Source of the DNA: an uncultured Elusimicrobia bacterium
GTDB lineage: Bacteria; Elusimicrobiota; Elusimicrobia; Elusimicrobiales; Elusimicrobiaceae
Direction: 5' to 3'
Assembly (NCBI GenBank): GCA_945913025.1
Contig: CAMECJ010000004.1
Span: 62,001-126,000, forward strand
DNA length: 64,000 bases
Position numbers and translations under genes: made by a program. Numbering within the stretch: position 1 is the stretch's first letter; each line of letters begins with the position of its first letter. Positions 1 to 64,000 of the stretch are shown one piece after another. The notes beneath the pieces are model-generated. The model saw only the letters and a list, made by a program, of their open reading frames with translations. It was not told the origin of the DNA and searched no databases.

Positions 1-1356
1 GGCGGCAGACTGGGCGCGCTCAGAAGTTGTATGGGCGAAGCCGCCTTTTCTGCATCCCGTTTACGCGCCGAGTGTGCGTGGCTGGAGACGCTTTCTTCCT
101 TAAAACTGCCGCGTTTTAACCCGTTAACCGCAACCGAAAAAAAAATATTGGCGGACGTTTGTAACTTGTCAGAAGATGATTTGTCCGTTTTGCGCGCGAT
201 TGAATTTGAAGGCTATAAACATATTCCCGCCACCAAACACGACGTAAAAGCTGTGGAATACTTTTTAAAACTCCGCTTAGCGAAAACTTCGTTGGCAGAC
301 CGTTTGGAATGGTTCCATTTTGCGCTGACGAGTGAAGATATTAACAGCGCCGCGTATGCGGTGCTCTTGTCGGACGGGCTTGAAAAAGCGCTGCTGCCCG
401 CGTTGGAAAGCATTTATAAATCACTTGTCAAACTGGCGCGCAAAGAAGCGCGTTCAGTACTTTTGGCGCGCACGCACGGTCAGCCTGCGGTACCGACGAC
501 TTTCGGTAAAGAAATCCGCGTGTTTGCCGAGCGGTTACACCGCCAAATCAAACAGTTAAAAACGCGCGAAGTTTCCTGTAAATTCGGCGGCGCAGTGGGC
601 AATTACAACGCACATACGGTATCTTTCCCCGATATCAACTGGCCGCGCGCGGCACAAAAGTTTGTGGCCAGACTCAACCAAGGCCGCAAAATCAAAATTT
701 TCTTAAGCCCGCTTTCCACCCAAGTGGACAACCGCGATTCCTACGCCGAAATTTTTGACAATCTCCGCCGAGCCAACGTGATTTTGCTGGATTTCTGCCA
801 AGATATGTGGCGGTATATTTCCGGCGGCCTCGTGCGGCAGAAAACGTCGGCGGGCGAGGTGGGTTCTTCCACCATGCCGCAAAAAGTAAATCCCATCGAT
901 TTTGAAAATGCCGAAGGAAATTTGCAGTTGGCGGACGCGCTGTTTGAGCTGTTTTCGCGCAAACTGCCCGTGTCACGCCTGCAGCGGGATTTGTCGGACT
1001 CTACGGTCCTTCGCAATATGGGCGTAGCATTTGGGTATGCGCTAACGGCGTATTTATCCGTTTTGAAAGGACTTGAAAAAATTTCGTTTGACCGCGCCGT
1101 TGCGCGCGAAGAATTAAACCTCCACCCCGAAGTGCTGGCCGAGGCGGTGCAAACCGTTTTGCGCGCGGCGGGGGCGGAAAAACCGTACGAAAAACTGCGC
1201 GATTTTACCCGCGGGCGCGTGCTGACGCTGCCCGCTTTACGGGAATTTATCGCAGAATTGGATGCAGACGGTTTAACAAAACAAAAACTGCTTGCGTTGG
1301 AACCGGAGACTTATCTCGGTTTGGCGGCGGAGCTAGCGGAGGGAAAGTATGATTGA
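1..1356 (+). CDS. purB: Adenylosuccinate lyase, 5' end outside window
   Basis: Catalyses two steps of purine synthesis: fumarate release from SAICAR and from adenylosuccinate. The fumarase/aspartase-superfamily signature GSSTMPQKVNP is present, as are the THDVKAVEYFLK-like N-terminal block (KHDVKAVEYFLK) and ARTHGQPA. The first ATG is at 31, but the frame is open from base 1 and the ten codons before it (GGRLGALRSC) match the GRY...ALR region that precedes the conserved helix in PurB proteins. The gene therefore starts left of the window and 451 codons are seen. It overlaps purA by 8 nt, so the two AMP-branch enzymes are translationally coupled. Function certain; true start unseen. Confidence 0.95.
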   Translation, partial: GGRLGALRSCMGEAAFSASRLRAECAWLETLSSLKLPRFNPLTATEKKILADVCNLSEDDLSVLRAIEFEGYKHIPATKHDVKAVEYFLKLRLAKTSLADRLEWFHFALTSEDINSAAYAVLLSDGLEKALLPALESIYKSLVKLARKEARSVLLARTHGQPAVPTTFGKEIRVFAERLHRQIKQLKTREVSCKFGGAVGNYNAHTVSFPDINWPRAAQKFVARLNQGRKIKIFLSPLSTQVDNRDSYAEIFDNLRRANVILLDFCQDMWRYISGGLVRQKTSAGEVGSSTMPQKVNPIDFENAEGNLQLADALFELFSRKLPVSRLQRDLSDSTVLRNMGVAFGYALTAYLSVLKGLEKISFDRAVAREELNLHPEVLAEAVQTVLRAAGAEKPYEKLRDFTRGRVLTLPALREFIAELDADGLTKQKLLALEPETYLGLAAELAEGKYD

Positions 1357-2365
1357 TATTGTTTGCGGCGGACAAGCCGGCGACGAAGGCAAAGGCAAGA
1401 TTTCTGCGTACCTGTCTTACAAAGGTTCGTATGACTATTGTGTGCGCGTGGGCGGCCCCAACGCAGGGCATACCGTGGTAAAAGACGGTAAATCCTACAC
1501 GCTTAAAAATATCCCGTCGGGATTTTTAAATCCCAAAACCAAATTGGTGCTCGGTGCGGGCGCGTACACCAAAACCGAATGGCTGTTGGACGAAGTGAAT
1601 TTTACCGGCACGCGCGACCGCTTGATTATCGATCCGTACGCCGTGCTGATTTCCGACGAGCAAACCGCCGCCGAAAAGAATGCCGCGCACTTTATGCAGC
1701 ACATCGGCAGCGTGGGTACCGGCTTGGGGCAGGCGGTGCGCGAACGCATCGAACGGCGCGACATTAAGTTTGCCAAAGACGAACCGCTTTTGAAAGATTT
1801 TATCCAAGACGTACCCGAGCTTTTAAACAAAAGTTTGGATAACGGCGGCCAGATTTTGTTGGAAGGCACGCAAGGTATTAAACTTTCTTTAATGCACGGT
1901 GAATACCCGTTTGTTACTTCGCGTGATACCACAGCCAGTACGTTTTTGGGCGAAGCCGGACTCGGCCCCAAGAGCGTGCGCGACGTATATGTGGTGTTTA
2001 AGCCGTATATCACGCGCGTAGGCCCCGGGCCGTTGGAACACGAAATGACCGATGAAAAAGAGTTGGAAATTTATCATACCAAAGGGCACGAAATCGGCAG
2101 TGTCAGCAAACGCTTGCGCCGCATCGGCGCGTTTGAAAAACGCTCCGCGTCCCGTGCGATTATGATTAACAACTGTACCAAAATCGCCATTACGCATATT
2201 GATATGTTCCCCGGCAACGACCGCGTGAAAAAGTACGAAGATTTCACGCCCGAAGCCAAAGCGTTTTTGGAGGATTTGCGGAAACTGTCCGCCGAGGTGT
2301 ATCCGCATCCGGAGATTGCCGTTATCTCCACGGGGCCGGATATGGAAGATACATTGGTGTTATAA
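1349..2365 (+). CDS. purA: Adenylosuccinate synthetase, short archaeal-type form
   Basis: Makes adenylosuccinate from IMP, aspartate and GTP, the first committed AMP step; the overlapping purB does the second. The N-terminus carries the GTP-binding loop GDEGKGK (residues 11-17) and the GGPNAGHTV block with the catalytic His. GTQG and TSRDTTAS motifs follow. At 338 residues it is about 90 shorter than the usual bacterial enzyme (~430) and matches the compact form typical of Archaea such as Pyrococcus. The stop is followed by an attenuator-like hairpin. Family assignment is firm; an archaeal-type origin is an inference from length and would need a tree. Confidence 0.93.
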   Translation: MIDIVCGGQAGDEGKGKISAYLSYKGSYDYCVRVGGPNAGHTVVKDGKSYTLKNIPSGFLNPKTKLVLGAGAYTKTEWLLDEVNFTGTRDRLIIDPYAVLISDEQTAAEKNAAHFMQHIGSVGTGLGQAVRERIERRDIKFAKDEPLLKDFIQDVPELLNKSLDNGGQILLEGTQGIKLSLMHGEYPFVTSRDTTASTFLGEAGLGPKSVRDVYVVFKPYITRVGPGPLEHEMTDEKELEIYHTKGHEIGSVSKRLRRIGAFEKRSASRAIMINNCTKIAITHIDMFPGNDRVKKYEDFTPEAKAFLEDLRKLSAEVYPHPEIAVISTGPDMEDTLVL

Positions 2366-2396
2366 AACGGCAGTTCTTAACTTCTATTATGTGCGC

Positions 2397-2435
2397 GGGG
2401 AGCAAAATAACTTGTTTTGCTCTCCGCCTCTTTTT
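2397..2435 (+). terminator. Rho-independent terminator after purBA
   Basis: An inverted repeat GGGGAGCAAAA ... TTTTGCTCTCC with a 7-base loop (2397-2424) is followed by CGCC and TTTTT (2431-2435). It closes the purB-purA unit. Confidence 0.7.
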
Positions 2436-2500
2436 ATTGGCGGTTTTAGGCGTTTGCGTTTTATCTTCTCTAATATTTATAATGGGAAAAAGGGGGAACT

Positions 2501-3100
2501 ATGAAAAAAATCGTGTTTGATTTGGGCGGCGTGCTGATTGATTGGAATCCGCGTTACTTATACAAAAAGATTTTTGCTTCTGAAGAAGAAATGGAATGGT
2601 TTTTATCCAATGTTTGCACTCCCGCGTGGAATGCGCGGCAGGATGCGGGGCGTCCGTTTGCCGAAGGGATTGCAGAGGCTAAGGCCAAATATCCCAAATA
2701 CGCGCCGCAAATAGAAGCATATTTTTTGCGTTGGGACGAAATGCTGGGCGGAGCGGTTAAGGGCTCTGCGGAAATTCTGCGTGACGTAAAAGCGCGGGGT
2801 TACGCAACATACGCGCTGACGAATTGGTCGGTGGAGACATTTCCGCTGGCGCGGGCAAAGTTTAGTTTTCTGGACGAATTTGACGGAATCGTTATGTCCG
2901 GCGCGGAGAAACTGGCCAAACCGGATCCCGCCATTTACGGGCGGTTGCTCTCCAAGTTTGGGCTGAGCGCGCCGGACTGTGTTTTTATCGATGATAATTT
3001 GGAAAATGTCGCCGCCGCGGCGCAGCTGGGATTTGAAACCGTCTTGTTTAAGAACGCGCCGTCTTTGCGGCGGGAACTGGTGGAACGTGCCGTGCTGTAA
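2501..3100 (+). CDS. HAD-IA phosphatase, YihX-like
   Basis: Haloacid-dehalogenase superfamily phosphatase, 199 residues. Motif I reads FDLGGVLIDWNPRYLY, with Gly where most HADs have the second Asp; this is also seen in the E. coli glucose-1-phosphate phosphatase YihX. Motif II is TNWS, motif III KPDPAIY and motif IV FIDDNLENV. No signal peptide, so cytoplasmic. Start supported by AAAGGGGGAAC six bases before ATG. Monocistronic between two terminators. A small sugar- or nucleotide-phosphate substrate is likely, but the sequence does not identify it. Confidence 0.85.
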   Translation: MKKIVFDLGGVLIDWNPRYLYKKIFASEEEMEWFLSNVCTPAWNARQDAGRPFAEGIAEAKAKYPKYAPQIEAYFLRWDEMLGGAVKGSAEILRDVKARGYATYALTNWSVETFPLARAKFSFLDEFDGIVMSGAEKLAKPDPAIYGRLLSKFGLSAPDCVFIDDNLENVAAAAQLGFETVLFKNAPSLRRELVERAVL

Positions 3101-3114
3101 GTATTTGAAAGCGT

Positions 3115-3148
3115 AAAAAAGGCTCCCTCTGAAACGGGAGCCTTTTTT
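3115..3148 (+). terminator. Terminator after HAD gene
   Basis: AAAAAAGGCTCCC, loop TCTGAAAC, GGGAGCCTTTTTT: a perfect 8-bp stem flanked by A- and T-runs, probably usable in both directions. Confidence 0.85.
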
Positions 3149-3174
3149 GTGCGGAAATTTGCAGTATACCTTAT

Positions 3175-3253
3175 GGTCATTCCGGAGAGCTGGAATCCGG
3201 AATCTGTTGTTTTCTAAGGATGAGAGCCCGTATAAAGACTCTACGGGATGAGC
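3175..3253. repeat. Dispersed mosaic repeat, copy 1
   Basis: About 80 bp made of two hairpins: GTCATTCCGGA...TCCGGAATC, a TGTTGTT link, then AGCCCGTATAAAGACTCTACGGGATGA. It begins with GTCAT and ends near ATGA(C), so the outer ends are also inverted. Related copies lie near 10.2, 15.2, 20.7-21.0, 25.3, 30.7 and 54.5 kb. It sits here between convergent genes. Confidence 0.75.
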
Positions 3254-3303
3254 TCTTTTTAAATCTTTTATCCTTCCTGTGTTTGGCGGACTTTAGGAAT
3301 AGA

Positions 3304-4596
3304 TTACACTTTGCAGATAAACGCTTCCATCAGCTTGTGGCGGCGGAATTTGCGCGTTTCCAACAGGAGCGCGCCGTCGCGGATTTTTTCATTTTTAGTG
3401 GGCATATGGTCCAGTTTTTTGTTTACCCATTGTTCGACCGTTACCGTGCCGGACAAATCGGCGGGAAGAGGCAGATCCAGCCGTTGCAGTACGTCGGACA
3501 TTTTTGCGCCGGCGCTGGCCAGTACGCCCGCACCGAACGGGCGGATATAAGCGGGCGAAAAATCGTATTCATCTTCAATTTCGCCCACCATTTCTTCAAA
3601 AATATCTTCCAGCGTCAAAATGCCGGTAATTGTGTTTTTCTCGGTTACCAAGCTGATGTGCTGTTTATTTTTCATCATTTTTTCCAGTGCGGCGGAAATA
3701 ATGGTGTCCGCCTCCAAGCGCAAAATCGGACGGACGATACTGCGCGCTGTGGCGGGGGCGCCTGCGGAGGTTTTGGTGGATAAAAAAATGTCTTTAAAAT
3801 TGAGATATCCGATGATGTTTTGCGGATCATTCGGTACGGCGCGTACGGGGAAGCGGGTGTGCATATCCAAGTGCGCTTTGACGAATGTATCGGCGATGGA
3901 GTCGTCCGCGTCCAGCATATACACTTGTTCAAGCGGTACCTGAATTTCGCGTATTTTGCGGATGCAGAACATCGCGCTTGAGAGTACGATTTTTTCTTCC
4001 GCTTTGCCGAACAAACGCGAGGAAGAGGCAATCGCCGCTGCTGTGCGCAAATCAGCCATAGCGGCTTTTTGTGCTTCCTTCGGGTCCGGTGTTTTGGTAA
4101 AGGTTTTTTTAGTAAATGTGCGGACCAGGGCCTCCATAATTTTTACAATCGGCGACAACACAGAATACAGCACGCGCATTACGGGGGAAAATTGAAGTAC
4201 GACAAATTCTTTGTTTTTAATGGCAAAGGTTTTGGGTGTCAGTTCAGCGAACACAATGGTAATAAAGCTCAGCGGCACTACCACAAGTGCCACGGCCAGC
4301 GCGTCGGCCGCCCGTTTGGAAACGGAAAGATATTTCTGCAGAACGGGTGAAAACATTTCGTCCGCGCCCGCCCCGCCGGACGCCGCCGCCACCGCGCCCA
4401 CCAGCGTAATGCCGATTTGCACCACGGCTAAACTGCCTTCCATGTGGTCTTTCATGTACAGGGCCTGTTCGGCTCCGGAGCGTTTTTCCTGTGCTAAAAT
4501 GGAAAGTTTAGTGCGCGAAATGGACGCCAAGGCCATTTCGTAAGCGGCCAACAGGGCATTAAATACAAGCATAAGAAGAATAATTAGTATGGTCAT
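3304..4596 (-). CDS. CNNM/CorC-type membrane protein with CBS pair
   Basis: 430-residue inner-membrane protein of the CNNM (DUF21) - CBS - CorC_HlyC architecture, implicated in Mg2+/Co2+ transport or resistance. Residues 1-~190 hold the DUF21 membrane region with the FAELTPKTFAI motif that is typical of CNNM proteins; residues ~210-340 form two CBS domains (RFPVRAVP...IGYLNFKDIF and ISLVTEKNTITGILTLEDIFEEMVGEI); the C-terminal ~80 residues are the CorC/HlyC domain. No signal peptide apart from the first helix. A weak AAGG precedes the ATG. It lies downstream of a decayed glycosyltransferase on the same strand. Confidence 0.9.
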   Translation of the reverse strand: MTILIILLMLVFNALLAAYEMALASISRTKLSILAQEKRSGAEQALYMKDHMEGSLAVVQIGITLVGAVAAASGGAGADEMFSPVLQKYLSVSKRAADALAVALVVVPLSFITIVFAELTPKTFAIKNKEFVVLQFSPVMRVLYSVLSPIVKIMEALVRTFTKKTFTKTPDPKEAQKAAMADLRTAAAIASSSRLFGKAEEKIVLSSAMFCIRKIREIQVPLEQVYMLDADDSIADTFVKAHLDMHTRFPVRAVPNDPQNIIGYLNFKDIFLSTKTSAGAPATARSIVRPILRLEADTIISAALEKMMKNKQHISLVTEKNTITGILTLEDIFEEMVGEIEDEYDFSPAYIRPFGAGVLASAGAKMSDVLQRLDLPLPADLSGTVTVEQWVNKKLDHMPTKNEKIRDGALLLETRKFRRHKLMEAFICKV

Positions 4597-4605
4597 ACAG
4601 TTACC

Positions 4606-5268
4606 TTAGAAATTAATTTTTTCATCAAGCAAATACACCGTCCGGCGTTTAACTTTGGTAACAATACGGCTTAAATACTCGCCGATAATGCCAAGCGTAA
4701 TCAGCTGTACGCCGCTGAAAAATAAAATCACTACCATTAGCGAAGTGTATCCGCTGACAGGGTTTCCCCAGACAATCTTTTTATACGCCGCCCACGCTGC
4801 AAAAACGAACGCAAACAGCGAAACGGTCATTCCGAAATACGTCCACAATTTAAGCGGTACAGTAGTGGATGCGGTTAGCCCGTTTAAAGCAAAATTCCAC
4901 AGCCGCCAATAATTCCACTTGCTTTTGCCCGCCGCTCTGGGGGCGCGGCAAAACGTACGGCTTCACTTTTATATCCCACCCAAGAAAACAGCCCCTTCAT
5001 AAACCGTTCGCGTTCCGTCCGTACGCCGTAGACGTTTTCAAAGCCTTGCTGAAATTTTTCCCAAAAGAGGGGGAGAGTTTTGGGCGGGTCCTGTAGTCCG
5101 CTTCCATAATAATTACTGCATCTCCCGATAAGTTTTTCAGTCCGGCTGTTACAGCGGCTTCTTTACCGAAGTTGCGCGCGAGCGAAACGATTTTTACAAA
5201 CGGATGTTCGTTTGCTGCTGCTTTTAAGCGGGCGGGAGTATTATCGGTATTTCCGTCTCTCCTGAGTG
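4606..5268 (-). pseudogene. Frameshifted family-2 glycosyltransferase remnant (DPM1/GtrB-like)
   Basis: Translating the minus strand piecewise gives nearly the whole C-terminal two thirds of a membrane-anchored polyprenyl-phosphate glycosyltransferase: GNTDNT, IVSLARNFGKEAAVTAGL, SGDAVIIMEAD, LQDPPKTLPLFWEKF, ENVYGVRTER, RAAGKSKWNYW and a final two-helix region ending LGIIGEYLSRIVTKVKRR. Two frame changes are needed, one near 5095-5103 and one at the G-run 4939-4943. Before residue ~GNTDNT the start (VVVPVYNE-type) is missing, so the gene is also 5'-truncated. Only the last 80 residues remain as an open frame (TTG at 4848). Non-functional unless the frameshifts are sequencing errors; the missing N-terminus argues against that. 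Confidence 0.8.
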
Positions 5269-5428
5269 CAAAGGCTTCTTCAACAGTATAGCAATTTTAC
5301 CCGCACGAAAACGCCGCACGCGGAAGAGGCCCTTAGCAAAGAAGCGTGTAAAATGCGCGCTTTTGTGTCTGCGGTAAGGCAGTTTTGACCGTTTGCGAAC
5401 AGATAGAAAACTAATCTTTTTGCGTTTC

Positions 5429-5463
5429 TTGAAAATTCCTTTCCATAATCTTATACTGGTATA
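5429..5463 (+). promoter_or_regulatory. Promoter of the copper ATPase gene
   Basis: TTGAAA (5429-5434), 17-bp spacer, TATACT (5452-5457). The -10 lies inside a small dyad TATAC-TG-GTATA (5452-5463), a possible repressor site. The regulator is not in the window. Confidence 0.6.
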
Positions 5464-5481
5464 TATTGGAAAAGGGGTAGT

Positions 5482-7974
5482 ATGAAACAAAAGTTCGATG
5501 TAACCGGTATGACCTGTTCCGCCTGCCAGGCGCACTTGGAGCGGGCCGTTTCCCGTTTGTCCGGCGTGCGGCGCGTGTCCGTCAATTTGCTGCAAAACTC
5601 TTTGCTGGCCGAATACGACGATTCCGTTACTAACACGCAGGATATTATTTCTGCCGTCCGCCAAGCGGGGTATGATGCGCGCGTACAGGGAGAAATGGAT
5701 ACTTACGTGTCCGTACAGAGCGCTGCGCGCGGGGAAGCGCTTGAAATCAAGCGGCGGTTTTGGCTTTCGCTCGCTTTTTTGCTGCCGTTGGTGTACGTGT
5801 CTATGGGACGTATGATTCCGGCGGAGATGCCGGATGTGCTAATGCATAACCCCGGGTTATTTGCGCTTTTGCAATTTGTACTTTCACTGCCCGTATTGTT
5901 TGTCAACCGCGGATTTTTTATTCGCGGAACGAAGCATTTGCTGGCGGGCACGCCGAATATGGACAGTTTGGTTGCGCTCGGTTCGGGGGCGGCAGTTTTA
6001 TCCGGCACGGCGGTTTTGTTCCGCGTGATTTATTTAATGCAGTTTGAAAGTTGGACGCGCGCATTTGAAGCGTCCGCCAATTTGTATTTTGAATCCGCCG
6101 CTATGATTTTGACGCTCGTTACGCTGGGCAAATGGCTGGAAGCCCGCGCCAAAGTGAAAACTTCGGACGCCATTTCCGCGCTAGTGCGTCTTGTTCCGGC
6201 GGAGGCGTCCGTCTTGCGCGCGGGGAAAGAGGTGCGTATTCCTGCGGAAGGGTTGGTACAGGGAGATATTGTTTTGGTACGCGCGGGCGAACGTATACCG
6301 GCTGACGGCACGGTAACGGCCGGCGGCGGCGCGGCGGACGAGTCCGCCTTAACGGGGGAAAGTGTGCCGCAGGATAAAATGATTGGTTCGGAAGTGGCTG
6401 CCGGAACGCTGCTGGCCGGAGGCTATATAGAATTTCGCGTAAATCGGCTGGGTAAAGAAACGGTACTCGCGCAAATCATTACGCTTGTGGAAGAAGCGGC
6501 GGGCGGTAAGGCGCCTATCGCGCGGTTGGCCGACCGCGTCAGCGCGGTGTTTGTGCCGGCGGTAATGGCGGTCTCGTTACTTACGTGTGTGGCGTGGGCC
6601 GCGCAAGGGGCGGGGTGGAGTTTTGCGGTTTCGTGTGCCATTGCGGTACTGGTCATTTCCTGTCCGTGCGCGCTGGGACTCGCTACGCCTACAGCGATTA
6701 TGGTCGGTACGGGGCAGGCCGCCAAAAACGGAATTTTGGTCAAGTCGGCTGCCGCATTGGAACGTGCCCATCAGGTAACGGCTGTTGTTCTGGATAAAAC
6801 GGGTACCGTTACCACGGGCCGTATGCGGGTAGCGGGGGTGTATCCCGCTCCGTCTGTAAAAGAGGAGGAGCTGTTAAGTCAGGCCGCGTCGCTGGAACGT
6901 TTTTCCCAACATCCGTTTGCGCGCGCGCTGAACGCCTATGCGGACGAAAAGAATGTACCGCTTTTTCAAGCCGGCAATTTTGAAATCATTTCCGGACGCG
7001 GGGTGCGGGCGGAGGAAGGCGGAGAAGTATTAGTCGGCGGAAATTTAGTTTGGATGAACGGGTTAGGGATAAAGGTGCCACAAGGCGAACTTATTATGCG
7101 CCGCGCGGCTCAAGAAGGATGTACGCCTTTATTTTTTGCGCGCGGCGGAAAGTGGCTGGGGCATATTTGGTTTTCCGATACGGTAAAGCCGTCCTCTGCG
7201 GCAGCGGTAAAACTTCTTAAAAAGATGCGTTTAAAAGTTATTTTATTAACCGGAGACAATGAGCTTACCGCCCGCAAAACGGCGCAAGACATAGGGATTG
7301 AAACGGTGGCGGCAGGTGTTTTGCCGCAGGAGAAAGAAGCCGTTGTCCGCCGTTTGCAAAACGCAGGCGAAGTGGTGGCGGTAGTGGGCGACGGGGTAAA
7401 TGACGCACCCGCTCTTACGCGCGCAGATGTGGGTATTGCGCTTGGCGCAGGAACAGATGTAGCCGTAGAATCAGCCGATATCGTGCTGATGCGGGACGAT
7501 TTAACACTCGTTGCCGCTACGCTGCAGCTCAGCCGTGCGGTATTGCGTAACATCAAGCAAAATTTGTTTTGGGCGTTTTTTTATAACGTGCTTGGGATTC
7601 CGTTGGCGGCCGGAGTGCTGTATCTGCCGTTTGGGTGGAAGCTCAGCCCGATGTTTGCGGCCGCAGCGATGAGTTTAAGCTCGGTTTGTGTGGTAACCAA
7701 TGCGTTGCGTTTGCGTTTGTTTAAACCGCCGCATTTGGGCAAAAAACAACAAAAGGGGGAAATTAAAATGAAAAAAACATTAATTATCGAAGGAATGGTT
7801 TGCGGCCATTGTGCCGCCCGCGTGGAACGCGCGCTAAATGCACTGTCCGGCGTGCAGGCGAAAGTGGATCTTTCCCGTAAATCCGCGGTGGTGGAATTAT
7901 CGGATGAACTGGATGAAACGCTTCTTAGTCAAACCGTGCAAGACGCGGGCTACGAAGTGGTATCTATTTTGTAA
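5482..7974 (+). CDS. copA: Copper-exporting P1B-type ATPase with metal-binding domains at both ends
   Basis: 830-residue Cu(I) efflux pump of the inner membrane. Residues 4-66 are a heavy-metal-associated domain with GMTCSAC (Cys12, Cys15). Membrane helices carry the CPC ion site at 394-396. The cytoplasmic domains show TGES near 290 (actuator), DKTGT with phospho-Asp at 438, SQHPFARA, and GDGVNDAP at 636-643. After the last helices, residues 763-830 are a second HMA domain with GMVCGHC (Cys774, Cys777). A C-terminal HMA is uncommon because most family members carry theirs only at the N-terminus. A strong ribosome-binding site inside the gene precedes this last domain (see the 7768 entry). 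Start supported by AAAAGGGG. Confidence 0.95.
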   Translation: MKQKFDVTGMTCSACQAHLERAVSRLSGVRRVSVNLLQNSLLAEYDDSVTNTQDIISAVRQAGYDARVQGEMDTYVSVQSAARGEALEIKRRFWLSLAFLLPLVYVSMGRMIPAEMPDVLMHNPGLFALLQFVLSLPVLFVNRGFFIRGTKHLLAGTPNMDSLVALGSGAAVLSGTAVLFRVIYLMQFESWTRAFEASANLYFESAAMILTLVTLGKWLEARAKVKTSDAISALVRLVPAEASVLRAGKEVRIPAEGLVQGDIVLVRAGERIPADGTVTAGGGAADESALTGESVPQDKMIGSEVAAGTLLAGGYIEFRVNRLGKETVLAQIITLVEEAAGGKAPIARLADRVSAVFVPAVMAVSLLTCVAWAAQGAGWSFAVSCAIAVLVISCPCALGLATPTAIMVGTGQAAKNGILVKSAAALERAHQVTAVVLDKTGTVTTGRMRVAGVYPAPSVKEEELLSQAASLERFSQHPFARALNAYADEKNVPLFQAGNFEIISGRGVRAEEGGEVLVGGNLVWMNGLGIKVPQGELIMRRAAQEGCTPLFFARGGKWLGHIWFSDTVKPSSAAAVKLLKKMRLKVILLTGDNELTARKTAQDIGIETVAAGVLPQEKEAVVRRLQNAGEVVAVVGDGVNDAPALTRADVGIALGAGTDVAVESADIVLMRDDLTLVAATLQLSRAVLRNIKQNLFWAFFYNVLGIPLAAGVLYLPFGWKLSPMFAAAAMSLSSVCVVTNALRLRLFKPPHLGKKQQKGEIKMKKTLIIEGMVCGHCAARVERALNALSGVQAKVDLSRKSAVVELSDELDETLLSQTVQDAGYEVVSIL
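7768..7974 (+). CDS. Possible internally initiated CopZ-like copper chaperone (in frame within copA)
   Basis: The ATG at 7768 is in the copA frame and is preceded by AAAAGGGGGAAATTAAA, as good a Shine-Dalgarno as any in the window. Translation from here would give a free 68-residue ferredoxin-fold metallochaperone with GMVCGHC and the typical ending AGYEVVSIL. The preceding residues (KKQQKGEIK) look like a translated ribosome-binding site rather than a domain linker. Two readings are possible: a once-separate copZ fused to copA by loss of a stop codon, or a dual product. E. coli copA is known to make a free metal-binding domain by frameshifting, so the principle has precedent. Confidence 0.5.
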   Translation: MKKTLIIEGMVCGHCAARVERALNALSGVQAKVDLSRKSAVVELSDELDETLLSQTVQDAGYEVVSIL

Positions 7975-8045
7975 GCCGAACGTGTAAGAGCGGAATTGGT
8001 ACAATATATATAATACGAGAGGATTATCAAGAGAGGACTTTTCCT

Positions 8046-9977
8046 ATGAATCATTACGGTTTTGTAAAAGTGGCGGCGGGTATACCGCTCGTCAAACCGG
8101 CGGACTGCGCCTATAATGCGGCGCAGGCGGAAGAACTGGTGCGGCGCGCGGCGGATGAAGGCGTGCGCGTTGTGGTGCTGCCGGAACTTTGTTTGACGGG
8201 GTATACCTGCGGGGATTTGTTCTCTAAACCGCTTCTTGCGGATGCGGCCGAACGTGTGCTTGGCGCGCTCTTGCGCCGGACGGAAAATGCGGACGTGGTG
8301 TTTATCGCCGGCCTTCCGGTGCGCGCGGGTGCGGCGCTGTTAAATGCGGCGGCGGTATGTTACCGCGGCGAAATTTTGGGCGTAGTGCCTAAAACATATT
8401 TGCCCAATTACCGCGAATTTTACGAACAGCGGTGGTTTACCTCGTCTTTGGAATGGGGAGGAGGAGAAGCGGAGCTTTGCGGACAAACGGTTCCTGCCGG
8501 AACGGACTTGTTGTTTGAAGCGTCCGGTATGAAATTCGGCGTGGAAATTTGCGAAGATTTGTGGGCCGTCGTTCCTCCTTCTTCCCGCGCCGCGCTTCAG
8601 GGGGCGGACGTTATTTTTAACCTTTCTGCCAGTAATGCGCTTGCCGGCAAGCACGCGTACGTGCGCGAACTGGCGGCCCAGCAATCGGCCCGCTGCCGGT
8701 GCGGATACGTATACGCTTCCTGCGGGTTCGGCGAATCTACGACCGATGTGGTTTTCTCCGGCAACGCGCTGATTTACGAAAACGGAACTCCGCTTGCCTT
8801 TTCGGAGCGGTTTTGTTTACAGAACCAGTTGGTCTGTGCAGAAATAGACGTGGAACGGCTGCGTAACGACCGCGCGGAAAATACCACCTTCCGATCGGAC
8901 AGCGCATACGAATCTTCGGAACCGTATGAAGTGATTGCGTCCGGCCAGCCGCCCGTACCGCCGGTAACGCTTTCCCGTTTTGTGTCGCCTACGCCGTTTG
9001 TTCCCAAAGGCAGCCTGCTTAATGACAACTGCCAGGAAATTTTTAACATTCAGGCGGCAGGGCTCGCCACGCGTCTTTCGCACGCGCATATCCAAACGGT
9101 TACGGTTGGCGTCTCGGGCGGGTTGGATTCCACGCTTGCGCTGTTAGTATGCGCCAAGACGTTTGACAAACTGGGGCTTCCGCGCAAAAACATTATTGGA
9201 GTCACGATGCCCGGGTTCGGCACGACGGACCGTACTTATCAAAACGCGCTTTTATTAATGAAAAGTTTAGGTATTACGCTACGGGAGGTGGATATTAAAA
9301 AAGCCTGCCGCCAGCATTTTGCCGACATCGGCCACGACGAAAAACAAAAAGACGTTACATACGAAAACACCCAAGCGCGCGAACGCACGCAAATTTTGAT
9401 GGACATCGCCAACCAAACGGGCGGTATTGTGGTGGGGACGGGGGATTTGTCGGAACTGGCCCTCGGGTGGGCGACGTATAACGGAGACCATATTTCTATG
9501 TACGGCGTGAACGCGGGCGTGCCCAAAACGCTGGTGCGCTCGATCGTCGCGTGGGCGGCTGCGCACGAAACGGGTAAAAAAACGCAGGCCGTGCTGAACG
9601 ATATTTTGGATACTCCCATCAGCCCCGAACTTTTGCCTGCCGACGGTAAAGGCCGTATCGCGCAAAAGACGGAGGACCTTGTCGGCCCGTATGAACTGCA
9701 CGATTTCTTTTTGTATTATTTTCTGCGCTGCGGGTTTGGACCGGCCAAAATTTACTTTTTGGCCAAGCACGCGTTCGGCAAAAAATTTACGGCGGCCGTC
9801 ATCAAAAAATGGCTGAAAGTGTTTTTCCGCCGCTTTTTTGCCCAGCAATTTAAACGATCTTGTCTGCCCGACGGGCCGAAAGTAGGCTCTGTGGCGCTTT
9901 CTCCGCGCGGAGACTGGCGTATGCCCAGCGACGCATCAGCCGACGCGTGGCTTGCCGAAGTTGAAAATTTGCGTTAG
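8046..9977 (+). CDS. nadE: Glutamine-dependent NAD+ synthetase
   Basis: Amidates deamido-NAD+ to NAD+ using glutamine, the last step of NAD synthesis. 643 residues in two domains. Residues 1-~290 are a nitrilase-type glutaminase with [11 protein letters not shown] (catalytic Glu), [13 protein letters not shown] (Lys) and GVEICEDLW (nucleophile Cys169). The remainder is the ATP-pyrophosphatase synthetase with the P-loop SGGLDST near 357-363 and [18 protein letters not shown]. Length fits the glutamine-dependent class. ATG chosen for GAGAGGA ten bases upstream; it is the first in frame. Followed by a terminator. Confidence 0.96.
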
Positions 9978-10072
9978 TTTGCCTTGTACCGCCCGCCGGA
10001 CGGGCGCCTTGCTTTTGCGGCGGACGGCAATGGAGCGCGGACGGCAGGATATTTGCTGTTTTATAATTTGAA

Positions 10073-10096
10073 GGGGCCGGAAACGGCCTCTTTTTT
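10073..10096 (+). terminator. Terminator after nadE
   Basis: GGGGCC-GGAAAC-GGCCTC-TTTTTT (one G-T pair). Together with the pilin promoter at 10148 and a repeat at 10211 this accounts for most of the 358-bp gap 9978-10335. Confidence 0.75.
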
Positions 10097-10147
10097 GTGC
10101 GCTGGTCCTCGCCGTACGGGCGTCTTGGGGAGCCCGGTTCCTGGGGC

Positions 10148-10175
10148 TTGACCCGTTTTTTTTTTTTGATATTAT
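10148..10175 (+). promoter_or_regulatory. Poly-T-spacer promoter of pilin 1
   Basis: TTGACC (-35, 10148-10153), CG, twelve T (10156-10167), GA, TATTAT (-10, 10170-10175); spacer 16 bp, with TG one base before the -10 as in extended -10 promoters. The same block precedes the other three pilin genes. Confidence 0.75.
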
Positions 10176-10210
10176 GGGGTAACGTCAGGTTTGGCGGTTT
10201 ACTATACTTA

Positions 10211-10289
10211 CGTCATTCCCGAATGTTTCTATCGGGAATCTTGTTGTTGCGTAACGACAGATTCCGTACTAAAACACTACGGAATGATG
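10211..10289. repeat. Dispersed mosaic repeat, copy 2 (pilin 1 leader)
   Basis: Two hairpins, GTCATTCCCGA...TCGGGAATC and AGATTCCGTACTAAAACACTACGGAATGAT, joined by TTGTTGTTGCGTAACGAC. It lies in the presumed 5' leader between the promoter and the pilin start. Confidence 0.75.
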
Positions 10290-10335
10290 CAATATAAAGC
10301 AAAGCCGCCAAACCGTATAAGGGGGGATATATCCT

Positions 10336-10815
10336 ATGTATCAAAAGCGCGGTTTTACGTTAACAGAGCTGTTAGTCGTGGTGTTAATCACCGGCATATT
10401 ATCCGCTATCGCTTTGCCGCAGTATCAAAAGGCGGTGGAAAAAAGCCGGATTATGGCGTTAGTGCCCAATTTGCGTACGCTGAAAGATTCGTTGGAAATG
10501 TATTACTTGGCCAACGGCGTATACCCTAACGATTCGGTAACAGATTTAGATATTCATATACAAGGATGTAAATCGGAAGGACGTGGACAGTTAAATTGCG
10601 GGAACGCGTGTTTTAATTATAACGGCGGGGAAAACTTCACTTCCGACCACATTTACGCTTCCGTGGGAAATGAAAATAATTGCGGGCTGAGGAATAATGC
10701 CCGCACCGCTATCATATGGTATTTGGATTATTCAAGAGAGAATGCGGGGGAGATAAGATGTTCCAGTAAAGTTTCGGGCGTGTGTGAATCGCTAAACGGA
10801 TTATTAAAAAAGTAG
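10336..10815 (+). CDS. Type IV pilin-like protein (pilin 1)
   Basis: 159-residue class III signal-peptide protein of the PilE/PulG type. The prepilin leader is MYQKRG with cleavage expected before Phe7. The mature N-terminus FTLTELLVVVLITGILSAIA is the polymerisation helix with Glu5, followed by LPQYQKAVEKSR. The C-terminal ~110 residues share nothing obvious with the other pilins except paired cysteines. Start supported by a GGGGGGATAT block also present before pilins 2 and 4. Single-gene unit between its own promoter and terminator; no pilus assembly genes are nearby, so the machinery must be encoded elsewhere. Confidence 0.92.
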   Translation: MYQKRGFTLTELLVVVLITGILSAIALPQYQKAVEKSRIMALVPNLRTLKDSLEMYYLANGVYPNDSVTDLDIHIQGCKSEGRGQLNCGNACFNYNGGENFTSDHIYASVGNENNCGLRNNARTAIIWYLDYSRENAGEIRCSSKVSGVCESLNGLLKK

Positions 10816-10824
10816 TTTTAATTT

Positions 10825-10853
10825 AAAAGCCCCTGTTTTTTACAGGGGCTTTT
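10825..10853. terminator. Terminator between pilin 1 and deoB
   Basis: AAAAGCCCCTGT-TTTTT-ACAGGGGCTTTT; symmetric, so it can serve both convergent genes. Confidence 0.85.
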
Positions 10854-10857
10854 ACTT

Positions 10858-12066
10858 TTATTCTCCTAAAAAACTTTTGCCGAATTTTAAGGGCGGCAGT
10901 TTGAAATAATCCGCCACCGTCTGCCCAAGGTCGGCATACGTTTCGCGCGCGCCGATATACTGCGGCCTTACGTCGGGGCCGAACATAATTACGGGTACGT
11001 GCTCGCGCGTGTGATCGGTGCCCTTGTACGTCGGGTCGCAGCCGTGGTCCGCCGTAATAAACGCAATATCGCCCGCTTTCATTTGGGCGATTAAGTCCGG
11101 CAGGCGCGTATCAAAGTATTCTAGTCCTTTGGCGTAGCCTTCCACGTCACGGCGGTGGCCCCACGTCATATCAAAATCCACAAAGTTCGTAAACACCAGG
11201 CTGAAATCGGGCGCGTTTTCGGCCTCCCGCAAGGTTACGTCCCATAATTCGGGCAGACCGGAAGCTTTAACAGCTTTGGTAATGCCTTGTTTGGCGAAAA
11301 TATCCGAGATTTTTCCGACGGAAATCACTTCTCCGCCCGCGTTTTTTATCTCGTCCAGTACCGTTTTCATCGGCGGTTTGACGGAATAGTCGTGGCGGTT
11401 TTTGGTACGTTTAAATTCGCCCTTTTTCTCTCCTTCAAACGGGCGGGCAATCACGCGTGCGATATTATAAGGCGCCACGTGTTTAAACACAATTTCGCAC
11501 AGTTTGTAAAGTTTATCAAGACCAAAATATTTTTCGTGCGCGGCGATTTGGAAGACGCTGTCGGCCGATGTGTAGCAAATCGGTTTTCCCGTTTTGATGT
11601 GTTCTTCGCCCAGTTCGTCAATAATCACCGTGCCGGAGGCTGCTTTATTGCCCAGAATGCCGTCAAGGCCGGCTTCATCGCAAATCTTTTTAACCAGTTC
11701 TTCGGGGAAGGACGGATACTCCGGCTTAAAGTAACCCCATTCAAATTGTACGGGCGATCCCGCCATTTCCCAATGACCGGAGGAGGTGTCTTTTCCGCGG
11801 CTGATTTCTTTCATAAACCCGTATTTGGATGGAATTAAAATGGCGGGATTGTCCTGTTCGCCGGCAGGAACGGGGTTTTTCGTAGAAGCTTCAGCGGCTC
11901 TTAACAGACCCAAGGCGGCCAAATTCGGCACGTTAAGACCGCCTCGCGCGGAGGCGATATGCCCCAGCGTGTCGGCCCCGCTGTCTCCGAAACGGCCGGC
12001 GTCCTCGGCGCCGCCGATGCCGAAAGAATCCATCATCAAAATAACTACGCGTCCTTTTTTCATCAT
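10858..12066 (-). CDS. deoB: Phosphopentomutase
   Basis: Interconverts ribose-1-phosphate/deoxyribose-1-phosphate and the 5-phosphates in nucleoside salvage; a cytoplasmic Mn2+ enzyme of the alkaline-phosphatase superfamily. Metal and core motifs are visible: [52 protein letters not shown]. 402 residues from the ATG at 12066, close to the E. coli length of 407. That ATG (one of two adjacent) is preceded by GGGGGAGGTG; the longer frame to 12102 would translate the ribosome-binding site. The partner phosphorylase genes are not in the window. Confidence 0.95.
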
Positions 12067-12184
12067 AACACCTCCCCCAAGCTTTCCTTTATTATACCCC
12101 AAAACGGCCCGCGCGTCTAATTCGTTTTTTCCGGACTAAAATGTTCATTAAAATGCTATTATTTTTATATCATCGGGGGAAATT

Positions 12185-12709
12185 ATGAAAACTGCCTATA
12201 TCAATATGCGTAATTTTTGGCTTGACGTTAAAAATTTGGAAAACCGCAAGGGCGTCATTGAAATCGGGGCGGATAAAATTTCCGTGGCCGGAGTGGAGAT
12301 GTCTTTTAAGGACGCAGCAGAAACAAAGCATTTATTTATAGCCACCAATTCGCTGGGGGACAGCAGCTTGTATTTTGAAAACAATAGTAAAAGCGGCTTG
12401 GGTGGTATGATCGGCGGGCATGGGCACGAAGCCCTGCAGAACGCCGCCGCACATATGTTGGCTCACGCAGCCAGACTGACAGATAAAATGACCGCCGTTC
12501 AAGCCGGAAGCGGACTTCCGGCGCCGTCTGCGGCGGGAATGGTGCGGTTATTTGCGGTGTCGAAAGACAAACTCTTTTACACCGAAGAATCCGAGGAAAA
12601 CTTACGCCAGCCGGACAACCCTTTCTATCCTTTCTTTGCCTACTCGCAGCAAACGCTGGGTTTTTTCCGTGCGCAGGAAGAGCAGGCTCCTGCCAAGGGC
12701 CACGCTTAG
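12185..12709 (+). CDS. Hypothetical protein, 174 residues
   Basis: Not recognised. Starts MKTAYINMRNFWLDVKN after GGGGAAATT. It has no signal peptide and no membrane helix, so it is probably cytoplasmic. A Gly/His-rich stretch SGLGGMIGGHGHEALQ near residues 70-85 precedes an Ala-rich helix. It ends rich in Gln/Ala/Pro. Divergent from deoB (118 bp between starts) and 130 bp before the GGDEF-EAL gene. No function can be proposed. Confidence 0.75.
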   Translation: MKTAYINMRNFWLDVKNLENRKGVIEIGADKISVAGVEMSFKDAAETKHLFIATNSLGDSSLYFENNSKSGLGGMIGGHGHEALQNAAAHMLAHAARLTDKMTAVQAGSGLPAPSAAGMVRLFAVSKDKLFYTEESEENLRQPDNPFYPFFAYSQQTLGFFRAQEEQAPAKGHA

Positions 12710-12839
12710 TCTTTTAATACAAGCGGCGGTTTTTGTGCAGGCTGGAATGCTTTGTATTATTTACCACGTACAGATCGGAATTTTCCGGTATATTTTGAAA
12801 ATTCACCAACACGCTTCGGCGTTTGCGTAAGGAGGGGTT

Positions 12840-15065
12840 ATTCAGCGTCTTTCGTTTCGTTGGCTTTTTGTAGGCGTTTTCTTGGGTGCGCTTATTATTG
12901 CGGCCGGAGTGACTTGGTATTGGCAGTATGTGGGCGGAATTTTGGAGCGGGATTTTAAAAACCACATAAAAGCGGCCGCCGTGGAATCTGCCGATGATTT
13001 TAACCGGTTGATGCTTGCCGACTTGCAAACACTTCGTTCCGTGGCTTTTGCCGCGGAAGATTTTTATCCGTGGAAGGATTCCGAGCAGTTTGAACATTTT
13101 TTACAAGTACAAACCCAACATAACGCTTTTAAATTTTTAGGCGTGGTCACCTTGGACGGACGGTTGTTTATGTCCCGCCAAACCACGCTTGCCCCCGCAT
13201 TTACGGCCGGAATTTTAACGCAAACCTTGGAAAAGGGAAATTATTTGTCTTCCGGGCCGATTCAGGATCCCCTTGATAAAGATAAAGTGTTGGTGGAAGC
13301 CGTATTGTTAAAACGGGACGATAAACCGGCCGGCGTATTGTTTGCATTTTTGCCGTTGGAGAGGTTTGATCCGATTTTGTCCTTGGCGGCCTTGGGAGAA
13401 AAAGGGTTTTCGCTCATTGTGCGCCGTGACGGTACGGTGGTATTGGGAAAAGCGGTTCCGCAGGGGTCCAATATATTTTCGTTGTTGGCGCGCGCACGTT
13501 TTACGCGGGGGAATACTTCTGTGTCTTTTATCCAAAACGTGATCAAAAATGGTTCGGAAGCCTTGGTGGATTACCGTTTAGAAGGCGTGCACCGGTTCCT
13601 CCACCTGATTGAGCTGAACGTAAACGGGTGGTATATGTTTTCCGTTTTGCCTACGGCGTTTGTGGAACAGCAGGCCCGCCGTCTGGCGTGGACGTCGCTC
13701 GGGCTTGTGGCATTCATCTTATTGGTGTTCTTCGCGCTGATTTGCTGTTTGTTCCGCGTGCGCTCCACCAGCAACCGCCGCTTATTTACTACCGCATTTG
13801 TGGATCCGTTAACGGGTGCGGATAATTTCAACTGTATGTATGAACAGTTTGCCGACCGCCTGGCGGGACTGAACGGCAAAGCGGCTTTGGTAATTTTCGA
13901 CATTGCCAAGTTCAAGATCATTAACGACTTGTACGGTTACGAACGCGGCAACCGCGTGCTTCAGCGCGTGGCTGACGTGCTTCGCGAAAATATGCGCCAA
14001 GGGGAGTCTTTCTGCCGTTCAACGGCTGATAATTTTATTATGCTGTTGTCGTATGAAGGCCGCCGCCAGTTCCGTGCGCGTCTTATCTTGCTGGCCTCCC
14101 AAATTCGCCGCGATTGTACGGTAACGGGGTCGTGTCTGATGGTGGACAGTGCTTTTGGCGTATATGAAATTACGGAAAATATTCCGTTCTACATTATGTT
14201 GGACCGTACGCACTTGGCTTTGGAGAACGCCAAGAAAATATCAGGAGAAAAAATCCAATTCTATGACGAAGCGGACCTGCGCCGTATAGTAACGGAAAAA
14301 CAAATCGAAAATTCAATGGAAGAGGCGCTTGAACGGGGGGACTTTTCCGTTTATCTCCAGCCAAAATGCGATTTTAAGACGGGCCGTATGGCGGGGGCCG
14401 AAGCGTTGGTGCGTTGGAAGAAAGGCGACGCAGGACTGGTCCGTCCGGATGATTTTATTCCGATTTTTGAAAAGAACGGATTTATCTTGCGGCTTGATAT
14501 GTTTATTTTGGAGCAGGTGGTAAGCCTTCTTTCCCGTTGGAAGTCGTGCGGGTTAAAGCCGGTGCCTGTGGCTGTGAACTTCTCGCGGTTGCATTTAAAC
14601 GATTCCCGTTATATTCCGCAAATGACGTGCTTGGTGGATAAGTATGGCGTAGCGCATAATTTGATTGAAGTGGAGCTGACGGAGAACGTCATTTTAAATA
14701 ACTTGGAGTGTGCGCAAAATGTAATCCGCGGCCTGCACCGCAAAGGGTTCAGCGTAGCGATGGACGATTTTGGGTCGGGGTATTCTTCGCTCAATGTACT
14801 TAAAAATTTACAGTTTGACGGAATTAAACTGGATAAAGAATTTTTAGGTGGTTTTGACGAGAACGAGAACGCCAAAAAAGTGATCGAAGGCGCCGTGCGG
14901 ATGATTAAATCGCTGGGCGTAAAAGTAATCGCCGAAGGCGTGGAAACGCGGGAGCAAGCCGATTTCTTGCGCCGGACGGGGTGTGATGTGGCGCAGGGGT
15001 ATTTGTTTTCCAAGCCGGTGGATGTGGAGGCGTTTGAGGAGTTGCTGCGGAAGATGGATGAATAA
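12840..15065 (+). CDS. Membrane GGDEF-EAL protein, GGDEF degenerate, probable c-di-GMP phosphodiesterase
   Basis: About 741 residues. A first helix (RWLFVGVFLGALIIAAGV), a ~230-residue periplasmic sensor region resembling CHASE/Cache-like input domains, and a second helix near residues 285-305. Then a GGDEF domain with DPLTGADNF and FDIAKFKIIND but STADNF where GG(D/E)EF should be, so cyclase activity is unlikely. The EAL domain is intact: AEALVRW, ELTENV, MDDFGSGYSS, KLDKEF, IAEGVET, QGYLFSKPV. Start: an in-frame stop lies at 12828 and no ATG/GTG follows before the first helix. The ATT at 12840, 4 bases after AGGAGG, starts the protein at IQRLSFRW. The alternative is TTG at 12882, inside the helix with no ribosome site. 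Confidence 0.85.
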   Translation: MQRLSFRWLFVGVFLGALIIAAGVTWYWQYVGGILERDFKNHIKAAAVESADDFNRLMLADLQTLRSVAFAAEDFYPWKDSEQFEHFLQVQTQHNAFKFLGVVTLDGRLFMSRQTTLAPAFTAGILTQTLEKGNYLSSGPIQDPLDKDKVLVEAVLLKRDDKPAGVLFAFLPLERFDPILSLAALGEKGFSLIVRRDGTVVLGKAVPQGSNIFSLLARARFTRGNTSVSFIQNVIKNGSEALVDYRLEGVHRFLHLIELNVNGWYMFSVLPTAFVEQQARRLAWTSLGLVAFILLVFFALICCLFRVRSTSNRRLFTTAFVDPLTGADNFNCMYEQFADRLAGLNGKAALVIFDIAKFKIINDLYGYERGNRVLQRVADVLRENMRQGESFCRSTADNFIMLLSYEGRRQFRARLILLASQIRRDCTVTGSCLMVDSAFGVYEITENIPFYIMLDRTHLALENAKKISGEKIQFYDEADLRRIVTEKQIENSMEEALERGDFSVYLQPKCDFKTGRMAGAEALVRWKKGDAGLVRPDDFIPIFEKNGFILRLDMFILEQVVSLLSRWKSCGLKPVPVAVNFSRLHLNDSRYIPQMTCLVDKYGVAHNLIEVELTENVILNNLECAQNVIRGLHRKGFSVAMDDFGSGYSSLNVLKNLQFDGIKLDKEFLGGFDENENAKKVIEGAVRMIKSLGVKVIAEGVETREQADFLRRTGCDVAQGYLFSKPVDVEAFEELLRKMDE

Positions 15066-15091
15066 CAGTTGGTGTTAGCTTGCGGTTTGCG

Positions 15092-15127
15092 CACAACGGA
15101 TAAGGAAGAAATTTCTTATCCGTTGTG
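15092..15127. terminator. Long hairpin after the EAL gene
   Basis: CACAACGGATAAG ... CTTATCCGTTGTG, a 13-bp perfect stem without a clear T-run. It may be a weak terminator or an RNA 3'-end stabiliser. Confidence 0.5.
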
Positions 15128-15148
15128 GCTTTGAGAGTAAAGGTTGCG

Positions 15149-15225
15149 TTATCCCGTAAAGCTGTAGTACGGGAGTTCGTTGTTGCGTAACGACAGATTC
15201 CCGATAAAGACTCTCGGGAATGACG
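15149..15225. repeat. Dispersed mosaic repeat, copy 3
   Basis: Begins GTTATCCCGTA, has the TTGTTGCGTAACGACAGATTCC core shared almost exactly with copy 2, and ends CTCGGGAATGACG. It lies between convergent genes. Confidence 0.7.
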
Positions 15226-15260
15226 AAAGAGCGGACTGTTCAGCAGAGCAATTCTTTTTC

Positions 15261-15878
15261 TTACCGGATAAAATTGGTAAAAAAGTGTTTTTCTTCCGGT
15301 TTGGGATATTGTGGACCGTCTTTGTGTATTTTGTTAAGCAGCCACGCCATATTCCGTGCCAATACGCGCATAGTTTGCAGTCCTTCGGCGTCCTGTTCAG
15401 CTTCACCTGCCGCGCGTCCGTGGACGCTGTTCCAGTATTGCGAGGAAACAACCGGCATATTGTTAATGGTAAAGTATTTGTTTAGGCGGTCAAACGTTGC
15501 ACTGGCACCGCCGCGGCGGCAAACAGCTACGGAAGCGGCAGGTTTATATGCCAGTTTGGCTCCGCACGAGAAAAACACGCGGTCCAATAAGGCGCACAGC
15601 GATCCGTTCGGGCCGGCGTAATAGACGGGGGAGCCAATAATAATTCCGTCGGTATCGTCTAATTTTTTGCGAATGGAGTTATATAACTCATCTTGAAAAA
15701 TGCATCTTCCCAATTCTGCACATTTGCGGCAGGCGATACATCCTTGCACCGCTTTTGCGCCAATAGATATGATTTCACTATCCACCTCTTCTTCTTTCAG
15801 TGTTTTAGCAATTTCGTTTAAAGCGGTAAATGTATTTCCGTTACTGTGCGGACTGCCGTTAATTAATAAAACTTTCAT
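15261..15878 (-). CDS. NADPH-dependent FMN reductase / iron-sulfur flavoprotein family
   Basis: 205-residue flavodoxin-fold oxidoreductase. MKVLLINGSPHSNGNTFTAL is the FMN-phosphate loop and GSPVYYAGPNGSLCALLDR the second FMN loop. CIACRKCAELGRC (CxxCxxC...C) resembles the [4Fe-4S] motif of the Isf/WrbA-related iron-sulfur flavoproteins. Cytoplasmic. It has a MerR-type promoter with a 19-bp spacer (15902-15932), so it is probably induced by an electrophile or oxidant through a MerR regulator such as the one at 42152. Electron acceptor unknown. Confidence 0.87.
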   Translation of the reverse strand: MKVLLINGSPHSNGNTFTALNEIAKTLKEEEVDSEIISIGAKAVQGCIACRKCAELGRCIFQDELYNSIRKKLDDTDGIIIGSPVYYAGPNGSLCALLDRVFFSCGAKLAYKPAASVAVCRRGGASATFDRLNKYFTINNMPVVSSQYWNSVHGRAAGEAEQDAEGLQTMRVLARNMAWLLNKIHKDGPQYPKPEEKHFFTNFIR

Positions 15879-15901
15879 ATTTCCTCCTGTCTTTTCTTTT
15901 T

Positions 15902-15932
15902 ATTATATCTGATAAAGCTTACTCTAAGTCAA
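15902..15932 (-). promoter_or_regulatory. MerR-type promoter of the flavoprotein gene
   Basis: On the minus strand TTGACT (15932-15927), a 19-bp spacer and TATAAT (15907-15902). The over-long 19-bp spacer with an imperfect TAGAGTAAGCTTTA dyad is the hallmark of MerR-family-activated promoters. Confidence 0.65.
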
Positions 15933-15936
15933 GATA

Positions 15937-15961
15937 AAAAACCGGCGCTTTCGGCGCCGGA
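15937..15961 (-). terminator. Terminator after the AI-2E permease gene
   Basis: CCGGCGCC-GAAA-GCGCCGG followed on the minus strand by TTTTTT. It insulates the flavoprotein promoter just downstream. Confidence 0.8.
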
Positions 15962-15980
15962 AAAAGAAAGTGTTTTTGCG

Positions 15981-17000
15981 TTAATGCGGCAGCCTGCCGG
16001 CCAAAAATTCGGCAAACGGACGCGTATGCTTGATTTTACTTAAAATAATTTTTATGGAAGCCGTAATCGGTACGGACAGGAAGGCCCCCTGTGCGCCCCA
16101 GACGAGCGTCCAGAAAATAAGGGAAGCTACCACCGCCGCGGGATGCAAATCCATCCCTTCCCCCAAGAAGCGCGGTTCTAGTAAATTCCCGATAATAAAT
16201 TCCGTGGCGGTTAAAAGCCCCATAATCACAAAAAATTTGGGGCCTAAGCCGTATTGCAAAAACAGTACGGGTACAGGCAGCAATACGGCCACAATGGACC
16301 CTACACTGGGGATAAAATTAAGCAGGAACATAAACAGCGCAAACAGTATCGCCAGTTTAACCTGAAAGCCCAGTAAAATGGCTGCGGCCACCAGTCCCGT
16401 CGCCAGCGAGGCCATTAATTTGACGGACAAATAGATGGACACATTAGCCAGCATTTCTTTAATGGCGGGATTGGTAATAGGCGGCGTTTTTTTGCTGCCA
16501 AACAGGAAGAAAATCATAAACAAAATGACCAGTGTTATATTGGAGAGGATCGAGAACAATCTGCCACCCACATTTTTAAGCCAGCCGAAGATGGGCAGCT
16601 CGCGCAGGTAGTTTTCCAAAAAGTTTTGGTCCAGGGTAATTCCGTGCTGTTGTAAACGCGACGAGAGATCCGTTACCGTGGCGATTAAATTCTGGCGGTA
16701 TACTTCGCCGCCTTTTAAAAAGTCTCCTACGGAATTGACGGTAAACAAAATGATTCCCGCAAAAAACGCCGTGCACAGCAGAATGGAAACGGTCATCGCC
16801 GCCCAAGAAGGAAACGAAAATTTATGTTTTAAATAAAGCGTCATCTGCGCCAAAATGGTGTAAAGAAAAATAGAAATAACTAACGGAACCAGAAGCGCCT
16901 TGGTATACACCAAAAACGCCGTTACCACGCCCGCGGCGATAATCGTCAGGCAAATGGCGGTGGTTTTTTGATAATAGAGCGATTGCTTATCCGCAAACAT
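15981..17000 (-). CDS. AI-2E family membrane permease (YdiK/PerM-like)
   Basis: About 339 residues, polytopic inner-membrane protein of the AI-2E exporter-like family (some members act as transporters or Na+/H+ antiporters). Helices at ~13-60, then a large extracytoplasmic segment (QQHGITLDQNFLENYLRELP), then clustered helices with the family blocks LNFIPSVGSIVAVLLPVPV and LEPRFLGEGMDLHPAAVVASLIFW. I prefer ATG 17000 (GGGGACCTT before it). An upstream frame to 17033 would overlap the previous gene by 47 nt, while 17000 gives a 14-nt overlap. Last gene of a four-gene operon. Confidence 0.87.
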   Translation of the reverse strand: MFADKQSLYYQKTTAICLTIIAAGVVTAFLVYTKALLVPLVISIFLYTILAQMTLYLKHKFSFPSWAAMTVSILLCTAFFAGIILFTVNSVGDFLKGGEVYRQNLIATVTDLSSRLQQHGITLDQNFLENYLRELPIFGWLKNVGGRLFSILSNITLVILFMIFFLFGSKKTPPITNPAIKEMLANVSIYLSVKLMASLATGLVAAAILLGFQVKLAILFALFMFLLNFIPSVGSIVAVLLPVPVLFLQYGLGPKFFVIMGLLTATEFIIGNLLEPRFLGEGMDLHPAAVVASLIFWTLVWGAQGAFLSVPITASIKIILSKIKHTRPFAEFLAGRLPH

Positions 17001-17511
17001 AAGGTCCCCTGTTTTTGTCGGTATGTTTGGCAATTTCGCGCGCCAAGAACAAAATTTTTCCCGTCAGGCTGGCAAAATCGTTTTGGCACGAAGTCAGCAG
17101 CCAGACGTTTAATTTTGCCGCCGTAAAACTTTTATAGTTGCGGCAAAAAATATCATACGCGGTGGTAAACTCGTCCGCCGCGCGCGAAAGCGTTTTGGCG
17201 CGGCTGTTAAATCCTTTAGCCGCCAGCGCCAGTTCGCCTGTCCAATCCGAGGGTTTGCACGCACGGGCGTCGGCGCGGGCTTGCGTCCAAAACTGTTCCC
17301 GTTCGTCTTGTTCTTTGCGCATTTGTACGCAAAAAGCGTTGAACTGCGCGGCAAATTCGGTGTCGCGTACGGGAATATTTTTGTGCAGTTGTTGGAGAAT
17401 TTGCTCCAGCCTGCGGTTAAATTCCAACAGCGTCTGCGCCGCGCCGCTGATGGCGGAACGTAAGATGTCGCATGCGGGGGATATTTGATTTAAAAGCGTC
17501 TCTGGCGTCAT
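16987..17511 (-). CDS. Hypothetical helical protein in kinase operon
   Basis: 174 residues, unrecognised. Almost entirely predicted helix (LLEFNRRLEQILQQLHKN, AQFNAFCVQMRKEQDEREQF), no signal peptide or membrane segment; ends GPYVCG. It overlaps the histidine kinase gene by 4 nt (ATGA) and the AI-2E permease gene by 14 nt, so it is translated with both. A coiled-coil partner of the kinase is conceivable but nothing in the sequence shows it. Confidence 0.75.
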   Translation of the reverse strand: MTPETLLNQISPACDILRSAISGAAQTLLEFNRRLEQILQQLHKNIPVRDTEFAAQFNAFCVQMRKEQDEREQFWTQARADARACKPSDWTGELALAAKGFNSRAKTLSRAADEFTTAYDIFCRNYKSFTAAKLNVWLLTSCQNDFASLTGKILFLAREIAKHTDKNRGPYVCG

Positions 17512-18260
17512 AAAGTTGGAAAATTAATGGTAAATATGGACCCAAGGCCACGGTCCGACACGACGCTGATAGATCCGCCGTGCAAGTTTAAAATGCGTTT
17601 AAGCATTGGCAGCCCGAGTCCCCAGCCGCTTACTTGTCCGGTAAACGAGTCATCTACCTGATAAAACGGCTCGAAAATACGGTTTACGTCCTGCGGGCGG
17701 ATGCCTACACCGTAATCGCGCACGGAAAGCGAAACGCTTCCGCCGTGGTTGGCACATTGCACTTTGATGATTTTCTCCATTTTATTATTAAACTTAACGG
17801 AGTTGGCAATTAGTTCCTGCACGCCCAGCCGAAGCATGTCTTCGTTGGCACAGACGCTTAACCCTTCCGGACAGTCAATTTCTACAAATGTACCGCGCCG
17901 GACGGAAGAATCTTCCGGTGCGACGGGTTCGGGTGCGGTTTCTTCATTTTGTGCGATGGCTTGCGCGGCGCACTCCTTAATAAGCGGTTTAAGCGCTACG
18001 GACCGCCGCTCCAAATTTGCTTCTTCCGCCGCGGATATTTTATTAAAAGCAAACAGTTTGTCCACAAGCTGCGACATCCGCTTTCCCTGCTTATTGATTT
18101 CTTCCAGCGCTTTACCCGTAAAAGGGGAAAATTTTTCTTTTCCGGCTTGGGATAAAATGGCTTCGGAATATCCGTTAATAATGGAGAGCGGTGTTTTAAG
18201 TTTATGCGAGATGAGGGACAAAGCTCTTACATTTAAATTTACTTTGTTTTCTTCTGGCAT
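17508..18260 (-). CDS. Soluble sensor histidine kinase without input domain
   Basis: 250 residues, only the HisKA dimerisation/phosphoacceptor domain and the HATPase domain. H-box SLISHKLKTPLSIINGYSE (phospho-His near residue 18), N-box QELIANSVKFNNKM, G1 DYGVGIRPQDV, F-box IFEPFYQV, G2 GWGLGLPML. No membrane segment or sensor domain precedes the H-box. The signal must therefore come from a partner, perhaps the 174-residue protein or the beta-barrel protein in the same operon. No response regulator is nearby. Start supported by AGGAGCTGTT. Confidence 0.9.
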   Translation of the reverse strand: MPEENKVNLNVRALSLISHKLKTPLSIINGYSEAILSQAGKEKFSPFTGKALEEINKQGKRMSQLVDKLFAFNKISAAEEANLERRSVALKPLIKECAAQAIAQNEETAPEPVAPEDSSVRRGTFVEIDCPEGLSVCANEDMLRLGVQELIANSVKFNNKMEKIIKVQCANHGGSVSLSVRDYGVGIRPQDVNRIFEPFYQVDDSFTGQVSGWGLGLPMLKRILNLHGGSISVVSDRGLGSIFTINFPTL

Positions 18261-18268
18261 AACAGCTC

Positions 18269-19159
18269 CTAGAACGAGATTCCCAACCGGACGTAAAAAA
18301 TATCGCGCTTGTTTTCGTTGTGTACGGTACGTATGTGGTTATACGCCATATCTGCGCTTAAACGCTGAGCTAAGATGAACGAGTTGCCCACTATAAATGA
18401 ATGTTCCGGATCGGAGGTGTGGTATTCTTCAAACGCGTAGCCTGCGTAAATGGTGGAGCCTTGGTCCGCCCACATACGGGTCAGCCGTGCGCTCAAAGCG
18501 TACTTGCCCAGCTCCCGCGTGATATCAAGCGTTTGCGTGGAAGCCAAATCCTGTTGGTTGAGCAGACTCCTGAGTCCGGTTACACCGGTTATGCCGTTTG
18601 GATAATGGAAAGCAGTGGCGGCGGCTTCAAACCCGAAGGAATGAAAAAAATCTTTGTAAAACCCAATTGTGTAAGCGGCTTGGGAGTAGTATTGGTCGTT
18701 TTCGTCTCCGTTTTCAAAGAATACGGTCCCTTTCTGGCGGGCGAAAGACGCGCCGATATACGCGTTGGTGTATAAGTCGTTTACGGTATCATCCTGCAGG
18801 TTCATTAAAATCATTGTTTTAAGGCCGAAGGCGGAAGCGTCCTGATACGGGTTGTTTTCGCTTTTGTTCTTGAAATAATAAAAAGGCGTCAGGTTGATTT
18901 TTACCAAATCAAAATCAAAATGTACGGGAAGATAGACGGAATAAATAGGATTTTTAAATCCTTCCGGATCTATGTGTTTTTCTTTTACGTATTTCGCTTC
19001 AATTCCTGCCAGAACATTTAAAGAAAGCGCTGCCGTGGCGCTGGCTTGTACTTGGTCGAAATGAGACGCGCCCGTGTAGGCGGCGGTTACATCCACCGTG
19101 CGCGCTTGCGCGGCGGAGAAGGCAAAAAATGCCGTAAGAATAAAAAGTAGTTTTTTCAT
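18269..19159 (-). CDS. Predicted outer-membrane beta-barrel protein
   Basis: 296 residues. Signal peptide MKKLLFILTAFFAFSAAQA with cleavage after AQA. The mature part is a series of alternating amphipathic strands rich in Tyr/Phe, ending in FYVRLGISF: a terminal Phe is the usual barrel-insertion signal. No family recognised. First gene of the operon with the histidine kinase (8-nt gap), helical protein and AI-2E permease, so an envelope-stress or export role is possible. Divergent from the phosphatase-like gene. Confidence 0.72.
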   Translation of the reverse strand: MKKLLFILTAFFAFSAAQARTVDVTAAYTGASHFDQVQASATAALSLNVLAGIEAKYVKEKHIDPEGFKNPIYSVYLPVHFDFDLVKINLTPFYYFKNKSENNPYQDASAFGLKTMILMNLQDDTVNDLYTNAYIGASFARQKGTVFFENGDENDQYYSQAAYTIGFYKDFFHSFGFEAAATAFHYPNGITGVTGLRSLLNQQDLASTQTLDITRELGKYALSARLTRMWADQGSTIYAGYAFEEYHTSDPEHSFIVGNSFILAQRLSADMAYNHIRTVHNENKRDIFYVRLGISF

Positions 19160-19245
19160 ATATTTTCATTTAACTAAATTTTAAACGCTTTTGGCTATAG
19201 GGGATTTGTCGTTTTGCGAAAGGATATTTTGTAAAATGAAAGAAT

Positions 19246-20457
19246 ATGAAAAAAATACTCCTTTTGATTTGTTTTTTATGCTGCGCCGCGCAGCTTCCCG
19301 CCGCGCGCATTATCCGCGGGCCGTATATTGAGGACCCGACCCAAACCACGATGATTTTAAAATGGCAGACGGATATTTCTTCTCCTTCGTGGGTGGAATA
19401 CGGCCCTGTGCCCCGCTGCAATCAGATTATGACGGTAGTACCCGAAGGAACCCAGCATAAAGTTGTTTTATACGGGCTCGTTCCCAATCAGGATTTTTGC
19501 TACCGCGTATATGTATATAATGAAGCGCGCGACGGCGCGCAAACCCCTGCGCAGGGAACCTTCCGCACGTTATATTCCGCCGAACGCAAAACGGTTAATT
19601 TCTTGGCGATCGGCGCTACGGGGGCGGACGTTTTGGCGGATGAAAACGGGGAACCTCTGCCGGACGAGGCGGCTTCGGCGCGGAAGAAACTGGCGGATTT
19701 GATGGAATCGGAAAAGAGCGATTTTTTGATTCATACCGGAAATATGACGTATAGCGGTTTAAATGAGGACGCGGATCGGGAATTTTTTACGCCTTTTAAA
19801 GACGTCCTGGCAAAAAACCCGCTGTTTGTAGCCTTGGGGCCGAATGAGTACGGGCCGAACCGCGAAAACCGCGATAGCAAGGCCTTCCTGCGCACCAACT
19901 ATTCGCGCTACCACGATATGAGCTGGAGCCGCGCCACTCCCAAGTATTATTCGTTTGATACGGCAAACGCGCGGTTTGTATTTTTGGATACAAACGTGGC
20001 CGAAGGCGCCGTATGGGCGCCGGAAATCGGCGAGAAATCAACGCAGACGGAGTGGCTGAAAACCACGTTGGCGGGTGCGGGCGAAAAATGGAAAATCGTA
20101 GTGATGAATGCACCGGCGTATTCGTCCGGTGCGCGCGGAGCCAATAACGAAGTTTTTTTAAACTGGGTCAAAATTTTTGAGGATTACGGCGTAAATTTGG
20201 TACTGCAAGGCGGCGACGCCGATTACGAGCGCACCTTCCCGATGTTTAGGGGGGAACCCAAGCCCCGCGGCGTAACATACGTTACGCTCGGTACGGCGGC
20301 TGTGCAACCTGCCAAGCGCGAAAATCCGGATCCTTCCACCGCGCGTTTCGTATCGGCGCGGCACTATGCGGCGGGCAAGATTGTGGACCGCAAACTGACG
20401 CTTAAAGTGTACAGCGACAAGGGCAAGGAACTTGATAAAGTAGAAATTTATCTGTAG
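19246..20457 (+). CDS. Secreted purple-acid-phosphatase-like protein lacking metal ligands
   Basis: 403 residues; signal peptide MKKILLLICFLCCAAQLPAA. Residues ~22-110 form the fibronectin-like N-terminal domain of purple acid phosphatases (RGPYIEDPTQTTMILKW, VVLYGLVPNQDFCYRVY). The metallophosphoesterase fold follows, but every metal motif is altered: GATGA instead of GDxG; HTGNMTYSG (163-171) instead of xxGDLxY; GPNE (198-201) instead of GNHE; MNAP (287-290) where His is expected; GGDADYER (322-329) instead of GHxHxYER. The fold is recognisable while the active site is not, so it is probably a pseudo-enzyme with a binding role. Monocistronic with its own terminator. Confidence 0.82.
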   Translation: MKKILLLICFLCCAAQLPAARIIRGPYIEDPTQTTMILKWQTDISSPSWVEYGPVPRCNQIMTVVPEGTQHKVVLYGLVPNQDFCYRVYVYNEARDGAQTPAQGTFRTLYSAERKTVNFLAIGATGADVLADENGEPLPDEAASARKKLADLMESEKSDFLIHTGNMTYSGLNEDADREFFTPFKDVLAKNPLFVALGPNEYGPNRENRDSKAFLRTNYSRYHDMSWSRATPKYYSFDTANARFVFLDTNVAEGAVWAPEIGEKSTQTEWLKTTLAGAGEKWKIVVMNAPAYSSGARGANNEVFLNWVKIFEDYGVNLVLQGGDADYERTFPMFRGEPKPRGVTYVTLGTAAVQPAKRENPDPSTARFVSARHYAAGKIVDRKLTLKVYSDKGKELDKVEIYL

Positions 20458-20483
20458 TTTTTAAAAGGCATTTTCATAGAAAG

Positions 20484-20511
20484 GGACGGGATAAAACCCC
20501 GTCCTTTTTTT
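20484..20511 (+). terminator. Terminator after the phosphatase-like gene
   Basis: GGACGGG-ATAAAACC-CCGTCC followed by TTTTTTT. Confidence 0.8.
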
Positions 20512-20614
20512 GTGGAAAAGCGGGCTTGCCCTTTATGCATTTAGAGTATGCCGGTAACAGTGTGTTCTAAACTGCTCTAATGAGTGGGGAAAGAAACCCG
20601 CGGATTGGAAGGCC

Positions 20615-20641
20615 TTGACCCGTTTTTTTTTTTGATACACT
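20615..20641 (+). promoter_or_regulatory. Poly-T-spacer promoter of pilin 2
   Basis: TTGACC (20615-20620), CG, eleven T (20623-20633), GA, TACACT (20636-20641); spacer 15 bp, one T shorter than the other three copies. Confidence 0.7.
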
Positions 20642-20645
20642 GAGG

Positions 20646-21015
20646 TCATCCCATAGGGTTTCTGTGCGGGATCTCCCGATTGTGTTTTATTTCGTCAAAA
20701 TCGGTAGTTCCTGAGCAGAAGCGACTCAGAATGACTTTTTAATTAGGTCTGGCGGTTTTTTGCAGCGTCATTCACGGAGGAAAGCGACCCGCAGGGTACA
20801 GCGCGTAGCGTTCAGGAATCTGTTGTGCTCCTCTTCGTCACTCCGGAAGGTCATAATCCGGAGGCTGTTGTTTTCCGGGGAAAAGATCCCGTATAAGGAC
20901 GCTACGGGATGACGGCTTAATGAATGGTGTAATCGTTGTCATTCCGGAAAGTCGTAATCCGGAATCTGTCGTTATTCAAGCGGAATAGATCCCGTATAGA
21001 GACATTACGGGATGA
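20646..21015. repeat. Array of dispersed mosaic repeats in pilin 2 leader (copies 4-6)
   Basis: Most of the 582-bp gap 20458-21039. Three units: 20646-20735 (GTCATCCCATAGGGTTTCTGTGCGGG ... ACTCAGAATGAC, like the unit at 25259), 20767-20913 (two partial units, ending ATCCCGTATAAGGACGCTACGGGATGAC), and 20938-21015 (GTCATTCCGGA...TCCGGAATC-TGTCGTTATTC...CGGGATGAC, close to copy 1). Nothing else is recognisable in the gap besides the terminator and promoter. Confidence 0.72.
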
Positions 21016-21039
21016 CGTGTATTTAAAGGGGGATATCCC

Positions 21040-21513
21040 ATGCATCAAGAACGCGGTTTTACGCTTATAGAACTGTTGGTAGTCGTTTTAATCATCGGCA
21101 TTTTAGCCGCCGTTGCGTTGCCGCAATACCAAAAAGCGGTGTTTAAAAGCCGCGCGATGAAAGGTTATTTGTGGTTTAATAAGTTGGAAGACGCTCAAAA
21201 ACTGTTTTATTTGGCGAACGGACGGTATGCAACTTCCGCGGAAGAATTGGATTTTGATTTTAAAACCGGAACCACACTAGGATTTTCCTCCCATTTTTCT
21301 ACAAATCTCTCTATGATTTGGGATAATAGACAAAACGGTTTGTTTTGGGAATTTGGTTTCCGCCCCAACGGGAAATACGTTAAGTTTTGCGAAGCTAGTC
21401 CAAGATCGTCAAATTATGAGTATGCCAAACAATTTTGTCAGGAAATGGGCGGTGTTTACAGTCATACGGGCGGCAGCGATTCCCAAGATTATTTCATTCT
21501 TCCCAACCGCTGA
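21040..21513 (+). CDS. Type IV pilin-like protein (pilin 2)
   Basis: 157 residues. Prepilin leader MHQERG, then FTLIELLVVVLIIGILAAVA with Glu5 and LPQYQKAVFKSR. The variable part holds YLANGRYATSAEELDFDF, a block common in PilE-like minor pilins, and two Cys near the C-terminus (KFCEA, QFCQEM). Start supported by AAAGGGGGATATCCC. Its leader RNA would be about 390 nt and full of hairpins, the longest of the four pilin genes. Confidence 0.92.
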   Translation: MHQERGFTLIELLVVVLIIGILAAVALPQYQKAVFKSRAMKGYLWFNKLEDAQKLFYLANGRYATSAEELDFDFKTGTTLGFSSHFSTNLSMIWDNRQNGLFWEFGFRPNGKYVKFCEASPRSSNYEYAKQFCQEMGGVYSHTGGSDSQDYFILPNR

Positions 21514-21530
21514 TTGTATTGGGAACAAAA

Positions 21531-21555
21531 AAGCCCCGCAGTTGCGCGGGGCTTT
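21531..21555. terminator. Bidirectional terminator pilin 2 / rlmB
   Basis: AAGCCCCGC-AGTTGC-GCGGGGCTT between convergent genes, A-run on the left and short T-run on the right. Confidence 0.75.
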
Positions 21556-21575
21556 GTAACCTTTTGCGGTAAAAC

Positions 21576-22322
21576 TTATTTCAGCTGTACTTTGGCCATC
21601 ATATCGTACATAATAATGCTGGCGGCGGCCGAAGCATTCAAACTTTCCACGCCGCCTTTTTGCGGAATGGAAATAATTTCGTCGCAGTTTTCAGCCGTTT
21701 TTTCGCGGATACCAAAGCCTTCCGAACCAATTACCAGCACCGCGGGGGAGGCGTAGTCCATCGTGGTGATGGATTTGCCCGCCATATCCGCGCCGTAAAT
21801 CCAAAAACCTTCTTCTTTCAGGTCGGTCAGCGCGGCGGACAGGTTCGCCACTTCCACGATGTTGATATTTTCAATCGCGCCGCACGCTACTTTGTACACG
21901 GCGGGCGTAATGCCTACCGTACGGCGGTTGGGCAGGATAATGGTGGAAAAGCCCAAGCAGGCCGCGCTGCGGATAATGGCGCCCAGGTTTTGCGGGTCGG
22001 TCATTTCGTCCACGGCCAGCCATAAGTCTTTCTTGTTCCCGTCGGATTCGTAAATGGCGTTGGATAACTTCATCAGTTTGACGGGTTGGATTTTTGCCAT
22101 AATCCCCTGGTGGTTGGCGTTGCGGGTTAATCGGTCCAGCGTTTTGTTGTCAATACGGTCTATTTTCACGTTTTGGCGTTTGGCCAAGCGGATAATATCC
22201 TCCACCGCGCGGTGGCCGGCCTTGGAGTCGGACACATATAACTGCGTAACGTTGCGTTTTTTGCTTCTTAACGCTTCCTGTACGGGGTGGATGCCGTAAA
22301 TCATATCTAAGTTGTCGTTCAT
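21576..22322 (-). CDS. rlmB: 23S rRNA (guanosine-2'-O-)-methyltransferase, TrmH/SpoU family
   Basis: 248 residues, close to E. coli RlmB (243). N-terminal L30e-like substrate-binding domain (MIYGIHPVQEALRSKKRNV) and C-terminal SPOUT knot domain with the three family motifs: DPQNLGAIIRSAACLGFSTIILPNRRT, VIGSEGFGIR and IPQKGGVESLNASAAASIIMYD. Methylates a 23S peptidyl-transferase-loop guanosine (G2251 in E. coli) with S-adenosylmethionine. Third gene of the ispH-pfk-rlmB operon (12-nt gap). SD CAGGAG. Could also be a tRNA-acting TrmH paralogue; the N-terminal domain favours RlmB. Confidence 0.9.
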   Translation of the reverse strand: MNDNLDMIYGIHPVQEALRSKKRNVTQLYVSDSKAGHRAVEDIIRLAKRQNVKIDRIDNKTLDRLTRNANHQGIMAKIQPVKLMKLSNAIYESDGNKKDLWLAVDEMTDPQNLGAIIRSAACLGFSTIILPNRRTVGITPAVYKVACGAIENINIVEVANLSAALTDLKEEGFWIYGADMAGKSITTMDYASPAVLVIGSEGFGIREKTAENCDEIISIPQKGGVESLNASAAASIIMYDMMAKVQLK

Positions 22323-22334
22323 AAATTCTCCTGA

Positions 22335-23435
22335 TCAGCCGATTTCGGTTGAACCGAAGCTCATCCCCACTTCCAGCGCGGCGCGCACTTCTTCGCCATG
22401 CGGGTCAACGCGTTTTAAGTTGGAAATCGCATCCGAAATTTTCACTTCCGTCATTTTAAACGAGTGGAAAGCGGCCATATAACCAAATTTTTCTTCCAGC
22501 ACCATATCAAGCGCTTTGGCGCCGTAGAGGGTGGAGAGCCAGCGGTCAAACGCCGTCGGCGTGCCGCCGCGCTGGGTGTGGCCCAGTACGCAGGCGCGCG
22601 ATTCAATGCCGGTTTTGTCCTCAATCATCTGGCTTAATTTGTTGGCGATACCGCCCAAGCGGATAGCGTCCGTACTGCCGGCGACGGTGCGCGCGACGGC
22701 TTGTTCGCCCAGTTCGTTTTTGGCGCCTTCGGCGGCCACCACAAGGCTGAATGTTTTGCCTTTGCCTTTGCGGTCCAAAATGGCGTTTACGATAACGTCG
22801 TCGTTATACGGGATTTCGGGAATCAGTACGATGTCGCCCCCGCCCGCAATGGCCGAGCGCAGCGCAATCCAGCCCGCATAACGGCCCATCGTTTCCACAA
22901 TCATCACGCGGTGGTGGCTTTGGGCGGTGGTGTGCAGGCGGTCAATGGCTTCGGTGGCAATAGCCAGTGCCGAGTCGAACCCGAAGGTCTGGTCGGTGGC
23001 GGACAAATCGTTGTCAATGGTTTTGGGAACGGCCACAATCGGCATACCCATATCCACAAATTGCTGGGACATGTGAAGCGTGCCGTCGCCCCCTACGGTA
23101 ATCAGCGCGTCCAAACGGTTTTCTTTAAAATTGTGGAAAGCAACGGACGACAAATCCCGCGGCGTTTCGGGCGATCCGAACGGCGGCAGTGTGTAATTAA
23201 ACGGGTTGGCGATGTTGCTGGAACCCAAAATGGTGCCGCCCAACGTTAAAATGCCGGAAACGGTTTCGTTGTTAATGCGGATAAATTCGTTGCGGACGAG
23301 GCCGTCAAATCCGTTTTTAAACCCCAGCACTTCAATCCCGTGCAACAGCGCATTTTTGCTGACTGCGCGTACGACGGCGTTTAAGCCGGGGCAGTCTCCG
23401 CCGGCGGTCAAAATCCCTATCTTTTTAATACTCAT
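22335..23435 (-). CDS. pfkA: 6-phosphofructokinase
   Basis: Phosphorylates fructose-6-phosphate in glycolysis. 366 residues: GILTAGGDCPGLNA (nucleotide loop), GGDGT, PKTIDND (catalytic Asp), ETMGRYAGW (substrate). Phosphate donor: Gly in GGDGT (position 104 in E. coli) points to ATP, because PPi enzymes have GGDD. The Lys in PKTIDND, where E. coli has Gly, is shared with PPi-dependent and group III enzymes. The pair suggests a group III ATP-type enzyme, though PPi use cannot be excluded from sequence. Between ispH (18-nt gap) and rlmB. Confidence 0.92.
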   Translation of the reverse strand: MSIKKIGILTAGGDCPGLNAVVRAVSKNALLHGIEVLGFKNGFDGLVRNEFIRINNETVSGILTLGGTILGSSNIANPFNYTLPPFGSPETPRDLSSVAFHNFKENRLDALITVGGDGTLHMSQQFVDMGMPIVAVPKTIDNDLSATDQTFGFDSALAIATEAIDRLHTTAQSHHRVMIVETMGRYAGWIALRSAIAGGGDIVLIPEIPYNDDVIVNAILDRKGKGKTFSLVVAAEGAKNELGEQAVARTVAGSTDAIRLGGIANKLSQMIEDKTGIESRACVLGHTQRGGTPTAFDRWLSTLYGAKALDMVLEEKFGYMAAFHSFKMTEVKISDAISNLKRVDPHGEEVRAALEVGMSFGSTEIG

Positions 23436-23453
23436 ATCCCCTCCGAATATTGT

Positions 23454-25142
23454 TTACAGCAGCGCGGCCAAACCGCTTAATGCCCACAGAACGAAGAACT
23501 GCCCGTCCACCAGCGTTTCATCCTTCACGCTGCGTGTGGAACTTCTGCCATAATAATATATTACTATAAAAATCGTGTACAGGTCGCCGATGAGCAGCAT
23601 TGTGACGAGCGCGGGTTTCCACGTCAGCGTACACAAGGTGGCCAGCGCGGCGGTCAGCGAAGCCAAAATAAGCGTTACGGCCCATTTGGTTTTTTTCATA
23701 CCGAAAGCTTTATAAAAATTTTCGCGGCCGATGATCATATCTTTATTGGCGGAAGAAAATCCCAGCGTAACCGTACGCATAAAGACCAGGAGCATTGTAT
23801 ATACAATCGCCAAATAAGCGGCCTTGCGCGATAACAGCCCGTAATGGTACGCGGGTAAAAACGCACACGCAAACGCCCAGCCGAGCGCGGTGGCAAAATC
23901 CTTCGTTCCGGGAAGCGGCGGCAGCTGGGCCGTGATTACATTGCGAAACGGATAGAAAAATCCCGCCGCCAACAGTACGGCGCATAAAGCGAGTGTTTTT
24001 GCGCCCAGCCAAGCGGAAATGCCCAGCGCGCCTGCCGCACAGATAAAACTGGCCGTACGGAGAAATGTTTTGTTTTTAGCGTATGAGGCTTCAGTCGATC
24101 GGTTAAAAGCCGTTCCCGCAAACACAAACAGCCACGCAAAAGTAATCAGCCGCCAATCCGTATGCACGCCTTCCAAACGCATACATACGCAGGCGAGCGC
24201 CGCGGCTGCGGAAGCGGTGTAAAACGCGTTTTTTACTAAAAAATGCCAGCCTTTCTGCAGCACGCGCAGGACGGTTTTTGAGCCGGTTTTGCGCAGTTCT
24301 CTTACGCGTGCGGCCACGCGGTCAATTACCCAGTTGGGGGTGGAAGCGCCGGCCGTGATAAAAATTTTCTTCGCGCGGAGCACTTGTTCCGTTTCCAGTT
24401 CGTCCTCGGTTTCCACGTGTTGTACGCGGGGGCAAAGCCCTTGGCACAGCAGCGCCAAGCGCGCGGTGTTTGCGCTGTGTTTGCCGCCTACAACGATAAC
24501 CAAATCCGCCTGTTTCGCCAGTTCGACGGTTTCTTTTTGACGGTCTTTGGTCGGCTGGCAGATGGTGTTGGAAATTTGACATTCGTCCGCGTGTTTTTTG
24601 ATTTCTTCGGCGGCCGCGTAAAAATCGCTTTCTTTTTGGGTGGTTTGAGAGACGACGTTTACCTTATCAAAATGCGGCAGTTTGGCGGCTTCTTCGGCTC
24701 CGGCTACTACGGTCCCGTTGCCTTTCGCGTACCCCAACAGACCGATTACTTCGGCGTGGCCGCCGTCGCCCACGATAACCGTATGATATCCTTGGGCCGC
24801 AAATTTAGCGATGATGTTTTGCGCGTGTTTCACAAGCGGGCAGGTGGCGTCCACCACTTCCATCCCGTGTGTTTCCACGTCTTTTTGAAATTCGGGCGTA
24901 ATACCGTGCGCGCGGATAACCAGCACGCCGGATTTATCGGCTGCGTCCTGCGGGGCCTCAATAGCGGTAATCTGTTTGGCGGCCAGCATATCGGTAACTT
25001 GTTTGTTGTGAATCAGCGGGCCGATGGTATAAACGGGTTTTTTGCCGGCGGCTTCCAATTCCAGCACCTTATCAATGGCGCGTTTGACCCCCGGGCAAAA
25101 TCCTGCGCTTTTGGCAACGGTAACGTCCTGTTCTTTTTCCAT
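23454..25142 (-). CDS. ispH: IspH (HMBPP reductase) fused to a UbiA-like membrane domain
   Basis: 562 residues. Residues 1-~285 are the MEP-pathway enzyme that makes IPP and DMAPP with a [4Fe-4S] cluster: the three cluster cysteines are in AGFCPGVKRA (Cys16), DATCPLV and NTICQPT, with HAEVIGL and AGASTPNWVI also present. Residues ~290-562 contain about nine hydrophobic helices, the number in UbiA prenyltransferases. A Phe-Asn-Arg segment (GTAFNRSTEA) stands where NDxxD is expected, and NKDMIIGRENFYKAFG where the second Asp motif is expected. The first motif has lost its aspartates, so prenyl transfer is doubtful. Usual IspH ends near 310 residues. First gene of the operon; apparently leaderless. 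Confidence 0.9.
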   Translation of the reverse strand: MEKEQDVTVAKSAGFCPGVKRAIDKVLELEAAGKKPVYTIGPLIHNKQVTDMLAAKQITAIEAPQDAADKSGVLVIRAHGITPEFQKDVETHGMEVVDATCPLVKHAQNIIAKFAAQGYHTVIVGDGGHAEVIGLLGYAKGNGTVVAGAEEAAKLPHFDKVNVVSQTTQKESDFYAAAEEIKKHADECQISNTICQPTKDRQKETVELAKQADLVIVVGGKHSANTARLALLCQGLCPRVQHVETEDELETEQVLRAKKIFITAGASTPNWVIDRVAARVRELRKTGSKTVLRVLQKGWHFLVKNAFYTASAAAALACVCMRLEGVHTDWRLITFAWLFVFAGTAFNRSTEASYAKNKTFLRTASFICAAGALGISAWLGAKTLALCAVLLAAGFFYPFRNVITAQLPPLPGTKDFATALGWAFACAFLPAYHYGLLSRKAAYLAIVYTMLLVFMRTVTLGFSSANKDMIIGRENFYKAFGMKKTKWAVTLILASLTAALATLCTLTWKPALVTMLLIGDLYTIFIVIYYYGRSSTRSVKDETLVDGQFFVLWALSGLAALL

Positions 25143-25148
25143 ATCTAT

Positions 25149-25154
25149 ATTATA
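25149..25154 (-). promoter_or_regulatory. -10 element placing ispH mRNA start at the ATG
   Basis: On the minus strand TATAAT is followed by six bases (ATAGAT) and the ATG at 25142. No Shine-Dalgarno is present, so the transcript probably begins at the A of the start codon. Confidence 0.55.
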
Positions 25155-25227
25155 GGAAAAATACCGTTCTTTCCGCCCTGCAAAGTTTTATTAGGAAACA
25201 GCGTGGCTGAACAGTAAAACAGGGACC

Positions 25228-25255
25228 TTGACCCGTTTTTTTTTTTTGATACGAT
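25228..25255 (+). promoter_or_regulatory. Poly-T-spacer promoter of pilin 3
   Basis: TTGACC (25228-25233), CG, twelve T (25236-25247), GA, TACGAT (25250-25255); spacer 16 bp. Confidence 0.73.
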
Positions 25256-25258
25256 AGG

Positions 25259-25350
25259 GTTATCCCGTAGTGTTTCTGTGCGAGATCTCCCGATTAGGGT
25301 TTGTTCGCTTAAAATCGGTAGAATCTGTGCAGAAACATCGCAGGATAACT
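25259..25350. repeat. Dispersed mosaic repeat, copy 7 (pilin 3 leader)
   Basis: GTTATCCCGTAGTGTTTCTG ... ATCTCCCGATT ... AAAATCGGTAGAATC ... AACATCGCAGGATAAC. The same layout as the unit at 20646 (shared GTTTCTGTGCG(G/A)GATCTCCCGATT). Confidence 0.7.
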
Positions 25351-25359
25351 TTTTATAAT

Positions 25360-25884
25360 ATGAAAGGTTTTACGTTTGGCCGTCATCCTGAATTTATTTC
25401 AGGATCCAATAAACAAGGTTTTACCTTAATCGAATTATTGGTTGTCGTATTAATTATCGGTATTTTGGCTTCTGTGGCGTTGCCGCAATACCAGAAGGCG
25501 GTGCTCAAAAGCCGTGCCTCGGAAGCGTGGGTAAACTTGAAAAACATCAATACGGCCGTGCATGCGTATTGCTTGGAAAATCCGGGCGCGTCTGTATCTT
25601 TTGATGAAGATCCATTGGACCTTTTAGATATTGAAATATCAAATTCTAAAAATTTTTCTTATGGCGGAGCGATCGCCTGTTTTTCGTCGTCTTACATGCA
25701 CAGTATTGATGCAACGTGGCAAGGCGGGGGAAATAAAAATTTTGCTTTGGCTATTAACCCCAAGACGGGCCGCCGTTCTTGTGGAGGGGCGGATTGTAAG
25801 GATTTGGGGTTTACTAAAGCTTCTTCGGACTACGAAAATGTTTGTTTGTGTGGCGGGTTCGAGATCTGCTACTACGCAGATTAG
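25360..25884 (+). CDS. Type IV pilin-like protein (pilin 3) with repeat-derived leader
   Basis: 174 residues from ATG 25360. The prepilin leader MKGFTFGRHPEFISGSNKQG is 20 residues; its HPEFISGS part is encoded by an inverted repeat (25381-25407, ATCCTGAA-TTTA-TTTCAGGAT). Mature FTLIELLVVVLIIGILASVA and LPQYQKAVLKSRASEAW follow. The variable domain has five to six Cys near its C-terminus (RRSCGGADCKDLG, VCLCGGFEICYY). The frame stays open up to 25270, but an upstream start would sit within ~10 bases of the promoter. Only a weak AGGA precedes 25360, so the start is less certain than for the other pilins. Confidence 0.88.
   Translation: MKGFTFGRHPEFISGSNKQGFTLIELLVVVLIIGILASVALPQYQKAVLKSRASEAWVNLKNINTAVHAYCLENPGASVSFDEDPLDLLDIEISNSKNFSYGGAIACFSSSYMHSIDATWQGGGNKNFALAINPKTGRRSCGGADCKDLGFTKASSDYENVCLCGGFEICYYAD
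25380..25407. repeat. Short inverted repeat inside the pilin 3 leader codons
   Basis: GTCATCCTGAA-TTTA-TTTCAGGATCC. A near-identical unit is at 54436-54463 in non-coding DNA, and its right half (TATTTCAGGATCCAATAAA) recurs in pilin 4 at ~30916-30934. Confidence 0.75.
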
Positions 25885-25900
25885 CCGTTTTACGCTTGTG

Positions 25901-26401
25901 TTACCGGTACCTGTCCGATTTCGTGCCGCCGTCATACGAGTAGCCTAATTTGCGGCGGATGAGTTCGCGGGCGAGGTCTTTATCCTCCCCGTTGGTTACG
26001 TCGCACAGCAGGCGGAAGTATTTGTCGCGCCCGCAGTCCGTCAGCGTGACGGGGCCGCGTTCCAAAAACGCTTTTGTAAACGCTTTGGCTTTTTGGGCCA
26101 AGCGTTTTTCTTTTTCGGTTTTGCCTCTTATTTCGGGGCAGTCCACCCCGCGCACGCGCACGGGAACTTTTTCGCAATACACGGCAAGCGAACAATTCAG
26201 GTTGATTTTAAAGGTGTCTCCGTCGTACACGGAGGCGACGGACACGTTGCGGAACATTTCCCCGTCTATCACTTCGCCCGTTTTGGTCAGCGGTTTGCCC
26301 TGCTGCTGAAGCACAATCAAAACCGCCGTTGCCAAAACGGACGCCCAGAATTTAGCTTTTTTGCGGGAACGCTTGCGGGATGTCCTTTTGCGGCGGGCCA
26401 T
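25901..26401 (-). CDS. Membrane-anchored staphylococcal-nuclease-like protein
   Basis: 166 residues. A very basic N-terminus (MARRKRTSRKRSRKKAK) followed by one helix (FWASVLATAVLIVLQQ), then an SNase/TNase domain: VYDGDTFKI (Asp of the Ca2+ site), VRVRGVDCPEIRG (Arg and Glu of the active site), QKAKAFTKAFL and GRDKYFRLLCDV (second Arg). Catalytic residues look complete, so a Ca2+-dependent nuclease acting outside the cytoplasm is likely. One nt after the lipid kinase start on the operon; SD GGAGAAG. Confidence 0.88.
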   Translation of the reverse strand: MARRKRTSRKRSRKKAKFWASVLATAVLIVLQQQGKPLTKTGEVIDGEMFRNVSVASVYDGDTFKINLNCSLAVYCEKVPVRVRGVDCPEIRGKTEKEKRLAQKAKAFTKAFLERGPVTLTDCGRDKYFRLLCDVTNGEDKDLARELIRRKLGYSYDGGTKSDRYR

Positions 26402-26402
26402 A

Positions 26403-27281
26403 TTACTTCTCCGGAAACAGCACTTTTAACGCTTTGGGCTCCACCGTAATTTCCAAGGAGTCTTTTGTTTTGCGCGGTTCGCCGTCGATGTGGTAAATGA
26501 TATCCCCCGCTTGGCGGATGAGCGCGTGTTTGACGTGCGCGGTTTGTACAACGCCGAACGGGCGTTTGCCGTCCGTAAAAAAGAACGGCGCGGTAAGCGC
26601 CAGTTTCCACTTGGCGATGTTCTGCACGGCCACCATATCGAGCAGTCCGTCGGTCAGGCTGGCCTGAGGGGCGATTTTAAAGTTGCTTCCGTATTGGCGT
26701 CCGTTGGCGAAAACGAGCGTCAGCGGCGCGGTTTTTACGGTTACGCCGTCTGCGGTCAGTTCCAAATTTTTCGGTTTGTACGACAGGGCCGTTTTCGCGC
26801 CGATTTTAAAATACGGCCACATGCCGCGCTGCCCCGTTTTGCCGTGTTCCATAAACTGCCAGGCGATGTCGGCCTCGATGCCGACTCCGGCCAGGTTGAG
26901 GAATAATTCCCCGTTGGCGCGGCCCGCGTCGCACCATACGGCTTTGGCGCGTTGCAGACGCATAACGGCTTCTTCAAATAAGAGCGGCATGCCCAGTTCG
27001 CGCGCAAACCCGTTGCCGGACCCGCGCGGAATGACGCCTAGCGCGGTGTTTGTTCCCACCAGCCCGCGGGCGGTTTCGTTAATGGTGCCGTCTCCGCCGA
27101 TAGCAATAGCCGCGTCAAAACCCATCTCCGCGGCCTCTTTGGCGAGTTCTGTGGCGTGCCCTGCGGCTTTGGTAAGGCGCATATCCGCGCCCGGAAAATT
27201 CAGTTGTATGCACGCGGCAAGCGTTTCTAAATCTGCTTGGCGTTTGCCGCTTTTGGGGTTTAAAATAAAACGGATTTTCAT
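26403..27281 (-). CDS. Diacylglycerol-kinase-family lipid kinase (YegS-like)
   Basis: 292 residues. Catalytic DAGK domain with ILNPKSGKR at the start, IAIGGDGTINETARGL (ATP/Mg2+ loop) and PRGSGNGFAREL; C-terminal beta-sandwich domain ending VKVLFPEK-like. Cytoplasmic face of the membrane; phosphorylates a lipid, exact substrate unknown (diacylglycerol, phosphatidylglycerol or a sphingoid base are options; sphingoid bases would fit the alpha-oxoamine synthase at 61420). Overlaps the upstream membrane-protein gene by 4 nt. Confidence 0.9.
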   Translation of the reverse strand: MKIRFILNPKSGKRQADLETLAACIQLNFPGADMRLTKAAGHATELAKEAAEMGFDAAIAIGGDGTINETARGLVGTNTALGVIPRGSGNGFARELGMPLLFEEAVMRLQRAKAVWCDAGRANGELFLNLAGVGIEADIAWQFMEHGKTGQRGMWPYFKIGAKTALSYKPKNLELTADGVTVKTAPLTLVFANGRQYGSNFKIAPQASLTDGLLDMVAVQNIAKWKLALTAPFFFTDGKRPFGVVQTAHVKHALIRQAGDIIYHIDGEPRKTKDSLEITVEPKALKVLFPEK

Positions 27282-27628
27282 AATTTTTTAAGCGTTTGTT
27301 CGGCGGGCGCGTTTTGGGCCTGTATTTGCAAAAGGGCGTCGTGGATGCGCTCGGTCTTAAGCATGGCGTTTCCCACTCCGGCCAGTTTGGCGCCGGCAGA
27401 CAAAATAAACATCATCAGTACCGCAAACAAACCCAAATTGGCGATTTGGTTTACGCCCTGCATCGGGATTTGCATCGGGCCGTATTGTGTGTTTATGCGT
27501 AAGTCCGCCATTTGTACTACGGGGGCGGCGGGTTGCCGGTCTGCAAATACCTTATACATTCCCATTACGGAAAACAACATCAGCATAAGTCCTGCGCAAA
27601 TCAGTAAATAGCCAAAAATTTTATTCAT
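27278..27628 (-). CDS. Hypothetical two-helix membrane protein
   Basis: 116 residues. Helices at ~5-27 (FGYLLICAGLMLMLFSVMGMY) and ~62-85 (ANLGLFAVLMMFILSAGAKLAG), with a periplasmic loop between. No family recognised. Start codon overlaps nothing upstream; stop overlaps the lipid kinase start (ATGA), so it leads a three-gene operon with lipid kinase and SNase. AAGGAG precedes the ATG. Confidence 0.78.
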   Translation of the reverse strand: MNKIFGYLLICAGLMLMLFSVMGMYKVFADRQPAAPVVQMADLRINTQYGPMQIPMQGVNQIANLGLFAVLMMFILSAGAKLAGVGNAMLKTERIHDALLQIQAQNAPAEQTLKKL

Positions 27629-27787
27629 GCAATCTCCTTACAAAAATTATAACAAAACATTTGCGTATCTTTTGTATCAATCCGCGTACGGCTTTCGGCG
27701 TGTTTGGATACGTCATTCTCCGGCCCGCGCTGCCCCGTATATTTGATATACTTTAATTATATATGTTTATTTAGTAAAGAAGGTTTT

Positions 27788-30400
27788 ATGAAAAAAAGTA
27801 CAGAAATCAGAAACGGTTATTTGCAATTTTTCCATTCCAAGGGCTTGCCTGTTGTGGCTTCCAGCTCCCTTATTCCGCATTCGGACCCGACGCTCCTTTT
27901 TACCTCTGCCGGCATGGTGCAGTTTAAACCTAACTTTTTAGGTATCGACAAATCCCTCAAAAACGCCGTCACCTGCCAAAAATGCGTCCGCACCACGGAT
28001 ATTGACAGCGTGGGTTTTACCGAACGCCATTTGACGTTTTTTGAAATGCTGGGCAATTTCTCTTTCGGCGATTATTTTAAAAACGAGGCTATTGCCTGGG
28101 CGTGGGAGTACCTGACGAAAGTACTGGGTATCGACCCCGAAAAACTCTCCGTCAGCATTTACAAAGGCGGTATCGCCCCGCGCGACGAAGAAGCGTACAA
28201 TGCATGGCTGAAATATGTGCCCGCAGCACGCATTTTTGAGCTCGGCGAGGACGACAACTTTTGGACGATGGGCCCCACCGGTCCTTGCGGCCCGTGCACG
28301 GAAATTTATTACGATTTTGGCGACAAGGGTTGCAAAAATCCGCATTGCGACATTACGTGCAACTGCGGCCGCTACGTGGAAATTTGGAACTTGGTGTTTA
28401 CCCAGTTTGACCGCCAGGAAAACGGCGATTTAAATCCGCTGCCGCACAAAAACATCGATACGGGTATGGGGCTTGAACGGTTGTGTATGGTTATGCAAAA
28501 CGCCAAAAATGTGTTTGAAACCGATTTATTTACGCCGCTTACGACGCAGGCCAAAAAAGATTTAAACATTAAGGGCGAAACAAAAGAGGAAATTTCCGCA
28601 CTGCGCATTATTGCCGACCATGTGCGCAGCTCCAGCTTCTTAATCGCCGAAGGCATTTTGCCTGCCAACGAAGGCCGCGGCTACATTTTGCGCCGTTTGA
28701 TCCGCCGCGCCGCGCGTTACGCCAAATTAATGGGCAACGACAAACCGTACTTGTATACGCTCGTGCCCGTGGTGCAGTCCATTTTTGCGGGGCTGTACCC
28801 AGAAATTGACAAAAATTTAAGCCATATCCAAGACGTGCTGAAACAGGAAGAAGGCACCTTCTTAAAAACACTTGTTACGGGCGAAGAAAAGCTGGCCGCG
28901 CTGCTCGCTTCCTGCGGCAAAACCCTGTCCGGCGAAGAAGCGTTTCACTTGCACGAAACCTTTGGTTTCCCGCTTGAGCTGACCAAAGAAATCGCCGCCG
29001 CCAAAGGGGTAACGGTAGATGAGGCCGGCTATTTAAAGGCCAAAGAAGCCGCGCAGGAAAAAAGCCGCTCGTACGCGGATGAATTTTCCAAAGAAAAAGC
29101 CGTTGTTTTGCAGAAGATTGAAAACGGTTACCCCGCTACGGAATTTGTGGGGTATGAAACGCTGTCCTGCGAAGCCGAAGTGCTGGCCCTTTTGGATGAA
29201 AAATTTGAATTTGCGGACGCGTTAAACGGCGGCGGTTTTGCCGTGTTCAACAAAACGCCTTTCTACGCCGAATCCGGCGGACAGGTGGGCGATACGGGCG
29301 TAATTTTGTCCGGCGGACAAGAAGCCGCGCGCGTAACCGATACGCAAAAACCGCTCGGCAAAGTATATTTGCATAAAGTGTCCGGCGTGCTGAAAACAGG
29401 TGAAAAGGTGACGCTGTCTGTCAATGAATCCCGCCGCAAACGCTGTATGGCCAACCACAGCGCCATTCACTTGGTAAATGCGGCCCTGCGGCAGGTGTTC
29501 GGTACGTCCGTGCACCAAAGCGGGTCTTACGTGTCGCCGGAACGCTTCCGTTTTGACTATACGCTTTCTAAAACGCCTTCCGCCGAAGAATTAAATAAAG
29601 CGTGGGCGATTGCCAACCGCGCGGCGGAAAGCGCGCTGCCCGTTTCGTGCCAAGTGCGCCCGTTGGCGGACGCCGACAAATTGGGCGCGGTAACGCTTTT
29701 GGGCGAAACGTATGCCGATCCGGCCCGATTTGTATTGATGGGCGGCGATTTTAATCACCCCGAAGCCAAATACAGTTTGGAACTCTGCGCCGGAACGCAC
29801 GTGAAAAATACGGCTGACGTAATGACCGTGCTCGTGCTGAAGGAAGGATCCGTTTCCGCGGGCGTACGCCGTATTGAAGGCGTGGCGGGTTATGCCGCGC
29901 TTGACTATTTGAAAAACGTCAACGCGCAGGCGGAAGAGCTGGCTTCGCGCTTAGTCGTTCCGTCCAAAGACGTATTTACGCGTGTAAATGCGATTATGGA
30001 CGAACTCAAAGAAGTCAAAAAACGCTATACGCAATTTAGAGAAAAAACCTTGGCTGCCGGCGGTGTAAACGAAATCGCGTTTACGATGAAGAACGGTGCG
30101 TCGCTGGTGCTTCGCAACGCCGAAGGTGCGGAACCCAAGGAACTGCGCAACATCGCCGATACCATCGCCCAAAAACACCAAAAGGCGCTTATTATCGTAA
30201 CGTGTGATAAAGAGGGAAAGCGTTCGTTCGTCGTCAAAATGGCGGGCAAACTGCCTAATACGGACGCGGTAACGGTCGCCAAACAAATCGCGGAGGATTT
30301 AAACGGCCGCGCCGGCGGACGGCCCGATTTCGCGCAGGGCGGCGGCGAAGCCAAACGCCCGATGCGGGAGCTAATCGGCGCGTTAAAAGAAACGCTGTAA
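27788..30400 (+). CDS. alaS: Alanyl-tRNA synthetase
   Basis: Charges tRNA-Ala. 870 residues (E. coli 876). Class II catalytic core at the N-terminus with TSAGMVQFKPNFLG, RHLTFFEMLGNFSFGDYF and WTMGPTGPCGPCTEIYYD; editing domain with NHSAIHLVNAALRQVFG and ELCAGTHVKNT (normally CGGTH); C-terminal DHHA1-type domain ending GGGEAKRPMRELIGAL. ATG 27788 chosen over the upstream frame start at 27704 because GAAGG lies seven bases before it and family members begin at MKK(S/T)xEIRxxYLxFF. No T-box or other leader structure seen upstream. Confidence 0.97.
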   Translation: MKKSTEIRNGYLQFFHSKGLPVVASSSLIPHSDPTLLFTSAGMVQFKPNFLGIDKSLKNAVTCQKCVRTTDIDSVGFTERHLTFFEMLGNFSFGDYFKNEAIAWAWEYLTKVLGIDPEKLSVSIYKGGIAPRDEEAYNAWLKYVPAARIFELGEDDNFWTMGPTGPCGPCTEIYYDFGDKGCKNPHCDITCNCGRYVEIWNLVFTQFDRQENGDLNPLPHKNIDTGMGLERLCMVMQNAKNVFETDLFTPLTTQAKKDLNIKGETKEEISALRIIADHVRSSSFLIAEGILPANEGRGYILRRLIRRAARYAKLMGNDKPYLYTLVPVVQSIFAGLYPEIDKNLSHIQDVLKQEEGTFLKTLVTGEEKLAALLASCGKTLSGEEAFHLHETFGFPLELTKEIAAAKGVTVDEAGYLKAKEAAQEKSRSYADEFSKEKAVVLQKIENGYPATEFVGYETLSCEAEVLALLDEKFEFADALNGGGFAVFNKTPFYAESGGQVGDTGVILSGGQEAARVTDTQKPLGKVYLHKVSGVLKTGEKVTLSVNESRRKRCMANHSAIHLVNAALRQVFGTSVHQSGSYVSPERFRFDYTLSKTPSAEELNKAWAIANRAAESALPVSCQVRPLADADKLGAVTLLGETYADPARFVLMGGDFNHPEAKYSLELCAGTHVKNTADVMTVLVLKEGSVSAGVRRIEGVAGYAALDYLKNVNAQAEELASRLVVPSKDVFTRVNAIMDELKEVKKRYTQFREKTLAAGGVNEIAFTMKNGASLVLRNAEGAEPKELRNIADTIAQKHQKALIIVTCDKEGKRSFVVKMAGKLPNTDAVTVAKQIAEDLNGRAGGRPDFAQGGGEAKRPMRELIGALKETL

Positions 30401-30424
30401 GTTTTAAGGACCGCAACTAAAACC

Positions 30425-30453
30425 CCCCGAAAGATTCTTTCGGGGAGTTTTTT
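30425..30453 (+). terminator. Terminator after alaS
   Basis: CCCCGAAAGA-TTCTTTCGGGG with a following TTTTTT. Confidence 0.85.
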
Positions 30454-30481
30454 GTATGTATATTTTGTTGCAGCTGTTTGT

Positions 30482-30635
30482 GCAGGCTTTTATCCTGTTT
30501 ATAAAACGCCTCAAGGCGGAAAAACATTTTTACTTGTTTGAGCGCAGCGAGTTGTAAAAATGTCCGCTGAGAGGGCGTTTTATAGGATTCAGCCTGCGAG
30601 TTTTTTGCTTACTTTTTGCCGATGCAAAAAGTAAG
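30482..30635. repeat. Large imperfect inverted repeat plus hairpin
   Basis: Left arm 30482-30533 and right arm 30554-30597 pair over about 45 positions (ACATTTTTAC/GTAAAAATGT is exact, CGCCTCAAGGCGG pairs with CCGCTGAGAGGGCG, GCAGGCT with AGCCTGC), around a 20-base loop. A second perfect 12-bp hairpin, CTTACTTTTTGC-CGAT-GCAAAAAGTAAG, lies at 30608-30635. No coding potential. With the terminator, promoter and repeat copy 8 this fills the 413-bp gap 30401-30813. Confidence 0.7.
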
Positions 30636-30644
30636 AAGGAAACC

Positions 30645-30672
30645 TTGACCCGTTTTTTTTTTTTGATAACAT
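30645..30672 (+). promoter_or_regulatory. Poly-T-spacer promoter of pilin 4
   Basis: TTGACC (30645-30650), CG, twelve T (30653-30664), GA, TAACAT (30667-30672); spacer 16 bp. Confidence 0.73.
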
Positions 30673-30688
30673 GGGGATAATTCCAATT

Positions 30689-30791
30689 GTCATCCCGTAA
30701 GAGCCTGCCCCGTAAGGTAGTTATGCGGGGTTGTAATATGGGAGCTGTTGTTTTAAACGGCAGATTCCGTGTTACGTCCTCACGGAATGAC
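30689..30791. repeat. Dispersed mosaic repeat, copy 8 (pilin 4 leader)
   Basis: GTCATCCCGTAAGAGCCTGCCCC ... GCTGTTGTTTTAAACGGCAGATTCCG ... CACGGAATGACGAC. It has the same core link TGTTGTT...CAGATTCC as copies 2 and 3. Confidence 0.7.
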
Positions 30792-30813
30792 GACGCATAC
30801 GGGGGATATTGCT

Positions 30814-31446
30814 ATGTATCAAACGCTTGGTTGTACGCGTTGGTCTCATTATAAACTGACGCTTTTTGCGCTTAGCGTTACTCCGGAAGGCTGTAATCCG
30901 AAGTCTGGTTATAGTATTTCAGGATCCAATAAAATGGGGTTTACGCTGATTGAGTTATTAGTGGTGGTACTCATTGTCGGTATTTTAGCGTCGGTTGCGC
31001 TGCCGTCGTATAACCGCGCCGTGCTGCGGGTTCATTATCGGGAGGCGCAAACATTGGCGCGTTCTTTCGCCTTGGCTGCCGCAAGGTATGATTTAGCCAA
31101 CGGTGCGCCGCCATATTATTGGGGAGATCTGGATTTGGGCGTGCCTTCCGGATGTTCGGCTCCCGATACCGTTTCGGAAGGATGGATGTCCTGTGCGAAT
31201 GACCGTGTAATGTGTGATTTATTGATAGGAGGAGAAAAAGTTGTAGTTTGCGTTTATTACTCTAAATCCGGTTTTACCATTGCACACGCGGAGTATTTGG
31301 GCAATCATACACCGCAGCGAGAGTGCTGGGCCAACTCAAAAAATCCGGCAGCTGAAGCCGTATGCCAATCAATGGGCGGCGTGAAAAACGGCTCTTCCGG
31401 TCACTCCGTTTGTCTTAAGGACGGATGCAGCGTATATTCCCTTTAA
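30814..31446 (+). CDS. Type IV pilin-like protein (pilin 4) with a 42-residue repeat-derived leader
   Basis: 210 residues from ATG 30814, which has the same GGGGGATAT upstream block and MYQ start as pilins 1 and 2. The predicted prepilin leader is 42 residues instead of 6: MYQ is followed by about 38 residues encoded largely by mosaic-repeat sequence (LSVTPEGCNPKSGY, ISGSNKMG). Mature FTLIELLVVVLIVGILASVA then follows, with LPSYNRAVLRVHYREAQ. The variable domain is Cys-rich (CSAPD, MSCAND, VMCDLL, ECWANS, VCQSMGG, CLKDGCSVY). A frame start at 30769 lies inside the repeat and is less likely. Confidence 0.88.
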   Translation: MYQTLGCTRWSHYKLTLFALSVTPEGCNPKSGYSISGSNKMGFTLIELLVVVLIVGILASVALPSYNRAVLRVHYREAQTLARSFALAAARYDLANGAPPYYWGDLDLGVPSGCSAPDTVSEGWMSCANDRVMCDLLIGGEKVVVCVYYSKSGFTIAHAEYLGNHTPQRECWANSKNPAAEAVCQSMGGVKNGSSGHSVCLKDGCSVYSL

Positions 31447-31467
31447 TTTGGGTATAAATGTACAGGC

Positions 31468-31522
31468 AATCCCCCTGCTATGCAGGGGGATATTTATCTG
31501 CCCCCGCGTGTACACACGGGGA
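31468..31522. terminator. Two tandem hairpins between convergent genes
   Basis: ATCCCCCTGC-TAT-GCAGGGGGAT (31468-31490) and CCCCCGCGTGTACACACGGGG (31502-31522). Both are strong stems; the left one is perfect. Confidence 0.65.
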
Positions 31523-31532
31523 ATTTTATCGC

Positions 31533-34427
31533 TTAAACTTTCCGTTTCCGTTGGTAATAAAATGACGCGCTGATTAAAATAACCGCCAGCGCAAATAATC
31601 CGATAATTCTGTACAAGGCTTCCAACTGCCAAATATCGGACAGGAAGAATTTAAGAAGCGCAAGCGAAATAATCCCCGCGCCCGCTTTGCTGAGTGCGTT
31701 TTTCCCGCGGGATAATCCCAGGGCGATGCACGCTCCGCCAAATAACGCCCAACCGAGCGTATACGCCAATGCCTCGGCCAAACGGCCGGTAAATGCAAAC
31801 GATAAGCTGCCGTCGGTAAACCAGTGGGCGATTTCAATGTTAAGCAGCCAGAATAATATAATAATGCCTATCGCCGCCAAGGAGTTTTTCCAAAAGCGGT
31901 TGGGCCGTTCCGGCCACCACTGCGCGGCCGACAGCGCGCACGCGGCGTAAACGGTATAAATGCCCAAGTACCAGTTCCATACGCGCATCGTTGGAACGGG
32001 GGCCAAATCGGGGAACAGCAAGCGGAAAAAGGCAACCGCCAACAGGCTGTACCCCGTACCCGTCAGGCCCTTGTACGGGACGCGCGTGTTCAGCCAAATA
32101 AGCGCGCCGCCTTCCAACGCCCACGCCAAGGTAAGCCATTTTCCGCCCAATTCCAACGGGAAAATCGCCGTGAAGAAAAACAGTGCCGCCCCCGCCGTAA
32201 AAGCAAGCGGTGCAATGAGTCTTTCGTCCGTTTGGCGGTCCGTCCACAGTTTTTTTACAACGGGCAGATAAATCAGCAGGAACGCGGCGGGCAAAAGCCC
32301 CCAGTGGAAATTTTTGGCCGACGGTTCCAACCAAATATCAATGAGCAAGCACGTAATGACGCCCGAAAGAGAGGCCGCTGCCCAAGCGGCTTTGCTATGC
32401 CAAAAATGTTTTTTTAACACAACCGGAAAGGCAAAGAACAGTACAAAAATTCCTAGGCTCCACGATACCAATACCAATGTTGAGTTAGGCGGAAGGCGTA
32501 AAAAACATAAAACAATTTGCACTAGCACTCCTCCTGCCAGCGCGGCAGGCAGGAACGTTGCGTTTTTGTAAATCCGTGCAGCCAGTACGTTTAATGCACA
32601 TATCGCCAGTACCGCACCCATTATCCAATGCAAGCTGAGGTGTAGTCGGGCGAATGGATTTTGAAGAAGAATGGAAAATAATAACACAAAAGGCGACAAT
32701 GCCGTAAGGGCGGATAGAATGTTTTCGCCCGCCAACGCTGCGTTATTTCCTTTTAATCTTCGGACTAGCATAAATAATCCGCCGCCCAACACTGCTGGAA
32801 TGAAAGCAAGCCACAGCAGCCAAAGCATTTCATCTGCGCTCCACGAGGAAATTTGGCAGGACAGCAAAAGGAGAACCAGTACCAATAGCCCCATACCGGC
32901 GGCCGCCGCGAACACGGCCCCCGCCAAAACGGCAAATACAACCGCGCCGGACATCAAAATAAACAAAAGTCCCAGCGTCATTATAGCCAGCCCGAAGGGA
33001 ACTTCTGGTTTAAGGAGCAGCACGCTGGCAAGCGGCAGCATAAGAAGCACGGGATAAACTGCGGAAAATCCCGCCGGACGGACGGGCGCGTTTTCCTGTT
33101 TGCGCCAAATAAATTCCGCTCCGCCGTTGATGGCCGCAAAGACAATAAAAGAGCCAAACAGCAGAACGGGCGGAATCCCGCTAAAATTGGCGTTACTCCA
33201 AATAAAAAGCGTTAGAAATGCGATTATTTTCCCCGCTAAAGAAAACGGCGCGGACAGATTGTCCCGTCCGGTCTGCCATAAAATCAGCAGGTTGACAAAA
33301 AGCGTATAACCCAAGAGTTTTAGGGCGGCGGCCGTGCCGGGAACCCAGGCAAGAGGGAGCATTAACGCCATACCGGCGCATAAAAATACGCCCAGCGCAT
33401 CGGGCGCCGGCCCTTTGAGTGTCTGTTTGCGCGCCAGCCACGCTGCGCCGAAGGCATACAGCGAGAAGAACGAGCATACACCGTTTAATTTGTATTCTTC
33501 AAATGGCAACGGGGAAAAAAGCCACGCTGTTTGGCTGAGCCATGTAAATACGATCGTGCAGATGAAAAGTCCGTTCCAACCGCGTTTAGCCGCGGCCAAA
33601 ACCGCCGCCGTATTAATGAACAGAATATACGTAAAAAATGCAATCCAAGTATCTTGGCCGGAATTAACAAGCAGCGGCGTTAAAAACGCGATAACGGCAC
33701 CCAAATATCCCACGTATTTGGCGTTTTTTCTGACGGCTGCGCCGAAGGCCGCAAAGGCCGTAAGCGCGAGCAGAATAAATGTGAGGGCGGGGGAAATAAA
33801 CTGGTAAAATGCGTGCGCACAGTAGATGTTCGCGTAAATCACGGCCAGTCCGCTGCCCAGCAGCGTATGGGCGGTTACGCGGTATTTTTCCTGACGGATC
33901 ACGTATCCCGCCGCAGCCAGTATAACCCCTGCTCCCGTACCGAAAATCACGCGTACGGCGGGGCTTACCAGGTTGTTTTCAACGGAGTATTTGATGCCGA
34001 ACAGAACGCCCAAAAACAGCATTAGTCCGCCAATCCAAGAGAAAATTTTTGCGGGAGAAAATTCAACGGGAGCGGTTTGCTCTGCTGCCGGTCGGCCTTG
34101 CGCGGACAAAACAGCAGCCGCCTCGGGTTGTTCTTCGTTTTCAAGCGGACGAACGGGTGTTTCGGGTCCCGCGGGTTCCGGTTCCGTATTAAAAATAACG
34201 GATTCTTGTACCGAAACCGCCGGTTCCGCTGCGGGTTGGGTTTCCTGCGGAGGCGTAGTTTGCGCGGGAGAAATTTGCGCCGGAGCGTCCTGCGGGGTTT
34301 GTTCCTGCAGCTGTTGTTCCAATTTTTGCACGCGGTAGCGCAGGCCGTTTACGCGGTCGCTTACTACTAAGAACCGTACCCATAACACAACCGTTGCGAT
34401 AAAGAGTAAAATCGTAAGTGCTTCCAT
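31533..34427 (-). CDS. DUF2339 giant membrane protein
   Basis: 964 residues from ATG 34427 (AGGAGATTTT before it). Short N-terminal helix, a coiled-coil/Gln-Pro linker (RYRVQKLEQQLQEQ, then Ala/Pro/Glu-rich to ~residue 125), then the DUF2339 signature (FSWIGGLMLFLGVLFGIKYSVENN) and some 25-28 hydrophobic helices to the C-terminus. Predicted inner-membrane protein of unknown function, found across Gram-negatives; several copies of Trp/Phe-rich helices are visible. Monocistronic. The family has no established biochemical role, so none is given. Confidence 0.88.
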   Translation of the reverse strand: MEALTILLFIATVVLWVRFLVVSDRVNGLRYRVQKLEQQLQEQTPQDAPAQISPAQTTPPQETQPAAEPAVSVQESVIFNTEPEPAGPETPVRPLENEEQPEAAAVLSAQGRPAAEQTAPVEFSPAKIFSWIGGLMLFLGVLFGIKYSVENNLVSPAVRVIFGTGAGVILAAAGYVIRQEKYRVTAHTLLGSGLAVIYANIYCAHAFYQFISPALTFILLALTAFAAFGAAVRKNAKYVGYLGAVIAFLTPLLVNSGQDTWIAFFTYILFINTAAVLAAAKRGWNGLFICTIVFTWLSQTAWLFSPLPFEEYKLNGVCSFFSLYAFGAAWLARKQTLKGPAPDALGVFLCAGMALMLPLAWVPGTAAALKLLGYTLFVNLLILWQTGRDNLSAPFSLAGKIIAFLTLFIWSNANFSGIPPVLLFGSFIVFAAINGGAEFIWRKQENAPVRPAGFSAVYPVLLMLPLASVLLLKPEVPFGLAIMTLGLLFILMSGAVVFAVLAGAVFAAAAGMGLLVLVLLLLSCQISSWSADEMLWLLWLAFIPAVLGGGLFMLVRRLKGNNAALAGENILSALTALSPFVLLFSILLQNPFARLHLSLHWIMGAVLAICALNVLAARIYKNATFLPAALAGGVLVQIVLCFLRLPPNSTLVLVSWSLGIFVLFFAFPVVLKKHFWHSKAAWAAASLSGVITCLLIDIWLEPSAKNFHWGLLPAAFLLIYLPVVKKLWTDRQTDERLIAPLAFTAGAALFFFTAIFPLELGGKWLTLAWALEGGALIWLNTRVPYKGLTGTGYSLLAVAFFRLLFPDLAPVPTMRVWNWYLGIYTVYAACALSAAQWWPERPNRFWKNSLAAIGIIILFWLLNIEIAHWFTDGSLSFAFTGRLAEALAYTLGWALFGGACIALGLSRGKNALSKAGAGIISLALLKFFLSDIWQLEALYRIIGLFALAVILISASFYYQRKRKV

Positions 34428-34436
34428 AAAATCTCC

Positions 34437-34468
34437 TAAAAAATCCCGCACGAAGGCGGGATTTTTTA
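34437..34468 (-). terminator. Terminator after TlpA-like gene
   Basis: ATCCCGC-CTTCGT-GCGGGAT with T-runs on both sides; on the minus strand it lies just past the stop at 34477 and before the DUF2339 start. Confidence 0.8.
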
Positions 34469-34476
34469 GATTCCGT

Positions 34477-34965
34477 TTATTTGGTCACGTTTGCTAAGTG
34501 GGTTTGGAATTCGTCTCCCAAGGCGGGACTAAAGCCTTCCCAATGTTTCACAACGCGGTGTTTTTTATCAAACAGCACGGCGTGCGGCAGACCATTGACT
34601 TCCAGGCTTTGCGCCACGGCGCCGCCGTTATACAATGCGGTAACGGTAAAACCGTGTTCTTTGGCTACTTTGGCGACTTTCTCCGCCTCGTTGTCCATAA
34701 ATACGGCTACGATTTCAGCTTGGTCGCCGAATTTTTCTTTTGCCGCTTGCACCGCGGGCATTGATTTTTTGCACCACGGACACCAAGACCCCATAAACAC
34801 GATCAAAACGGGCTTGCCCTGGTGATCGGCGGAATTCCATACCGCATCTTTTTCCGCGGCAACGGGTAACTGCACGTCGCCCAATGTGGGAACGTCCGGC
34901 AGTGGTTTAAACATACAGGCCGCGCTTAAAACGGCCAAAACTGCGGTAAAACATAATTTTTTCAT
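34477..34965 (-). CDS. TlpA/ResA-like thioredoxin-fold lipoprotein
   Basis: 162 residues from ATG 34965 (AAAGGAGAAAAG before it). Lipoprotein signal MKKLCFTAVLAVLSAAC, with lipid attachment to the Cys of LSAAC. Thioredoxin fold with active site MGSWCPWCKKSMPAV, cis-Pro loop GLPHAVLFD and GGAVAQSLEV. Membrane-anchored on the periplasmic side, it likely reduces disulfides in exported proteins. The pilins here have many Cys, so they are possible clients (speculative). Divergent from the M23 peptidase gene. Confidence 0.9.
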   Translation of the reverse strand: MKKLCFTAVLAVLSAACMFKPLPDVPTLGDVQLPVAAEKDAVWNSADHQGKPVLIVFMGSWCPWCKKSMPAVQAAKEKFGDQAEIVAVFMDNEAEKVAKVAKEHGFTVTALYNGGAVAQSLEVNGLPHAVLFDKKHRVVKHWEGFSPALGDEFQTHLANVTK

Positions 34966-35028
34966 CTTTTCTCCTTTATGTGCGGGAAATATGCCCTTGC
35001 AGGCTCCGTATATGATAGAATACAAAAG

Positions 35029-35949
35029 ATGGGAAAAATAATCAATTCGTTAAGCAGGCTGTTGGGCGAGCGCGTGGATATTTTGATTATGCCGCGTTTG
35101 GGCCGCTCTGTTAAATTTAAAGTGCGCGTGCTGACGCTGGGGTTGCTGTCATTGTTGTGGCTGTTTGTTACCTTGGCGGGATTCTTGTTCTTTATCCGTG
35201 CGTATGATTATAATATTACCAAAGCCGACAACGAACTGATGCGCGTAAAAATGAAACTGATCGGCGATGAATTGGAACGCGGACGCAAGTTCCTTGAACT
35301 GACCCGCACCACCGATACCCAAATGCGCCAAATGCTCGGAATGCCCGGCGGCAAATTTATTAATCTGCCCAAAGGATGGGAAGCCGCCAAAGAAAAAGAG
35401 GACGAACGTGCGCGTGAATTGTCAGGTAAAGATTTAAAAGAGCTGTCTGCCGAAGAATTTGAAAAATATATTGATTCCATTGAGGATCAAGCCAAAACGC
35501 GTTTGGCCAGCTATCAGGAAATCGCTTGGTATTTTGCCAACCGGCGCGAGGGATTAAATTCGACGCCTTCTATCCGCCCGTCGTCGGCGCGCATCAGCTC
35601 CGGTTTCGGATATCGGTTGGATCCGTTCGGCCAGCGTACCACCAAGCGCCATAACGGCATTGACTTTGCCGGCAAGCCCGACAGCCCAATCTTTGTTACC
35701 GCAGACGGTGTGGTGCGCCATGCGGGGTGGGTGCCCAGTTACGGGCAGGCCATTTTGGTGGACCACGGATTTGGCTATTCTACGCTTTATGCCCATACGA
35801 CGGATGTACGCGTAAAAGCGGGCGACGTGGTAAAACGCGGCGATAAAATCGCCACGATGGGCTCCAGCGGCCGTTCTACCGGCACGCATTTGCATTATGA
35901 AGTGTGGAAGGACGGTCAGGCCGTTAATCCGCGCAACTATTTTAAATGA
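35029..35949 (+). CDS. Membrane-anchored M23 (LytM) peptidoglycan endopeptidase
   Basis: 306 residues from ATG 35029. One N-terminal helix (residues ~35-58), a periplasmic coiled-coil region, then an M23 domain with a complete Zn site: RISSGFGYRLDPFG, HNGIDFAG (His, Asp), ILVDHGFGYSTLYAH and GTHLHYEVW (HxH). It should cut peptide cross-links in peptidoglycan. The frame extends upstream to 34978 but that adds no known sequence. A TAGAAT lies seven bases before ATG 35029 and no ribosome site is visible. It is followed 15 nt later by bactofilin, the widely conserved M23-bactofilin pair that shapes the cell wall. Confidence 0.92.
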   Translation: MGKIINSLSRLLGERVDILIMPRLGRSVKFKVRVLTLGLLSLLWLFVTLAGFLFFIRAYDYNITKADNELMRVKMKLIGDELERGRKFLELTRTTDTQMRQMLGMPGGKFINLPKGWEAAKEKEDERARELSGKDLKELSAEEFEKYIDSIEDQAKTRLASYQEIAWYFANRREGLNSTPSIRPSSARISSGFGYRLDPFGQRTTKRHNGIDFAGKPDSPIFVTADGVVRHAGWVPSYGQAILVDHGFGYSTLYAHTTDVRVKAGDVVKRGDKIATMGSSGRSTGTHLHYEVWKDGQAVNPRNYFK

Positions 35950-35964
35950 TTTTAGGAGGACGTT

Positions 35965-36375
35965 ATGGGATTTTTAAAGAAAGATTCGGATTTCTCTTCC
36001 GGCGAACACTATTCGGTGGTCAGTGCGGAATGTTATTTCCAGGGTGCGCTGAGCGTGCAGGGGTCCTTGCGCGTGGACGGTACGCTGGAAGGAACTGTGG
36101 ATAATGCGCGCCACGTGATTGTGGGAACGGAAGGAAAAATCGTTGGCGACGTGACGGCGCAGGTGGTGGTCTGCGGCGGCGTGATTGAAGGCAACGTATG
36201 CGCCGATATGTTGGAAGTATTGGCTCCGGCCTCCATTAAAGGCGATATCCGCGCCAAAAAAATGATGGTGGAAGAAGGCGGCCGTATTGACGGACGGTGC
36301 GCTATCGGCGGGACGGAAGGAGAAGAAATTTCCTCCGACGACGAAGCGGAAGAAGACGATAAAAGCAAAAAATAA
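35965..36375 (+). CDS. Bactofilin
   Basis: 136 residues of the bactofilin (DUF583) family: a right-handed beta-helix of short repeats (FQGALSVQGSLRVDGTLEGTV, HVIVGTEGKIVGDV, VVVCGGVIEGNV, LEVLAPASIKGDI, MMVEEGGRIDGRC) that self-assembles without nucleotide into cytoskeletal filaments at the membrane. Flanking tails are short; the C-terminal tail is very acidic (SSDDEAEEDDKSKK). SD AGGAGG. Second gene of the M23-bactofilin-SurA_N-PfkB operon; likely positions the M23 enzyme. Confidence 0.93.
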   Translation: MGFLKKDSDFSSGEHYSVVSAECYFQGALSVQGSLRVDGTLEGTVDNARHVIVGTEGKIVGDVTAQVVVCGGVIEGNVCADMLEVLAPASIKGDIRAKKMMVEEGGRIDGRCAIGGTEGEEISSDDEAEEDDKSKK

Positions 36376-36389
36376 AGGGAGATTCCAGT

Positions 36390-37073
36390 ATGATTTCGTT
36401 TTTGATTAAATATAAAAAAATCATTCTTATCATTACGCTCGCCTTTTTCTTGGGCAGCATTGTATATTTAGGCGCGGACGCGTACCGCCGCAGTAATTTC
36501 AGCGCGGTAGCCGCCAAAGTGGGCTCCAAGGATATTACCTACCGCCAGCTTTACCGCGTAACCGAGGACCGCGCACAGATGATGCGTAACCAAGGTGTAG
36601 ATGTGAACGAAGAAATATTATCTTTTCTCCAGCAGCAGTTTTTGGCCGCGCTCATCAGCGAAGAAGTATTGAACCAATCCGCCGAAAACGCGGGGATGGC
36701 CGTGTCCGATTACGAAATCGCGTATGATATTCAAACGTCTCCTTTCTTTGCCCCGAATGGACAATTTAATAAAGCCGCTTACGAAGCCGCCGTTAAACGC
36801 GCCGCGGGAATGACTCCCGCCGAATTTGAAGAACAACTCCGCCGCGGCAAACTTTCCGATCGTTTCCGCACCGTGTTGTATTCCCATTACAAATTAACGC
36901 CTGCCGAAATCAAACAATCGTACAAGATTCAGCACGGAAATTTGAAGGATTTTGAGAAAAACAAAAAAGATTTTTCCGCCCAACTGATGGATACCAAAAT
37001 GGAAACGGCGCAGAAAGCGTTTTTTGACCAGTTTAACGAAAACGTGGAAATTAAAACCTATTTACAGGATTAA
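36390..37073 (+). CDS. SurA_N/PpiD-like membrane-anchored chaperone fragment without PPIase domain
   Basis: 227 residues. One N-terminal helix (IILIITLAFFLGSIVYLG), then the SurA N-terminal-type chaperone domain: VGSKDITYRQLYRV, FLQQQFLAALISEEVLNQSAENAGMAVSDYEIAYDI, FNKAAYEAAVKRAAGMTPAEFEEQLRR. PpiD/SurA proteins then have a parvulin domain, which is absent here; the protein ends at LQD after a further short helical part. It probably assists folding of exported proteins. SD AGGGAG. Three nt separate it from the PfkB gene. Confidence 0.83.
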   Translation: MISFLIKYKKIILIITLAFFLGSIVYLGADAYRRSNFSAVAAKVGSKDITYRQLYRVTEDRAQMMRNQGVDVNEEILSFLQQQFLAALISEEVLNQSAENAGMAVSDYEIAYDIQTSPFFAPNGQFNKAAYEAAVKRAAGMTPAEFEEQLRRGKLSDRFRTVLYSHYKLTPAEIKQSYKIQHGNLKDFEKNKKDFSAQLMDTKMETAQKAFFDQFNENVEIKTYLQD

Positions 37074-37076
37074 GGT

Positions 37077-37985
37077 ATGGCAAACGAAGTGTTGGTCGTA
37101 GGTTCTGTTGCTTTTGATACGATTGAAAATGCCAACGGACGCGTTAAACGCGTGCTGGGCGGCGCGGCGAGTTACGCCTCCGTCTGTGCGAGTTATTTTG
37201 CCCAGCCGTCCGTGGTGGCGGTTGTCGGTACCGATTTTACCGACGCGGACCGCGCTCCGTTTGTAAAACGCGGGGTGGATTTGTCCGGCCTGGAAGTAAA
37301 AGAGGGCAAAACCTTCCATTGGGGCGGCAGTTACGATAAAGATTTTAATACCGCCGTTACTAAATTTACGGATTTAAACGTCTTTAAAGATTTTAATCCC
37401 GTACTCAGCGCGGAACAGCGCCATGCCAAGGCGGTCTTTTTAGCTAATATTGACCCCGAGCTCCAACTTTCCGTGCTCAAGCAAGTTAAGAAACCGCGTT
37501 TCGTGGCGTGCGATACGATGAACTATTGGATTTCGTCCAAAAAAGAGGCACTGTTGGAAGTCGTTAAACGCATTGATATCTTCTTTTTAAACGAAACCGA
37601 AGCGCGCCAACTGACGGGCGAATACAACCTGATTAAAGCCGGACGTATGCTGCTAGCTAAGGGCGTGAAATACGTGATTATCAAGTTGGGTTCCAACGGG
37701 TCTATGCTGGTAAGCAAAAAAGGAATTGCCCAACTGCCGCCGTATCTGTTGGAACACGTGCACGATACGACCGGCGCGGGCGATACGTTTGGCGGCGGGT
37801 TTACCGGTTATTTGGCGAGCCAAAAAAACTGGAATACGCTGCAATCCATTAAACGTGCGATGATGATTGGCAACGTGATGGCGTCGTTTACGATTGAATC
37901 GTTCAGCGTGGACCGTCTGGCCAATTTAACGCGCCGCGACATTAAAAAACGCTTGAACGAATATACGTCTATGTTGTGTTTTTAA
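37077..37985 (+). CDS. PfkB-family sugar/nucleoside kinase
   Basis: 302 residues, ribokinase fold. N-terminal VVGSVAFDTIENANG and GGAASYASVCA (substrate side), FFLNETEARQLTGE, KLGSNGSMLVS, and the C-terminal signature DTTGAGDTFGGGFTGYLA with the catalytic Asp. Cytoplasmic. The substrate cannot be told from sequence: ribokinase, adenosine kinase and ADP-heptose-type kinases share these motifs. Downstream gene of the cell-wall operon, possibly only by position. Confidence 0.88.
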   Translation: MANEVLVVGSVAFDTIENANGRVKRVLGGAASYASVCASYFAQPSVVAVVGTDFTDADRAPFVKRGVDLSGLEVKEGKTFHWGGSYDKDFNTAVTKFTDLNVFKDFNPVLSAEQRHAKAVFLANIDPELQLSVLKQVKKPRFVACDTMNYWISSKKEALLEVVKRIDIFFLNETEARQLTGEYNLIKAGRMLLAKGVKYVIIKLGSNGSMLVSKKGIAQLPPYLLEHVHDTTGAGDTFGGGFTGYLASQKNWNTLQSIKRAMMIGNVMASFTIESFSVDRLANLTRRDIKKRLNEYTSMLCF

Positions 37986-38113
37986 CGGAGTTTTGGAAAT
38001 GTAAATGCCGCCTTATTTTGGGGCGGCGTTTTTAACGGGCGGAGAAACTGCGGCGTTGAAAAAATAATTTGATTTCGCGTGAAAATTTGCTAAAATAAAT
38101 ATATCAATTTATT

Positions 38114-38197
38114 GCCGGGGTGCTGGAATTGGTATACAGGATAGTCTCAAAAACTATTGCCCGCACGGGCTTAAGGGTTCAAGTCCCTTCCCCGGTA
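38114..38197 (+). tRNA. tRNA-Leu (anticodon CAA)
   Basis: 84 nt cloverleaf: acceptor GCCGGGG/CCCCGGT (G1-U72 pair), D-loop with GG, anticodon stem ATAGT/ACTAT with loop CTCAAAA giving CAA, a long variable arm (TGCCCG-CAC-GGGCT) as required for tRNA-Leu, and T-loop GGGTTCAAGTCCC. CCA is not encoded. Followed by a terminator and then by a visibly more A+T-rich accessory stretch. Confidence 0.95.
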
Positions 38198-38214
38198 AGA
38201 TTTGAAAAAATCAG

Positions 38215-38245
38215 ACCCTTTGACGAGTAAGTCAAAGGGTTTTTT
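38215..38245 (+). terminator. Terminator after tRNA-Leu
   Basis: ACCCTTTGAC-GAGTAA-GTCAAAGGGT-TTTTT. The stretch 38246-38459 that follows is A+T-rich and holds no gene I can identify. Confidence 0.88.
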
Positions 38246-38459
38246 GTATAAAAAATAAAGGTTTTGGCCTAATTGCCAAAAAAGTTGATATTTAGCATAA
38301 ACTCAATAAGTTTATCCCTATGTTTTGCTGTTAGCCCACTATGTACCCTTAACTTGGTTTTAATATGGCTAAAATACCCATCGCTCTGTTAGCCAATTAA
38401 ATAGAGCGACAGACATTTGTCGGCCATTATATGTAAAATAAGCATATAAGGAGGGGAAA

Positions 38460-39701
38460 ATGAATGGCAAATCTCACATTGAAAGTCTGTTAAAACAGGT
38501 TACCGAAATCAGACTGCGGTACGAAGAGGAAACAAGGCGTACGGGTGAAAACTGGAATGTGTTTTACGCGATAGGCAAAACCTCGTATGAAAGAGAACTG
38601 CTGCATTCTTATTTTATTTCCGTCTTGCTGAATCCGAAATATCCCGACGGAAAGGGCAGCATATTTTTGAAATTTTTTTTAGAAACCTTGGCGGAAGCGT
38701 GCGAAGACCAGTTGGATATTTCCGTGTTTTGTACGGGGAATGTTAAAATTATCACGGAAAAAAATATCGGCCCGATCACAAAAGACTACGAAAGCGGCGG
38801 CCGTATAGACATCTTTATAGAAAACGGCCGACAACAAATCGTTATAGAAAACAAAATATACGCTAAGGAACAGCAAAACCAGTTATATCGGTATCATAAA
38901 AAATATCCGAACGCCATACTGTTTTATCTAACCTTAAATGGCAAAGAAGCCACCAAAACGGGGCTGAAAGATTTACAGCCAGGCCAATATATCTGCATCT
39001 CTTACAGATACCATATTTTAAAGTGGTTGGAGAAATGCCAACAAGTAACCGCCGGACGGTCGGAATTTCAACTGCTTGATGCGGCAATCCGGCAGTATAT
39101 GGGATTAATCAGCGATTTAACGGGACAAGGGAGAATACCGAAAATGACAAAAGAAATAGTGGACGTGTTAAGCCAAAACAAAGAAAGCATAGAAAGTGCA
39201 TACAATATACATAGCAGTTATGTGCAGGCGCAAAATAGAATCGTTGCAGATAGGTTTCTCCGTCCGATTGAAACTTTTGTAAAGAATAAGTATGGGCAGA
39301 ATATTGAGTTAAAAACAAAGCGTGATGACAGCGGCGTTATTGTTGAATTTTATTTACTTGTGCCGGATTGGAAAAATATAATAATACGGTTTGACAACGA
39401 ACACATTAAAATTGACAACGAAACGGTTCTGGGCATTTACGGTTTCGGGTTTAAGCAGGAAAAAATGGGCGATTTGGAAGCAAATAAAAAAATATCCGTT
39501 GCTGCCGCCCATCTGGAACCGGAAACGCAAACCCTTTGGTGGCCGTTTATAAACCGCATAGACGACTATCCTTTTTGGGAAAGGGATACGATAAACTCTT
39601 TGTTTGATAATGCGGACACCGTCATACAGTATTATCAAGCAAAAATTATTCAACTGTTTGCGCTTGCGGAAAAGCTGAAATCAAACGGAGTAGAATTGTA
39701 A
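38460..39701 (+). CDS. PD-(D/E)XK nuclease superfamily protein (PDDEXK_4-like)
   Basis: 413 residues. The nuclease core lies at ~110-150: GGRIDIFIEN (catalytic Asp), then QQIVIENKIYAKEQQNQL (the ExK half as IENK), followed by the helix LYRYHKKYPN. N-terminal block SYERELLHSYFISVLLNP (a conserved NExxxS-like helix) is typical of this orphan family; the C-terminal half is unassigned. A perfect AAGGAGGGG ribosome site precedes the ATG. Codon use and A+T content differ from neighbours and it lies just after a tRNA gene, so recent acquisition is likely. Possible role in defence; no methyltransferase partner is present. Confidence 0.82.
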   Translation: MNGKSHIESLLKQVTEIRLRYEEETRRTGENWNVFYAIGKTSYERELLHSYFISVLLNPKYPDGKGSIFLKFFLETLAEACEDQLDISVFCTGNVKIITEKNIGPITKDYESGGRIDIFIENGRQQIVIENKIYAKEQQNQLYRYHKKYPNAILFYLTLNGKEATKTGLKDLQPGQYICISYRYHILKWLEKCQQVTAGRSEFQLLDAAIRQYMGLISDLTGQGRIPKMTKEIVDVLSQNKESIESAYNIHSSYVQAQNRIVADRFLRPIETFVKNKYGQNIELKTKRDDSGVIVEFYLLVPDWKNIIIRFDNEHIKIDNETVLGIYGFGFKQEKMGDLEANKKISVAAAHLEPETQTLWWPFINRIDDYPFWERDTINSLFDNADTVIQYYQAKIIQLFALAEKLKSNGVEL

Positions 39702-39827
39702 AGCTGTAACGAGCCGACTTTTTTAGCTGCGTTTGGGTGTGGTACAAATTGTCCGACATTCTGTTGTCGCTTCTTGGTTTTATAATTTAAGATAAGCAAA
39801 CAAATTTATCAATAAAAGGGTAATGAG

Positions 39828-40802
39828 ATGACAAAGAACAAAATGACAAGGGAACAAGTGGCTGGTGCCGCGGGCCTGATTCATAAAGAATTGGCGGCGC
39901 TGGCACTCTCCGCAGGTAACAGTACTCAAGAAATGCTTTACCGGTATTTACAGGATCGGTTTTTGTACTTGCTGTCGCACTCCGCGTATAAAGATAAATT
40001 TACGTTAAAAGACTATTCGCGGCCTGAACCGGAGGCAAACCTCCGTACTCGTGCGGCAGAACTTCATTTTCAAAAGGCAAAGCTGCAAATCACGCCGGAT
40101 ACACGCTTGGAAGAAATCCGGCGGGCGATGCCGGATTTACGGCTGAAGGAGCTGACGCGTTTGCATTTGCCCGAGATAAACCAAGAAATGGATATCGGTT
40201 GGATAAAATACGCATTTACGGAAATTTGTGACGGGATTATTTTCGATAAGACTTCTGTAACGGTCTCCTATGCGGACGGAGGGGAAAATCAAGACCGCGT
40301 GCAAATTTTTCTGACAGCGGCTTTAGGGGCGTCTGCGGTCAAAATGCGTTTTTTTGTAGATTTTGAAAATTTTACTTTGCCAAAAGAAAAACGCCGGTTC
40401 TTGCCCGTATTGAAGTTTTTTTCTCTTGTACATACGCCCTCCGCTTTGACAGCTCCCGCCCGTTTGCAAACTTACAGTGCGGAAAAGGTGGCTGCCGAAA
40501 AAATTTGTGCAATCAAAGCGGCTCCTGCGTCGGCGGTAAATATGTGGGATTGTTACGAGCTTTATTTAGCGGCGACAAAACGCCCATTGGATAGGGATAC
40601 CCTTAAAGACGGCCTGCGGGAATTGTTTGGAGGGAGAGAAGGCGTTTATTTGGCGGATTGGTTTTTGTTTAATAAAGAAAATCTCCCACATCAACAACTG
40701 CGGTGGGAAGCGTTTTTAAACGCTAACGGGCTGACGGACACTGGAATAAAAGATTTTGAAATGGTGTGGGCGCGTATTGCGTCCGCTCTGTGTATGTGTT
40801 GA
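39828..40802 (+). CDS. AbiEii/AbiGii-like protein lacking the nucleotidyltransferase motif
   Basis: 324 residues. Recognisable AbiEii family features: QEMLYRYLQDRFLYLLSHSAYKDKFTLK near residues 33-60, TEICDGIIFD near 130, and QTYSAEKVAAEKICAIKAAP...MWDCYELYL near 225-255 (usually ETVIAEKxEAxV...KDxYDL). Between them the LKGGxxL...RxTxDID block, which carries the nucleotide-transfer aspartates, is absent: after FTLK comes DYSRPEPEAN. The toxin should be catalytically inactive unless another residue set is used. No AbiEi antitoxin gene is adjacent. SD AAAGGG. Confidence 0.65.
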   Translation: MTKNKMTREQVAGAAGLIHKELAALALSAGNSTQEMLYRYLQDRFLYLLSHSAYKDKFTLKDYSRPEPEANLRTRAAELHFQKAKLQITPDTRLEEIRRAMPDLRLKELTRLHLPEINQEMDIGWIKYAFTEICDGIIFDKTSVTVSYADGGENQDRVQIFLTAALGASAVKMRFFVDFENFTLPKEKRRFLPVLKFFSLVHTPSALTAPARLQTYSAEKVAAEKICAIKAAPASAVNMWDCYELYLAATKRPLDRDTLKDGLRELFGGREGVYLADWFLFNKENLPHQQLRWEAFLNANGLTDTGIKDFEMVWARIASALCMC

Positions 40803-40869
40803 TAGCCCTTTTGCCCGGTTATGGACGGCGGAAAAGTAGAAGAGAGTTGGAAGCTCGTTGCCTCGTAAA

Positions 40870-41493
40870 CTATTTATGTAAACGTTTAACAAAGAAAACG
40901 TGTATGAGGAGCGTAAAAAAACCGGCGGAAGCAATATGCAGTAAAATCCCCGCGGCGGCGGATGGAGCGGGAGAGGAAAAAGTTGCCAAAAAGAATAATT
41001 TTTTCCACAGGCCGATCGTAAAGCAAGCATACAGTCCGCCCGCAAACCAGACGGCGCAGCACGCGCGGCGCAGAAAAACGCGCTTTGCCGGCCGGACGGG
41101 GGGAAGGTGGAACCCGACGTGCGCTCCCGTTAATACAAGGCCCCAGTAGGCAGCGCAAAGGTGTATTTTTCGCCACAGAAGCGAACCGTTTAAATCCAAA
41201 AATCCGAATACGTGCTGGGAAATCATTACGCCGGAAACGGCCGTCAGCACGAAGGCCGACAGGAGCAGCAAATTTACGGTTGCCCATATCAAACGGCGCG
41301 CGTTATACGGCCCGCAGAAGAGGGAAACATACCAACGGACATTCAGCGTGTTGTGCAAGAGGAGAAGAATAAACAAAGCAATGCCCATCCGCTCGTGGCG
41401 CAGGACGCCCGTCCACGGTACGGCAAACATCAATAAAAGGAGGACGCTCATCAGCGCATCCGCGAAAATCCGGCCCGTTCGTTTCCAGCGCAT
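40870..41493 (-). CDS. DUF4405-type haem-binding-like membrane protein
   Basis: 207 residues with about five to six helices. Histidines placed inside or at the ends of helices (LLLLHNTLNVRWY, MISQHVFGFL, WRKIHLCAAYWGLVLTGAHVGFH, LLIHVFF) resemble cytochrome b561-like/DUF4405 proteins that hold haem in the membrane. SD AAGGAGGAC. Convergent with the AbiEii-like gene. No soluble redox partner adjoins, though the flavodoxin at 41529 is 36 nt upstream on the same strand and may be co-transcribed. Confidence 0.78.
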   Translation of the reverse strand: MRWKRTGRIFADALMSVLLLLMFAVPWTGVLRHERMGIALFILLLLHNTLNVRWYVSLFCGPYNARRLIWATVNLLLLSAFVLTAVSGVMISQHVFGFLDLNGSLLWRKIHLCAAYWGLVLTGAHVGFHLPPVRPAKRVFLRRACCAVWFAGGLYACFTIGLWKKLFFLATFSSPAPSAAAGILLHIASAGFFTLLIHVFFVKRLHK

Positions 41494-41528
41494 ATCCGTC
41501 CTCCTTAAACCAAGTTTTCTTTACTATA

Positions 41529-42125
41529 CTATTTAGCGGCGCCCAGTTGGGCCAGCCACGCGGCGAGCGTCTTTTCGTTTGCGCCGGCAGAGCGGCCGGG
41601 GAACGTCATCGCGGTGCCGAAAGTTACGCCAGCAAGTTGTTTCTTCATATCGCGTTCGCAGTTTTGCATACCGCCGCCCCCGTGCGTGAAGAACGGCACA
41701 ACGGTTTTACCCTTGAAATCGTATGCGGCCAAAAAGGCGGCAACCGCCGGAGCATAGGTGCCCCACCAGTTGGGCGAGCCGACAAAAACCATATCGTAAT
41801 CTTCCCAGTTTTCCGGTTTGGACGTGAGTTCCGGTTTGAAGCCGGCCTGAATTTCTTTTTTCGCTTGCGAGGTCATCGCGTTATACGCTTCGGGATATTG
41901 GTGTGAAGTGGTAATTTCAAACAGCGTTCCTCCCGCGGCTTGGGCGATTTGCTTGGCGACGGCCTCGGTGTTGCCGGAATACGAATAATACACCACCAGC
42001 ACTTTTTTGGGCTTTTGCGCTGTGGGCGTTTGTCCGGTTGCGGAGCCCGTGTCCGCGGCGTTGGTGCAAGCGGCCATAGAGCACGTCATCAAAGTTGTAA
42101 ACAGCAGATTTGTGGTTGTTTTCAT
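41529..42125 (-). CDS. Flavodoxin-fold lipoprotein
   Basis: 198 residues from ATG 42125 (AAAGGAGAAATT before it). Lipoprotein signal MKTTTNLLFTTLMTCSMAAC; Ser/Thr/Gln-rich linker to ~38; then a flavodoxin domain with KVLVVYYSYSGNTEAVAKQI (FMN phosphate loop), VFVGSPNWWGTYAPAV and FFTHGGGGMQNCERDM. Being anchored outside the cytoplasm is unusual for flavodoxins but is seen in gut anaerobes. Directly downstream of a MerR regulator, so likely induced by it. Confidence 0.88.
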   Translation of the reverse strand: MKTTTNLLFTTLMTCSMAACTNAADTGSATGQTPTAQKPKKVLVVYYSYSGNTEAVAKQIAQAAGGTLFEITTSHQYPEAYNAMTSQAKKEIQAGFKPELTSKPENWEDYDMVFVGSPNWWGTYAPAVAAFLAAYDFKGKTVVPFFTHGGGGMQNCERDMKKQLAGVTFGTAMTFPGRSAGANEKTLAAWLAQLGAAK

Positions 42126-42151
42126 AATTTCTCCTTTCAACGAAAACGGAT

Positions 42152-42535
42152 TTAACCCTCTTTTAACAGTTTTTTCTCGCACGATACGATTTTTTCTTCG
42201 TACACTTCAATTTTATAGTTAAGGCGTTTAAGCACTTGCTGCATGCCGGCAATGCGCGCGGCCAGTGCGTCGCGTTCCTGTATTAACAGGTTTTTGCGTT
42301 TTTGCAGGGTGCGGTTGCCGCGGCGGAACAGCGCCACATATTCAATCAGCGTTTCAATAGACAGCCCCGCCCCGCGCATACATTTGATAAATTCCACCCA
42401 GCCGCAGTCTTGCGGCGTGTAATCCCGTATGCCGCTTTCTTTTCGGTGTACGGGGGGAATTAAGCCCACTTTTTCATAATAGCGAAGGGTATCGGCAGGC
42501 AGGCCGTACTTTTCGCTTACTTCGGAAATGGTCAT
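42152..42535 (-). CDS. MerR-family transcriptional regulator
   Basis: 127 residues: winged-helix N-terminus MTISEVSEKYGLPADTLRYYEKVGLIPP then R.....RDYTPQDCGWVEFIKCMRGAGLSIETLIEYV and a coiled-coil dimerisation helix. Only one Cys lies near the end (SCEKKLL), so metal sensing is unlikely; the sequence is nearer the AdhR/NmlR aldehyde- or electrophile-responsive group. It precedes the flavodoxin gene by 26 nt. Its own promoter has the typical 19-bp spacer (42553-42583), so it is probably autoregulated. Confidence 0.9.
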   Translation of the reverse strand: MTISEVSEKYGLPADTLRYYEKVGLIPPVHRKESGIRDYTPQDCGWVEFIKCMRGAGLSIETLIEYVALFRRGNRTLQKRKNLLIQERDALAARIAGMQQVLKRLNYKIEVYEEKIVSCEKKLLKEG

Positions 42536-42552
42536 AGAAACCTCCTGAAAAT

Positions 42553-42583
42553 ATTATAAAGTCTGGAGTTTGCTCCAAGTCAA
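42553..42583 (-). promoter_or_regulatory. MerR-type promoter/operator of the MerR-flavodoxin operon
   Basis: On the minus strand TTGACT (42583-42578), a 19-bp spacer containing the dyad TGGAGC-AA-ACTCCA-like GGAG/CTCC, and TATAAT (42558-42553). Matches the activator-twisted promoters used by MerR proteins. Confidence 0.75.
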
Positions 42584-42594
42584 GCGGAATTTGC

Positions 42595-42627
42595 AAAAAA
42601 CCCTTCTCCTGTATTCCGGAAGAAGGG
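42595..42627 (-). terminator. Terminator after MFS gene
   Basis: On the minus strand CCCCTTCT ... AGAAGGG followed by TTTTTT. Confidence 0.7.
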
Positions 42628-42648
42628 GAAGATTACTTTTCGGTTATG

Positions 42649-43845
42649 TTATTTTTTAAGAGCAATCAGCCCGCACGTAAGAGAGAGCAGGGCGCAGACG
42701 GTAAACGTGATACCCGTAGGCAGTAAAATATCGCCAAGGCCTACCAACGGGGATGCAAGTCCGCCAAACAGAAAACACACCGCTCCGAACAGGGCCGACG
42801 CCGTTCCGGCGCGCGAGCGTTCGGCGTTCATCGCAAGAGTCGTGGCGGCGGTAAACGTAAGGCCCATCGCAAGCAGCATAATAAAAAGCAGGCTTTCAAA
42901 TAATACGATGGACGCCCCGCTTTGCAACGCGCACAAAACCGCCACGCTGCATACCAACATTCCGATACAGCTGGTTAAAATACACGTTTCCAAGCGTTTA
43001 AATTTAACGGAACTTGCCGCACCCGTACCGATGGCTACTGCGTTTGCGGCAAAAAATAGGCTGAATGCAAACGGGCTAAACCCGTAATGTTGTTGGATGA
43101 TAAACGGCGACGCGGCGATATACGCAAATAAAAGCGCTTGTGCAAAGCCCATTTGGAGCGTATAAAAGAGGTAGCGGCGGTTGGAAAACAGCGGTTTAAA
43201 GAGGGCGAGGGATTTCATTAATTTTTGTTTTGTCCGCCGTTTGGCGGAAAGCGATTCTTTAAAATGCAGGCACGACGCTAGTACGGCTATTCCCAACACG
43301 AACAAAACGCCGAATACTCCCCGCCACGAGGTTACTTTCAGCACGCTTCCGCCAATAACGGGCGCGGCTACAGGAGCAATTCCGTTGATGGCGCCCACCA
43401 CGGCAAGTGCGGTAGCCAAGTTACGCCCTTTAAATTTATCCGTGGCGATGGAGCGGGAAATGACGATTCCGCCCGCCGCCGCCATTCCCTGCACGAGGCG
43501 CATCAAGATAAACAGCCGGATATTCGGCGCAAAAATACATCCCGCCGTTGCCAACAGGTACAACGCCATAGACGTCAAAAGCGGTGGGCGGCGGCCGTAT
43601 TTATCACTTAATGGACCGAAAACGATTTGGCCTACTGCCAACCCCAACATCGAAAACGTCAGTCCCAGCTGTACCATAGATACGCTGACGCCGAAGTACT
43701 GCGTCATAGCGGGGAGACTGGGCAGGTACATATCCGTTACAAACGGCGCAAACGCCGTCAGCATACCCAGAAAGATAAATAAAAAAAAGGCCGAATTGCG
43801 CCTTTTAGTGGAGGATCCCTGCCAGGTTTTTTGTGGTTGTTTCAT
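42649..43845 (-). CDS. Bcr/CflA-type MFS drug exporter
   Basis: 398 residues from ATG 43845 (Bcr/CflA proteins are ~400), twelve helices. Blocks FVTDMYLPSLPAM (first helix motif typical of Bcr/CflA), GPLSDKYGRRPPLL (MFS motif A), LMRLVQGMAAAGG and NGIAPVAAPVIGG are present. Inner-membrane proton-coupled multidrug efflux is the expected role. TATAAT lies exactly six bases before ATG 43845 and there is no ribosome site, so the mRNA may be leaderless. A longer TTG frame to 43890 runs through the promoter and was not chosen. Confidence 0.9.
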   Translation of the reverse strand: MKQPQKTWQGSSTKRRNSAFFLFIFLGMLTAFAPFVTDMYLPSLPAMTQYFGVSVSMVQLGLTFSMLGLAVGQIVFGPLSDKYGRRPPLLTSMALYLLATAGCIFAPNIRLFILMRLVQGMAAAGGIVISRSIATDKFKGRNLATALAVVGAINGIAPVAAPVIGGSVLKVTSWRGVFGVLFVLGIAVLASCLHFKESLSAKRRTKQKLMKSLALFKPLFSNRRYLFYTLQMGFAQALLFAYIAASPFIIQQHYGFSPFAFSLFFAANAVAIGTGAASSVKFKRLETCILTSCIGMLVCSVAVLCALQSGASIVLFESLLFIMLLAMGLTFTAATTLAMNAERSRAGTASALFGAVCFLFGGLASPLVGLGDILLPTGITFTVCALLSLTCGLIALKK

Positions 43846-43851
43846 ATAAAA

Positions 43852-43857
43852 ATTATA
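43852..43857 (-). promoter_or_regulatory. -10 element of MFS gene, leaderless arrangement
   Basis: TATAAT, six bases (TTTTAT), ATG at 43845 on the minus strand. TTGGCG lies 19 bp upstream of it as a possible -35. Confidence 0.5.
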
Positions 43858-43960
43858 TCTTTTTTGAAGGAACCTCCGCCAACGGGGCAAAAAGACCTAT
43901 TTGCGGTTTGGGTCCAAGTATCCGTGCGGGCGGATTTGGTAAAAAAGTAAAATATAAATA

Positions 43961-44971
43961 ATGAAAAATCTTATGTTTTGGATTACTGTGCCGGTGTTTT
44001 TTTGCGGGATATTCGTGCCCGCGCCTGTCTTTGCACAGAGGAAAAATCCAATAAAAATTTGGCAGCAGACCCAAAAAGCCATTTCCGCGCTGGAAAGTAA
44101 AACGTTCCAACAGCTCAACCGGACCACTTTTTCCTCGGCTGCGTTTCAGGCGGAGAGGGCCGGAAGAGCCGCTTCTTTTCAACGGAATGTTTCGGCACGG
44201 CCGGTTCCGTCCGAGCCGCCGCACCTGCCGAAAGTTTCTTCCGGCAGGGAGTTTGCTTCTCCTGTTACGCTTTCCGTTACCGATACGCCTCCCGCCACAC
44301 CGGTCGTTTTTCCTGGTAAATCTGTAGTTGACGCCGTAATTTTTGATTTGGACGGAACCCTTTTAAATTCTCTTTCCGCTTGGGAACATTCTGGCACGAA
44401 TTTTTTACGCACGCAAGGCATTACGCCGCCGGAAGGGTTAGATGAACAGTTGGCCACGATGTCGCTGATGGACGGGGCCCGCCTGTTGAAAGAAAAGTTT
44501 GCCTTGCCGCAGGAGCCGGAAGAAATTTTGCGTCTTACGCTGGAACCCATCCGCCGTCATTATTTTGAGGATATTCCCGCCAAGAACGGGGTGCCTGAGC
44601 TTCTTTATATTTTAAAAGCGCAAGGGATCAAGTTGTGTGTGGCCACCGCATCGGACCGAGAACTGGCCGAAGCGGCGCTGTCTCGTTTAGGACTGTTGGA
44701 TTTGTTTGATTTTGTGCTTACCTGCGACGAGGTGGGCCTGGGAAAACGAAGCTCGCTGATTTATGAGGACGCTCTTTACCAACTGGGGACGTCTAAATCC
44801 CGCACCCTGGTGGTGGAGGACGCCCGTTATGCGTTGGAAACCGCTAAGAGAGCCGGCTTTTTAACAGCGGGTGTAGCCGATCCGCACACGCCGGAAGCGG
44901 ATGCACAAAAAATCCGCGCGCAGGCGGACTATTACATTGAGTATTTTATAGGCGGCGTATTTAAAAAATAA
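43961..44971 (+). CDS. Exported HAD-superfamily phosphatase (PGP-like) with long N-terminal extension
   Basis: 336 residues. Signal peptide MKNLMFWITVPVFFCGIFVPAPVFAQ, a ~95-residue low-complexity Ser/Pro/Arg-rich linker, then a full HAD-IA domain from ~125: VIFDLDGTLLNSLSAWE (motif I, nucleophile Asp), VATASDRELAE (motif II), GLGKRSS (motif III Lys), VVEDARYALETAKRAG (motif IV). It resembles phosphoglycolate/beta-phosphoglucomutase-type phosphatases, which are normally cytoplasmic; export is unusual. No clear ribosome site; TAAAAT seven bases before the ATG. Confidence 0.83.
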   Translation: MKNLMFWITVPVFFCGIFVPAPVFAQRKNPIKIWQQTQKAISALESKTFQQLNRTTFSSAAFQAERAGRAASFQRNVSARPVPSEPPHLPKVSSGREFASPVTLSVTDTPPATPVVFPGKSVVDAVIFDLDGTLLNSLSAWEHSGTNFLRTQGITPPEGLDEQLATMSLMDGARLLKEKFALPQEPEEILRLTLEPIRRHYFEDIPAKNGVPELLYILKAQGIKLCVATASDRELAEAALSRLGLLDLFDFVLTCDEVGLGKRSSLIYEDALYQLGTSKSRTLVVEDARYALETAKRAGFLTAGVADPHTPEADAQKIRAQADYYIEYFIGGVFKK

Positions 44972-44991
44972 GGTTTTAAGGTGCCCTTTAG

Positions 44992-45023
44992 CCCCCGTTT
45001 CTGAGGAAGCGGGGGTTTTTTTC
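44992..45023 (+). terminator. Terminator after exported HAD gene
   Basis: CCCCCGTTTC-TGAG-GAAGCGGGGG-TTTTTTT. Confidence 0.85.
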
Positions 45024-45043
45024 CAACTAACCTTTTTTTATCT

Positions 45044-45089
45044 TTGCGGAAAAAATATAAAACGGGTATAGTAAAAGAGTAGGCCTACT
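45044..45089 (+). promoter_or_regulatory. Promoter and 12-bp palindrome upstream of alcohol dehydrogenase
   Basis: TTGCGG (45044-45049), 17-bp spacer, TATAGT (45067-45072). A perfect palindrome AGTAGGCCTACT (45078-45089) covers the expected transcription start and is a good repressor-site candidate, for example for a redox-sensing regulator. Confidence 0.6.
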
Positions 45090-45111
45090 AAAATCAGGAG
45101 GGTAATAAGTT

Positions 45112-46326
45112 ATGTGGGAAAAAGACATTAACATTAACGAAGTACGCGAAATCCGCAGCCGCACGACCGTTTATTTCGGCGTGGGGGCGATTGCCAAAAT
45201 CGCGGATATTTGCCAAGATTTAAAAGCCAAAGGATTAGATAAAATTATCGTAATGACGGGCCGCGGCGCATACAAAAAAACGGGCGCGTGGGATTACGTT
45301 ACCAAAGCGTTTGATGAAAACGGCATTTCGTACGTTCATTACGACAAAGTAACCCCGAACCCGAACACCCACCACGTCAACGAAGCCGCCAAAATGGCCG
45401 CCGAGTTCGGCGCCAAAGCGATGCTTGCCATCGGCGGCGGTTCCGCCATTGACGCGGGCAAAAGCGTGGCGATTTTGATGAAAAACCCCGGTAAAACCGC
45501 CGAAGATTTGTACGAGTTTAAATTTACGCCCGCCGAAGCCGCGCCGATTATCGCCATTAACTTGACGCACGGCACCGGTTCCGAAGCCAACCGCTTTGCG
45601 GTGGTAACGATTGAAGAAAAAGATTTCAAACCCGCCATCGCGTACGACTGCATTTACCCGATGTATTCTATTGACGACCCTGCTTTGATGACGGGCCTGT
45701 CCGAAAATCAGACGCGCTATGTGTCTATTGATGCGGTCAACCATGTGGTGGAAGCATCCACTACCAAGGTCGCTTCGCCGTATGCGATTGATTTGGGGAT
45801 TTCCGTCGTCAAACTGGTGGCCGAATACCTGCCCGTTGCGCTGAAAGACCCGAAAAATTTGGAAGCGCGTTACTTCCTCGCGTATGCGGCTTTGATTGCC
45901 GGCATCAGCTTTGACAACGGCCTGCTGCACTACACGCACGCGCTTGAACACCCGCTTTCCGGCGTGAACCCGAATTTGACGCACGGTTTGGGTTTGGCGA
46001 TGCTGCTGCCTGCCGTCATCAAAAACATTTATAAAGCTAAACCCGCCACACTGGCCGACGTGCTCGCGCCGATTGTGCCCGGGCTGAAAGGCTGCGCCTG
46101 TGAGGCCGATCAAGTGGCCGAAGGGGTAGAAAAATGGCTGTTCTCCGTGGGCTCTACGCATAAACTGGAGGACGAAGGTTTTAAAGCGTCCGACGTGGAT
46201 AAGCTGGTGGAACTGGCGTTTAATACGCCGTCTTTGGGCGGGCTGTTGTCCATTGCGCCGACCGAAGCCACCAAGGATGCCGTCCGCGCGATTTACACCG
46301 AATCGCTCAAACCGTATACCAAATAA
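45112..46326 (+). CDS. Iron-containing alcohol dehydrogenase
   Basis: 404 residues, group III Fe-ADH fold. NAD(P)-binding MLAIGGGSAIDAGKSVAIL, and metal ligands Asp/His in SIDAVNHVVEA, then HYTHALEHPLSG and NPNLTHGLGLA. Reduces an aldehyde to an alcohol with NAD(P)H, regenerating NAD+ during fermentation; butanol- or ethanol-type activity is likely but the substrate is not set by sequence. No aldehyde dehydrogenase domain is fused. SD CAGGAGGG. Own promoter and terminator, so a single-gene unit. Confidence 0.92.
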   Translation: MWEKDININEVREIRSRTTVYFGVGAIAKIADICQDLKAKGLDKIIVMTGRGAYKKTGAWDYVTKAFDENGISYVHYDKVTPNPNTHHVNEAAKMAAEFGAKAMLAIGGGSAIDAGKSVAILMKNPGKTAEDLYEFKFTPAEAAPIIAINLTHGTGSEANRFAVVTIEEKDFKPAIAYDCIYPMYSIDDPALMTGLSENQTRYVSIDAVNHVVEASTTKVASPYAIDLGISVVKLVAEYLPVALKDPKNLEARYFLAYAALIAGISFDNGLLHYTHALEHPLSGVNPNLTHGLGLAMLLPAVIKNIYKAKPATLADVLAPIVPGLKGCACEADQVAEGVEKWLFSVGSTHKLEDEGFKASDVDKLVELAFNTPSLGGLLSIAPTEATKDAVRAIYTESLKPYTK

Positions 46327-46341
46327 GCTGTTTTGACGTAG

Positions 46342-46371
46342 AAAAAGCCCCGTCTCGCGGCGGGGCTTTTT
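46342..46371 (+). terminator. Terminator after alcohol dehydrogenase
   Basis: AAAAAGCCCCG-TCTCGCGG-CGGGGCTTTTT. Confidence 0.88.
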
Positions 46372-46417
46372 GCGTGCATAACTGGCGCTTTTATATTTTC
46401 CAATTTGCCAACACAGT

Positions 46418-46466
46418 TTGACAAAACAATTATTATAATTCTATAATTCCAGTATAATAGAATTAT
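46418..46466 (+). promoter_or_regulatory. Promoter and ArsR operator
   Basis: TTGACA (46418-46423), 18-bp spacer, TATAAT (46442-46447). A 10-bp perfect inverted repeat ATAATTCTAT (46435-46444) / ATAGAATTAT (46457-46466) overlaps the -10, so an ArsR dimer bound there would block RNA polymerase. Confidence 0.75.
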
Positions 46467-46480
46467 AAAAGGGGATAAAT

Positions 46481-46792
46481 ATGAAAATAGAAAAGTATGT
46501 AACGGTTTTTGAAGCGTTGGCGCAGGCCTCCCGTTTAAAAATTTTTCGTTTGTTGGTTAAGGCGGGAGGAAACGGTATTTGTCCGTGCGTGCTGGCCGAA
46601 CGGTTAAAAATGCCGCGTAATACGCTGTCTTTTCATTTGGCGTTGCTGACGCAGGCGGGGTTGTGCCGTTCGGAACGAAAAGGAAAAAATTTATTCTATC
46701 GGGCGCAGTGCGGAGCGGTGTCGGCCGCGGCGGAATTTTTGTTAAAAGACTGCTGTGGGTGCAATAGACCGAAGGAGAAACAAAATGTTTGA
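46481..46792 (+). CDS. ArsR-family metalloregulator
   Basis: 103 residues: winged-helix DNA-binding domain (RLKIFRLLVKAGGNGICPCVLAERLKMPRNTLSFHLALLTQAGL). The Cys pair in GICPCVLAE sits just ahead of the recognition helix, much like the ELCVCDL As(III)/Sb(III) site of ArsR; a further CCGC lies near the C-terminus. It likely represses its own operon until a thiophilic metal binds. Its stop overlaps the permease start (ATG at 46785). Confidence 0.92.
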   Translation: MKIEKYVTVFEALAQASRLKIFRLLVKAGGNGICPCVLAERLKMPRNTLSFHLALLTQAGLCRSERKGKNLFYRAQCGAVSAAAEFLLKDCCGCNRPKEKQNV

Positions 46793-47774
46793 TATGTTTA
46801 CCCGCTTCGCCGATTGGGGCGTTAATGGGTTGGGGTTATCAAAAACAACTGCTTTCGGCGCAGCCGTACATTTCTTTTTGGAAGATTTTACAAAAATCAT
46901 TGTCCTTATTTATGTGCTGATTTTTACGGTTTCGTTATTCCGCTCTCAGTTGTCGGCGGAGAAGGTGAAAGCGTATTTAAGCGGAAAAAGCCGTTGGTAC
47001 GGATATGTGCTGGCTGTTGTACTGGGGATTGTAACTCCTTTTTGTTCTTGTTCGTCTATTCCTCTGTTTATCGGGTTTATGGCGGCGGGTATTCCCTTTG
47101 GCGTGACGATGGCTTTTTTGATTTCTTCGCCGCTGGTGAGCGAAATTGCCGCCGTATTATTAGTCGGCACGCCGGAGGCGGGGTGGTTGGCTGCGGGGAT
47201 ATATGTGCTGTCCGGGTGTTTAATTTCCGTACTGGGCGGTTATTTGTGTGACCGGTTTCTGTTGGTCCGGTGGATTCAGCCGGATTCTTTCCTGCCGGAG
47301 AAAAAATCCTCGCCCTGTTGCTGTTGTTGCGGAAAAGGGCGTAAAAGCCGGATATTTCGGATAAAAGAGTTATTAAAATATGCGCACTCCTACGCTTGGA
47401 ATACGCTTTGTGAACTGTTTTGGTATATTTTAGCGGGGTTGTTGGTGGGGGCTTTTATTCACGGTTATATTCCGCAGACGTTTTTTGCCGACTGGTTGGG
47501 CCGCAGAAACTGGTATGCGGTGCCTTTGGCTTCTGTAGCGGGAGCGCCTTTGTATGCCAGCCACGCAGGAGTAATTCCGGTCATCCAATCGTTACTGGGC
47601 AAAGGGGTTCCGTTGGGGACGGCGCTCGTCTTATTGATGAGCATAACGGCCCTTTCATTTCCGGAAATGATTATGCTCAACCGTGTATTAAAATGGAAAC
47701 TAATCGGTTGCTTCTGCGCGTTTTTAATTATTTCTTTTATCATAACAGGTTATTTGCTAAATATGTTCATTTAA
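46785..47774 (+). CDS. ArsP/DUF318-type permease
   Basis: 329 residues, eight or more helices. Signature TPFCSCSSIPLFIGFMAAGIPFGVTMAFLISSPLVSE belongs to the PF03773 permease family, whose ArsP members export trivalent organoarsenicals. A cytoplasmic loop has CCCCC (SSPCCCCCGKGRK), and C-terminal APLYASHAGVIPVI repeats the pattern. AAGGAGAAACAAA precedes ATG 46785, which overlaps the ArsR gene by 8 nt; the longer frame from 46755 is ArsR-coding DNA. Substrate probably an arsenical or another soft metal, judging from the regulator. Confidence 0.9.
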   Translation: MFDMFTRFADWGVNGLGLSKTTAFGAAVHFFLEDFTKIIVLIYVLIFTVSLFRSQLSAEKVKAYLSGKSRWYGYVLAVVLGIVTPFCSCSSIPLFIGFMAAGIPFGVTMAFLISSPLVSEIAAVLLVGTPEAGWLAAGIYVLSGCLISVLGGYLCDRFLLVRWIQPDSFLPEKKSSPCCCCCGKGRKSRIFRIKELLKYAHSYAWNTLCELFWYILAGLLVGAFIHGYIPQTFFADWLGRRNWYAVPLASVAGAPLYASHAGVIPVIQSLLGKGVPLGTALVLLMSITALSFPEMIMLNRVLKWKLIGCFCAFLIISFIITGYLLNMFI

Positions 47775-47778
47775 ATTA

Positions 47779-47803
47779 CCCCCGCTTTTCGGCGGGGCTT
47801 TTT
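47779..47803 (+). terminator. Terminator after ArsP-like gene
   Basis: CCCCCGC-TTTTC-GGCGGGG-CTTTTT; it ends 3 bases before the -10 of the next gene. Confidence 0.75.
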
Positions 47804-47805
47804 GT

Positions 47806-47811
47806 TATACT
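47806..47811 (+). promoter_or_regulatory. -10 element, leaderless arrangement before DUF3592-like gene
   Basis: TATACT, six bases (GTAACT), ATG at 47818; no ribosome site. Confidence 0.5.
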
Positions 47812-47817
47812 GTAACT

Positions 47818-48378
47818 ATGGAAAAAATAATTTTAACGGGGATTTTTGTTCTGCTTGCCGTATCGTTTGCGTGGGGGGGCGTGTCGTTGTACCGTCGGGC
47901 GCAAAAACGCGGGGAAAGAGCGGGCTGTGCGTGTTTATTGTATTTTTTATCATCGTTTGTCTGCGGTATTTTTGCGTTTCAACAATTGCCGGTGGAAACG
48001 ATGAGTGCTTTGGTTGCCGCGTTAGGCGGATTTGCCTTTTGGAGAGATTACCGCTTTTTTAAACGCGCAATTATCGTGTGCGGCGTGGTAAGGAAATTCG
48101 TGCCCCGCAGAGTATACAGATACTTAGGTACTCGCGCAGTAGTCTATCTTCCCGTTGTCCGGTTTGAATTTGACGGACAGGTCCGCCAGGTAACGGGAAC
48201 GGTTTATTCCCGTTTCAAACCTAAAATAGGAAAGCCGATGAAGGTAGGCGTGAACCCGCAGAATATAAAGGACGTGCGGATATATCAAAAATCCAGCCTG
48301 ATCCTTACCGGCACAATAGCCATTTTGGGAACAATTTTTTTGATTCGTATGGTATATTCACGCCTGGCCGGAATATAA
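47818..48378 (+). CDS. DUF3592-like membrane protein, paralogue A
   Basis: 186 residues. Helices at ~4-22, ~38-52, ~60-70 and a last one at ~160-178; between them a ~70-residue soluble domain with VYLPVVRFEFDGQVRQVTG and KPKIGKPMKVGVNPQN, the pattern of DUF3592 (VxYxVxGxxY...xGxxVxVxYDPxxP). Function unknown. Paralogous to the next gene (19-nt gap); the two share GYYLWEGYRFF/GGFAFWRDYRFF, VYLPVVRF/MYIPIVQV and the KPKIGK(P/T)xKVG block. Confidence 0.75.
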   Translation: MEKIILTGIFVLLAVSFAWGGVSLYRRAQKRGERAGCACLLYFLSSFVCGIFAFQQLPVETMSALVAALGGFAFWRDYRFFKRAIIVCGVVRKFVPRRVYRYLGTRAVVYLPVVRFEFDGQVRQVTGTVYSRFKPKIGKPMKVGVNPQNIKDVRIYQKSSLILTGTIAILGTIFLIRMVYSRLAGI

Positions 48379-48397
48379 AAATAATGCAGGGAGTAAA

Positions 48398-49015
48398 ATG
48401 GGTACTATGGATACATTTACAATTTTATTTGCAACGGTTGTTATTATTTTTGTGGCTGCACCATTGGTGGTGTGCGGTGTGTTTCTGCCTCGTTATATGA
48501 GGAAGATGCGTGAAGGAAGGATGGATACCTTGTATACGAGTGGTGACAAAGTGTTTATCTTGGCGCTTGCTGTTGCAGTTTGCTGGCTGTATAAGCATTT
48601 TCCCCAGGAGACGATCGGCCTTTGTTGTGCTGTTTTTGGTGGTTATTACTTGTGGGAGGGGTACCGGTTTTTTACCCGCGCGGTTATGGCGGACGGCGTG
48701 ATAACGGCTTATACAAGGAGCGAGAGCCTGTTTAACTTTAGAAAAATGTATATACCCATTGTACAAGTTGTATTTAAGGGGCAAGTCCTTAAAACAGAGG
48801 TATGGAGAGGGATGCACTACTACACAAAGCCTAAAATAGGAAAAACGGTAAAGGTGGGTATAGACCCCGATTTTTGCCCAACACCCCGGGAAAACATGGG
48901 ACCGTTGGAAAAAGTAAAAATTATGAGATCTGTACGGATATACGACATATCCCAAAGGATAATCTTTTTGTTCTTCTATGTAGCGGGAATGGCTGTATTG
49001 TTAAGCGCTATTTAG
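48398..49015 (+). CDS. DUF3592-like membrane protein, paralogue B
   Basis: 205 residues, same layout as paralogue A: two N-terminal helices, a middle helix pair, a beta-rich domain (YIPIVQVVFKGQVLKTEV, TKPKIGKTVKVGIDPDFC) and a C-terminal helix. ATG 48398 follows GGGAGTAAA; an ATG at 48410 is also possible. The pair arose by tandem duplication and has diverged strongly. Confidence 0.74.
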   Translation: MGTMDTFTILFATVVIIFVAAPLVVCGVFLPRYMRKMREGRMDTLYTSGDKVFILALAVAVCWLYKHFPQETIGLCCAVFGGYYLWEGYRFFTRAVMADGVITAYTRSESLFNFRKMYIPIVQVVFKGQVLKTEVWRGMHYYTKPKIGKTVKVGIDPDFCPTPRENMGPLEKVKIMRSVRIYDISQRIIFLFFYVAGMAVLLSAI

Positions 49016-49055
49016 CGGCCCTTGGCTGCATCTCCCGCGTTTTAATTGGAGCATT

Positions 49056-50369
49056 TTATGCCGGAACGCGGTTGCCGCGGACGTATTCAAAGAATTGTTT
49101 TACGCGCGCATCGCACAATACGTCGCGTACCATAATATCTTTTTTGAGGTGTACGCCGGAGAGCGTGCGGCAGCGGCTCAGCGCCACATACGTCTGCCCC
49201 GTAGCGAACGCGCCACGGCCGATATCCAAATAAATGTTGTCAAACGTCAGCCCCTGCGATTTGTGAATTGTAATCGCCCACGCCAGTTTCAGCGGATATT
49301 GTTTAAAAAATCCTTTTACGTTCGGTTCCAGTTTTTGCGTCAGCGGATTAAATTCGTATTTGACGTCCTCCCACACGTGCGGTTCCACCTGATAGACGCG
49401 GCCTTTTAATTCCACTTTAATAAAATCCGGCCCCAAGTCGTACACGGTGCCGATGTCCCCGTTTACCCAGTCGTTGTCGTTGACAAGCATCATAATCTTT
49501 GCGCCTTTTTTGAGTTTTAATACCTGTTCGGCGGGGGGCGTTTTCTTTTGAAAAGACTCATCCGCCGCGGCGTTATATGTAAATTCTTCGCCGGAGAGCA
49601 TAGACAAATAATGCAAATTCCGCCAAGCGGCTTCGCGGTTGGTGGGGGATAAAATAATGCAGTTTTCAAAATTTTCGGGCAGCTCAAACGTTTTGTGCGT
49701 GTTGAGCAGCGCGTCCAGTTCCGGCTGGGTCACGCGGCCTTCGCGGATGAGGTTTAACAGGCGCGCAAACTCCGGATCCGCTTTTTGGCGGAAGATACGT
49801 TTAAGTTCAAATACTTCTGTCGGCAGGCGGCGCAGGACGTGCGCTTCAAAAAAGTACGGGCTGGGATAAATTTGCCGGAAATAATCAAACAGTCCGCCGG
49901 AAGCCTGCTCTTCCACGGGCGGAAGTTGAAATAAATCGCCGAACAGCACGATTTTTTTGCCGCCGAACGGTTCGTCCGAATGGGTGGAGATTTGGAGAAT
50001 ATGGTCTATCGCATCTAAAAGGTCGGCGCGGAGCATAGACGCTTCGTCAATAATAATGGTATCCACCGTGTCCACCGTTTTGCGCGGGAGACGTTTTAAA
50101 TTGGCCTTGTCCAACAGATTGCCCGGCTTTAAATGAAAAAATGAATGTACGGTCTGGCCGCGCACATTGACGGCCGCCAGCCCCGTGGTAGCCAATACGA
50201 CGGTATTTTGCGCCGAATGTTCGGCAAAATACCTAAGGAGCGTGGTTTTCCCCGTGCCCGCGCGGCCCGTGATAAAAATGAGCGGTTTAACCGGCGGCTG
50301 CGCCTCCAGTAAGGCTAGCGCGTCTTTAAATTCATCCGTTAAAATAATGGGGGATTCGTTAGCGGACAT
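49056..50369 (-). CDS. Pif1/RecD-like superfamily 1 DNA helicase
   Basis: 437 residues. Walker A GRAGTGKTTLLRYF, Walker B TIIIDEASMLRADLLD, LFGDLFQLPPV (motif III), and C-terminal AITIHKSQGLTFDNIYLDIG with YVALSRCRT (motifs V-VI). Matches the Pif1-like AAA/UvrD_C_2 architecture of 5'-to-3' helicases that act on G-quadruplexes or stalled forks. TATAAT lies five bases before the ATG and no ribosome site is visible, so it may be leaderless. Monocistronic, divergent from zupT. Confidence 0.9.
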   Translation of the reverse strand: MSANESPIILTDEFKDALALLEAQPPVKPLIFITGRAGTGKTTLLRYFAEHSAQNTVVLATTGLAAVNVRGQTVHSFFHLKPGNLLDKANLKRLPRKTVDTVDTIIIDEASMLRADLLDAIDHILQISTHSDEPFGGKKIVLFGDLFQLPPVEEQASGGLFDYFRQIYPSPYFFEAHVLRRLPTEVFELKRIFRQKADPEFARLLNLIREGRVTQPELDALLNTHKTFELPENFENCIILSPTNREAAWRNLHYLSMLSGEEFTYNAAADESFQKKTPPAEQVLKLKKGAKIMMLVNDNDWVNGDIGTVYDLGPDFIKVELKGRVYQVEPHVWEDVKYEFNPLTQKLEPNVKGFFKQYPLKLAWAITIHKSQGLTFDNIYLDIGRGAFATGQTYVALSRCRTLSGVHLKKDIMVRDVLCDARVKQFFEYVRGNRVPA

Positions 50370-50374
50370 ACTTT

Positions 50375-50434
50375 ATTATAGCAATTCGGGAATAATCTTT
50401 TTAGTTGAGCGGTGCGTTTAATTTTCTCTATAAT
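50375..50434. promoter_or_regulatory. Divergent leaderless promoters of the helicase gene and zupT
   Basis: Minus strand: TATAAT (50380-50375), five bases, ATG 50369. Plus strand: TTGAGC (50405-50410), 18-bp spacer, TATAAT (50429-50434), six bases (ATACCT), ATG 50441. Neither gene has a Shine-Dalgarno. Confidence 0.58.
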
Positions 50435-50440
50435 ATACCT

Positions 50441-51214
50441 ATGGAATACTCGGTACTTGTTGCGTTGTTTTTAAGTTTTTTGGCCGGAGCCGCCACTTCC
50501 GTGGGCGGACTCCTTGCGTTTGTCATCAAAAAGGAAAACCTGTCCGCCCTTTCGCTGGGGCTTGGGTTTTCGGCAGGCGTGATGATTTACGTATCGTTTA
50601 TGGAAATTCTGCCGCAGGCCTCGGAGTCGTTGTCGTCCGCGTACGGCGGCAAGACGGGCGAGTGGATCAGCACGGGGATTTTTTTCGGCGGGATTGTGCT
50701 GGCGTGGCTGATTGATACGCTGCTGCCGTCACATCACGTGGAAGAACATACCCTGGATCAGTCTGCCAAGTTAAAACATTTGGGTTTGTTTACCGCGCTG
50801 GCGCTGGCCGTTCACAATTTTCCCGAAGGGCTTGCCACATTTATGGCGTCTATGAAAGACGCCACCCTCGGCGTATCTATCGCCGCGGCGGTGGCGATTC
50901 ACAACATTCCGGAAGGGGTGGCCGTCGCGTTGCCCGTTTATCACTCTACAGGCTCGCGTTCCAAGGCGTTTTGGTACAGCGCGCTTTCCGGTATGGCCGA
51001 GCCCGTAGGGGCGCTGTTGGGTTTTTTGCTGCTGCGGTCGTTACTTGGGGAACGGGCGTTTGGCGTAATGTTTGCCTTAATTGCGGGGATTATGATTTAC
51101 ATCTCTTTAGACGAACTGCTTCCCACGGCACACGAGTACGGCGAGGGACATAAAGTTATTTGGGGCGTTTTGGGCGGGATGATGATTATGGCTCTTTCGC
51201 TCTTGTTATTCTAA
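50441..51214 (+). CDS. zupT: ZIP-family divalent metal transporter
   Basis: 257 residues from ATG 50441, the same length as E. coli ZupT. Eight helices with the ZIP metal-path motifs HNFPEGLATF (helix IV) and HNIPEGVAVALPVY (helix V); a His-containing loop HHVEEHTLDQ between helices III and IV. Inner-membrane uptake of Zn2+ and probably Fe2+/Mn2+. An upstream in-frame start at 50405 would lie in the promoter and was rejected. Possibly leaderless. Confidence 0.92.
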   Translation: MEYSVLVALFLSFLAGAATSVGGLLAFVIKKENLSALSLGLGFSAGVMIYVSFMEILPQASESLSSAYGGKTGEWISTGIFFGGIVLAWLIDTLLPSHHVEEHTLDQSAKLKHLGLFTALALAVHNFPEGLATFMASMKDATLGVSIAAAVAIHNIPEGVAVALPVYHSTGSRSKAFWYSALSGMAEPVGALLGFLLLRSLLGERAFGVMFALIAGIMIYISLDELLPTAHEYGEGHKVIWGVLGGMMIMALSLLLF

Positions 51215-51215
51215 A

Positions 51216-51244
51216 TAAAAAGCTCCCAAATGCGGGAGCTTTTT
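51216..51244. terminator. Bidirectional terminator after zupT
   Basis: AAAAAGCTCCC-AAATGC-GGGAGCTTTTT between convergent genes. Confidence 0.85.
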
Positions 51245-51249
51245 AGATC

Positions 51250-52008
51250 TCAAAAAATCAGCGGCGCAAGCCAGAAGGAAATAATCATACCCAGCGAATA
51301 ACTGGTTACGTTCATCACTATACTGAGCACCAGTGCGTCTTTTATGGGCATTTTACGCGGATTCATTAAGCGTATAATTACCGCTTCCGCAAGCAGGCAG
51401 AACAGCCACAAGAGCGCCGTTTCTTTTACAAATTGTACAAAAAGCAGCCATGCTGCCGCAGTAGACAATACATTGCTAATCGCTACGCTGTACAAAATTG
51501 TAAACGGTTTTTGTGTGTACATCAAATACGCCAGCGCGGCCAGTATTTCAAGCAGTAAAATAATGACGAGCGATACCCAGGCGTCTGTACGCGCCCAAGC
51601 AGGTGTTTCGGACAGGACTTCCGCCGGTTCCACCGTTAATGAATCATTATTGATATATACATTGAAGCGGGAACGCAGCGAATCAGGCGCGGGGAAAATG
51701 TTACTTTCACGTTTCGTGCCGTCCGCAAATGCGATAATCAATTTCTGAAAATTATCGTATTCATACGCCACGGAAGTGCACGCTCCCGCCCCGCAGTACA
51801 GTTTTTGAATCCCGTAATGCCCCAGCGGCGCGCTTTGGATGCATTGGTTGTCGGCACATTGGATTTGCTCGCTGTGCAGCGGGTCAATCAGCGGTTTTGC
51901 TTGCGTATTATAAATAAAGGAAAATTCCATTTCCGGTTTAGGCGATACATTGGCCCACAGCGGGGGGAAAGCACAGAACAGTAATATAAAAGCCAATAAT
52001 TTTTTCAT
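51250..52008 (-). CDS. Hypothetical membrane protein with periplasmic Cys-rich domain
   Basis: 252 residues, unrecognised. Signal peptide MKKLLAFILLFCAFPPLWA; a ~120-residue periplasmic domain with four Cys likely forming two disulfides (IQCADNQCIQ and KLYCGAGACTSV); then four helices (~140-160, 172-192, 195-208, 222-245). The pattern CxxxxC...CxxxxC and the helix arrangement recall uncharacterised gut-anaerobe proteins, but I cannot name a family. Weak ribosome site (CGGGT). Divergent from the M29 peptidase. Confidence 0.75.
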   Translation of the reverse strand: MKKLLAFILLFCAFPPLWANVSPKPEMEFSFIYNTQAKPLIDPLHSEQIQCADNQCIQSAPLGHYGIQKLYCGAGACTSVAYEYDNFQKLIIAFADGTKRESNIFPAPDSLRSRFNVYINNDSLTVEPAEVLSETPAWARTDAWVSLVIILLLEILAALAYLMYTQKPFTILYSVAISNVLSTAAAWLLFVQFVKETALLWLFCLLAEAVIIRLMNPRKMPIKDALVLSIVMNVTSYSLGMIISFWLAPLIF

Positions 52009-52070
52009 TTTTTTACCCGATAGTCTTTATTTTGTATTATAACATTAATACCAGTAGAGGGGGAACGGAA

Positions 52071-53276
52071 ATGTTTTTGACCAAAACGCAAAATGAAAAA
52101 TATGCCGATGTAATGATTTGGGCCCTGCAAACGGCCCGCCGCAACGGAAAATTTAAAAAGTACGATTCCGTTTTACTGCGTACGGATATGGCCGCCTTGC
52201 CTTTGGCGGAAGCTATTTATAAAAAATTAATCGCTGCGCGGTTTAACGTCATCACCCGCATTAACGCGCCGGAGGCGTTTTCCAAGGCGTTTTATACAAG
52301 CGCGGACGACAAACAATTATCGTTTATCGCATCGGGCGAAAAAGAATTTCAAGGCGGTATCAACGGACTGATTTCGCTGCGTGCGCCGGAAGATTTGACG
52401 CATTTAAAAGACGTGAGTCCCGCCCGTATTGCCAAAAGCGCGGTGGCGCATAAACCCTTACGTGAAATTTTGGACGTACGCGAACAGCAGGGGCTTTTTT
52501 CTTGGACGCTGTGCAACTATCCTACGGAAGAACTTGCCAAGCGCGCGGGGTTGACCGCCAAAGAGTACGCCGGCCAAATCGCACGGGCGTGCTTTTTAAA
52601 TGAAAAAGATCCCGTTAAAACATGGAAAGAAGTTACCAAACAAATTACCGAAATCGGCAAGTGGCTGTCCTCGCTGCCGGTTGAAACGCTGCGCGTGGAG
52701 TCGGCGCATATGGATTTGGAAGTATTATTGGGCGAAAAACGCAAATTTATTGCAGGGGGCGGGTGCAATGTACCGTCTTTTGAAATTTTTACCTCGCCCG
52801 ACTGGCGCGGTACGCGCGGCGTGTATTTTGCCGACTTGTCGTCCTACCGCAGCGGCAATTATGTTCGCGGCGTAAAGCTGGAATTTAAAAACGGCCGCGC
52901 CGTTAAGGCGGACGCCGAACAGGGCGGCGAGTTCGTACGCAAAATGTTGGCGATGGACCGCGGAGCGGCGCAAATCGGCGAGTTTTCGCTGACAGACCGC
53001 CGGTTTTCCAAAATCACCAAATTTATGGCCGATATTCTGTACGATGAAAATTTCGGCGGCAAATACGGCAACTGCCACGTAGCCGTGGGCGCAAGTTACG
53101 CCGATACATTTGCCGGCCCGCAAAACGAGTTGGACAAAAAACTCAAAGAAAAACTCGGTTTTAACGATTCTTCCCTGCACTGGGATTTAATTAATACCGA
53201 GGATAAAACCGTTACCGCACGCTTAAAAGACGGATCGGCTTGCGTGGTATACGAAAAGGGCCAATTTAAATACTAG
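52071..53276 (+). CDS. M29-family metallo-aminopeptidase
   Basis: 401 residues from ATG 52071 (GGGGGAACGGAA before it; the frame from 52032 would translate the leader). Thermophilic aminopeptidase family (AmpS/PepS/AmpT). Metal-site blocks NVPSFEIFTSPDW (Glu), YDENFGGKYGNCHVAVGASY (Glu, His, Tyr) and DSSLHWDLIN (His, Asp) are all present. Cytoplasmic; removes N-terminal residues from peptides, consistent with a peptide-using fermenter. Confidence 0.88.
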   Translation: MFLTKTQNEKYADVMIWALQTARRNGKFKKYDSVLLRTDMAALPLAEAIYKKLIAARFNVITRINAPEAFSKAFYTSADDKQLSFIASGEKEFQGGINGLISLRAPEDLTHLKDVSPARIAKSAVAHKPLREILDVREQQGLFSWTLCNYPTEELAKRAGLTAKEYAGQIARACFLNEKDPVKTWKEVTKQITEIGKWLSSLPVETLRVESAHMDLEVLLGEKRKFIAGGGCNVPSFEIFTSPDWRGTRGVYFADLSSYRSGNYVRGVKLEFKNGRAVKADAEQGGEFVRKMLAMDRGAAQIGEFSLTDRRFSKITKFMADILYDENFGGKYGNCHVAVGASYADTFAGPQNELDKKLKEKLGFNDSSLHWDLINTEDKTVTARLKDGSACVVYEKGQFKY

Positions 53277-53389
53277 GTCCCAGAAGGGGCCCAAACGGCC
53301 ATAGGTCTTTAGACCCTTGTTATAGACGGCTTGATTTCTTACACTAAATATAGAAGCAAATAATTTTTGTAAAACACAAGGAGATGAGT

Positions 53390-54187
53390 ATGAGAAAACT
53401 ATTTGTGATGTTACTGGCCTTGACAGTGTTGGGATTGCCGGCTTTTGCCCAAACATCGGCTGTTGGCAAGGATTCTGTGAATACCGCGTATAGAAAAGTG
53501 GCACAGGCCGTGTTTGATTCCCAAGACGAAATTGCTAAAGGAAAAGAGGCTGTATTAAACAGTTTAAAATACTTCCGTAAAGTTACGGAAGAAAGCGAAG
53601 AGTTTAACGGTTCTTATTCCCTGCAGAATATGCTGTCTTTAATGGATAATTATTTGGATTTGTACAGTAAATCTCAGGCGGCGGCGCTGTCCTTGAATGA
53701 AGAAATTAACAAGCCCATTAAAGCGGGGTGGGGCAGCACAGTAACTATTCCTCAGTTGATTAGAGATAACATTCAGCACGTGTTTGCCGGTTCTTCTACG
53801 GCAGAGGACTTTGGCTATTTTGAAGAATTATTGGGGCAAAAAGCGGCTTCTCAAGCGGAAAAACAGCTGAGTAAGAATCAGGCGTTCGTGTTAGAAAGCC
53901 TGAAATATTTCCGCAAAGTTACGGAAGAAAGAAAAGAATTTAACGGTTCTTTTACGCTGCAGAATATGATGGATTTAATGGACAATTATTTGGCCCTGTA
54001 TCAAAAATCCGAATCGGAGGCGTTAGCCTTGAATAAAGAAATTAACAAGCCGATTAAAGCGGGTTGGGGCCAAACGGTTACTATCCCTCAGTTGATTAGA
54101 GATAACATTCAGCACGTGTTTGCCGGATCTTCTACGGCGCAGGATTTGGAATTCTTTGCCGACTTGTTGGTCAAGGATGTAAAATAG
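53390..54187 (+). CDS. Secreted protein of two near-identical 112-residue repeats
   Basis: 265 residues. ATG 53390 chosen over 53384 because AAGGAG abuts the latter. Signal peptide MRKLFVMLLALTVLGLPAFAQ. Two tandem copies with period 112 residues (336 bp): copy 1 ~44-151, copy 2 ~156-263. Shared blocks are LKYFRKVTEE, EFNGS, LQNM, LMDNYL, INKPIKAGWG, TVTIPQLIRDNIQHVFAGSSTA. Predicted all-helical, no Cys, no membrane segment, so soluble in the periplasm or secreted. No family recognised. Monocistronic with a terminator. Confidence 0.85.
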   Translation: MRKLFVMLLALTVLGLPAFAQTSAVGKDSVNTAYRKVAQAVFDSQDEIAKGKEAVLNSLKYFRKVTEESEEFNGSYSLQNMLSLMDNYLDLYSKSQAAALSLNEEINKPIKAGWGSTVTIPQLIRDNIQHVFAGSSTAEDFGYFEELLGQKAASQAEKQLSKNQAFVLESLKYFRKVTEERKEFNGSFTLQNMMDLMDNYLALYQKSESEALALNKEINKPIKAGWGQTVTIPQLIRDNIQHVFAGSSTAQDLEFFADLLVKDVK

Positions 54188-54285
54188 GTCAGTATTGAAA
54201 CAGTCTCTTGTGATTCCTGTCAACCAAAACCGGACGGGCTGAGATTAAAAATAAAAGCCGTTGATTAGAAATAGTTTTATAATGC

Positions 54286-54320
54286 AAAGCCGCTTGGTGT
54301 TTTAAACCAAGCGGCTTTTT
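54286..54320 (+). terminator. Terminator after the tandem-repeat protein gene
   Basis: AAAGCCGCTTGG-TGTTTTAAA-CCAAGCGGCTTTTT. Confidence 0.88.
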
Positions 54321-54339
54321 GTAGATTGTGAAAACTCCC

Positions 54340-54580
54340 AGTGGGGCCGTACGCTGCGCGCCGTACCCTGCAGTCTGTCAGACATTTCAGGATGACCTTT
54401 TTAATAGGAGAAACGACAATAAAACGTTTATTTGCCGTCATTCTGAATTTATTTCAGAATCCAGTCGTTCATAAAACAAAGCCGTATGTATGGACCCTGA
54501 AACGGCGGCCCGCAGGGTTCGGGAATCTGTCGTTATGAAAGAGGAGAAGATCCCCGACAAAAAACCTCGGGGATGACATC
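54340..54580. repeat. Cluster of dispersed mosaic repeats, copy 9
   Basis: Contains the short unit GTCATTCTGAA-TTTA-TTTCAGAATCC (54436-54463), then a unit with GGGAATCTGTCGTTATGAAAG and AGATCCCCGACAAAAAACCTCGGGGATGACAT (54527-54580). No pilin gene or poly-T promoter is attached here. Together with two terminators this fills the 530-bp gap 54188-54717. Confidence 0.68.
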
Positions 54581-54668
54581 TTTTTATTGGCCCCGAACGC
54601 CACGTTCCGCCCCTCTTTGGGGATGACAGTATAATGGAAAAATCTGTGGAAAACGCGGATTTGATATA

Positions 54669-54698
54669 GAAAAAGCCCTGTATTTAACAGGGCTTTTT
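54669..54698 (-). terminator. Terminator after nrdG
   Basis: AAAAAGCCCTG-TATTTAA-CAGGGCTTTTT; symmetric, placed just beyond the nrdG stop on the minus strand. Confidence 0.82.
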
Positions 54699-54717
54699 CA
54701 TTCGTTTGAAATAGCAA

Positions 54718-55341
54718 CTAAATTTCTTTATGCAGCACTTTGAGCGTTGCCTTTTCTTTGGCAACGGGCAGACATTCCTGTACGCGGTAGTTTTTGCCGT
54801 TTAAGCGTTGGGTAATGACAGAAATGTCCGCGTCCGTTAACACTTCTTTATCGTAGGTGGTGCGAAATTCGTATTCTAACCCACTTTGACGGATGAGATC
54901 GATAGACTGTTTCAATACTTCCGGATTAAAATCTACGCCGGTAATCAGCGCATATTTTTCCAGCGGCGCCTTAATGTCCATTGCAATATAATCCAGTAAT
55001 TTGGCATCTAAAAGCTGCCGCAGCATTTCCGGACGGGTGCCGTTGGTGTCCAGCTTGGTGGCATAACCCATTGCTTTTAAATCAGTTAGGAATTGGGGTA
55101 AGTCTTCATGCAGGGTAGGTTCCCCGCCGGATACAACAACGCCTTCCAAGGTGCCTTGGCGGCGTTTTAAAAAGGAATAGATTTCTTCTTTGGCAACGGG
55201 TTCGGCGAACATATGCGGATAAACCAGTTCCGGATTGTGGCAGTAGCGGCAGCGGAAGTTGCACCCTTGGGTAAACACCACTGCGGCCGGCCGGCCCGGA
55301 AAGTCTATTAACGTGAATTTAATCAGTCCGCCTATTTTCAT
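54718..55341 (-). CDS. nrdG: Anaerobic ribonucleotide reductase activase (radical SAM)
   Basis: 207 residues. Radical-SAM cluster motif CNFRCRYC (CxxxCxxC), VVSGGEPTLHEDL (SAM-binding GGE), DTNGTRPEML and MDIKAPLEKY. It makes a 5'-deoxyadenosyl radical to install the glycyl radical on the class III reductase. It is of the longer NrdG2/PflA-like type rather than the ~155-residue E. coli NrdG. Twenty-eight nt downstream of the glycyl-domain gene, so all three nrd genes appear to form one unit. Confidence 0.93.
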   Translation of the reverse strand: MKIGGLIKFTLIDFPGRPAAVVFTQGCNFRCRYCHNPELVYPHMFAEPVAKEEIYSFLKRRQGTLEGVVVSGGEPTLHEDLPQFLTDLKAMGYATKLDTNGTRPEMLRQLLDAKLLDYIAMDIKAPLEKYALITGVDFNPEVLKQSIDLIRQSGLEYEFRTTYDKEVLTDADISVITQRLNGKNYRVQECLPVAKEKATLKVLHKEI

Positions 55342-55369
55342 CCGAACACCGTTGCGATAGAGTATAAGC

Positions 55370-55591
55370 TTATTTGTCGCTGGCGCATTCGCAGCCGCAG
55401 CCGCAGGAGCCGACGGTCATCGTTTTACGCATCGCAAATTCTTCTTTTTTGCCTTTGTTCCAGTTCTGTACGGGGCGCAGGTAACCAACTACGCGGGAGT
55501 ATACTTCGCATTTGGAACCGTGCGTTTCGTTCATTTCCCGTTTGAGTTCGGAAATTTTGTTTTCAATGGCTTGTTTTTCTTGAGCGGTCAT
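55370..55591 (-). CDS. Stand-alone glycyl-radical domain of class III ribonucleotide reductase
   Basis: 73 residues. Residues 28-55 (CEVYSRVVGYLRPVQNWNKG then KKEEFAMR) match the C-terminal glycyl-radical segment of NrdD enzymes; Gly36 in RVVGYL is the expected radical site. Residues 3-22 (AQEKQAIENKISELKREMNE) form a likely coiled coil, and the tail SCGCGCECASDK holds four Cys. The full-length gene next door lacks this segment. AGGAGAAACCTT before the ATG marks it as a true start, and a 155-nt gap with stops separates it from nrdD. E. coli GrcA (YfiD), a spare glycyl domain for pyruvate formate-lyase, is an analogous free domain. Confidence 0.85.
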   Translation of the reverse strand: MTAQEKQAIENKISELKREMNETHGSKCEVYSRVVGYLRPVQNWNKGKKEEFAMRKTMTVGSCGCGCECASDK

Positions 55592-55746
55592 AAGGTTTCT
55601 CCTAATTGGTAATTTGTTAGGTTGAAAGTGTGCGGGCCCGTGAAAACCCGTACCTTTATTATGGCACTTTGCGGGTGCATATTCAACCTCTTTTTTTAGT
55701 TATTTTAACCGTTAAAAATAACCAAAAAAAGGTAATCAGGGAAGAA

Positions 55747-57807
55747 CTATTTACTATAGAGCTGTTCTTCCAAAAGTTTTACTTTGTGTTCCAGTTCCTG
55801 CATCCGTTCGGCTTTGCATTTTGGGCATTCAAAATGTTCTCCTTCAATGTAGCCGCATTTGGGGCAGACGCTGAACGTGGGGGTGATGGAGAAGTACGGC
55901 AAGGTGTATTTCTCACATACGGTTTTGATGAATTTCTTCATCGCTTCCAGATTTTTAATCTTTTCGCCGGTAAAGATGTGCTGTACCGTTCCGCCGGTGT
56001 ATTTGGACTGGATGGTGCTTTGCAAATCCAGCATTTCAAACACGTCGTCCGTGTAGTTTACGGGCAGCTGCGAAGAGTTGGTGTAGAAAGGCTGGTGGCC
56101 TTGTTTATACAATTCTTCGTTGGCGCAGATAATTTCGGGAAATCTTTCTTTGTCCAGCTTCGCCAAACGGTAAGAAGTGCCTTCGGCGGGCGTGGCTTCC
56201 AAGTTATAATTGTTGCCAGTTTCTTCCTGAAATTTAACGAGCGTTTCGCGCATAAATGTCAGCACTTTTTCGGCAAACGCTTTGCCTTTTTCGGTACCGA
56301 TGTCCTCTCCGATCAGGTTGACGGCCGCTTCGTTAAGGCCGACAAGCCCGATAGTGGAGAAATGGTTTTTCCAGTATTCGTTAAAGCGCTGGCGCACGGA
56401 GCGCAGGTAGAAACTCATATACGGATACAGGTTTCCTTTGGTAAAGCGTTCAATCACTTTGCGCTTGATTTCCAAACTGCTCTTGGCCACTTCCATACGG
56501 TCTTTCAAGTTGGCGAAAAATTCATCTTCGGTTTTGGACAAATAGCCCAGGCGCGGCAAGTTAATGGTAACTACACCGATGGAACCCGTCAGGGGAGCGG
56601 AACCGAACAGGCCGCCGCCGCGTTTTCTCAGTTCGCGGTTGTCGATACGCAAACGGCAGCACATCGAGCGGGCGTCCTCGGGGTTCATATCGGAGTTGAT
56701 AAAGTTGGCAAAGTACGGAATACCGTATTTGGCCGTCATTTCCCACAGCGGGGTAAGTTTGGGGTTGTCCCAGTCAAAATCTTTGGTAATGTTGTACGTC
56801 GGAATCGGAAACGTGAACACGCGGCCCTTGGCATCGCCCGCGAGCATTACTTCGCAGAATGCGCGGTTGAGCATATCCATTTCCGCTTGGAATTCGCCGT
56901 ACGTTTTGTCCTGCAGTTTGCCGCCGATGATGACGGGCTGGTCTTTATAATAAGACGGCACAGTCAGGTCTAGCGTCAGGTTGGTAAACGGCGTTTGGAA
57001 ACCCACGCGGGTGGGCACGTTTACATTAAATAAAAATTCCTGCAAGGCTTGTTTGACTTCATCATAAGTCAGCTGGTCGTAATAGATAAACGGAGCCAAA
57101 AGCGTATCGAAATTGCTAAACGCCTGCGCGCCGGCGCTTTCACCCTGGAGCGTATAGAAAAAGTTGACCACTTGCCCGAGTGCGGTGCGCAAGTGTTTGG
57201 CGGGTTTACTTTCCGCTTTGCCGACGACGCCCGTAAAACCGCTGAGGAGCAGATCCTGCAAATCCCAGCCTACGCAGTAAGCGCCCAACAAGCCTAAATC
57301 GTGCAGGTGAAAATCGCCTTCCGAGTGCATCCGTTTTACGTTGTCCGGATAAATTTTGTTCAGCCAGTATACTTTGCTGATTTCGGAAGAAATGTAATTG
57401 TTCAGCCCCTGAAGCGAATATCCCATATTGCTGTTTTCGTTTACCTGCCAGTCGATTTTTTGCAGGTACTGGTCCACCAAATCTACATTGAATTTGGAGG
57501 TAATTTCACGCATGCGGGCGTGCTGGTCGCGGTATAAGATGTAAGCTTTGGCCGTTTTGTGATAGTTGGAGGTTAGCAGTACGTCCTCTACAATGTCCTG
57601 CACGTTTTCCACATTGGGAACGGTGTCGGAGTAAAGCTGTTGGATAATGTTAATCGCGCGGATGGTCAGTTTTTTGGCGGTTTCCGCGTCAAATTCTCCG
57701 GTAGCTTCAGCGGCTTTGGCGATGGCTTTTGTAATTTTTTTGGAATCAAAACGTTGAGTGGTACCGTCTCTTTTGACGATATGGGTAATGACTTCAGAGT
57801 TTTCCAT
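55747..57807 (-). CDS. nrdD: Class III (anaerobic) ribonucleoside-triphosphate reductase, large part without glycyl-radical segment
   Basis: 686 residues. ATP-cone allosteric domain at 1-95 (HIVKRDGTTQRFDSKKITKAI); barrel with HDLGLLGAYCVGWDL, QTPFTNLTLDLTVPSYY, RSMCCRLRIDNREL (Cys383/384, substrate radical Cys region), GSIGVVTINLPRLGYL, LEATPAEGTSYRLAKLDKERFP. The C-terminal zinc site is complete: Cys648, 651, 661, 664 (VCPKCGYIEG, ECPKCKAE). In family members the RVxGY glycyl loop follows within ~30 residues; here the protein ends with a coiled-coil-like RMQELEHKVKLLEEQLYSK and the loop is on the neighbouring 73-residue gene. Supplies deoxynucleotides without oxygen. Confidence 0.93.
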   Translation of the reverse strand: MENSEVITHIVKRDGTTQRFDSKKITKAIAKAAEATGEFDAETAKKLTIRAINIIQQLYSDTVPNVENVQDIVEDVLLTSNYHKTAKAYILYRDQHARMREITSKFNVDLVDQYLQKIDWQVNENSNMGYSLQGLNNYISSEISKVYWLNKIYPDNVKRMHSEGDFHLHDLGLLGAYCVGWDLQDLLLSGFTGVVGKAESKPAKHLRTALGQVVNFFYTLQGESAGAQAFSNFDTLLAPFIYYDQLTYDEVKQALQEFLFNVNVPTRVGFQTPFTNLTLDLTVPSYYKDQPVIIGGKLQDKTYGEFQAEMDMLNRAFCEVMLAGDAKGRVFTFPIPTYNITKDFDWDNPKLTPLWEMTAKYGIPYFANFINSDMNPEDARSMCCRLRIDNRELRKRGGGLFGSAPLTGSIGVVTINLPRLGYLSKTEDEFFANLKDRMEVAKSSLEIKRKVIERFTKGNLYPYMSFYLRSVRQRFNEYWKNHFSTIGLVGLNEAAVNLIGEDIGTEKGKAFAEKVLTFMRETLVKFQEETGNNYNLEATPAEGTSYRLAKLDKERFPEIICANEELYKQGHQPFYTNSSQLPVNYTDDVFEMLDLQSTIQSKYTGGTVQHIFTGEKIKNLEAMKKFIKTVCEKYTLPYFSITPTFSVCPKCGYIEGEHFECPKCKAERMQELEHKVKLLEEQLYSK

Positions 57808-57992
57808 AATAAGTGTCCTGATAGAGATATTAGCCGCGGAAAAAATAAACGGCTTCTAAAATTTTGGCAAAATCCAACCTAAAATGCAAATCACGTCTAA
57901 GCGGGTGAATTTTGAAACGGCCGGATTTTTTATTCTTCGTCGGAAAAAGCAAGTTGTTTTGACATCCGGCGGGCGCACGCGGCGGCTTTTTC

Positions 57993-58015
57993 TTATTAGT
58001 AATTATTACTAATAA
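57993..58015. promoter_or_regulatory. 23-bp palindrome upstream of nrdD
   Basis: TTATTAGTAAT-T-ATTACTAATAA, 11-bp perfect arms. It lies 186 bp before the nrdD start in a 434-bp gap (57808-58241) between divergent genes; no NrdR box of the usual sequence was seen. Otherwise the gap holds only A+T-rich DNA. Confidence 0.5.
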
Positions 58016-58241
58016 CGTAAGGCGTGTCAACTGTTTTTTAGACCTATGAAAATAATGGTTAAAAAATAAGCGGTTTTTGGATAAAAAAATATTGTTGGCG
58101 TGTCCTGCAAATATTTCCGTTTGGGCCGGAAAAAATATTTTCCGACGGAAAACTTTCTTCTCCGCGTTCTAATCCTCTTTTTGGGGTTGACGGCGCGCGG
58201 GCAAACTGGTTTAATTAAAAAAAGCAGAAAAGGGGGCATTT

Positions 58242-58496
58242 ATGGACTTTTACCAATGGTGTGTACTTGTTGCGGTGGTGACGTTTGTCGTTTTGGTCGT
58301 GTTTGCAGTGCGCGCGCTCTTGCAGATTACGCGCACGGCCGAAGCCGTGGAATATCTGGCGGTAACTACCGCAGAAAACGTGGAAAAAACAAAAGGCGCG
58401 TTTGCGCTGATTGAAAACGTATCCTCTTTGTTGGATTCTTCTTTTTATAAAGCAATGAAGCTGGGGATTGATTTGGTCCGGCGTATCCGCAAATAA
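58242..58496 (+). CDS. Small single-helix membrane protein
   Basis: 84 residues. N-terminal helix (VLVAVVTFVVLVVFAVRALLQI) then an amphipathic helix with AEAVEYLAVTTAENVEKTKGAF, similar in style to DUF948-type proteins but not assignable. Basic end (LVRRIRK). SD AAAAGGGGG. Own terminator, so monocistronic. Confidence 0.75.
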   Translation: MDFYQWCVLVAVVTFVVLVVFAVRALLQITRTAEAVEYLAVTTAENVEKTKGAFALIENVSSLLDSSFYKAMKLGIDLVRRIRK

Positions 58497-58512
58497 TGTT
58501 TTGGCCGGTTTT

Positions 58513-58540
58513 AAAAAAGCCCGCTTCCGGCGGGCTTTTT
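58513..58540. terminator. Bidirectional terminator before tspO-like gene end
   Basis: AAAAAAGCCCGC-TTCCG-GCGGGCTTTTT between convergent genes. Confidence 0.87.
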
Positions 58541-58544
58541 CGTT

Positions 58545-59021
58545 TTAACGGTTAAGCAGCCAAAATCCCATATTTAAATAAGCCGCATAAGCCAGCCAGA
58601 ATCCGTACGGCAGAAGCAGTACCCCCGCCGCGCGGTTGGCGCGCCAAAAAGCGCGGGCGAGCCATATTCCTTGCAAAAGCATAGCCGCAAGCAGCAGTAA
58701 AGCTGGTCCCGTTAGGTGCAGCCCGAAGAACAGCGGAGTCCAACAGGCGTTTAACAATAATTGCATCCAAAACGGAAATAGTGCTTTTTGGGCGTTTTTT
58801 CCGCTTAAGTTTTTAAAAACCAGAAAGGCCGCTGTTCCCAACAGAATGTATAATATGGCCCAGGCAAAACCGAAAATTTCGTCCGGCGGCGTGAGCGGCG
58901 GGCGGTTTAATGTGTGATACCAATCCAAATTTTGCTGTACCGCGGCGGATCCCGTCAAGCTTGGCAGTTGGCAGATGGCCAGCCAAAAAAGTAAGATCAA
59001 TATTGGTTTTAGTATTGTCAT
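58545..59021 (-). CDS. TspO/MBR-family tryptophan-rich sensory protein
   Basis: 158 residues, five helices. Family signatures WYHTLNRPPLTPPDEIFGFAW, LYILLGTAAFLVF, MQLLLNACWTPLFFGLH and YAAYLNMGFWLLNR. Inner (or outer) membrane protein that binds porphyrins and sterol-like ligands in other bacteria. TATACT six bases before the ATG and no ribosome site: leaderless arrangement. Confidence 0.92.
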   Translation of the reverse strand: MTILKPILILLFWLAICQLPSLTGSAAVQQNLDWYHTLNRPPLTPPDEIFGFAWAILYILLGTAAFLVFKNLSGKNAQKALFPFWMQLLLNACWTPLFFGLHLTGPALLLLAAMLLQGIWLARAFWRANRAAGVLLLPYGFWLAYAAYLNMGFWLLNR

Positions 59022-59027
59022 ACAGAC

Positions 59028-59033
59028 AGTATA
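59028..59033 (-). promoter_or_regulatory. -10 element of tspO-like gene, leaderless arrangement
   Basis: Minus strand TATACT, six bases (GTCTGT), ATG at 59021. Confidence 0.5.
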
Positions 59034-59147
59034 ACAGCCATTTTTCTCCGTCCAAACGGAAAAACGGGTTAGACGTTTAGTAGCGGCTCGGGCTTAAAAA
59101 TGGTAAAATAATTTCAATCGTATTTCTATTTTAAATCCGAGGATTTT

Positions 59148-59522
59148 ATGGACACCAAACTCATTACGGAAATTACCGGCTGGCTGAAAACCACCGACTT
59201 GGCCGAATTTTGCTACGAGAAAGACGGCGACTGTATTGAAGTAAAAACGAAAGAAGCGCTTCCGGAACCCGCCCATTTTGAATGTTCTTTAACGGCGGTA
59301 ACGGCTCCCGCGGTCGGTATTTACCGCGCGGCGGACAAAGGCAAAAACCTGGTTTTAAAAGAAGGCCAGACCGTAAAAGAGGGCGACGCGCTCGGTTTGG
59401 TGGAAACCGTTTCCCAAAAACATAAAATTACCGCTCCTTTAAGCGGTAAACTCCGCGTGGTAACCGCGCAGGACGGCGCCCCTGTGGAATTTGGTTTGCC
59501 GCTTTTCTTTATCGAAAAATAG
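59148..59522 (+). CDS. accB: AccB-like biotin carboxyl carrier protein without the biotin lysine
   Basis: 124 residues. Overall layout is that of acetyl-CoA carboxylase BCCP: N-terminal helix region LITEITGWLKTTDLAEFCYE, linker, and a biotinyl/lipoyl-fold domain from ~48 (VTAPAVGIYRA, LKEGQTVKEGDALGLVE, ITAPLSGKLRVV, GAPVEFGLPLFFIEK). The attachment motif EAMKM reads ETVSQ (Glu86-Thr87-Val88-Ser89): serine replaces the biotinylated Lys and a nearby KHK is shifted by two or more positions. Nine nt before accC. SD is CGAGG. It either uses another lysine, is not biotinylated, or is inactive. Confidence 0.85.
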   Translation: MDTKLITEITGWLKTTDLAEFCYEKDGDCIEVKTKEALPEPAHFECSLTAVTAPAVGIYRAADKGKNLVLKEGQTVKEGDALGLVETVSQKHKITAPLSGKLRVVTAQDGAPVEFGLPLFFIEK

Positions 59523-59531
59523 GAGCCGTCC

Positions 59532-60926
59532 ATGTCCGCTGAAATCAAAATTACCCCTTTTAAAAAAGTTTTAATCGCCAACCGCGGCGAAATTGCGCTG
59601 CGCGTTATCCGCACGCTGAAAGAAATGGGCATTAAGTCCGTTGCTATTTATTCGGAAGCGGACCGCAGTTCGATGCACGTACGTATGGCTGACGAGGCCG
59701 TTTGCATCGGCGCCGCGCCGTCGCCGCTTAGCTATTTGAATATTGACGCCATCGTTACCGCCGGCAAAATTACCGGCGCGGACGCGGTGCACCCGGGCTA
59801 CGGTTTCCTGTCCGAAAACGCGGACTTTGCCGAAGCCGTTACCAAGGCCGGTATGACGTTTATCGGGCCGACCGCCAAAGCCATTGAAATGCTGGGCGTC
59901 AAATCCACCGCGCGCGAAATCGCCGTCAAAGCCGGCGTGCCGATAACCCCCGGGTCCGACGGCGTAGTAGGCAAAAACTTCCGCGAAGTGGCCCGCAAAA
60001 TCGGTTTCCCGATTATGATTAAAGCTTCTTTGGGCGGCGGCGGCAAAGGGATGCGCGCGTGCCTGAAAGAAGAAGATTTGGAACGTATGATGAAAACCGC
60101 GCAGGGCGAAGCCAAAGCCAACTTCGGCGATGACCGCGTGTATTTCGAAAAACTCGTTTTAAATCCGCGCCACATCGAAGTCCAAGTGGCGGGGGACAAT
60201 TACGGCAACGTCGTGGCGTTTGCCGAGCGCGACTGCAGTATGCAGCGCCGCCACCAGAAACTGGTGGAAGAATCCCCGTCTCCGTTTGTGGACGAAAAAA
60301 CGCGCGCCAAACTGCGCGAAGCCGCGTGCAAGCTCGTCAAAGCCGCCAAATACCGCGGCGTGGGTACGGTGGAATTTTTGATGGCGCAGAATAAAGAATT
60401 TTATTTTATGGAAGTCAACACGCGCCTTCAGGTGGAACATCCGGTAACGGAATCCGTCTGCGGACAGGACCTTGTTAAAATGCAAATCCAAATTGCGCAG
60501 GGCGAACCGCTTCACCTCACGCAAGAAGAAGCGGCCGTGATTAAATGCCACGCGATCGAGCACCGCATTAACGCCGAGGACAGCGAACGCAACTTTATGC
60601 CTTGCCCGGGGACCATTGAAGAATGGATTCCCGCCGGCGGGCTGGGCGTGCGCGTAGACAGCCATATGTACACGGGATATACAATCCCCAGCTATTACGA
60701 CAGTTTAATCGCCAAACTGATTGTTACTGCGCCGGACCGTGCGCACTTGCTCGAGCGCAGCCGCCGCTGTTTGGGCGAATTTCAAATCGGCGGAGTCAAA
60801 ACGACGATTCCGTTCCACCAAAAAATCGTCAATAACGAAGATTTTGTGGCGGGCAACATGGACACGGGCCTTATCGAACGCATGATGGCCGCGGAAAAGG
60901 AAGAGGCCGGTGAAAGCAAAAAATAA
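59532..60926 (+). CDS. accC: Biotin carboxylase subunit of acetyl-CoA carboxylase
   Basis: 464 residues. Carboxylates biotin on its carrier with ATP and bicarbonate, the first half-reaction leading to malonyl-CoA. KVLIANRGEIALRVIRTLKEMG, HPGYGFLSEN, MIKASLGGGGKGMR (ATP-grasp Gly loop), RHIEVQVAGDNYGNVV, ERDCSMQRRHQKLVEESP and EVNTRLQVEHPVTE are all intact. Follows the AccB-like gene; the carboxyltransferase genes accA/accD are not in the window. Overlaps hldE by 17 nt. Confidence 0.95.
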   Translation: MSAEIKITPFKKVLIANRGEIALRVIRTLKEMGIKSVAIYSEADRSSMHVRMADEAVCIGAAPSPLSYLNIDAIVTAGKITGADAVHPGYGFLSENADFAEAVTKAGMTFIGPTAKAIEMLGVKSTAREIAVKAGVPITPGSDGVVGKNFREVARKIGFPIMIKASLGGGGKGMRACLKEEDLERMMKTAQGEAKANFGDDRVYFEKLVLNPRHIEVQVAGDNYGNVVAFAERDCSMQRRHQKLVEESPSPFVDEKTRAKLREAACKLVKAAKYRGVGTVEFLMAQNKEFYFMEVNTRLQVEHPVTESVCGQDLVKMQIQIAQGEPLHLTQEEAAVIKCHAIEHRINAEDSERNFMPCPGTIEEWIPAGGLGVRVDSHMYTGYTIPSYYDSLIAKLIVTAPDRAHLLERSRRCLGEFQIGGVKTTIPFHQKIVNNEDFVAGNMDTGLIERMMAAEKEEAGESKK

Positions 60927-61374
60927 AATTCTGGGGCCGCGTTCGCTCAAGAAATTTGTGGACGAGCAGCGCGCCGCCGGAAAAAAAATCGTATTTACGA
61001 ACGGGTGTTTTGATATTCTGCACGCCGGACACGTAAGCGTACTGGAATTTTCCCGCTCCAAAGGCGACGTGCTGATTGTAGGAATGAACAGCGACGCGTC
61101 CGTGCGCCGCTTAAAAGGCCCTGCGCGTCCCGTCAATACGCAGGCGGACCGTGCGCTTGTGCTGGCCGCGCTCGAAAGCGTATCCGCCGTCAGCATTTTT
61201 GAAGAGGATACGCCGTATAATTTGATTAAACTCGTTCAGCCGGACGTACTGGTTAAAGGCGGGGATTACAAACCGTCGGAAATCGTCGGCAGAGAATTTG
61301 CAAAAAAAGTGGTGCGTTTTGCGCTGTTGAAAGGGCGTTCCACTACTAATATTATTAAAAAGGTAAGTAAATAA
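60910..61374 (+). CDS. hldE: ADP-heptose pathway nucleotidyltransferase (RfaE domain II)
   Basis: 154 residues: only the cytidylyltransferase-like half of HldE. FTNGCFDILHAGHVSVLEFSRSKGD holds the HxGH motif; VGMNSDASVRRLKGPARPVN, KGGDYKPSEIVG and RSTTNIIKK complete the fold. Transfers AMP from ATP to D-glycero-beta-D-manno-heptose-1-phosphate for LPS inner-core heptose. The kinase half is a separate gene elsewhere (the PfkB-family gene at 37077 has the right fold but no proof). Start GTG/ATG region overlaps the accC end. Confidence 0.92.
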   Translation: MKAKNKILGPRSLKKFVDEQRAAGKKIVFTNGCFDILHAGHVSVLEFSRSKGDVLIVGMNSDASVRRLKGPARPVNTQADRALVLAALESVSAVSIFEEDTPYNLIKLVQPDVLVKGGDYKPSEIVGREFAKKVVRFALLKGRSTTNIIKKVSK

Positions 61375-61419
61375 CCCTCGGGGCTTGGGTTCCGATGGTT
61401 GCGCCGAAAGGATAAAAAC

Positions 61420-62610
61420 ATGTCTGATATTTTTGAGAAATGCAGAAATTTCAAAGACGCCAAAATCGCTATGCGTATGGGTATTTACGGCTATTTCCAG
61501 CCGATTGAATCCGCGCAAGGCCCCGAAGTCGTGTTGGGCGGCAAGACCTATATTATGGCTGGTTCCAACAACTATTTGGGTTTGGCCAACGACCCCGAAA
61601 TGAAAAAAGCCGCCAGCGACGCCGCCCTTAAATACGGCTCCGGCGTGGCGGGTTCGCGCTTTTTGAACGGCAACACCAAGGCGCTTGACGAATTGGAACA
61701 GCGCATCGCCAAATTCAAACGCAAAGAAGCGGGGCTTATTTTCTCCACCGGCTACCAGATGAACCTGGGTGTGGTGGGCTGCCTTCTTAAAAAAGGCGAT
61801 TACGCGATTGTGGATAAGCTGGATCACGCCAGCATTTTGGACGGCGTTAAACTTTCCGACGGCGAAATGGTGCGCTTTAAACACAACGACATGGCGGATT
61901 TGGAACGCGTCATTTCCAAACTGCCCGAAGAAGCCGGAAAACTGATTATCGTAGACGGCGTGTTTAGTATGGAAGGGGATATCTGCCCGCTGCCGGAAAT
62001 CGTCAAAATCGGCAAGAAATACGGCGCGCGCATTATTGTGGACGACGCGCACGCGACGGGTATTTTGGGTAAAACGGGCCGCGGCACTTGCGAACATTTC
62101 GGTCTCGAAAATGGCGAAGTGGACCTAGTGGTCGGTACCTGCTCCAAAACGTTTGCCACCGTCGGCGGTTTTGTGGTGGGCGACGCGGATATTATTCATT
62201 ACATCCGCCACAACGCCCGCAGCCAAATTTTTTCCGCCGCGTTGCCGCCCGCTTCCGTGGCGTCCATTTCCAAAGCGTTGGAACTGATTGAAAACGACAC
62301 CTCCCGCCGCGATAACCTGTTCCGCCTGACTGATAAACTCAAAAAAGGGCTGCGCGAACTGGGCTACGATCTCGGCCACAGCACCACTCCGGTTATCCCC
62401 GTACACGTGGGAAGTAACGAAAACTGCTTTAAAATGTGGAAAGCGTTGCACGAAATGGGTATTTTTTCGAACCCCGTCGTCAGCCCCGCGGTGCCCCCCG
62501 GGCAGGCCCTTATGCGCCTGACGCTGATGGCGACGCATACCGATGATCACGTAGACAAAATTATTGCCGCGTTTGCCCAGGCGGGCCGTATGGTCGGCGT
62601 GATTAAATAG
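61420..62610 (+). CDS. Alpha-oxoamine synthase (serine palmitoyltransferase / AONS / KBL family)
   Basis: 396 residues from ATG 61420 (GAAAGGAT before it). PLP enzyme: YGYFQPIES and MAGSNNYLGLANDPEM at the N-terminus, GSGVAGSRFLNGNTKALDELE, HASILDGVKLS, IVDGVFSMEGDICPL, IVDDAHATGILG (Asp-His), GTCSKTFATVGGFVVG (PLP Lys). The YxYFxPIES start is characteristic of serine palmitoyltransferase-like members. No biotin genes (bioA/B/D) adjoin, so sphingoid-base synthesis is favoured over biotin synthesis, but CoA-ligase activity is possible. Confidence 0.85.
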   Translation: MSDIFEKCRNFKDAKIAMRMGIYGYFQPIESAQGPEVVLGGKTYIMAGSNNYLGLANDPEMKKAASDAALKYGSGVAGSRFLNGNTKALDELEQRIAKFKRKEAGLIFSTGYQMNLGVVGCLLKKGDYAIVDKLDHASILDGVKLSDGEMVRFKHNDMADLERVISKLPEEAGKLIIVDGVFSMEGDICPLPEIVKIGKKYGARIIVDDAHATGILGKTGRGTCEHFGLENGEVDLVVGTCSKTFATVGGFVVGDADIIHYIRHNARSQIFSAALPPASVASISKALELIENDTSRRDNLFRLTDKLKKGLRELGYDLGHSTTPVIPVHVGSNENCFKMWKALHEMGIFSNPVVSPAVPPGQALMRLTLMATHTDDHVDKIIAAFAQAGRMVGVIK

Positions 62611-62620
62611 TTTTTATCCT

Positions 62621-62648
62621 AAAAAACCCCGTCATCCGGCGGGGTTTT
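62621..62648 (+). terminator. Terminator between oxoamine synthase and GNAT genes
   Basis: AAAAAACCCCG-TCATCCGG-CGGGGTTTTG. It may be partial, because the GNAT gene has no obvious promoter of its own. Confidence 0.75.
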
Positions 62649-62669
62649 GTTTTTTAGAGGGGGATATAT

Positions 62670-63779
62670 ATGTCCGTAGAAATTCGTCAAATTACCGATA
62701 AAGAATTGAACGCTTTTGTAAATTTTCCGTTTGAACTGTATAAAAATGACCCGTACTGGGTGGGCGAACTGAAAGCCGACACCAAAAAACTGCTGCGTGC
62801 GGATAACGCGTTTTGGACGCACGGCAAACGCGCGCTTTTTATGGCGTATAAGGACGGCAAGCCCGCAGGGCGCATTGCCGCCGTCGTTAACGATGCGTTC
62901 AACGAATACCATAAAGAGAATATTGGCTTTTTCGGTTTTTTTGATTGTATTGAGGACGAAGCGGTTTCTTCTTCTTTATTTGCTGCAGCCGAAACATGGC
63001 TGCGCTGCCAAGGGGTTACCGCCGTGCGCGGACCGGCTAACCCTTCGAGCAACCACGTCTACGGGCTTTTGGTGGACAGTTTTGATTCTATGCCCGCCAT
63101 TATGATGCCGTATAATTATCCTTATTACGCGCAACTGATTGAAAAAGCGGGTTTTAAAAAAGTGAAAGATTTACTGGCTTTCCACCGCACAAAAGAAGAT
63201 CAGTTTTCCGAACGGTTTATAAAGGTCTGTGCGCGCTGTGAACGCGCGGCGGGGATTACATTGCGGCGGTTGGACCTCAAAAATTTGGCGAAAGAAGCCG
63301 AAATCATCCGCGAAATTTACAATAAAGCGTGGGCGCAGAACTGGGGCTTTGTGCCGCTTTCTAAGCGCGAAATGGCCGATATGGTGGACGAGTTAAAGCT
63401 GATTGTCCGCCCTGAGGGCACCTGCGTGCTGGAGGTGGACGGCGTTCCCGCAGGATTCTATATTGCCATTCCGAATATGAATCACGCGCTTAAAGAACTG
63501 AAAGGCTCTCTGGCGAACCCGTGGCGCGTGTTAAAGGCGGTGCGGGCGTGGCGCAAGATTAAGGACGCGCGGCTGATTATGTTGGGGGTATCGCCGGAGT
63601 TCCGCAAGCGCGGGATTGATTTGATTTTGATTAAGCACATTATCACGCACGGTGTGGCGGTATGGAACGAGGCGGAACTGTCGTGGGTGCTCGAAGACAA
63701 CGACGGCATTATCCGCGGAATTATGGAGTGCGGGTGTCATCAAAGCAAACGCTACCGCCTGTATGAGAAGGGGTTGTAA
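62670..63779 (+). CDS. GNAT-fold acyltransferase, candidate bacterial ceramide synthase
   Basis: 369 residues. An N-terminal block FPFELYKNDPYWVGEL, then PAGRIAAVVNDAFNEYHKENIGFFGFF, RGPANPSSNHVYGLLVDSFDS, MMPYNYPYYAQLIEKAGF, VDGVPAGFYIAIPNMNHAL and MLGVSPEFRKRGIDLIL (acyl-CoA pyrophosphate loop of GNATs). In bacteria with sphingolipids, GNAT-type ceramide synthases accompany serine palmitoyltransferase; that fits this location but is inference. SD AGAGGGGG. Confidence 0.8.
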   Translation: MSVEIRQITDKELNAFVNFPFELYKNDPYWVGELKADTKKLLRADNAFWTHGKRALFMAYKDGKPAGRIAAVVNDAFNEYHKENIGFFGFFDCIEDEAVSSSLFAAAETWLRCQGVTAVRGPANPSSNHVYGLLVDSFDSMPAIMMPYNYPYYAQLIEKAGFKKVKDLLAFHRTKEDQFSERFIKVCARCERAAGITLRRLDLKNLAKEAEIIREIYNKAWAQNWGFVPLSKREMADMVDELKLIVRPEGTCVLEVDGVPAGFYIAIPNMNHALKELKGSLANPWRVLKAVRAWRKIKDARLIMLGVSPEFRKRGIDLILIKHIITHGVAVWNEAELSWVLEDNDGIIRGIMECGCHQSKRYRLYEKGL

Positions 63780-63805
63780 AGACTGTACTTATTTTTCAGT
63801 TTACG

Positions 63806-63845
63806 CACAAGGGCCGAAAAGATTATTTTCGTCCCTTGTGTCTTT
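63806..63845 (+). terminator. Terminator after GNAT gene
   Basis: CACAAGGG ... GAAAA-GATTA-TTTTC ... CCCTTGTG then TCTTTT. The remaining 155 bases to the window end (63846-64000) show no gene I can support. Confidence 0.7.
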
Positions 63846-64000
63846 TCAGGATAAACAATTTTCCAAAACCTGCCGTCTTGCGCGTACCTTGGGGCTTACG
63901 TAATTACCACTACGCTGCGCCCCGACTCGTCCGCGCAATCCGGAGCGGTTTTGAAAAATCATATAATCATCTATTGTGTTATTCTGCCCTGCACGGCACT

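Follow-up and report, generated by a model that had tools for sequence, protein, structure and literature searches.

An IspH–UbiA-fold fusion protein with a remodelled second active-site motif in Elusimicrobiota

Background

Why an elusimicrobial bacterium should carry its HMBPP reductase (IspH) on the same chain as a nine-helix membrane domain, and what that domain contributes, is the question raised by one open reading frame in the 64,000-nucleotide stretch of genomic DNA analysed here (the window). IspH catalyses the final step of isoprenoid synthesis in bacteria, and three cysteines hold its 4Fe-4S cluster.

An earlier note on this DNA regarded known IspH fusions as different, which has to be corrected, since IspH-UbiA fusions of identical domain order were published in 2015 (PMC4746011). 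Rao et al. 2015 reported 47 such 'Rosetta stone' fusions, from sulfate reducers alone, in which the domain PT_UbiA_5 carries two DXXXD motifs; the UbiA part was without known function, a prenyltransferase role was suggested for it, and the full-length active protein was not obtained (PMC4746011). The term IspH-UbiA is also used in a 2025 paper on Apicomplexa. IspH-RPS1 fusions likewise have an IspH with a C-terminal extension, their partner being ribosomal protein S1, which has no membrane domain. A literature search, thin on subscription journals and thus no proof of novelty, found nothing joining Elusimicrobia, isoprenoids and IspH.

The fused gene and its IspH half

The frame encodes a single chain in which a complete N-terminal IspH is followed by a C-terminal domain that has nine helices and the UbiA fold (Table 1). 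Synteny comparison showed that the adjacency of pfk and ispH is kept across the genus and family, in relatives with the fusion and in those without it, with the SpoU/TrmH-type methyltransferase gene as third in the conserved order. No gene for a prenylation partner was found among the neighbours of the fusion gene, which are pfk and the SpoU methyltransferase gene. Four separate type IV pilin-like genes lie on the plus strand (10321-10812, 21016-21510, 25258-25881 and 30757-31443), all with the prepilin signature GFTLxELLVVVLI; one of them begins about 120 bases past where the fusion gene starts and is encoded on the opposite strand.

Table 1. Features of the fusion locus, with positions counted from the first nucleotide of the window
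Feature	Positions	Strand	Basis and remarks
Fused open reading frame	23454..25142	minus	ATG start; 562 aa; no internal stops
IspH (HMBPP reductase) domain, residues ~1-280	24303..25142	minus	PF02401; fold match; cluster cysteines C16, C101, C195
UbiA-fold nine-TM C-terminal domain, residues ~287-562	23457..24284	minus	AF2 fold matches; hhalign
Motif 1, F346-A352 (FNRSTEA)	24087..24107	minus	N347 and E351 at AfUbiA N68 and D72; R348 replaces D69
Remodelled motif 2, S464-A479 (SANKDMIIGRENFYKA)	23706..23753	minus	D468 = AfUbiA D202; S464 replaces D198; lineage-specific Y477-K478
Phosphofructokinase gene (pfk)	22335..23435	minus	PF00365, E 8.4e-100; downstream of the fusion gene, gap of 18 bases
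SpoU/TrmH-type RNA 2'-O-methyltransferase gene	21576..22322	minus	PF00588, E 3.4e-43

The LYTB/IspH profile PF02401 aligned to residues 7-280 over 266 of its 267 positions (E 3.7e-86), and IspH crystal structures (3dnf among them) were the fold match of the N-terminal half. The three cluster cysteines were invariant in all 80 aligned fusions, made up of 66 Elusimicrobiota sequences and 14 from other phyla, the set on which all residue counts below are based. The description of the first ~285 residues as a complete HMBPP reductase with three cluster cysteines is thus borne out. As no other LYTB match occurs in the window's genome, which is 97% complete, the fusion is probably the working HMBPP reductase of the cell.

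Identity of the C-terminal half

The nine helices and weak UbiA pattern read earlier from the C-terminal half were both recovered. Nine transmembrane-length helices were present in the C-terminal ~275 residues of two AF2 models of modest confidence (mean pLDDT 68 and 67, lowest near motif 2), and the Pfam UbiA profile (PF01040) scored the window copy at 9.8 bits (E 0.59), below the gathering cut-off of 34.2. The proposed profile check therefore gave a divided result: the window copy stayed under the cut-off, and homologous fusions from other phyla passed it (L109 with 46.6 bits, others with up to 65.9 bits). Neither NCBIfam nor Pfam gave the C-terminal half of the window copy any match above cut-off. 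At E <= 0.001, no Pfam UbiA match was found in the window's genome (G000, 97% complete), and all 14 control genomes had one. UbiA was matched by 12 of 25 relatives (best 2.3e-6) and by 11 of 15 in a second set (best 1.9e-14), and was the sole family matched by many.

In hhalign, a profile built from the wider family of fusions aligned to canonical UbiAs (cleaned set) with a probability of 97.5% and an E-value of 7.2e-12, against a probability of 23% for a profile of Elusimicrobiota only; it is therefore the wider family and the fold that carry the UbiA assignment. A Foldseek search of the PDB with an AF2 model placed UbiA-superfamily structures first (4od4, 4od5 and 4tq5, at TM 0.60-0.66 with E-values of at least 0.013), and the Rv3806c structures 8j8j/8j8k were also among the fold matches. 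In a PDB sequence search with the Elusimicrobiota profile the sole match was a sialyltransferase, taken as chance; with the fusions of other phyla added, 4tq3 came first, weakly (E 0.087).

On the strength of the structure matches, the profile comparison and transitivity through the fusions that exceed the Pfam cut-off, we conclude that the C-terminal half has a UbiA fold and shares common descent with UbiA. The comparison of predicted structures called for by the earlier note thus returned UbiA homologues and not an unrelated permease family, the outcome it had named as a refutation. Although Pfam and NCBIfam leave the window copy without a match above cut-off, membership in such a permease family is extremely improbable and in effect refuted by Foldseek, whose best matches include no permeases, by the Pfam matches of the relatives and by hhalign.

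Active-site residues and selection

The Mg ligands of AfUbiA are N68, D72, D198 and D202, and the equivalent residues of EcMenA are required for activity (PMC4106721). In the fusion these positions correspond to N347, E351, S464 and D468, as mapped by hhalign for motif 1 and by HMM alignment to 4tq3 for motif 2. Within Elusimicrobiota, N347 was found in 66/66 sequences and an acidic E351 at the D72 position in 60/66. The earlier note had stressed that the first motif is FNRSTEA and not NDxxD; the motif is indeed there, but the replaced D69 (R348) is not a Mg ligand, and N347 and E351 hold the ligand positions. Judged by these alignments, FNRSTEA keeps the Asn of the first ligand position and has an acidic residue at the second, and the consistent loss lies in motif 2. 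There D468 was kept in 66/66, but Asp at the D198 position (464) occurred in 0/66, leaving the DxxxD pair incomplete; Asp was present at position 464 in 12 of the 14 fusions from other phyla. This substitution (S464 for D198), absent from the earlier note, is the more telling loss.

Other residues kept in Elusimicrobiota were R456 and E542 (66/66 each), D415 (65/66) and K414 (64/66), together with Y477 and K478 (64/66 each), which form a lineage-specific FYK motif. The active-site Tyr of AfUbiA (Y139) corresponds to Y397, which was Y in 64 sequences and F in two of the 66. The conserved N347, D415, R456, D468 and E542 lie at helix ends or in loops, on the same side as the UbiA active site. In pairs of close relatives dN/dS was 0.04-0.12 for the C-terminal half and 0.03-0.10 for IspH, values that are rough as some dS exceeded 1. 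The C-terminal half is under purifying selection of almost the same strength as IspH, and its active site is remodelled rather than decayed.

The domain therefore resembles canonical UbiAs (AfUbiA 4tq3, ApUbiA 4od5, EcMenA) in fold, motif positions, the Asn of motif 1, the second Asp of motif 2 and the active-site Tyr, and differs from them in D69->R348, D72->E351, the loss of D76, D198->S464, its fusion to IspH and, for the window copy, a score under the Pfam cut-off. It shares with the fusions of Rao et al. 2015 a single chain with N-terminal IspH and a C-terminal nine-TM UbiA-like domain; unlike them, it comes from Elusimicrobiota, has NRxxE as motif 1 and no first Asp in motif 2, and does not have the pair of DXXXD motifs in its UbiA part.

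In a sub-lineage of the sister family (L074, L075, L076, L114) the UbiA half is more eroded (L075, for example, has NRSFEKE and HNDIIISQQSII), which may represent another path to its loss.

Distribution and history of the fusion

The fused frame was found in 93 of 341 Elusimicrobiota genomes, mostly as open frames of ~560-590 residues, a few being longer or running to contig ends. Since the same frame recurs in so many genomes, the fusion is no chance or assembly artefact, and it is the usual IspH of the order Elusimicrobiales. Named relatives were Elusimicrobia or records titled 'uncultured bacterium'. A profile search of 394 genomes gave matches in five genomes outside Elusimicrobiota; searches of the five phyla that these represent then gave matches in 3/3, 1/1, 7/7, 15/17 and 1/1 genomes, and the IspH part was directly confirmed in 14 of these sequences. 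The suggested survey of conservation thus extends the fusion to at least five phyla beyond Elusimicrobiota.

In the IspH tree, the sampled unfused IspHs of the window's genus formed one clade nested among fused ones (support 100/99), with pfk directly after ispH as it is after the fusion in the window; on these two grounds, the UbiA domain was cleanly deleted once within this genus. Deeper in the tree long branches meet, and the forks give no decision on a single or multiple, transferred or inherited origin. In a genome from a different family of the class (G185), a fused IspH is accompanied by a second IspH whose frame is shorter (G185:C73, G185:C87), a pairing that would be consistent with the fused gene having been transferred.

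Possible functions of the UbiA-fold domain

Tethering of IspH to the membrane, as the earlier note supposed, follows from the anatomy of the fusion. The accompanying suggestion of a prenyl-transfer step is doubtful, since every Elusimicrobiota copy lacks one of the four Mg ligands essential in EcMenA; a regulatory role or altered chemistry is more likely than a canonical prenyltransferase.

A coupling role is proposed by analogy with UBIAD1, a UbiA-fold protein that acts as a GGPP sensor in the control of HMG-CoA reductase (PMC9579336). In animals, too, a reductase feeding the isoprenoid pathway has a physical link to a UbiA-fold protein, but UBIAD1 and HMG-CoA reductase are separate proteins of a different pathway, and the likeness is one of arrangement alone. 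UBIAD1 is also the MK-4 synthase. In the fusion, the C-terminal domain would keep the sole HMBPP reductase on the cytoplasmic side of the membrane and may still bind an isoprenoid (di)phosphate in a cytoplasm-facing pocket through N347, E351, D468, K414 and R456, its metal chemistry presumably remodelled. Its main role would be to link what IspH produces to membrane isoprenoid status, by local delivery or feedback sensing. That the domain is such an isoprenoid-phosphate-binding sensor or coupling module, rather than the site of canonical two-metal prenyl transfer, is quite plausible and is the reading tentatively adopted here.

It is also possible, if held with more reserve, that the domain is an active non-canonical transferase using a single metal (N347/E351) together with D468, R456, K414 and the FYK motif. 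With comparable reserve, the group moved might be passed to, or taken from, a prenyl or polyprenyl phosphate, in the way that Rv3806c acts with PRPP and decaprenyl phosphate, and IspH would feed the pathway locally. Rv3806c, a decaprenyl-phosphate phosphoribosyltransferase of UbiA-like fold, has one resolved Mg, whose ligands are Asn73 and Asp77 of motif 1 (PMC10994848), the positions equivalent to the Asn and acidic residue of the fusion, although it carries no IspH. As the acidic motif 1 ligand is conserved in kind and Rv3806c works with one resolved Mg, catalysis is still conceivable. Strong selection on the active-site positions, the newly conserved Y477-K478, the presence of 8j8j/8j8k among the fold matches and the prenyltransferase role put forward by Rao et al. 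2015 all speak for a transferase; the absence of an acceptor gene or pathway next to the fusion, and the deletion of the domain in a clade of the same genus that retained the neighbouring genes, speak against it.

Decidedly unlikely is a mere membrane anchor, that is, a dead prenyltransferase kept to localise IspH. One Mg ligand has gone phylum-wide, the first Asp motif is altered too and one gut clade does without the domain, as such an anchor would allow; but the polar pocket residues on the active-site side are invariant across 66 sequences, which an inert anchor would not require, and a plain anchor under selection would keep its hydrophobicity instead, not residues held nearly as strongly as those of IspH.

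Implications

The fusion is of a published kind, in a lineage absent from Rao et al. 2015 and with an active site remodelled across that lineage. New here are its standing as the usual IspH of Elusimicrobiales, its presence in at least five further phyla and the loss of the first Asp of motif 2 in Elusimicrobiota. The coupling reading could be taken further, by the same analogy, to an isoprenoid-phosphate receptor that would regulate its own fused IspH as a single-chain bacterial counterpart of UBIAD1 sensing, though this narrower form is rather doubtful. At least six phyla have a UbiA-fold domain covalently joined to an essential enzyme of isoprenoid synthesis, and one genus offers a natural experiment, with the remodelled domain under selection beside its clean deletion, so that swaps in a heterologous host could test the role of the domain directly.
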